Origin: Candidatus Rifleibacteriota bacterium
Lineage (GTDB): Bacteria > Riflebacteria > Ozemobacteria > Ozemobacterales > Ozemobacteraceae
NCBI GenBank assembly: GCA_017526725.1
Contig: JAFXRA010000042.1
Location: 1 to 16,116, forward strand
Length of the DNA: 16,116 nucleotides
Reading direction: 5' to 3'
Of the stretch, positions 1 to 16,116 are shown piece by piece. The position numbers were made by a program, and so were the translations under genes. The stretch's first letter is position 1. Every line of letters starts with the position of its first letter. The notes under the pieces were generated by a model. The model saw only the letters and a list, made by a program, of their open reading frames with translations, did no database searches and had not been told where the DNA came from.

Positions 1-12
1 GACATATTTATA

Positions 13-786
13 TTAATTTGTTTTATTGATTTCATTAAAATAACCCTCTGCAAGAAGTTGCTGTTTAAGAGCAACAAAGGAATTCTTTAAATCATTATAA
101 GAAAGTGTGGCTTTCTCCCAAGGCAATTGCTTATTCTTAACTTCATCAACAGTTTTTCTGTGATTTGCAACAGCAGTCAAGAAATCCTTTGACAGCTCCT
201 TAGCCTTATAAGAATAAGATTTTTCCAGGTTTTCTACAGTTATTTCAATTCCGCTTAAACAACTATTGGTCAGAAAATCATCCTGTCTGTCGAGATAAAC
301 CCCTGATTCATAAACACAAAGTTCAAATTTAAGGAAATTACGAACTACAGCATTATTTCTAACATAGGTTCCAAGAATAGTAATTTTCGTAACACTAACT
401 TCTATTATTTCATGGATATTTACATATATTTCCTTTTCTAGAAGTTTTCTAACAGCGCCTAGATTTTTTGCTACCTCAGATAAAAGATTTCTAAATTCCT
501 CTTTATTGGAATCAGATACCATTGGTGCAGAACCAAGCTCTGTTACCAGCCCAAGCCAATCTCTCATGATTATTGCGTGCTGTTTTTTTGCTGCGGCTAT
601 ATTATATGAAGTGAGCATATCTCCTTCGGCAATTAGCTTGTTTGACACCTCAAGAAACTTTGAAACAGTAGAATCATTAAGGTCTTTTCCCGTAAGAAGA
701 GCCAGCACAGTGCTGTCACAAGCAAAGGATTGTGATTCTGCAAAAAATAGCAATAAAACCAATATGATTTTAATAATGAAAGCCAT
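13..786 (-). CDS. Exported helical protein of unknown function
   Basis: 257 aa, family not recognised. Residues 1-22 form a signal peptide: a lone Lys at 6, a long Ile/Leu/Val/Phe core, and a likely cleavage site after Ser-Phe-Ala just before Cys23. The residues before Cys23 (S-F-A) do not make a proper lipobox, so a soluble periplasmic or secreted form is more likely than a lipoprotein. The mature part is mostly charged, amphipathic helix with three cysteines (23, 158, 177) and no recognisable catalytic motif. The start ATG lies inside the end of the upstream TPR gene (17-base overlap), so translation is probably coupled to it; only a weak purine stretch precedes the ATG. It shares a transcript with the TPR protein and may work with it at the envelope, which is inference from position only. 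Confidence 0.75.
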   Translation of the reverse strand: MAFIIKIILVLLLFFAESQSFACDSTVLALLTGKDLNDSTVSKFLEVSNKLIAEGDMLTSYNIAAAKKQHAIIMRDWLGLVTELGSAPMVSDSNKEEFRNLLSEVAKNLGAVRKLLEKEIYVNIHEIIEVSVTKITILGTYVRNNAVVRNFLKFELCVYESGVYLDRQDDFLTNSCLSGIEITVENLEKSYSYKAKELSKDFLTAVANHRKTVDEVKNKQLPWEKATLSYNDLKNSFVALKQQLLAEGYFNEINKTN

Positions 787-2266
787 ATTTTTCTTTAGAC
801 TGCTGAGATAGAGACTGTTTTATTTCATTTGCTCTTTTTTCTGCTTTATCAGCAAAAGGAGTTCCGGGGAACTTTTCCAAAACTGCATAATAAGAATTCA
901 AACATTCTTCTTTATTATCTTTTAGCTCTGTGAAGTTTGCATATTCCAAAAGTGCTTCAGGGCTATTTCCTGCTAATGAACAATATTCTTTGTATAGAGA
1001 GTCTGCTTTATCAAAGTTTTTTTCGTTACATTCTATTAAAGCAAGCAGCAAAGCCGTTTGCGGCATTTTCTTAATAGATTCAGATTTTAGCAAAGTCGCT
1101 TTTCCCTCTTCCATATTTCCTTCAGTCAGTAGAGCTTCACCAAGGGCAGTAAGAGCATAAGTATTGTTTGGAAACATTTCCAAAATATTATTCAGGTCTT
1201 CAATAGCTTCCTGAGCATTTAAGTTTCTAGCTTTTACAAGAGAACAGAAAACCCTGTATTCAATGCTTGAGGGGTTAAAGGAAAACGCAGCTTCCGCTTC
1301 TTTCAGCGCATTATCATAATCTTTATTATCCATTAAAATCTGGGATTTTAGATAATGAGCCTTTGCGTTATCAGGATTTTCATCAATGATTGAAGTAATC
1401 TGTTCTAAAGATTCTTCAAGATAACCCTTTTTGAACTCAACCTTTGCCAAACCGATTTTGGCATCAATAAAATTAGGATCATCCTTTAAAATTTCTTTGT
1501 AAAGGCGAATTGAGCTGTCGAAATCAGCTCTGTCACAATAAAGATCAGCCAAAGAAATCTTTACAAACAAATCTTTGGCATTAATTTGGCTTGCTTTTTC
1601 ATAATAAACCAAAGCTGTATCATAATTTTGAATATCTAAATTAGCCTGAGCAGCCATGAAATAAGTATCAAAATCCTTAACTCCTACTTTAAATGCTTTT
1701 TCAAACTTTTCGGCAGAAGACTGATAATCTCCATTGTTAAAATCAATCATAGCAAAGAGTTTATAAGCTTTTCCATTAACAGGAGTCTTTTTCATATAAT
1801 CATTTATAATTGGCAAAGCCTTCTCGTTTTCTCCCGAATCAACATAATATTCGGCTTCGTCTAACGGGTCTTTTTTCTTGTTTTTATTCGTAACCTTAGT
1901 TTTGGATTTGGGCTTTTCTTTTTTAACGCTTGTTTCTTCCTTTTTAAAAATATTTCCAGAATTCAAAAAAGAAACCAACTGTTTGTATTGAGAAGTATTA
2001 GAGATAGAAGAAAGCTTAGGAAGCCACTTTGCAGCTTCATTTTTTCTGCCTGACAATGCAATAGAGTACACATAATAATATCTTGCCCAGACATTGTTTT
2101 TATTCAAATCAGCAGCTTGCCCAAAATAATCAGCAGCAGCCTTATAATTGTTCTGGTAAAAATAAGTTAATCCCTTATCTAAAAAGTTCTTCTCTAAAAT
2201 GAAGTCAGCCGAAAACCCGGTCAGGTGGGTAAATAAAAATAAACCTAACAGAGCCTTCGTTTTCAT
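770..2266 (-). CDS. Exported TPR-repeat protein
   Basis: 498 aa. Residues 1-20 are a signal peptide (MKTK then a Leu/Phe-rich core, cleavage near Gly-Phe-Ser-Ala). A first TPR-like helix pair at about 27-60 is followed by a Lys-rich, probably disordered linker (about 108-132). From about 135 to 480 there is a long array of about 34-residue helical repeats with TPR consensus spacing (for example Y..A...Y..A..., 'NYDTALVYYEKASQINAKD', and 'DYDNALKEAEAAFSFNP'). TPR arrays act as protein-binding scaffolds; in exported bacterial proteins they often serve envelope assembly or surface-polymer export, but nothing here tells which. It is the first gene of a two-gene operon: its last 17 bases overlap the next gene. 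Start at 2266 is chosen because the signal peptide begins there. The repeat-rich spacer 2267-2585 lies upstream. Confidence 0.85.
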   Translation of the reverse strand: MKTKALLGLFLFTHLTGFSADFILEKNFLDKGLTYFYQNNYKAAADYFGQAADLNKNNVWARYYYVYSIALSGRKNEAAKWLPKLSSISNTSQYKQLVSFLNSGNIFKKEETSVKKEKPKSKTKVTNKNKKKDPLDEAEYYVDSGENEKALPIINDYMKKTPVNGKAYKLFAMIDFNNGDYQSSAEKFEKAFKVGVKDFDTYFMAAQANLDIQNYDTALVYYEKASQINAKDLFVKISLADLYCDRADFDSSIRLYKEILKDDPNFIDAKIGLAKVEFKKGYLEESLEQITSIIDENPDNAKAHYLKSQILMDNKDYDNALKEAEAAFSFNPSSIEYRVFCSLVKARNLNAQEAIEDLNNILEMFPNNTYALTALGEALLTEGNMEEGKATLLKSESIKKMPQTALLLALIECNEKNFDKADSLYKEYCSLAGNSPEALLEYANFTELKDNKEECLNSYYAVLEKFPGTPFADKAEKRANEIKQSLSQQSKEKYGFHY

Positions 2267-2336
2267 TTTTTCTTTTAAAACCCTCTTTTATTACTTTGCA
2301 GTTATTGATCACTCATTAGAATTTAATGTTATTTAA

Positions 2337-2366
2337 ATTATATAATAATTTAGATACGACAAACAA
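2337..2366 (-). promoter_or_regulatory. Candidate sigma70 promoter of the TPR operon
   Basis: On the minus strand a perfect TATAAT (-10, 2337-2342) is preceded, after 18 bases, by TTGTTT (2361-2366), matching the first half of the -35 consensus. Transcription would start near 2330, giving a leader of about 60 bases. The region is very AT-rich, so a chance match is possible. Confidence 0.4.
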
Positions 2367-2394
2367 TTACTACTTTTAACTATTAAACAATACC

Positions 2395-2411
2395 AAAAAC
2401 TATCAGTTTTT
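2395..2411. repeat. Small AT-rich hairpin
   Basis: Seven-base arms AAAAACT (2395-2401) and AGTTTTT (2405-2411) around the 3-base loop ATC. It lies upstream of the TPR promoter. Its function is unknown, and AT-rich palindromes of this size can arise by chance. Confidence 0.4.
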
Positions 2412-2432
2412 CAATATTCTATTGTGGTAATT

Positions 2433-2510
2433 GTTCGAATAGTTCTAGGTTCAAATAGTTCGAATTGTTTGGTTTGTATTAACAATTTGAACAACTCAAA
2501 CAATTAGAAC
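2433..2510. repeat. Nested direct and inverted repeat block
   Basis: Two near-identical 13-mers in direct order, GTTCGAATAGTTC (2433-2445) and GTTCAAATAGTTC (2449-2461), are followed by GTTCGAATTGTTTG (2458-2471). That last one is matched by an inverted copy CAAACAATTAGAAC (2497-2510), 13 of 14 positions pairing around a 25-base loop. Within the loop and right arm, AACAATTTGAAC (2481-2492) and AACAATTAGAAC (2499-2510) are again direct repeats of each other. The block could be a decayed miniature element, a protein-binding array or a processing hairpin; the sequence alone does not decide. Confidence 0.7.
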
Positions 2511-2584
2511 TCTCGTTATGCTATTCTCACTGGCTGTGAAACAGCTGTCCCACAGAGGCTTCAGCCTCGTCTCACTTTCCATTT

Positions 2585-2605
2585 CTCAGTTTTCAGTTCT
2601 CAGTT
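2585..2605. repeat. Heptad tandem repeat (YTCAGTT x3)
   Basis: Three consecutive 7-base units CTCAGTT (2585-2591), TTCAGTT (2592-2598) and CTCAGTT (2599-2605). The first unit contains the stop codon of the helicase-nuclease on the minus strand (TCA at 2586-2588, read as TGA), and the repeat encodes its last residues. Confidence 0.75.
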
Positions 2606-5600
2606 TTCCGATTTCATTCCTATGGCAGAGATTAATATATGGGCAGTCAGCACATCCGTCAGACTCTCTAGCCGCCCAAAGATGCTCTTTGCGTATTTCA
2701 TCAACAATTTTGGCAGCTTCTTCTTCAAAATTAGTAAGATTTGGTTCTATTTCCCTTAAATCCAAACCTTTAGGATTAAGGTAAGCTATATAGGTATTGG
2801 CAAAGTTCAAGCAGCCCATTTGCCCGATAACACCGCGGCTGGCAGCAATTCTATAAAGGGCGAGCTGGCGCTTATAACCTTCGTGAGCTTCAGCAGAATA
2901 TTCTCTAGTCTTAAAGTCTATAATTCTGATGTTATTGCCTTCTTCCAAGTCAACACGGTCTACAAAACCTCTTATAAAGAAAGGTTTACCATTGTTTTTT
3001 CCATCAAATTTCACGTTGACTTCGGCTTCAAAAAGCCAGGGGTTGGTTTTGCTTAAATCGGATTCAATATAACGATTTAGGAGAGTCATGGTCTTAGATT
3101 TTAAAACCTTTTTAAAATCCCCCTGTCTGCTGACGCAGACATCCCCCTTTACTAAAGGGGGTATTGTAGGAGTTTCAATAGAATCATCGTTATTGTTCTT
3201 AAAATCCCCCAGTCTGCTATAGCAGACATCCCCCTTTACGAAAGGGGGTATTGTAGGAGTTTCAATAGAATCATCGTTATTATTCTCTGAATTACCCTGT
3301 TCGCTTAATTCTAAGTCTATTGAAGACAAAGAACTGCTCTTTAGGTAACAAGGAATGAGCTTGTCTAAGCATGATTCGATTAAATCCAAAGCTTCTTTTT
3401 CTGACTTCAGCTCATGACCGTCATTTTCATGGAAAAGCCTGATAGTCTCGTGTGCAAGCTTTCCAACCAGAGTCTGCACCTGTTCAAGTCTTTCGTCAAA
3501 AGAACCTACATGAACGTTATTAAAATAATATTTTCTTGGGCAGAGTTTAAAGGTTGCCAATTCCTGCAGAGAAAAGATGTCTTTGTTATTATCTTCAACA
3601 GCAGAAACAGCTTTCGCCCTTTCCTCTAAAAAACTGCCAATAGACCTGATACTCTTTTCAAGCATTTCAATATCTGCTTTGGGAGCCTGTTTTTCAAGCT
3701 TGTCTACTAATTCTGCTCTGCCCGATTTCAGCCATTCATTCAATAATTCAGGCCATTCTTCCAATGGTTTTATTTCACCCAGATTAGGATGTTCCTTTAA
3801 GATATCTACTATATGGCAAACAGGCTCAATAATAGGTTTACAAGGGTCTTCTGGCGGCAAGCCTGCTTTCTGGGTTCCAGTAATTACCAAAAGATTTTCT
3901 GCTCTAGTAAAACCAACATAAAGCTTTCTAAAATCTTCTGAGGCAGATTCATTGCGATCTATCTGTTTATAGGCTTCAATTATTGGATTTATCGCATCTT
4001 TATTACTGGAATTCTTTTCGTTAACAATTAACCCAAACTGGTCATCATAGACTATTTTTTCATTGAATCTATAAGGTCTGCCTTTTAAGAACGGCATTAT
4101 GACTATTGGAAATTCGAGACCTTTAGACTTGTGAATAGTCATTATTTTGACGGCATCGCCTTCTTCTAAACCTAAACCAGCTTCATCTTCATCTATATCT
4201 GCTACTCTTGTTCTTTCAACATGATTAAGAAAATCTCTTAGAGAAGTGAACACGCCGTTCTGTTCAAAATCTCGGACTATGCCTAGAAATTTAGCTATGT
4301 TATTGTTGATTCTCTTGGTTTTAAGCTCAGAATCTAAAGTAGCTGAGTATTCCAAGAAACCGGCCTGTTCTATTATAGTATGGCAGAGATTTACTAATCC
4401 AGGCTTATTTGCTCTTTCCTTGATACTTATATAGAGATTTCTGAAATTTACAGCTTCTTCGGGCAAATCTTCCTCTTTCATAGCAAGAATTCTTGGCAAA
4501 AGCCTGATCTTCTCGAACTTTCCTTCTAAAGAAAGCTTAACCAAATCAGAATCATTTAATCCATACAAAGGCCCCGTAAGTAGCTTAACAACAGAATAGT
4601 CGTCGTCTGGCTGAACGAGAAGCTTTAAGAAAGAAAGAATATCTTCTATTTCACTGCGCTCGTAAAGACCGAAACCGCCTGAAATGACATATGGAATCTG
4701 AAGTTCTGCCATTGCGTCTTCAAAATTAATTGGCAGATTCTTAACAGAATTAAGAATTATGGCAATATCACCATAGCAGATCTGGCGCGGTTCCCCTTTA
4801 TTCTTACGGTCAGGAATAGTCATACCAGAAGCAACAATATCATGTATAAACTGAACAATATGTTTAGAAGCCAGGTTTGTATTCATATCATCTGGCGATA
4901 AAAGACAGCTTACCGCTGGATATCTTGGCGAACTACCCCTCTGAGCCTGCTGCTTAACAAACATTTTTCCAACATCGCCGCCCTTTTCCAAAAAAGAGTC
5001 GGCAAAGTCTATTATTTCTGAATAAGACCTGAAATTGTCTTTCAAAATAATATCTTTATCTGAAACAAAGTTTCTGAAAGTATCTATTTTTGCGCCTTGA
5101 AACCTGTAAATACTCTGCTTTTCATCACCAACAACACAAATCTGACTTTCGCGGTCACGGCAGAAATCTTCAACGATGCCAAGCTGATTAGGGTTATTGT
5201 CCTGGAATTCATCAATCAGAAACACCCTTCTATCAGGTGTTACACCGTTTTCTCGCATATATTGAATCAAATTTTTGCTTTTAATAAGTATTTCATCAAA
5301 ATCAAGCAGATTGCGCTTTTCTAACTCTTCCATATAAAGAGTATAGAATTGGAAAAGCCATTCCAAGGTTTTATGCTCCAATTCTGTTCCTCGAGAATTC
5401 AGTTCTTGTTTAGCTTTTCTATAGAATTCACCAGGACCTAGAAGATATCTTCTGATTTTACTTAAAGCCAAAGGGAATTTAGCAATAAGCTTAGCAGCGA
5501 TATCAGCACCTAAGGCATTTTCACCATTTATAATTTTTTCACCATACTGTTCAGCAAATTTGTCTGCTAAGTCCAGCATCAATATTTCTCTAGTATTTTC

Positions 5601-5969
5601 GTCGATAACGGCAACAGAACTGTCTATACCCGCTCCAAAAGGATCTTGTTTCAAAAACCTTGATAAAAAAGAATGAAAAGTGGCCACTTCCATTTTTCTT
5701 AAAACAGATGGAAGGATCTTTCGCTTTTCAGTAAGTCTGTCTTTCATTTCAGAAGCGGCTTTTGTTGTGTAGGTTATAGCAACAAGTTCTTCTGGTTTTA
5801 TTCCTTGTTTTAACAGAGCATCTATTCGTCTTGTTAAAACTTCTGTCTTTCCAGAACCTGCACCAGCAGATATTCTTAATCGTCCCTTTGGAGGAAAAGA
5901 AACTGCCTCGGCTTGTTCCTGAGTAAGCCCATCTGTCAATAACCTTAGTATATTTTTCAAATTTGTCAT
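2586..5969 (-). CDS. UvrD-type helicase / RecB-type nuclease, second subunit (AddA/AdnB-like)
   Basis: 1127 aa. The superfamily 1A motor has every motif intact: Walker A SAGAGSGKT (34-42), TFHSF (97-101), DEFQD Walker B (253-257), GDEKQSIYRFQGA (281-293), DNFRS (311-315), VKIMTIHKSKGLEFP (607-621) and YVGFTRAENL (684-693). The C-terminal PD-(D/E)XK nuclease shows His840 (GKLAHE), Asp1004 (GFVDRVD), Asp1018 and Lys1020 (IIDFKT) and the QLALY motif (1035-1039). Cys810 (CPRKYYF) plus Cys1106, Cys1109 and Cys1115 (C-x2-C-x5-C) fit the Fe-S clasp of AddB/Cas4-type nucleases. The start ATG overlaps the upstream stop (ATGA) with GAGGAGG ten bases before it. Residues 896-953 are two tandem 29-residue units encoded by a palindromic DNA repeat, lying between His840 and the catalytic acids; they look like an insertion and are not part of the fold. 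Likely role: ATP-driven unwinding and resection of DNA ends for recombination, as a heterodimer with its neighbour. Confidence 0.92.
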   Translation of the reverse strand: MTNLKNILRLLTDGLTQEQAEAVSFPPKGRLRISAGAGSGKTEVLTRRIDALLKQGIKPEELVAITYTTKAASEMKDRLTEKRKILPSVLRKMEVATFHSFLSRFLKQDPFGAGIDSSVAVIDENTREILMLDLADKFAEQYGEKIINGENALGADIAAKLIAKFPLALSKIRRYLLGPGEFYRKAKQELNSRGTELEHKTLEWLFQFYTLYMEELEKRNLLDFDEILIKSKNLIQYMRENGVTPDRRVFLIDEFQDNNPNQLGIVEDFCRDRESQICVVGDEKQSIYRFQGAKIDTFRNFVSDKDIILKDNFRSYSEIIDFADSFLEKGGDVGKMFVKQQAQRGSSPRYPAVSCLLSPDDMNTNLASKHIVQFIHDIVASGMTIPDRKNKGEPRQICYGDIAIILNSVKNLPINFEDAMAELQIPYVISGGFGLYERSEIEDILSFLKLLVQPDDDYSVVKLLTGPLYGLNDSDLVKLSLEGKFEKIRLLPRILAMKEEDLPEEAVNFRNLYISIKERANKPGLVNLCHTIIEQAGFLEYSATLDSELKTKRINNNIAKFLGIVRDFEQNGVFTSLRDFLNHVERTRVADIDEDEAGLGLEEGDAVKIMTIHKSKGLEFPIVIMPFLKGRPYRFNEKIVYDDQFGLIVNEKNSSNKDAINPIIEAYKQIDRNESASEDFRKLYVGFTRAENLLVITGTQKAGLPPEDPCKPIIEPVCHIVDILKEHPNLGEIKPLEEWPELLNEWLKSGRAELVDKLEKQAPKADIEMLEKSIRSIGSFLEERAKAVSAVEDNNKDIFSLQELATFKLCPRKYYFNNVHVGSFDERLEQVQTLVGKLAHETIRLFHENDGHELKSEKEALDLIESCLDKLIPCYLKSSSLSSIDLELSEQGNSENNNDDSIETPTIPPFVKGDVCYSRLGDFKNNNDDSIETPTIPPLVKGDVCVSRQGDFKKVLKSKTMTLLNRYIESDLSKTNPWLFEAEVNVKFDGKNNGKPFFIRGFVDRVDLEEGNNIRIIDFKTREYSAEAHEGYKRQLALYRIAASRGVIGQMGCLNFANTYIAYLNPKGLDLREIEPNLTNFEEEAAKIVDEIRKEHLWAARESDGCADCPYINLCHRNEIGKLRTEN
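3112..3198. repeat. 87-base palindromic repeat, unit 1 (in frame)
   Basis: Contains two hairpins: GTCTGC-TGAC-GCAGAC (3125-3140) and CCCCCTTTA-C-TAAAGGGGG (3143-3161, nine-base arms). Read on the minus strand it encodes residues 925-953 of the helicase-nuclease. It differs from unit 2 at 6 of 87 positions: three fall in the first hairpin loop, one in the centre of the second, one between elements and one in the tail; the shared arms are identical. Confidence 0.9.
3199..3285. repeat. 87-base palindromic repeat, unit 2 (in frame)
   Basis: Immediately adjoins unit 1 with the same layout. Its first palindrome GTCTGCTATAGCAGAC (3212-3227) is perfect over 16 bases and the second is CCCCCTTT-ACG-AAAGGGGG (3230-3248). 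It encodes residues 896-924, differing from the other unit at three residues (Phe/Leu, Tyr/Val, Leu/Gln). The length of 29 codons keeps the frame open. Confidence 0.9.
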
Positions 5970-8900
5970 TGTTCAGCGGCCTCCTCTTTATCCTGCTGTT
6001 TCTTTAGCAGTTCCAAACCAACCTGACAGAACGTTGAAAATTCGCAGCCTTCTTTCGTCAAACAGCTTTTAGCGTTTTCATTAGAAGAAGGTAGACATTC
6101 AAAGGTCTTATCTGTTTTTATTTTGTTTATCAGTTCTATTATTCTAGCTTCAAAGCTTTTCAAATCGTCATTAGAAACTTCAGCCCCATAACAGGGTCCA
6201 CAGCCGAAATTCAATGCTGCTGACTTTTGAAAACCGGCTTTCATTCCCTTATAAGCCTTCTTGTAGGCATCTGTCATTACATACATGGTCGCTGATGAAA
6301 TATTTTTGTAATTCATACTGCGGCAAGCCAATATATATATTGGAAGCTGCATTTCGAGCTGTTCTTCTACTAAACCAGACTTAGGAAAAGCCTTTTCATA
6401 TATCTTTTCACTGTTAGGAACTCCACTTTTTGAAGTTTTATAGTCAATAATCTGAATACTATCATTGTCTATTAAAGCAATTCTGTCGAATCTACCTTTG
6501 ATTCTGCTTCCTGCCAATTCAAAAGAGAAAGGCTTTTCAACCCCTTTTGTATGGCGGCATGGGAACTGCTCATTTTTATAAACAGCATCTCTATAAATAG
6601 GCAAAGCATTTTTTATCAGATTTGCATGTTTGTGTCTTTCGAAGAAAGGAATAACTTCAAGCATGGGAGCAGCAAACTTTTCAAAGAGTTCCATCAAATC
6701 TTCATCTGTAGGTTCCTTGACTAATTCCCATATAGAACCTGGTTTATGAAGTTCCTCTAAAATTTTGTGATAAGCATTACCTACAATAAAGTAATCGCTG
6801 TTGTTTTCTAATGGATTAGCTATCCCCAAAAGGTTTTTAAAGAAGAATTTTCTAGGGCAATCCAGATAGTTTTTGAGAGATGTTGCAGAAAAGCTGAAAT
6901 CATCCGGTAGCTCAACCCTGTCATGCTTTGCTTTATTGAAGATTCTTGGTCTGATTCCATGAATGGCATATTCCGGCGGAATCTGCTTTTCAACTTCCTG
7001 CAGAGTCGGTTCCATTGCTAGAAGTTCATCTTGATTCAGACCGGTAATTACTGTTCGGAACTCGCTAAGTGTCAAAATCTTATCATCTTTTTCCAACTCA
7101 TCTGGTTTAATGCCCATCTCATAAAAGAACGGCGCCGGAGTTGCAGGGTCAGTTCCAAGTCTCATAGGAACAGTCATAATTAACCCTTCTTTGGCCCTTG
7201 TAATAGCTACAAAAAACAGGCGACGTTCTTCTTCAAGCTGTTCTTCATCGCTATTGGGGTAAGGATTAAAAAAGCTGATTTCTCTGTTCTTGGAATTCAG
7301 ATAGTTTTTTATTTTTTCTATAGCGGCTGTTCCTAATAAAATGTTTTCTCTTAAGTTCACAGGAAACTGCCCTTCGCAAAGCCCGCTTATTACTGTTAAC
7401 GGGAATTCCAACCCCTTAGACTGGTGAACAGTCATTATTTTAACGGCATTTTCATCTATAGTTTCAGATAATTCAATATTTAATGCGTAATAATTTATCC
7501 ATTCTTCTAATTCAGGCAGTAAATCTGCAATCAGAGGTCTTCTATTGAATGTATGAAGAAAAACTTCAGAATAATCAGAAAGCATATTCCTAAGATGCAG
7601 AATATTTCTTGAAGTTGTCTCGGAAGCATTTTGCAAAAGCGGCAAAACCGAAGATACCGCAGCAGATATAATTGCACTTATTTCTTCACTGCTTTTCGAT
7701 TCAAGCAGTCTGACAACTTTTACAAATTCTTTAGCCTTATTTTGATTAGCTTCATCTGTTTCTGGCAACTCAGAAAACTGATTATCCTCTATTAATTTGA
7801 GAATATTGGAAATCTTGCCGGTATTGTTTGCAATTTCCGAAATGATTGCCTGAGTCCAAAGAGGATTCAGACCGAAAGCAGGGGAAAGAAAAGCTGTCTG
7901 CAAAGCAGATTCCTTCGAATCTTCTTCAGTTGCTCCAGCAATTTTAAGCAGAGAAACAAGAGTAATTATTTCTTCTGCTTTAAAAAACTTCATGTCTTCA
8001 GCTATTTGATAAGGAATGTGCAGAGTTTGCAGACTCTCGGCCAGTAAATCAATCTGATAGTTATTCCTAACCAAAATAGCAACATCAGAAGGCTTATACT
8101 TTTTGCCTTTATTGCCATAAATCAGATAATTGGCTATTTGACGCCCTACTACCCTAGCCTCTTCAATTTCGTTTTTAACCTTATAATACTTTATAAAGCC
8201 GTCTTCCAGACTATTAGGGTTGAGAAGACCGTCTGTAGTCAGTTTTTCTGCCCAATTCAGTCTTGTTGCAGACTTTACAATACTTTTTGCAGAACGATAA
8301 TTCTGACTTAAAGGAAAAACACTGGCCTTGTATTTCTGCTTAAACCTACCTTTAGAAGTCATCATTGAAGGGTCAGCCCCTCTGAATCTGTAAATACTCT
8401 GTCGAGGATCCCCTATTACAGCTGTTTTTATATCCGAATCCTCGCCCTTTAATAAAGTAAGGAGCAGAAACTGTGCCGGGTCTGTATCCTGAAACTCATC
8501 TACAAGAATAACTTTGTATCTTTTTCTATAGATTGCAGCTATTCTAGGATTTTTTAAAACCTTTATGGAAAGCGCTATTAAATCCCTGTAATCCAGGTAG
8601 TTGTCTTTTATTCGCTCTTTTTCGTATTGTTTATATATGTTCAGCAGTTCATAACATCTGTTCTGAGTTTTCTTATTCAGATCAGGAGTGTTTTTAATCG
8701 CATCTTCAAATTCTTCAGGAGTAACCAGATTAGATTTTAAAATTCCTATTAAAGTGGAAGCCTCTTGCTGAAAACCTCTTTTATTCAAAACTTTTCCATA
8801 TTCAGGAAAAGCCAAAGGGTCTAATTTTCGGCAGATAAAGCTCATCAACAAAGATTCTTTAAAAGCATTAAGAAGTTTAAAATCTGGCGCAACACCGACT

Positions 8901-9226
8901 TCATAGTATTGTTCCCTTAAAATTCTTGCACAAAAAGAATGGAAAGTCGATATCCAGCATTGGTCAAAACTTTGCGGGAAATATTCCAAAACTCTTTGTC
9001 TTAACTCTGATGCGGCTTTATCGGAAAAAGTCAGCGCAAGTATTTCTTTTAATCTGACGCCTTTTTCCAACTGTTTTGCAATTAAAACAGAGATAGTTCT
9101 TGTTTTGCCAGTGCCTGGACCTGCAACAACCAAAGAATTTTTATGGAATTTTTTTATTATTTCTTTCTGTTGGTCATTTAATCTGTCAAAATCATTTTTT
9201 AATAATTCAGATACACCAATACTCAT
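5966..9226 (-). CDS. UvrD-type helicase / RecB-type nuclease, first subunit (AddB/AdnA position)
   Basis: 1086 aa. The motor motifs are complete: AGPGTGKT (35-42), STFHSF (93-98), DEFQD (243-247), GDPRQSIYRFRGAD (272-285), QNYRS (308-312), VKIMTVHQSKGLEFP (595-609) and FFVAITRAKE (671-680). The nuclease part has His820 (GNAYHKILEE), Asp914 (GRFDRI), Asp928 and Lys930 (IIDYKT) and a QLPIY motif (960-964). Possible Fe-S ligands are Cys790 (CPRKFFF) and Cys1055, Cys1061, Cys1067, spaced x5/x5 and not the usual x2/x5. It overlaps the second helicase-nuclease by 4 bases, so the two are co-translated and probably form one complex. In AddAB the AddB motor is inactive; here nothing looks broken, closer to mycobacterial AdnAB, in which both chains carry motor and nuclease modules. 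Assignment to the end-resection family is firm; which named subunit it corresponds to is not, so no symbol is given. Confidence 0.92.
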   Translation of the reverse strand: MSIGVSELLKNDFDRLNDQQKEIIKKFHKNSLVVAGPGTGKTRTISVLIAKQLEKGVRLKEILALTFSDKAASELRQRVLEYFPQSFDQCWISTFHSFCARILREQYYEVGVAPDFKLLNAFKESLLMSFICRKLDPLAFPEYGKVLNKRGFQQEASTLIGILKSNLVTPEEFEDAIKNTPDLNKKTQNRCYELLNIYKQYEKERIKDNYLDYRDLIALSIKVLKNPRIAAIYRKRYKVILVDEFQDTDPAQFLLLTLLKGEDSDIKTAVIGDPRQSIYRFRGADPSMMTSKGRFKQKYKASVFPLSQNYRSAKSIVKSATRLNWAEKLTTDGLLNPNSLEDGFIKYYKVKNEIEEARVVGRQIANYLIYGNKGKKYKPSDVAILVRNNYQIDLLAESLQTLHIPYQIAEDMKFFKAEEIITLVSLLKIAGATEEDSKESALQTAFLSPAFGLNPLWTQAIISEIANNTGKISNILKLIEDNQFSELPETDEANQNKAKEFVKVVRLLESKSSEEISAIISAAVSSVLPLLQNASETTSRNILHLRNMLSDYSEVFLHTFNRRPLIADLLPELEEWINYYALNIELSETIDENAVKIMTVHQSKGLEFPLTVISGLCEGQFPVNLRENILLGTAAIEKIKNYLNSKNREISFFNPYPNSDEEQLEEERRLFFVAITRAKEGLIMTVPMRLGTDPATPAPFFYEMGIKPDELEKDDKILTLSEFRTVITGLNQDELLAMEPTLQEVEKQIPPEYAIHGIRPRIFNKAKHDRVELPDDFSFSATSLKNYLDCPRKFFFKNLLGIANPLENNSDYFIVGNAYHKILEELHKPGSIWELVKEPTDEDLMELFEKFAAPMLEVIPFFERHKHANLIKNALPIYRDAVYKNEQFPCRHTKGVEKPFSFELAGSRIKGRFDRIALIDNDSIQIIDYKTSKSGVPNSEKIYEKAFPKSGLVEEQLEMQLPIYILACRSMNYKNISSATMYVMTDAYKKAYKGMKAGFQKSAALNFGCGPCYGAEVSNDDLKSFEARIIELINKIKTDKTFECLPSSNENAKSCLTKEGCEFSTFCQVGLELLKKQQDKEEAAEQ
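5980..5986 (-). promoter_or_regulatory. Ribosome binding site of the second helicase-nuclease
   Basis: GAGGAGG on the minus strand, ten bases before the ATG at 5969 and inside the last codons of the upstream gene. Together with the ATGA overlap it supports translational coupling of the two subunits. Confidence 0.75.
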
Positions 9227-9248
9227 TTTCTACTATCCATTTTTTTTC

Positions 9249-9277
9249 AGTATAACATTAGCAAAATTTACATACAA
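9249..9277 (-). promoter_or_regulatory. Candidate promoter of the helicase-nuclease operon
   Basis: On the minus strand TATACT (-10, 9249-9254), preceded by an extended TG, lies 17 bases from TTGTAT (9272-9277). Transcription would begin only about 15 bases before the ATG at 9226, a short leader. No equally good rightward promoter for the lipoprotein gene stands out in the 109-base divergent spacer. Confidence 0.35.
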
Positions 9278-9335
9278 GCCGATGTATAGAATGAGGTTTT
9301 AGATTTAATATTTATAATTAAGGATTAGTGGCAGC

Positions 9336-10160
9336 ATGAAAAAACTCTTTAAGTTGTTTTTATTATTCACCTTTGCAATAACTTCATTCTTTTTAACCGG
9401 TTGTAATAATAATGATGATTATGATTACTGGAAAAATACAAATGAAACAAATTCCGTTCTTTTAAGAGTTGGAATTCCTGTAAATGCCCTTAGAAATGGC
9501 AGAGCAGCTGTTGACAGAAGTGTTGTTATTGCCGGCGTGCCATTCAAATATACAGACAGTGCAAGCGGAGTAGATTATTTTTCCGGTTATATACCAAGAT
9601 CAGTTATCTACCAGGCTTTAAACTATTTAAAATTTCAGATTGATTCTCAAATTTTCTATGTTGAAAGCAATTTCTTTAAAGTAGCCTTAAGCACCGTTTC
9701 AAGCGGAGGCCAGCCCAATGCTCTTTTGTCTTTTGACCAGGAATATAGAGTTTTAAAAGCAGAAAGCAACGGAGTAGAAGTTGAAAAACCTGTTATCAGC
9801 CAGGAAGAACCAAAGGCTGCTGACGGATTAGTCGAATTATCCATAAATGGAGACACAATTACCGCTGTTGTTCCAAGTGAATTTGGCAATGTTACAAGGT
9901 ATTACAGCTGGGAACTCAGGCTTACCTCAAATAAGAGCAGGAATTCCAGAATAATGTATTCCGGTCAGTATTCTGACATGTATACTATTACTTCCAGTGG
10001 CAATAATTTCTTCTTCACCATTACTCCTACCGGAAAAACCAATCTGGACTCAAATACAACTTATATCGGCAATTTAGTTTCAGTAGTTGTTTATACCGAT
10101 AAATCTGGTGACAAACCATTGACCTTAACTTCAAACAATACAATCTACTACCAAAAGTAA
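9336..10160 (+). CDS. Lipoprotein of unknown function
   Basis: 274 aa. The N-terminus is a classic lipoprotein signal: Lys-rich start, Phe/Leu core and lipobox Leu-Thr-Gly-Cys with Cys23 as the lipidated residue. Asn and not Asp follows Cys23, so by the Lol rule known from enterobacteria it would tend to go to the outer membrane. The mature protein begins with an Asn/Asp/Tyr-rich linker and continues with a Ser/Thr/Tyr-rich, probably beta-rich region without a recognised catalytic motif; after the lipidated residue there is no further cysteine. AAGGA at 9320-9324, 11 bases before the ATG, is a slightly distant ribosome site. It is transcribed alone, divergently from the helicase-nucleases, and ends at a strong terminator. 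Function unknown; a structural or binding surface lipoprotein is a guess. Confidence 0.85.
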   Translation: MKKLFKLFLLFTFAITSFFLTGCNNNDDYDYWKNTNETNSVLLRVGIPVNALRNGRAAVDRSVVIAGVPFKYTDSASGVDYFSGYIPRSVIYQALNYLKFQIDSQIFYVESNFFKVALSTVSSGGQPNALLSFDQEYRVLKAESNGVEVEKPVISQEEPKAADGLVELSINGDTITAVVPSEFGNVTRYYSWELRLTSNKSRNSRIMYSGQYSDMYTITSSGNNFFFTITPTGKTNLDSNTTYIGNLVSVVVYTDKSGDKPLTLTSNNTIYYQK

Positions 10161-10187
10161 TATAACCGCTAATTAAATCAGCCCGCA

Positions 10188-10233
10188 ATCAATACCCTGA
10201 AACACTCAGAACCTTTCAGGGTATTGATATTTT
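10188..10233 (+). terminator. Intrinsic terminator of the lipoprotein gene
   Basis: A perfect 15-base-pair stem, ATCAATACCCTGAAA (10188-10202) with TTTCAGGGTATTGAT (10214-10228), an 11-base loop, then A and TTTT. The T-run is short but the stem is strong. The right arm also contributes to the -35 box of the tyrS promoter. Confidence 0.75.
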
Positions 10234-10252
10234 AGTTAAATTCTGTTACAAT
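10224..10252 (+). promoter_or_regulatory. tyrS promoter
   Basis: TTGATA (-35, 10224-10229), an ideal 17-base spacer, and TACAAT (-10, 10247-10252) with an extended TG at 10244-10245. The start of transcription would be near 10259, about 26 bases before the ATG, which leaves no room for a T-box leader. The -35 begins inside the right arm of the preceding terminator. Confidence 0.75.
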
Positions 10253-10275
10253 CGCAAACTACAAACTTAGTAAAC

Positions 10276-10279
10276 GGAG
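10276..10279 (+). promoter_or_regulatory. tyrS ribosome binding site
   Basis: GGAG ends five bases before the ATG at 10285 and eleven bases before a second in-frame ATG at 10291. Either start is possible; the first is taken, and the protein differs only by Met-Thr. Confidence 0.6.
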
Positions 10280-10284
10280 ATATA

Positions 10285-11517
10285 ATGACAATGGGTATTT
10301 ACGAAGAACTAAAAGCCAGAGGCCTGATAGCTCAGGTAACTGATGAAGAACAAATAAGAACCATGGTAAACTCTGGTAAAGCTAAGTTCTACATAGGGTT
10401 TGACTGCACAGCAGACAGCCTTACTGCTGGTCATTTTATGGCTCTTACCCTTATGAAGAGACTTCAAATGGCAGGGAATACTCCTGTAGCATTGATTGGC
10501 GGCGGCACCACAATGATTGGTGACCCATCAGGACGCACAGACATGCGTAAAATGCTTACTCGTGAAGACATTAACCACAATGCTGAATGTTTCAAACGCC
10601 AGATGGAAAAATTCATCGAATTTGGCGAAGGCAAAGCCATAATGGTAAACAACGCTGATTGGCTGCTCAACCTTAACTATATAGACCTCCTTCGTGAAGT
10701 CGGTCATTGTTTCTCTGTAAACAACATGCTTCGTGCCGAATGTTACAAGCAAAGAATGGCTCAGGGTCTTAGCTTCTTAGAATTCAACTACATGATTATG
10801 CAAAGCTACGACTTCTACTATCTATATCAGAATATGGGCTGCAACTTACAGTTTGGTGGAGATGACCAGTGGAGCAATATGCTTGGCGGAACTGAACTTA
10901 TCCGCAGAAAATTAGGCAAAGATGCCCATGCAATGACAATTACTCTTCTTACTGATTCTCAAGGTCATAAGATGGGTAAGACAGCTGGTAACGCTGTATG
11001 GCTTGATCCGAACAAGACTTCTCCATACGATTTCTATCAGTATTGGCGTAATGTTGGTGATGCTGATGTTATGAAATGTATCAGAATGCTTACATTCCTT
11101 CCATTAGAACAGATTGATGAAATGGAAAAGTGGGACGACAGCAGAATCAATGAAAAGAAGAAGATTTTAGCATACGAACTTACTTCTTTGGTTCATGGTA
11201 AAGAAGAAGCAGAAAAAGCGGCTGAAGCTGCTGCTGCTCTATTTGCCGGCGGAAATGGTGATGATGCTAACATGCCTACAACTACTGTTGCATCTTCTGA
11301 TTTAACAGATGGTGCTATAGGCATTCTCGACGCCTTAGTAAAAACCGGTATTGCCAAGAGCAAAGGCGATGCAAGAACCTTAGTAAAACAGGGCGGCATC
11401 ACTGTTGACGGCAATAAAGTCGAAACTCAGGATTTCAAGTTTACTGAAGAAATGCTGAAAAACGGTGCAAAAATCAAAAAAGGCAAAAAGATTTTCCACA
11501 AGATAATCTTAGGTTAA
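10285..11517 (+). CDS. tyrS: Tyrosyl-tRNA synthetase
   Basis: 410 aa, normal length for bacterial TyrRS. A class I cytoplasmic enzyme that activates tyrosine with ATP and charges tRNA-Tyr. Visible landmarks: YIGFDCTADSL (36-46, tyrosine/ATP pocket), the HIGH-type signature in the form T-A-G-H (47-50), YMIMQSYDF (169-177), GGDDQWSNM (191-199), the KMSKS-type loop KMGKT (229-233), and a C-terminal S4 RNA-binding domain from about 345 to 408 (ARTLVKQGGITVDG). The HIGH motif lacks its first His: aligned with the well-studied Bacillus stearothermophilus enzyme, Thr47 stands in for His45. I recall a similar TAGH form in clostridial enzymes, so this is probably a clade trait and not damage. It has its own promoter and ends at a strong bidirectional terminator. 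Confidence 0.97.
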   Translation: MTMGIYEELKARGLIAQVTDEEQIRTMVNSGKAKFYIGFDCTADSLTAGHFMALTLMKRLQMAGNTPVALIGGGTTMIGDPSGRTDMRKMLTREDINHNAECFKRQMEKFIEFGEGKAIMVNNADWLLNLNYIDLLREVGHCFSVNNMLRAECYKQRMAQGLSFLEFNYMIMQSYDFYYLYQNMGCNLQFGGDDQWSNMLGGTELIRRKLGKDAHAMTITLLTDSQGHKMGKTAGNAVWLDPNKTSPYDFYQYWRNVGDADVMKCIRMLTFLPLEQIDEMEKWDDSRINEKKKILAYELTSLVHGKEEAEKAAEAAAALFAGGNGDDANMPTTTVASSDLTDGAIGILDALVKTGIAKSKGDARTLVKQGGITVDGNKVETQDFKFTEEMLKNGAKIKKGKKIFHKIILG

Positions 11518-11525
11518 TGGGTAAT

Positions 11526-11562
11526 AAAAAGGCCTTGGTTTATGCAACCAAGGCCTTTTTTT
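11526..11562. terminator. Bidirectional terminator between tyrS and argF
   Basis: Fifteen-base-pair stem AAAAAGGCCTTGGTT (11526-11540) with AACCAAGGCCTTTTT (11546-11560), loop TATGC, and seven T on the right (11556-11562). The A-run on the left serves as the T-run for leftward transcripts. It lies 8 bases after the tyrS stop and ends just before the argF stop at 11564, so it serves both convergent genes. Confidence 0.93.
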
Positions 11563-11563
11563 C

Positions 11564-12544
11564 TCACTTTACTCCCAAAGTTGCAACCATGACAGCTTTG
11601 ATTGTATGAAGTCTGTTTTCAGCTTCGTCAAAGACCTTAGAGTGTTTGCTTTCAAAAACTTCGTCTGTAACTTCCATTTCGCCGATATCTTTTGACATAG
11701 TGGTGTCATTGTTATGGAAAGCTGGCAAACAGTGCAGGAATATCGGGTTTTCTTTACCGGTTTTCTTTATCATAGCCATATTTACCTGATATGGCTTCAA
11801 CAATTTGATTCTAGCCTGCATTTGAGCTTCTTCGCCCATACTTGCCCAAACATCTGTATAAAGAACATCTGCGTCTTTTACACCTTTATTAACATCATCT
11901 GTAATAGTGATTTTTCCACCAGTTTCTTTGCAGATTTTCTTAACTTCATCAACAAGTTCCTTTTCTGGGTGCAAACCTTTTGGAGCAACAATTCTGCAAT
12001 CCAAGCCCATCTTGGCACAACCGATCATCAGAGAATTTGCCATATTATTGCGGCCGTCACCTACAAAAGCAAATACAATGCCTTTTAGATAGCCATAATG
12101 TTCTTCAATAGTCATAAGGTCGGCAAGAACCTGAGTTGGGTGGAATTTGTCTGTAAGACCGTTCCAAACAGGAACTCCGGAATATTTAGCTAATTCTTCA
12201 ACTGTTTCATGCTTGAAACCTCTGAACTGAATACCGTCAAACATTCTGCCCAAAACTCTAGCAGTGTCTTTAACTGTTTCTTTTTTGCCGAGCTGAATAT
12301 CGTCTTTTCCTAAATATTCTGCATGGGCACCTTCATCTGAAGCAGCTACAACAAAAGCACAGCGAGTTCTTGTAGAAGCTTTTTCAAAAATCAAAGCAAC
12401 ATTTTTGCCTTCAAGATTTCTTGGCTTTATTCCAGCCATTTTTAAACGCTTGAGTTCTTTTGCCAAATCAAGCATATAGCGAATTTCTTCGGGGGTAAAA
12501 TCTTTCAAAGTTAAAAAACTGCGGCCAATTAAATTTACTGCCAT
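11564..12544 (-). CDS. argF: Ornithine carbamoyltransferase
   Basis: 326 aa. Transfers the carbamoyl group of carbamoyl phosphate to ornithine giving citrulline, in arginine synthesis or, run backwards, in the arginine deiminase pathway. Signatures: STRTR (57-61, carbamoyl-phosphate binding), HPTQ (135-138), DVWASMGEE (231-239, ornithine side) and HCLPAFH (271-277, catalytic Cys272), then the closing [17 protein letters not shown] segment (308-323). The HCLPAFH form and the C-terminus match the E. coli ArgI / catabolic ArcB branch and not the shorter HCLPAHRG-type anabolic enzymes. That branch contains both anabolic and catabolic members, and no other arginine gene is in the window, so direction cannot be settled; arcB is the alternative name. 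GGAAGG eleven bases before the ATG is the ribosome site, and a good promoter lies in the 74-base gap behind pseI. Confidence 0.96.
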
Positions 12545-12555
12545 AAAAAAACATT

Positions 12556-12561
12556 CCTTCC
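12556..12561 (-). promoter_or_regulatory. argF ribosome binding site
   Basis: GGAAGG on the minus strand, eleven bases before the ATG at 12544, separated from it by an A/T stretch. Confidence 0.6.
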
Positions 12562-12583
12562 TGACTTTTATCTCTTTTGACTC

Positions 12584-12612
12584 ATTAAATTACTAATAAT
12601 AAACAAAGTCAA
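12584..12612 (-). promoter_or_regulatory. argF promoter
   Basis: On the minus strand TTGACT (-35, 12607-12612; 5 of 6 consensus), a 17-base spacer and TTTAAT (-10, 12584-12589; 5 of 6). Transcription would start near 12577. It begins just after the pseI stop, so argF can be expressed independently of pseI; no terminator is visible between them. I see no obvious pair of ARG-box palindromes. Confidence 0.6.
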
Positions 12613-12618
12613 GAAAAA

Positions 12619-13671
12619 CTAGGTATTTACAATATAATCAAAAGACAACGGTGTGCCAGCATACAAATCTTTTGCAAATGTTTTACCTAAAACATCTTCA
12701 TAAAACTTAGGTTTTAAACCATCGCCAGGTCTGATGCTGCGTATGTTGTCTTCTGTTATTTTTTCACCAGCTTTTACATCTTTTACGATAAAAATAGAAC
12801 GTCTGAAATTATAATTGCTCATTTCTGATTTAGTTGGTCCGAAAGAAACCTTGCCAATAGCTTTTTCAGCATCTCTAACATCTCTTACCATAGCGGCAAA
12901 TTCGTCTGGTTCCATTGAAAAACCGCTGTCAGGCGTATTTATTTTTCTATCCAAGCACAAATGCTTTTCTATTATGCATCCGCCTAAAGCAACACTTGTC
13001 ACAGCACCAATAGAACCTTTTGAATGGTCAGATAAACCTGTCGGTACATTGAAGGTTTCGCTCAATACTCTCATTGTGGCCAAATTCATATCATCAGTAA
13101 TTGCAGGATATGCGCTAGAACATTTCAGCAAAGCCAATTGGTCGTTATTTTGTGAATGTACACAATCTACGGCTTCTTTTATTTCATCTAATGATGCCAT
13201 GCCAGTAGAAATAATCAGAGGTTTGCCCTTAGAAGCCACATATTTTATTAAAGGCAAATCAATAAGTTCAAAAGAAGCTATTTTATAAAACTCTATTCCT
13301 ATGCTTTCCAGGAAATCAACTGCAGTATTATCAAAAGGAGTAGAAAAGAAGTCTATGCCGATTTTATCAGCCTCTTCTTTTAGTTCTGCCTGCCATTCCC
13401 ACGGCGTATAGGCTTTTTTATAAAGGGAATAGAGGTTTTCACCTTCCCATGTTCCCTTTTCTATGTTGAAATACTTATTATGGCAATCTATTGTAATAGT
13501 ATCTGCCGTATAAGTTTGTATCTTTATGCAGTCTGCACCAGCCTCTTTGGCAGCGAGAATAATCTCTTTGGCATAATCAAGACTGCCAGCATGGTTTGCA
13601 GACATTTCAGCTATAATATATGTAGGTAAACCGGAAGCAATTTTCCTATTTTTTATACAAATCGAATTCAT
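12619..13671 (-). CDS. pseI: Pseudaminic acid synthase (NeuB family)
   Basis: 350 aa. Condenses a hexose precursor with phosphoenolpyruvate to give a nine-carbon nonulosonic acid. NeuB barrel at about 20-275: SANHAGS (24-30), IKIQTYTADTITID (49-62), FFSTPFD (108-114), YKIASFE (129-135), PLIISTGMAS (151-160), and the metal-binding histidines His216 (GLSDH) and His237 (IEKH). A C-terminal SAF/antifreeze-like domain covers about 285-345. The AYTPWEW segment (87-93) and the IQTYTADTITID wording match the PseI subfamily as I remember it, rather than sialic acid (NeuB) or legionaminic acid (LegI) synthases; subfamily confidence is about 0.8. The other Pse enzymes (PseB, C, H, G, F) are absent from the window, so the precursor must come from elsewhere. 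It is divergent from an operon of secreted proteins, one of them Ser/Thr-rich. The ribosome site is weak. Confidence 0.92.
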   Translation of the reverse strand: MNSICIKNRKIASGLPTYIIAEMSANHAGSLDYAKEIILAAKEAGADCIKIQTYTADTITIDCHNKYFNIEKGTWEGENLYSLYKKAYTPWEWQAELKEEADKIGIDFFSTPFDNTAVDFLESIGIEFYKIASFELIDLPLIKYVASKGKPLIISTGMASLDEIKEAVDCVHSQNNDQLALLKCSSAYPAITDDMNLATMRVLSETFNVPTGLSDHSKGSIGAVTSVALGGCIIEKHLCLDRKINTPDSGFSMEPDEFAAMVRDVRDAEKAIGKVSFGPTKSEMSNYNFRRSIFIVKDVKAGEKITEDNIRSIRPGDGLKPKFYEDVLGKTFAKDLYAGTPLSFDYIVNT

Positions 13672-13705
13672 TTTATGTACCGTTCAAGTTAAAAATTTAA
13701 TACCT

Positions 13706-13734
13706 AGCATAACATTATTTTCTAAAAAACAAAA
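13706..13734 (-). promoter_or_regulatory. Candidate pseI promoter
   Basis: On the minus strand TATGCT (-10, 13706-13711) with an extended TG, 17 bases from TTTTGT (13729-13734), a poor -35. Predicted leader about 30 bases. Confidence 0.35.
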
Positions 13735-13872
13735 CATCATATACAAACTAAAAAATTCAATCGTAATCAATGTTTTGAGCCATATTTTTCGTCTTATCCG
13801 AGTACTATCCACTACTATTATTTGCTATTTTATAATATTTTACATTAATTTCTTCCTGTTATTGTTTTTTTC

Positions 13873-13881
13873 TGTTATAAT
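13873..13881 (+). promoter_or_regulatory. Extended -10 promoter of the secreted-protein operon
   Basis: TGTTATAAT: a perfect -10 hexamer (13876-13881) with the TG extension. The sequence 17 bases upstream (TTCCTG, 13853-13858) is a poor -35, as is common for extended -10 promoters. The start would be near 13888. The rest of the 249-base divergent spacer (13672-13920) is AT-rich with no gene, tRNA or strong hairpin that I can see. Confidence 0.5.
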
Positions 13882-13907
13882 ATATTTTGAGTCCGAAAAT
13901 ATTTTTT

Positions 13908-13913
13908 GCGAGG
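13908..13913 (+). promoter_or_regulatory. Ribosome binding site fixing the start at 13921
   Basis: GCGAGG ends seven bases before ATG 13921. A TTG at 13906 is in frame but overlaps this site, so the ATG, which directly begins the signal peptide, is the real start. Confidence 0.8.
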
Positions 13914-13920
13914 TTATATC

Positions 13921-15222
13921 ATGAAAAAGAATCTATTTGTCTTTTTGGTTATTTCATTGCTAATAGCTGCTCCTATCTTTTCTGCAGCTAATACCAATAC
14001 CGATACCAATACATCAACTGACACTTCAACAGAAAGCAACACAAGCAACGGTGAAAGCCTTGTTCCAGACAGTGTTCCTATGTCATTAGATTTTAAGGAT
14101 AACGCTAATGTTATGCCTAATACTTTCCGCGGCGGTGACCCCGATAGTTCTTTAGTTCATTGTTTAGAAGATGTTTATTATGAAAAACATGAACATTCTC
14201 TCATTTATTCCGCAAATGCTAATGATGTTGCAAGTGGCTCTAATTTTAAAAGTGATCCGAATATAACATGGACAACCTCAAAAAAAGATGCTGACGGCAA
14301 CTATAACACCTTGAGTTCCCAAAATACTAATATGGCACATGATGGCGGAACTCTTTACGAACCAGGTGAATATCAAATTGGTAACAGTGGTGCAAGACAG
14401 GTTGATGAACCAACAGAACAAGTTACAACTTTAACAGATACTTCAACAAGCACCGGCACTAGCACTGGAACTGGAACTGCTACAGGCACAACTACTGCCC
14501 AAGATCCTAAGACTGTAACTTCTAACCAGACTATGGGCGTCTTAGTTCATGACTGCACTTCACCAGACCTTTGGGTAGCTTTCCAGGAAGGTGCTGGCAG
14601 TGTAGATATGGCTGCTTCTGAACATGAACTGAAACAAAATATTTATACAAAAGTTCTTACCACTATGGGCAGACCTTTCTCCAGCAATGAAAAAGACTAT
14701 GAAGAAGAAAGCTATCTCTTTGTTGATGAAGGAGAAGGCAGTGAACGCAATAAAGAACCTTGGAACAAAACAGCCAGAGTAACAATAGCTGGTCCAATGT
14801 TCAGTGAAAACGGTGCAGTTAATTACAATTCCGGTGTTGTTCCTTCCGGACTTTTAGACAAAGATAATCAGACAAGACAGGTTCACGTATCTGCAACTGA
14901 TGAAAAGAGCGTTTTAAAAGGTATCTATGTTCGTAGAAATGTTCCTTTCATTTTTGCAGCAGTATCTGTAGATAATGGTGATGATCGTGTTGCTCCAACA
15001 GATGTTGAAGCAAGAATTGAAAGAGGCGATGCTTCTGTCGTAGAAAAGAATGACAGCGCTTATCTCTTCCGCGTTCCCAACTATCCACGCGGTGAATATG
15101 CAGATCAGCCAAATTACTTCTTTGTTGCCAAAGCCGAAGACAAATCTGGTAATGTTACTACAGTAAAGATTCCGTTATATGTAGTAAATTCAAATGCTTC
15201 ATTTGAAACTTCATCTAAGTAA
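13921..15222 (+). CDS. Secreted Ser/Thr-rich protein of unknown function
   Basis: 433 aa. Signal peptide 1-22 (MKKN, hydrophobic core, cleavage near Phe-Ser-Ala). Directly after it come a Thr/Ser/Asn/Asp low-complexity tract (24-43) and, later, a Thr/Ser/Gly tract (169-194); such tracts are linkers and possible O-glycosylation sites. Between and after them are beta-type segments: DPNITW (112-117), VLVHDCTSPDLW (207-218), a GPMF...SGVVPSG region (291-310), and near the C-terminus AKAEDKSGNVTTV (403-415), which reads like the closing strands of a bacterial Ig-like or fibronectin-like domain. Two cysteines (81 and 212) could form one disulphide. Family not recognised. The following gene starts 17 bases later and appears to be a distant paralogue. 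The nearby pseI gene makes surface glycosylation a possibility, by inference only. Confidence 0.85.
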   Translation: MKKNLFVFLVISLLIAAPIFSAANTNTDTNTSTDTSTESNTSNGESLVPDSVPMSLDFKDNANVMPNTFRGGDPDSSLVHCLEDVYYEKHEHSLIYSANANDVASGSNFKSDPNITWTTSKKDADGNYNTLSSQNTNMAHDGGTLYEPGEYQIGNSGARQVDEPTEQVTTLTDTSTSTGTSTGTGTATGTTTAQDPKTVTSNQTMGVLVHDCTSPDLWVAFQEGAGSVDMAASEHELKQNIYTKVLTTMGRPFSSNEKDYEEESYLFVDEGEGSERNKEPWNKTARVTIAGPMFSENGAVNYNSGVVPSGLLDKDNQTRQVHVSATDEKSVLKGIYVRRNVPFIFAAVSVDNGDDRVAPTDVEARIERGDASVVEKNDSAYLFRVPNYPRGEYADQPNYFFVAKAEDKSGNVTTVKIPLYVVNSNASFETSSK

Positions 15223-15227
15223 GTTCT

Positions 15228-15233
15228 AGAGAG
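15228..15233 (+). promoter_or_regulatory. Ribosome binding site of the last gene
   Basis: AGAGAG six bases before the ATG at 15240 and six bases after the previous stop; it supports this otherwise truncated gene being real and co-transcribed. Confidence 0.6.
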
Positions 15234-15239
15234 TCAATA

Positions 15240-16116
15240 ATGAAGCGAATTTATTTGTCACTGATTATTGCCGTATCGGCATTCTCTATGCCGATACAGG
15301 CTGCTGAAACCAATAAAGACGTAGATTTAGAAAAAGCTCCCTGGCTTAAAGGTGTTGAAATTGAAATGGTTCCATCTCATATTACACCTGTTATACCAAT
15401 GAAGCTTTATTTGGAAAATGGAGAACAGATTCCTAAAGAGCTTACAGAAGACGAGCCAATTACTGTTCAGGCAGATAGCGACATCTTCTTTGATGAAGCA
15501 CCAAGTAAAGACAGAGATATGGATATTCCCAATCCTTTATGGGAAGCAAATCCATCTGTCAACTGGCAAGTCATAGATTGGGAAACCAACAAAAACACTA
15601 CTTGTTCTGCTACTCCTGGCTTTGCTCCAAATGTTATGGTTGTCATTCCCGAAACACCAACTTCCCGTGGAGCTATAACCTGTTTTGCAGGCCGCAGAAT
15701 GGGTTATGATAATATTCAAACAGGTAGAAGAACAAATACTTTTGCTAACTCAAGCATAGCAAAAGATGTTAAAATCAAAGATATTACTCCACCAACCTGT
15801 GGTTTAGAAATTACCGTTGTAGATGGTCCTTCTGGCTCAATTTACCCGGTTGAAAATCCTCCCAATCATTTTCCGCTTCCCAAAACAGCTGATTTGTTTA
15901 TGACCGGAAGCCTGTTTAATGGTGACCCAGATTATAAAGACGTAGAATCTGGATTAGTTTTGGGGCCGGATATGATTGCTCCAGAAGAAAAAGCAACAAT
16001 ATCAATAAACCAAGACTCAATTCTCAAAATAACAGTAATAGGTCAAGATAACTACAAACTAAATACAGACAAAGTTAAATACGGAATATGCAACGGAACT
16101 GGTGGCGAACCAACCC
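15240..16116 (+). CDS. Secreted protein of unknown function, 3' end outside the window
   Basis: Open from ATG 15240 to the window edge (292 complete codons, no stop). Signal peptide 1-21 or 1-22 (MKRIYLSLIIAV, cleavage at Ile-Gln-Ala-Ala). The mature part has four cysteines so far (122, 148, 187, 284) and beta-type wording. Three segments occur in the same order as in the preceding gene: NPSVNW (104-109), VKIKDITPPTCGLEI (177-191) and GSLF...ESGLVLGP (223-243), so the two are probably ancient paralogues. It lacks the Thr-rich tracts of its partner. D-x-T-P-P is a common start of bacterial Ig-like domains. The role is unknown; two related exported proteins from one transcript suggest a surface or secreted assembly. 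Stop and full length cannot be seen. Confidence 0.85.
   Translation, partial: MKRIYLSLIIAVSAFSMPIQAAETNKDVDLEKAPWLKGVEIEMVPSHITPVIPMKLYLENGEQIPKELTEDEPITVQADSDIFFDEAPSKDRDMDIPNPLWEANPSVNWQVIDWETNKNTTCSATPGFAPNVMVVIPETPTSRGAITCFAGRRMGYDNIQTGRRTNTFANSSIAKDVKIKDITPPTCGLEITVVDGPSGSIYPVENPPNHFPLPKTADLFMTGSLFNGDPDYKDVESGLVLGPDMIAPEEKATISINQDSILKITVIGQDNYKLNTDKVKYGICNGTGGEPT

Follow-up and report, generated by a model that had tools for sequence, protein, structure and literature searches.

Here we describe a short palindromic repeat that stands, in two tandem copies and in frame, within a helicase-nuclease gene of a Riflebacteria genome. With a probability that we put at roughly 85%, what was inserted belongs to a dispersed, non-autonomous and lineage-specific family of palindromic repeats of the REP/BIME/RPE kind, and has been doubled in the nuclease gene. 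Several layers of evidence carry this reading: the family is dispersed in relatives of the source organism, its stems covary among copies, it is inserted in frame in proteins whose homologues lack it, the nuclease linkers differ by steps of 29 residues, and the inserted stretch is modelled with very low pLDDT.

Two tandem units in a helicase-nuclease gene

The window, i.e., the whole stretch of 16,116 nucleotides that was analysed, contains on its minus strand an intact ORF of 1127 aa (2586-5969) for a UvrD/PcrA-type helicase with a C-terminal PD-(D/E)XK nuclease, AddA-like in its make-up and matching the Pfam families UvrD-helicase, UvrD_C and PDDEXK_1. H840, D1018 and K1020, as well as four cysteines (C810, C1106, C1109 and C1115), are invariant across 30 nuclease homologues, and their presumed roles in the enzyme are those known for the family. 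The adjoining gene (5966-9226) has the same make-up, and its end falls inside the start of the nuclease gene with a 4-nt overlap; together the two look like an AddAB-like pair, the PD-(D/E)XK domain being terminal in both. No copy of the repeat was found in this second gene. A 14-nt repeat of 2.8 copies (2570-2608) spans the 3′ end of the nuclease gene. The nearest homologues of the protein that bear a name (P0008 and P0014) belong to Candidatus Riflebacteria, and the four nearest genomes, G019, G020, G021 and G022, encode nucleases 83%, 92%, 78% and 80% identical to that of the window, respectively. In a contig search for relatives of the nuclease, the matches listed were mostly unrelated helicases, together with one Riflebacteria-related locus (L001); 11 loci of viral contigs carry relatives, with identities of at most 28%.

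Two direct copies of 87 nt (3109-3195 and 3196-3282) follow each other in this gene. They are 92% identical and are read in frame as 29 codons each, at about residues 896-953, and TRF places the array at 3112-3286 (period 87, 2.0 copies, indels 0). The preliminary description, made from the sequence alone, had already recognized these adjacent 87-base units in an open helicase-nuclease frame, and the pair stands; its coordinates do not entirely, given that residues 896-953 correspond by arithmetic from the ORF to 3111-3284, one base away from the 3112-3285 proposed.

Each unit harbors a palindromic element on the plus strand, antisense to the gene: copy 1 (3114-3164) reads as IPPLVKGDVCVSRQGDF and copy 2 (3201-3251) as IPPFVKGDVCYSRLGDF. 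They score 78.2 and 78.1 bits with the covariance model introduced below, although both are themselves among the 25 copies from which that model was built. In each element a variable hairpin, predicted by folding and with a helix that covaries between family copies (3125-3140, GTCTGC..GCAGAC, in copy 1; 3212-3227 in copy 2), is followed by a constant one, recovered by folding and pattern search (3143-3161 and 3230-3248), whose arms CCCCCTTT and AAAGGGGG are 3 nt apart; all four lie on the plus strand. The pattern CCCCCTTTNNNAAAGGGGG, with three mismatches or fewer, occurs in the window at 3143 and 3230 only (chance mean 0.05), and 1 of 200 shuffles contained two occurrences. Folding recovers the two hairpins per unit proposed earlier, with z of -4.5 and -3.9 on the coding strand and of -2.6 and -2.8 on the other strand. 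Furthermore, the 191-nt array folded as DNA gives a z of -7.1, none of 200 shuffles being equally stable. It had been remarked that the arms are identical and that four of six differences fall in loops or centres; when the two 51-nt elements are compared, none of the 28 positions in the arms has changed, against 5 of the 23 outside them.

The 87 bases had been taken as the repeat unit. This is correct for the tandem period; the dispersed element itself is rather of ~50 nt, since matches outside the nuclease stop at query position ~50-62 or earlier, and the remainder is gene flank. The period is therefore made of a ~50-nt element plus ~36 nt of flanking gene, and the 36-nt stretch in the gap between the elements (3165-3200, plus strand) is flank that was co-duplicated. 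The possibility that this flank is a dispersed repeat in its own right was rejected: with the G019 gene flank as query in G019-G022, strong matches (E < 0.001) occurred at the G019 and G020 nuclease loci and nowhere beyond the nuclease.

Repeats are prone to assembly error, and an assembly artefact, or else a decayed gene, has to be considered. The two copies differ at several positions, in-frame copies exist at the same site in other assemblies, and the nuclease ORF is open with its motifs retained, all of which make an artefact or a decayed gene most improbable.

A family of palindromes dispersed among relatives

Dispersal was counted in relatives of the source organism, through a survey of 39 members of the phylum. 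Searched as DNA, with 23 of 34-57 candidates scored in each of the nearest genomes, the element gave at least 24, 23, 23 and 26 matches in G019, G020, G021 and G022, respectively; three genomes had one weak match each (E 0.03-0.6), and 32 of the 39 had none. The constant-hairpin pattern was found 47, 38, 16 and 30 times in the same four genomes, counts in which palindromic sites may appear on both strands, and its reversed control 0 times. A covariance model, whose 25 source copies include the two of the window, was applied with an E cut-off of 0.01 and 150 candidates scored per genome; it returned at least 115, 111, 77 and 89 matches in G019-G022, sequence variants of the family included, 11 in G010, one each in G024 and G027, and none in the other 32. 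In the nearest genomes, the suspicion of a dispersed repeat was thus well founded. G010 is a distant Riflebacteria genome, the best of its 11 matches having an E of 1.3e-7. The 'IPPLVKGD'-like strings proposed for predicted proteins of other genomes found no such backing: in two region searches of the protein database, both restricted to candidates chosen by length and by words of 5 residues in common, the matches were 3 of 340 candidates, all of them nuclease homologues already known, and 3 of 40, all of them HydF proteins.

For the analysis of individual copies, 80 regions were fetched around best-scoring ones, and model matches number 145, including the 2 in the window and one pair that overlaps on opposite strands; because of this choice, the sample favours strong copies. 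The family unit, of ~50 nt, consists of AAAATCCCCC, a variable GTC-stem-GAC hairpin and then the constant CCCCCTTT-AAAGGGGG hairpin. In 141 distinct copies aligned, and hence fitted, to the covariance model, 97.8% of stem cells are paired, compared with 84.5% in shuffles; double changes affect 12 of 14 pairs (7.8 in shuffles) and amount to 237 cells, against 55.5 in shuffles (sd 5.6) and 6-26 in slid controls, with no excess of further pair types (24 against 23.0). An unfitted MAFFT alignment of 25 copies gives 97.3% of paired cells and 20 double-change cells against 6.9 in shuffles; neither the pairs with double changes (2 against 2.0) nor the further pair types (5 against 5.0) exceed the shuffles in this smaller set.

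The copies in relatives are mainly intergenic. According to a crude codon-based gene caller, 11 of 143 lie inside predicted genes, though genes cover 74% of those loci. Among the rest, 76 are placed between same-direction, 17 between divergent and 12 between convergent genes, 26 are at edges and 1 runs across the end of a gene; for comparison, neighbouring genes taken all together form 106, 18 and 19 such pairs, respectively. No orientation bias toward gene ends was found over these 143 copies. At least one of the six frames is stop-free in 139 of the 145 copies, and 89 of them are open in the frame that is read in the nuclease (48.7 in shuffles), compared with only 17 in another frame (49.7).

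If a low-complexity linker had simply grown by tandem duplication, without any mobile element, this would agree with the window pair, which is a tandem duplication that includes flank, and with its site, a linker of very low pLDDT. Such growth is refuted for the element itself, the same ~50-nt palindrome being present at many unrelated loci and in other genes, and holds for the second copy; as an account of the whole segment it has hardly any chance of being right.

Strong covariation, together with arms strongly conserved within the nuclease gene (see below), would also be expected of a structured RNA or DNA signal, e.g., a terminator, an mRNA stabiliser or a protein-binding site, which had spread for its function and whose coding copies were incidental. 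Rfam, searched over the whole window, reported nothing at gathering score, and the distribution of copies given above (76/17/12 vs 106/18/19 same-direction, divergent and convergent) denotes no clear preference for convergent or divergent gaps, so a functional signal is a doubtful explanation.

Copies are frequently close to each other: 96 of the 145 matches have another within 150 bp. They form 48 pairs, 40 of them in -+ and 6 in +- orientation, with one ++ pair, that of the window, and one -- pair. In 22 of the 40 -+ pairs the spacer measures 51-54 nt and the core is alike by eye, which makes them BIME-like dimers. The inverted-pair composites (L174, L182, L213, L233 and others) enclose a similar ~53-nt core between two elements, and many of these composites include AGTC-TTCG-GACT, or the complementary sequence, which may fold into a small hairpin of its own. 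By eye, the ends of the element, AAAATCCCCC and GGGGGTATTTT, come close to the inverted repeats that a MITE would have, and no target-site duplication was detectable in 40 composites and 65 other copies.

Further palindromes accompany the family. A second, related one, e.g., AAAACCTCTCTGTC..GACATCTCCCCTT..AAGGGGAG, occurs in the same genomes (L148, L178, L218 and L224), partly paired with the first at short spacing. At L205, L172 and L185, GGATTGC(C/T)ACGC abuts the element and may belong to another dispersed palindrome. A simple form, e.g., CCCCCTTAATCCCCCTTT..AAGGGGG, devoid of the variable hairpin, is present at L299 (Hydrogenedentota) and at L155, L195, L215 and L232 (G019-G022 loci).

Palindromic units, inverted dimers and intergenic preference resemble those of REPs, and the family could thus be a true RAYT-linked one, mobilised by an IS200/IS605-like Y1 transposase. 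Indeed, transposases matching PF01797 (Y1_Tnp) exist, one each, in G020, G021 and G022, three of the four copy-rich genomes. However, G019, which has the most model matches, has no such match, the assemblies being fragmented; no element was found in the fetched flanks of the three genes (up to ~1.5 kb per side, in the same fragmented assemblies); and the GTAG/CGTC end tag is missing as a rule, with GTAG or its complement near the end 7 times over 145 copies and CGTC or its complement never. Given the flanks and the case of G019, no link of a mobiliser to the family was found, and mobilisation by a RAYT seems unlikely. A dispersed, non-autonomous repeat, in turn, would have most of its copies settle between genes, probably moved there by an enzyme, and few of them enter genes in a stop-free frame.

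Copies within genes and a possible constraint on their sequence

In the alignment of the window nuclease with 81 homologues, one unit is present in P0001, P0002, P0003 and P0014. P0004 bears a different, longer insert, P0019 has the linker without the element, P0018 and P0081 do not cover the site, and all other rows are devoid of the element. Distant homologues thus lack the segment, which is not part of the shared fold, as the preliminary description had anticipated. With the dispersal seen in the nearest genomes, neither of the two results named beforehand as refuting that description was obtained. An AlphaFold2 model obtained from a 30-row alignment (mean pLDDT 76.9, pTM 0.58) assigns pLDDT < 50 to residues 878-949 (3123-3338, minus strand), between helices 857-875 and 948-969 of the nuclease domain. 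This agrees with the linker position suggested at the outset, and the insert stretch is likely a disordered loop, part of its low pLDDT being expected because few alignment rows carry the insert.

The length of the linker changes by exactly 29 residues: 96 in the window vs 67 in G020, which has one unit, and 68 in G019 and P0003 vs 39 in P0019, a nuclease 97% identical to P0003. In a tree built without the insert columns, P0019 groups with G019 and P0003 (100/100) and G022 with insert-free rows (95/93). The presence of the insert requires at least three changes on this tree, and a single clade of carriers receives an AU p of 0.051 (0.053 if P0004 is included), so that the data agree with a single gain followed by losses as well as with several gains at the same place; the G022 insert, in particular, may be a separate insertion. 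In the nuclease, the element and its flank would act as a 29-codon tandem unit, gained and lost probably via slippage or recombination between direct repeats, which would yield the series of two units in the window, one in others and one fewer again in P0019.

In the G022 nuclease (L215, beside 2520-2570), the intact element comes, in reading direction, after the decayed remains of part of another tandem copy (p 0.0005, the minimum attainable with the 2000 shuffles used). The idea that an older, decayed unit generally lies right before the insert had no support at the DNA level in the window, G020 and G019 (p 0.48, 0.81 and 0.64); the string QGDFKNNNND of P0002 still hints at one. The linker of P0004 contains a RHCEAMKEPWQS string, and extra DNA lies within the variable hairpin of the L172 copy (2508-2628); nested insertion of other repeats is possible in both.

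The 11 intragenic copies detected with the codon-based caller are not confined to the nuclease, where they occur in G019, G020 and G022. An inverted pair interrupts HydF of G022, between the NKND and VSAKTG strings; one copy is in a cysteine desulfurase-like protein of G021; two are in a PfaA-like carrier-protein region of the same genome, one of them being the simple form without the variable hairpin; two are at the end of an unassigned protein that runs off its contig in G022; and one, less convincing since coding signal is low ahead of it, is in an ORF of G019 for a sugar transferase/glycosyltransferase. None of the 21 HydF genes aligned from other genomes has the insert (22 rows, two of which are the same gene, without the partial row of G007), and G020 and G021 lack it too. 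Of 29 rows aligned with the cysteine desulfurase-like protein, which are family-level homologues of at most ~49% identity, 28 are devoid of its insert; the remaining row, L268, does not align there. P0122 (named Riflebacteria) and P0123, also HydF proteins, carry an insert where G022 has its own. The string KISLSAKADIPLYERG is identical in the three, which are 82-85% identical outside the insert, and the other half of the inverted pair is altered in P0123. The host proteins would tolerate ~17 extra residues per copy and probably retain their function.

A possible constraint on coding copies was assessed from synonymous positions of the nuclease gene. For residues unchanged among the window, G020 and G019, 324 of 813 codons elsewhere in the gene are unchanged (40%), compared with 12 of 12 in the element of unit B (p 1.6e-5), 12 of 13 in that of unit A (p 1.3e-4) and 7 of 9 in the flank (p 0.024); with G022 added, the element values are 10 of 10 (unit B) and 10 of 11 (unit A) vs 210 of 739 (28%) elsewhere. 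The ten most codon-conserved of 952 17-codon windows are all in, or overlap, the insert and its flank. Variable positions among the three species affect 1 of 28 in the arms vs 6 of 23 elsewhere (Fisher 0.037), the latter rising to 9 of 23 with G022 (Fisher 0.003). By plain nucleotide identity in 42-nt windows, on the other hand, the insert does not always come first, its best rank being 1, 6, 1, 1, 23 and 4 of ~1,070 in the six species pairs; for G020-G019, the top-ranked window is non-palindromic flank.

Altogether, these data support a constraint acting at the nucleic-acid level on the nuclease insert, without proving it. Conservation of the flank is not explained by selection on hairpins, and a separate insertion in G022, if so, would inflate the four-species codon tests and render the similarity of G022 trivial; for these two reasons, selection on the fold within the gene stays short of proof. 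The original idea of a maintained fold therefore holds as regards covariation and codon conservation, and goes too far as a proven property of coding copies. Selection, the youth of the insertion, or exchange among copies may each have kept the hairpins. Gene conversion from random genomic copies is made less likely by the types of stem: GTCTGC is in the minority (2 of 39, 4 of 33, 3 of 28 and 3 of 27 parsed copies in G019, G020, G021 and G022, with parsing successful for 129 of 145 copies), yet the five intact copies of the nuclease that were compared all retain it.

Relation to known palindromic elements

Outside the phylum, 8 of 28 genomes searched, drawn from those behind 79 other loci listed in the nuclease contig search, had a match to the model, the best reaching 37.6 bits against up to 79 within the family. 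One of them, the Bacillota MAG G059, contains 45 model matches (best 32 bits). The repeat found there has the arrangement CTCCC(C/T)C-A-GTC..stem..GAC or GCC, then AG, a C-rich arm and a G-rich arm, and a pattern for it matched 7 times among 20 loci fetched, in 6 of them (L300, L301, L304, L307, L315 and L319). Its constant stem is different and 0 of the 7 matches are spanned by an ORF of at least 150 aa; judged on sequence, the likeness with the Riflebacteria family is one of two-hairpin layout. Phage (5 records) and plasmid (3 records) DNA gave short weak matches, none covering 80% of the query, and two DNA patterns of the repeat were found in no viral contig. A literature search, with subscription journals mostly outside its coverage, found no palindromic elements described in Riflebacteria and, for CCCCCTTTA as a palindromic repeat, a match in a Vibrio context only.

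Rickettsia palindromic elements (RPEs), of 105-146 bp, have been described in frame in 19 Rickettsia reading frames, within conserved proteins, and also between genes, and a guanylate kinase with an RPE is active with changed affinity (PMC2229807). In Wolbachia, in-frame WPE-like inserts are reported in addA, addB and priA, one of those in addA being, as the positions are read, at the border of the nuclease domain (PMC4224334). REPs are small palindromes that form inverted dimers, some with conserved spacers, with occasional intragenic copies; in two species of Xanthomonas, recB contains them at roughly corresponding positions, genes for repair are often among their hosts, and their clusters reiterate with flanking DNA (PMC3733652).

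These parallels could be extended much further: the linker of RecB/AddA nucleases would be a recurrent landing site for unrelated palindromic repeats across phyla (Riflebacteria, recB of Xanthomonas, addA of Wolbachia), hairpins here would be under nucleic-acid selection, the 29-codon unit, by switching copy number, would make the repeat a part with which a repair enzyme is tuned, and not junk that it puts up with, and the two-hairpin layout would denote an old superfamily shared with Bacillota. We regard this combined proposal as speculative and rather improbable.

As for the dispersed repeat itself, the presence of another family in a Riflebacteria RecB/AddA-type nuclease, in HydF and in a cysteine desulfurase-like protein suggests a general route of protein growth, and relatives with two units, one, and one fewer constitute a natural series for measuring tolerance, hairpin selection and slippage. 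The pattern of Rickettsia palindromic elements, invoked from the beginning, is recovered here: like RPEs and WPEs, the Riflebacteria family is dispersed, mostly intergenic, and inserted in frame in conserved proteins whose homologues lack it. It differs in its unit of ~50 nt with two side-by-side hairpins and in belonging to another phylum, the likeness being one of description. With REPs and BIMEs it shares small palindromes, inverted dimers, tandem reiteration with flank and intragenic copies, and it departs from them in its two stems per unit, in the lack of the usual GTAG/CGTC tag and in that no linked Y1 transposase was found. The Riflebacteria repeat is, then, a new family of a known kind, that of RPEs, WPEs and intragenic REPs.
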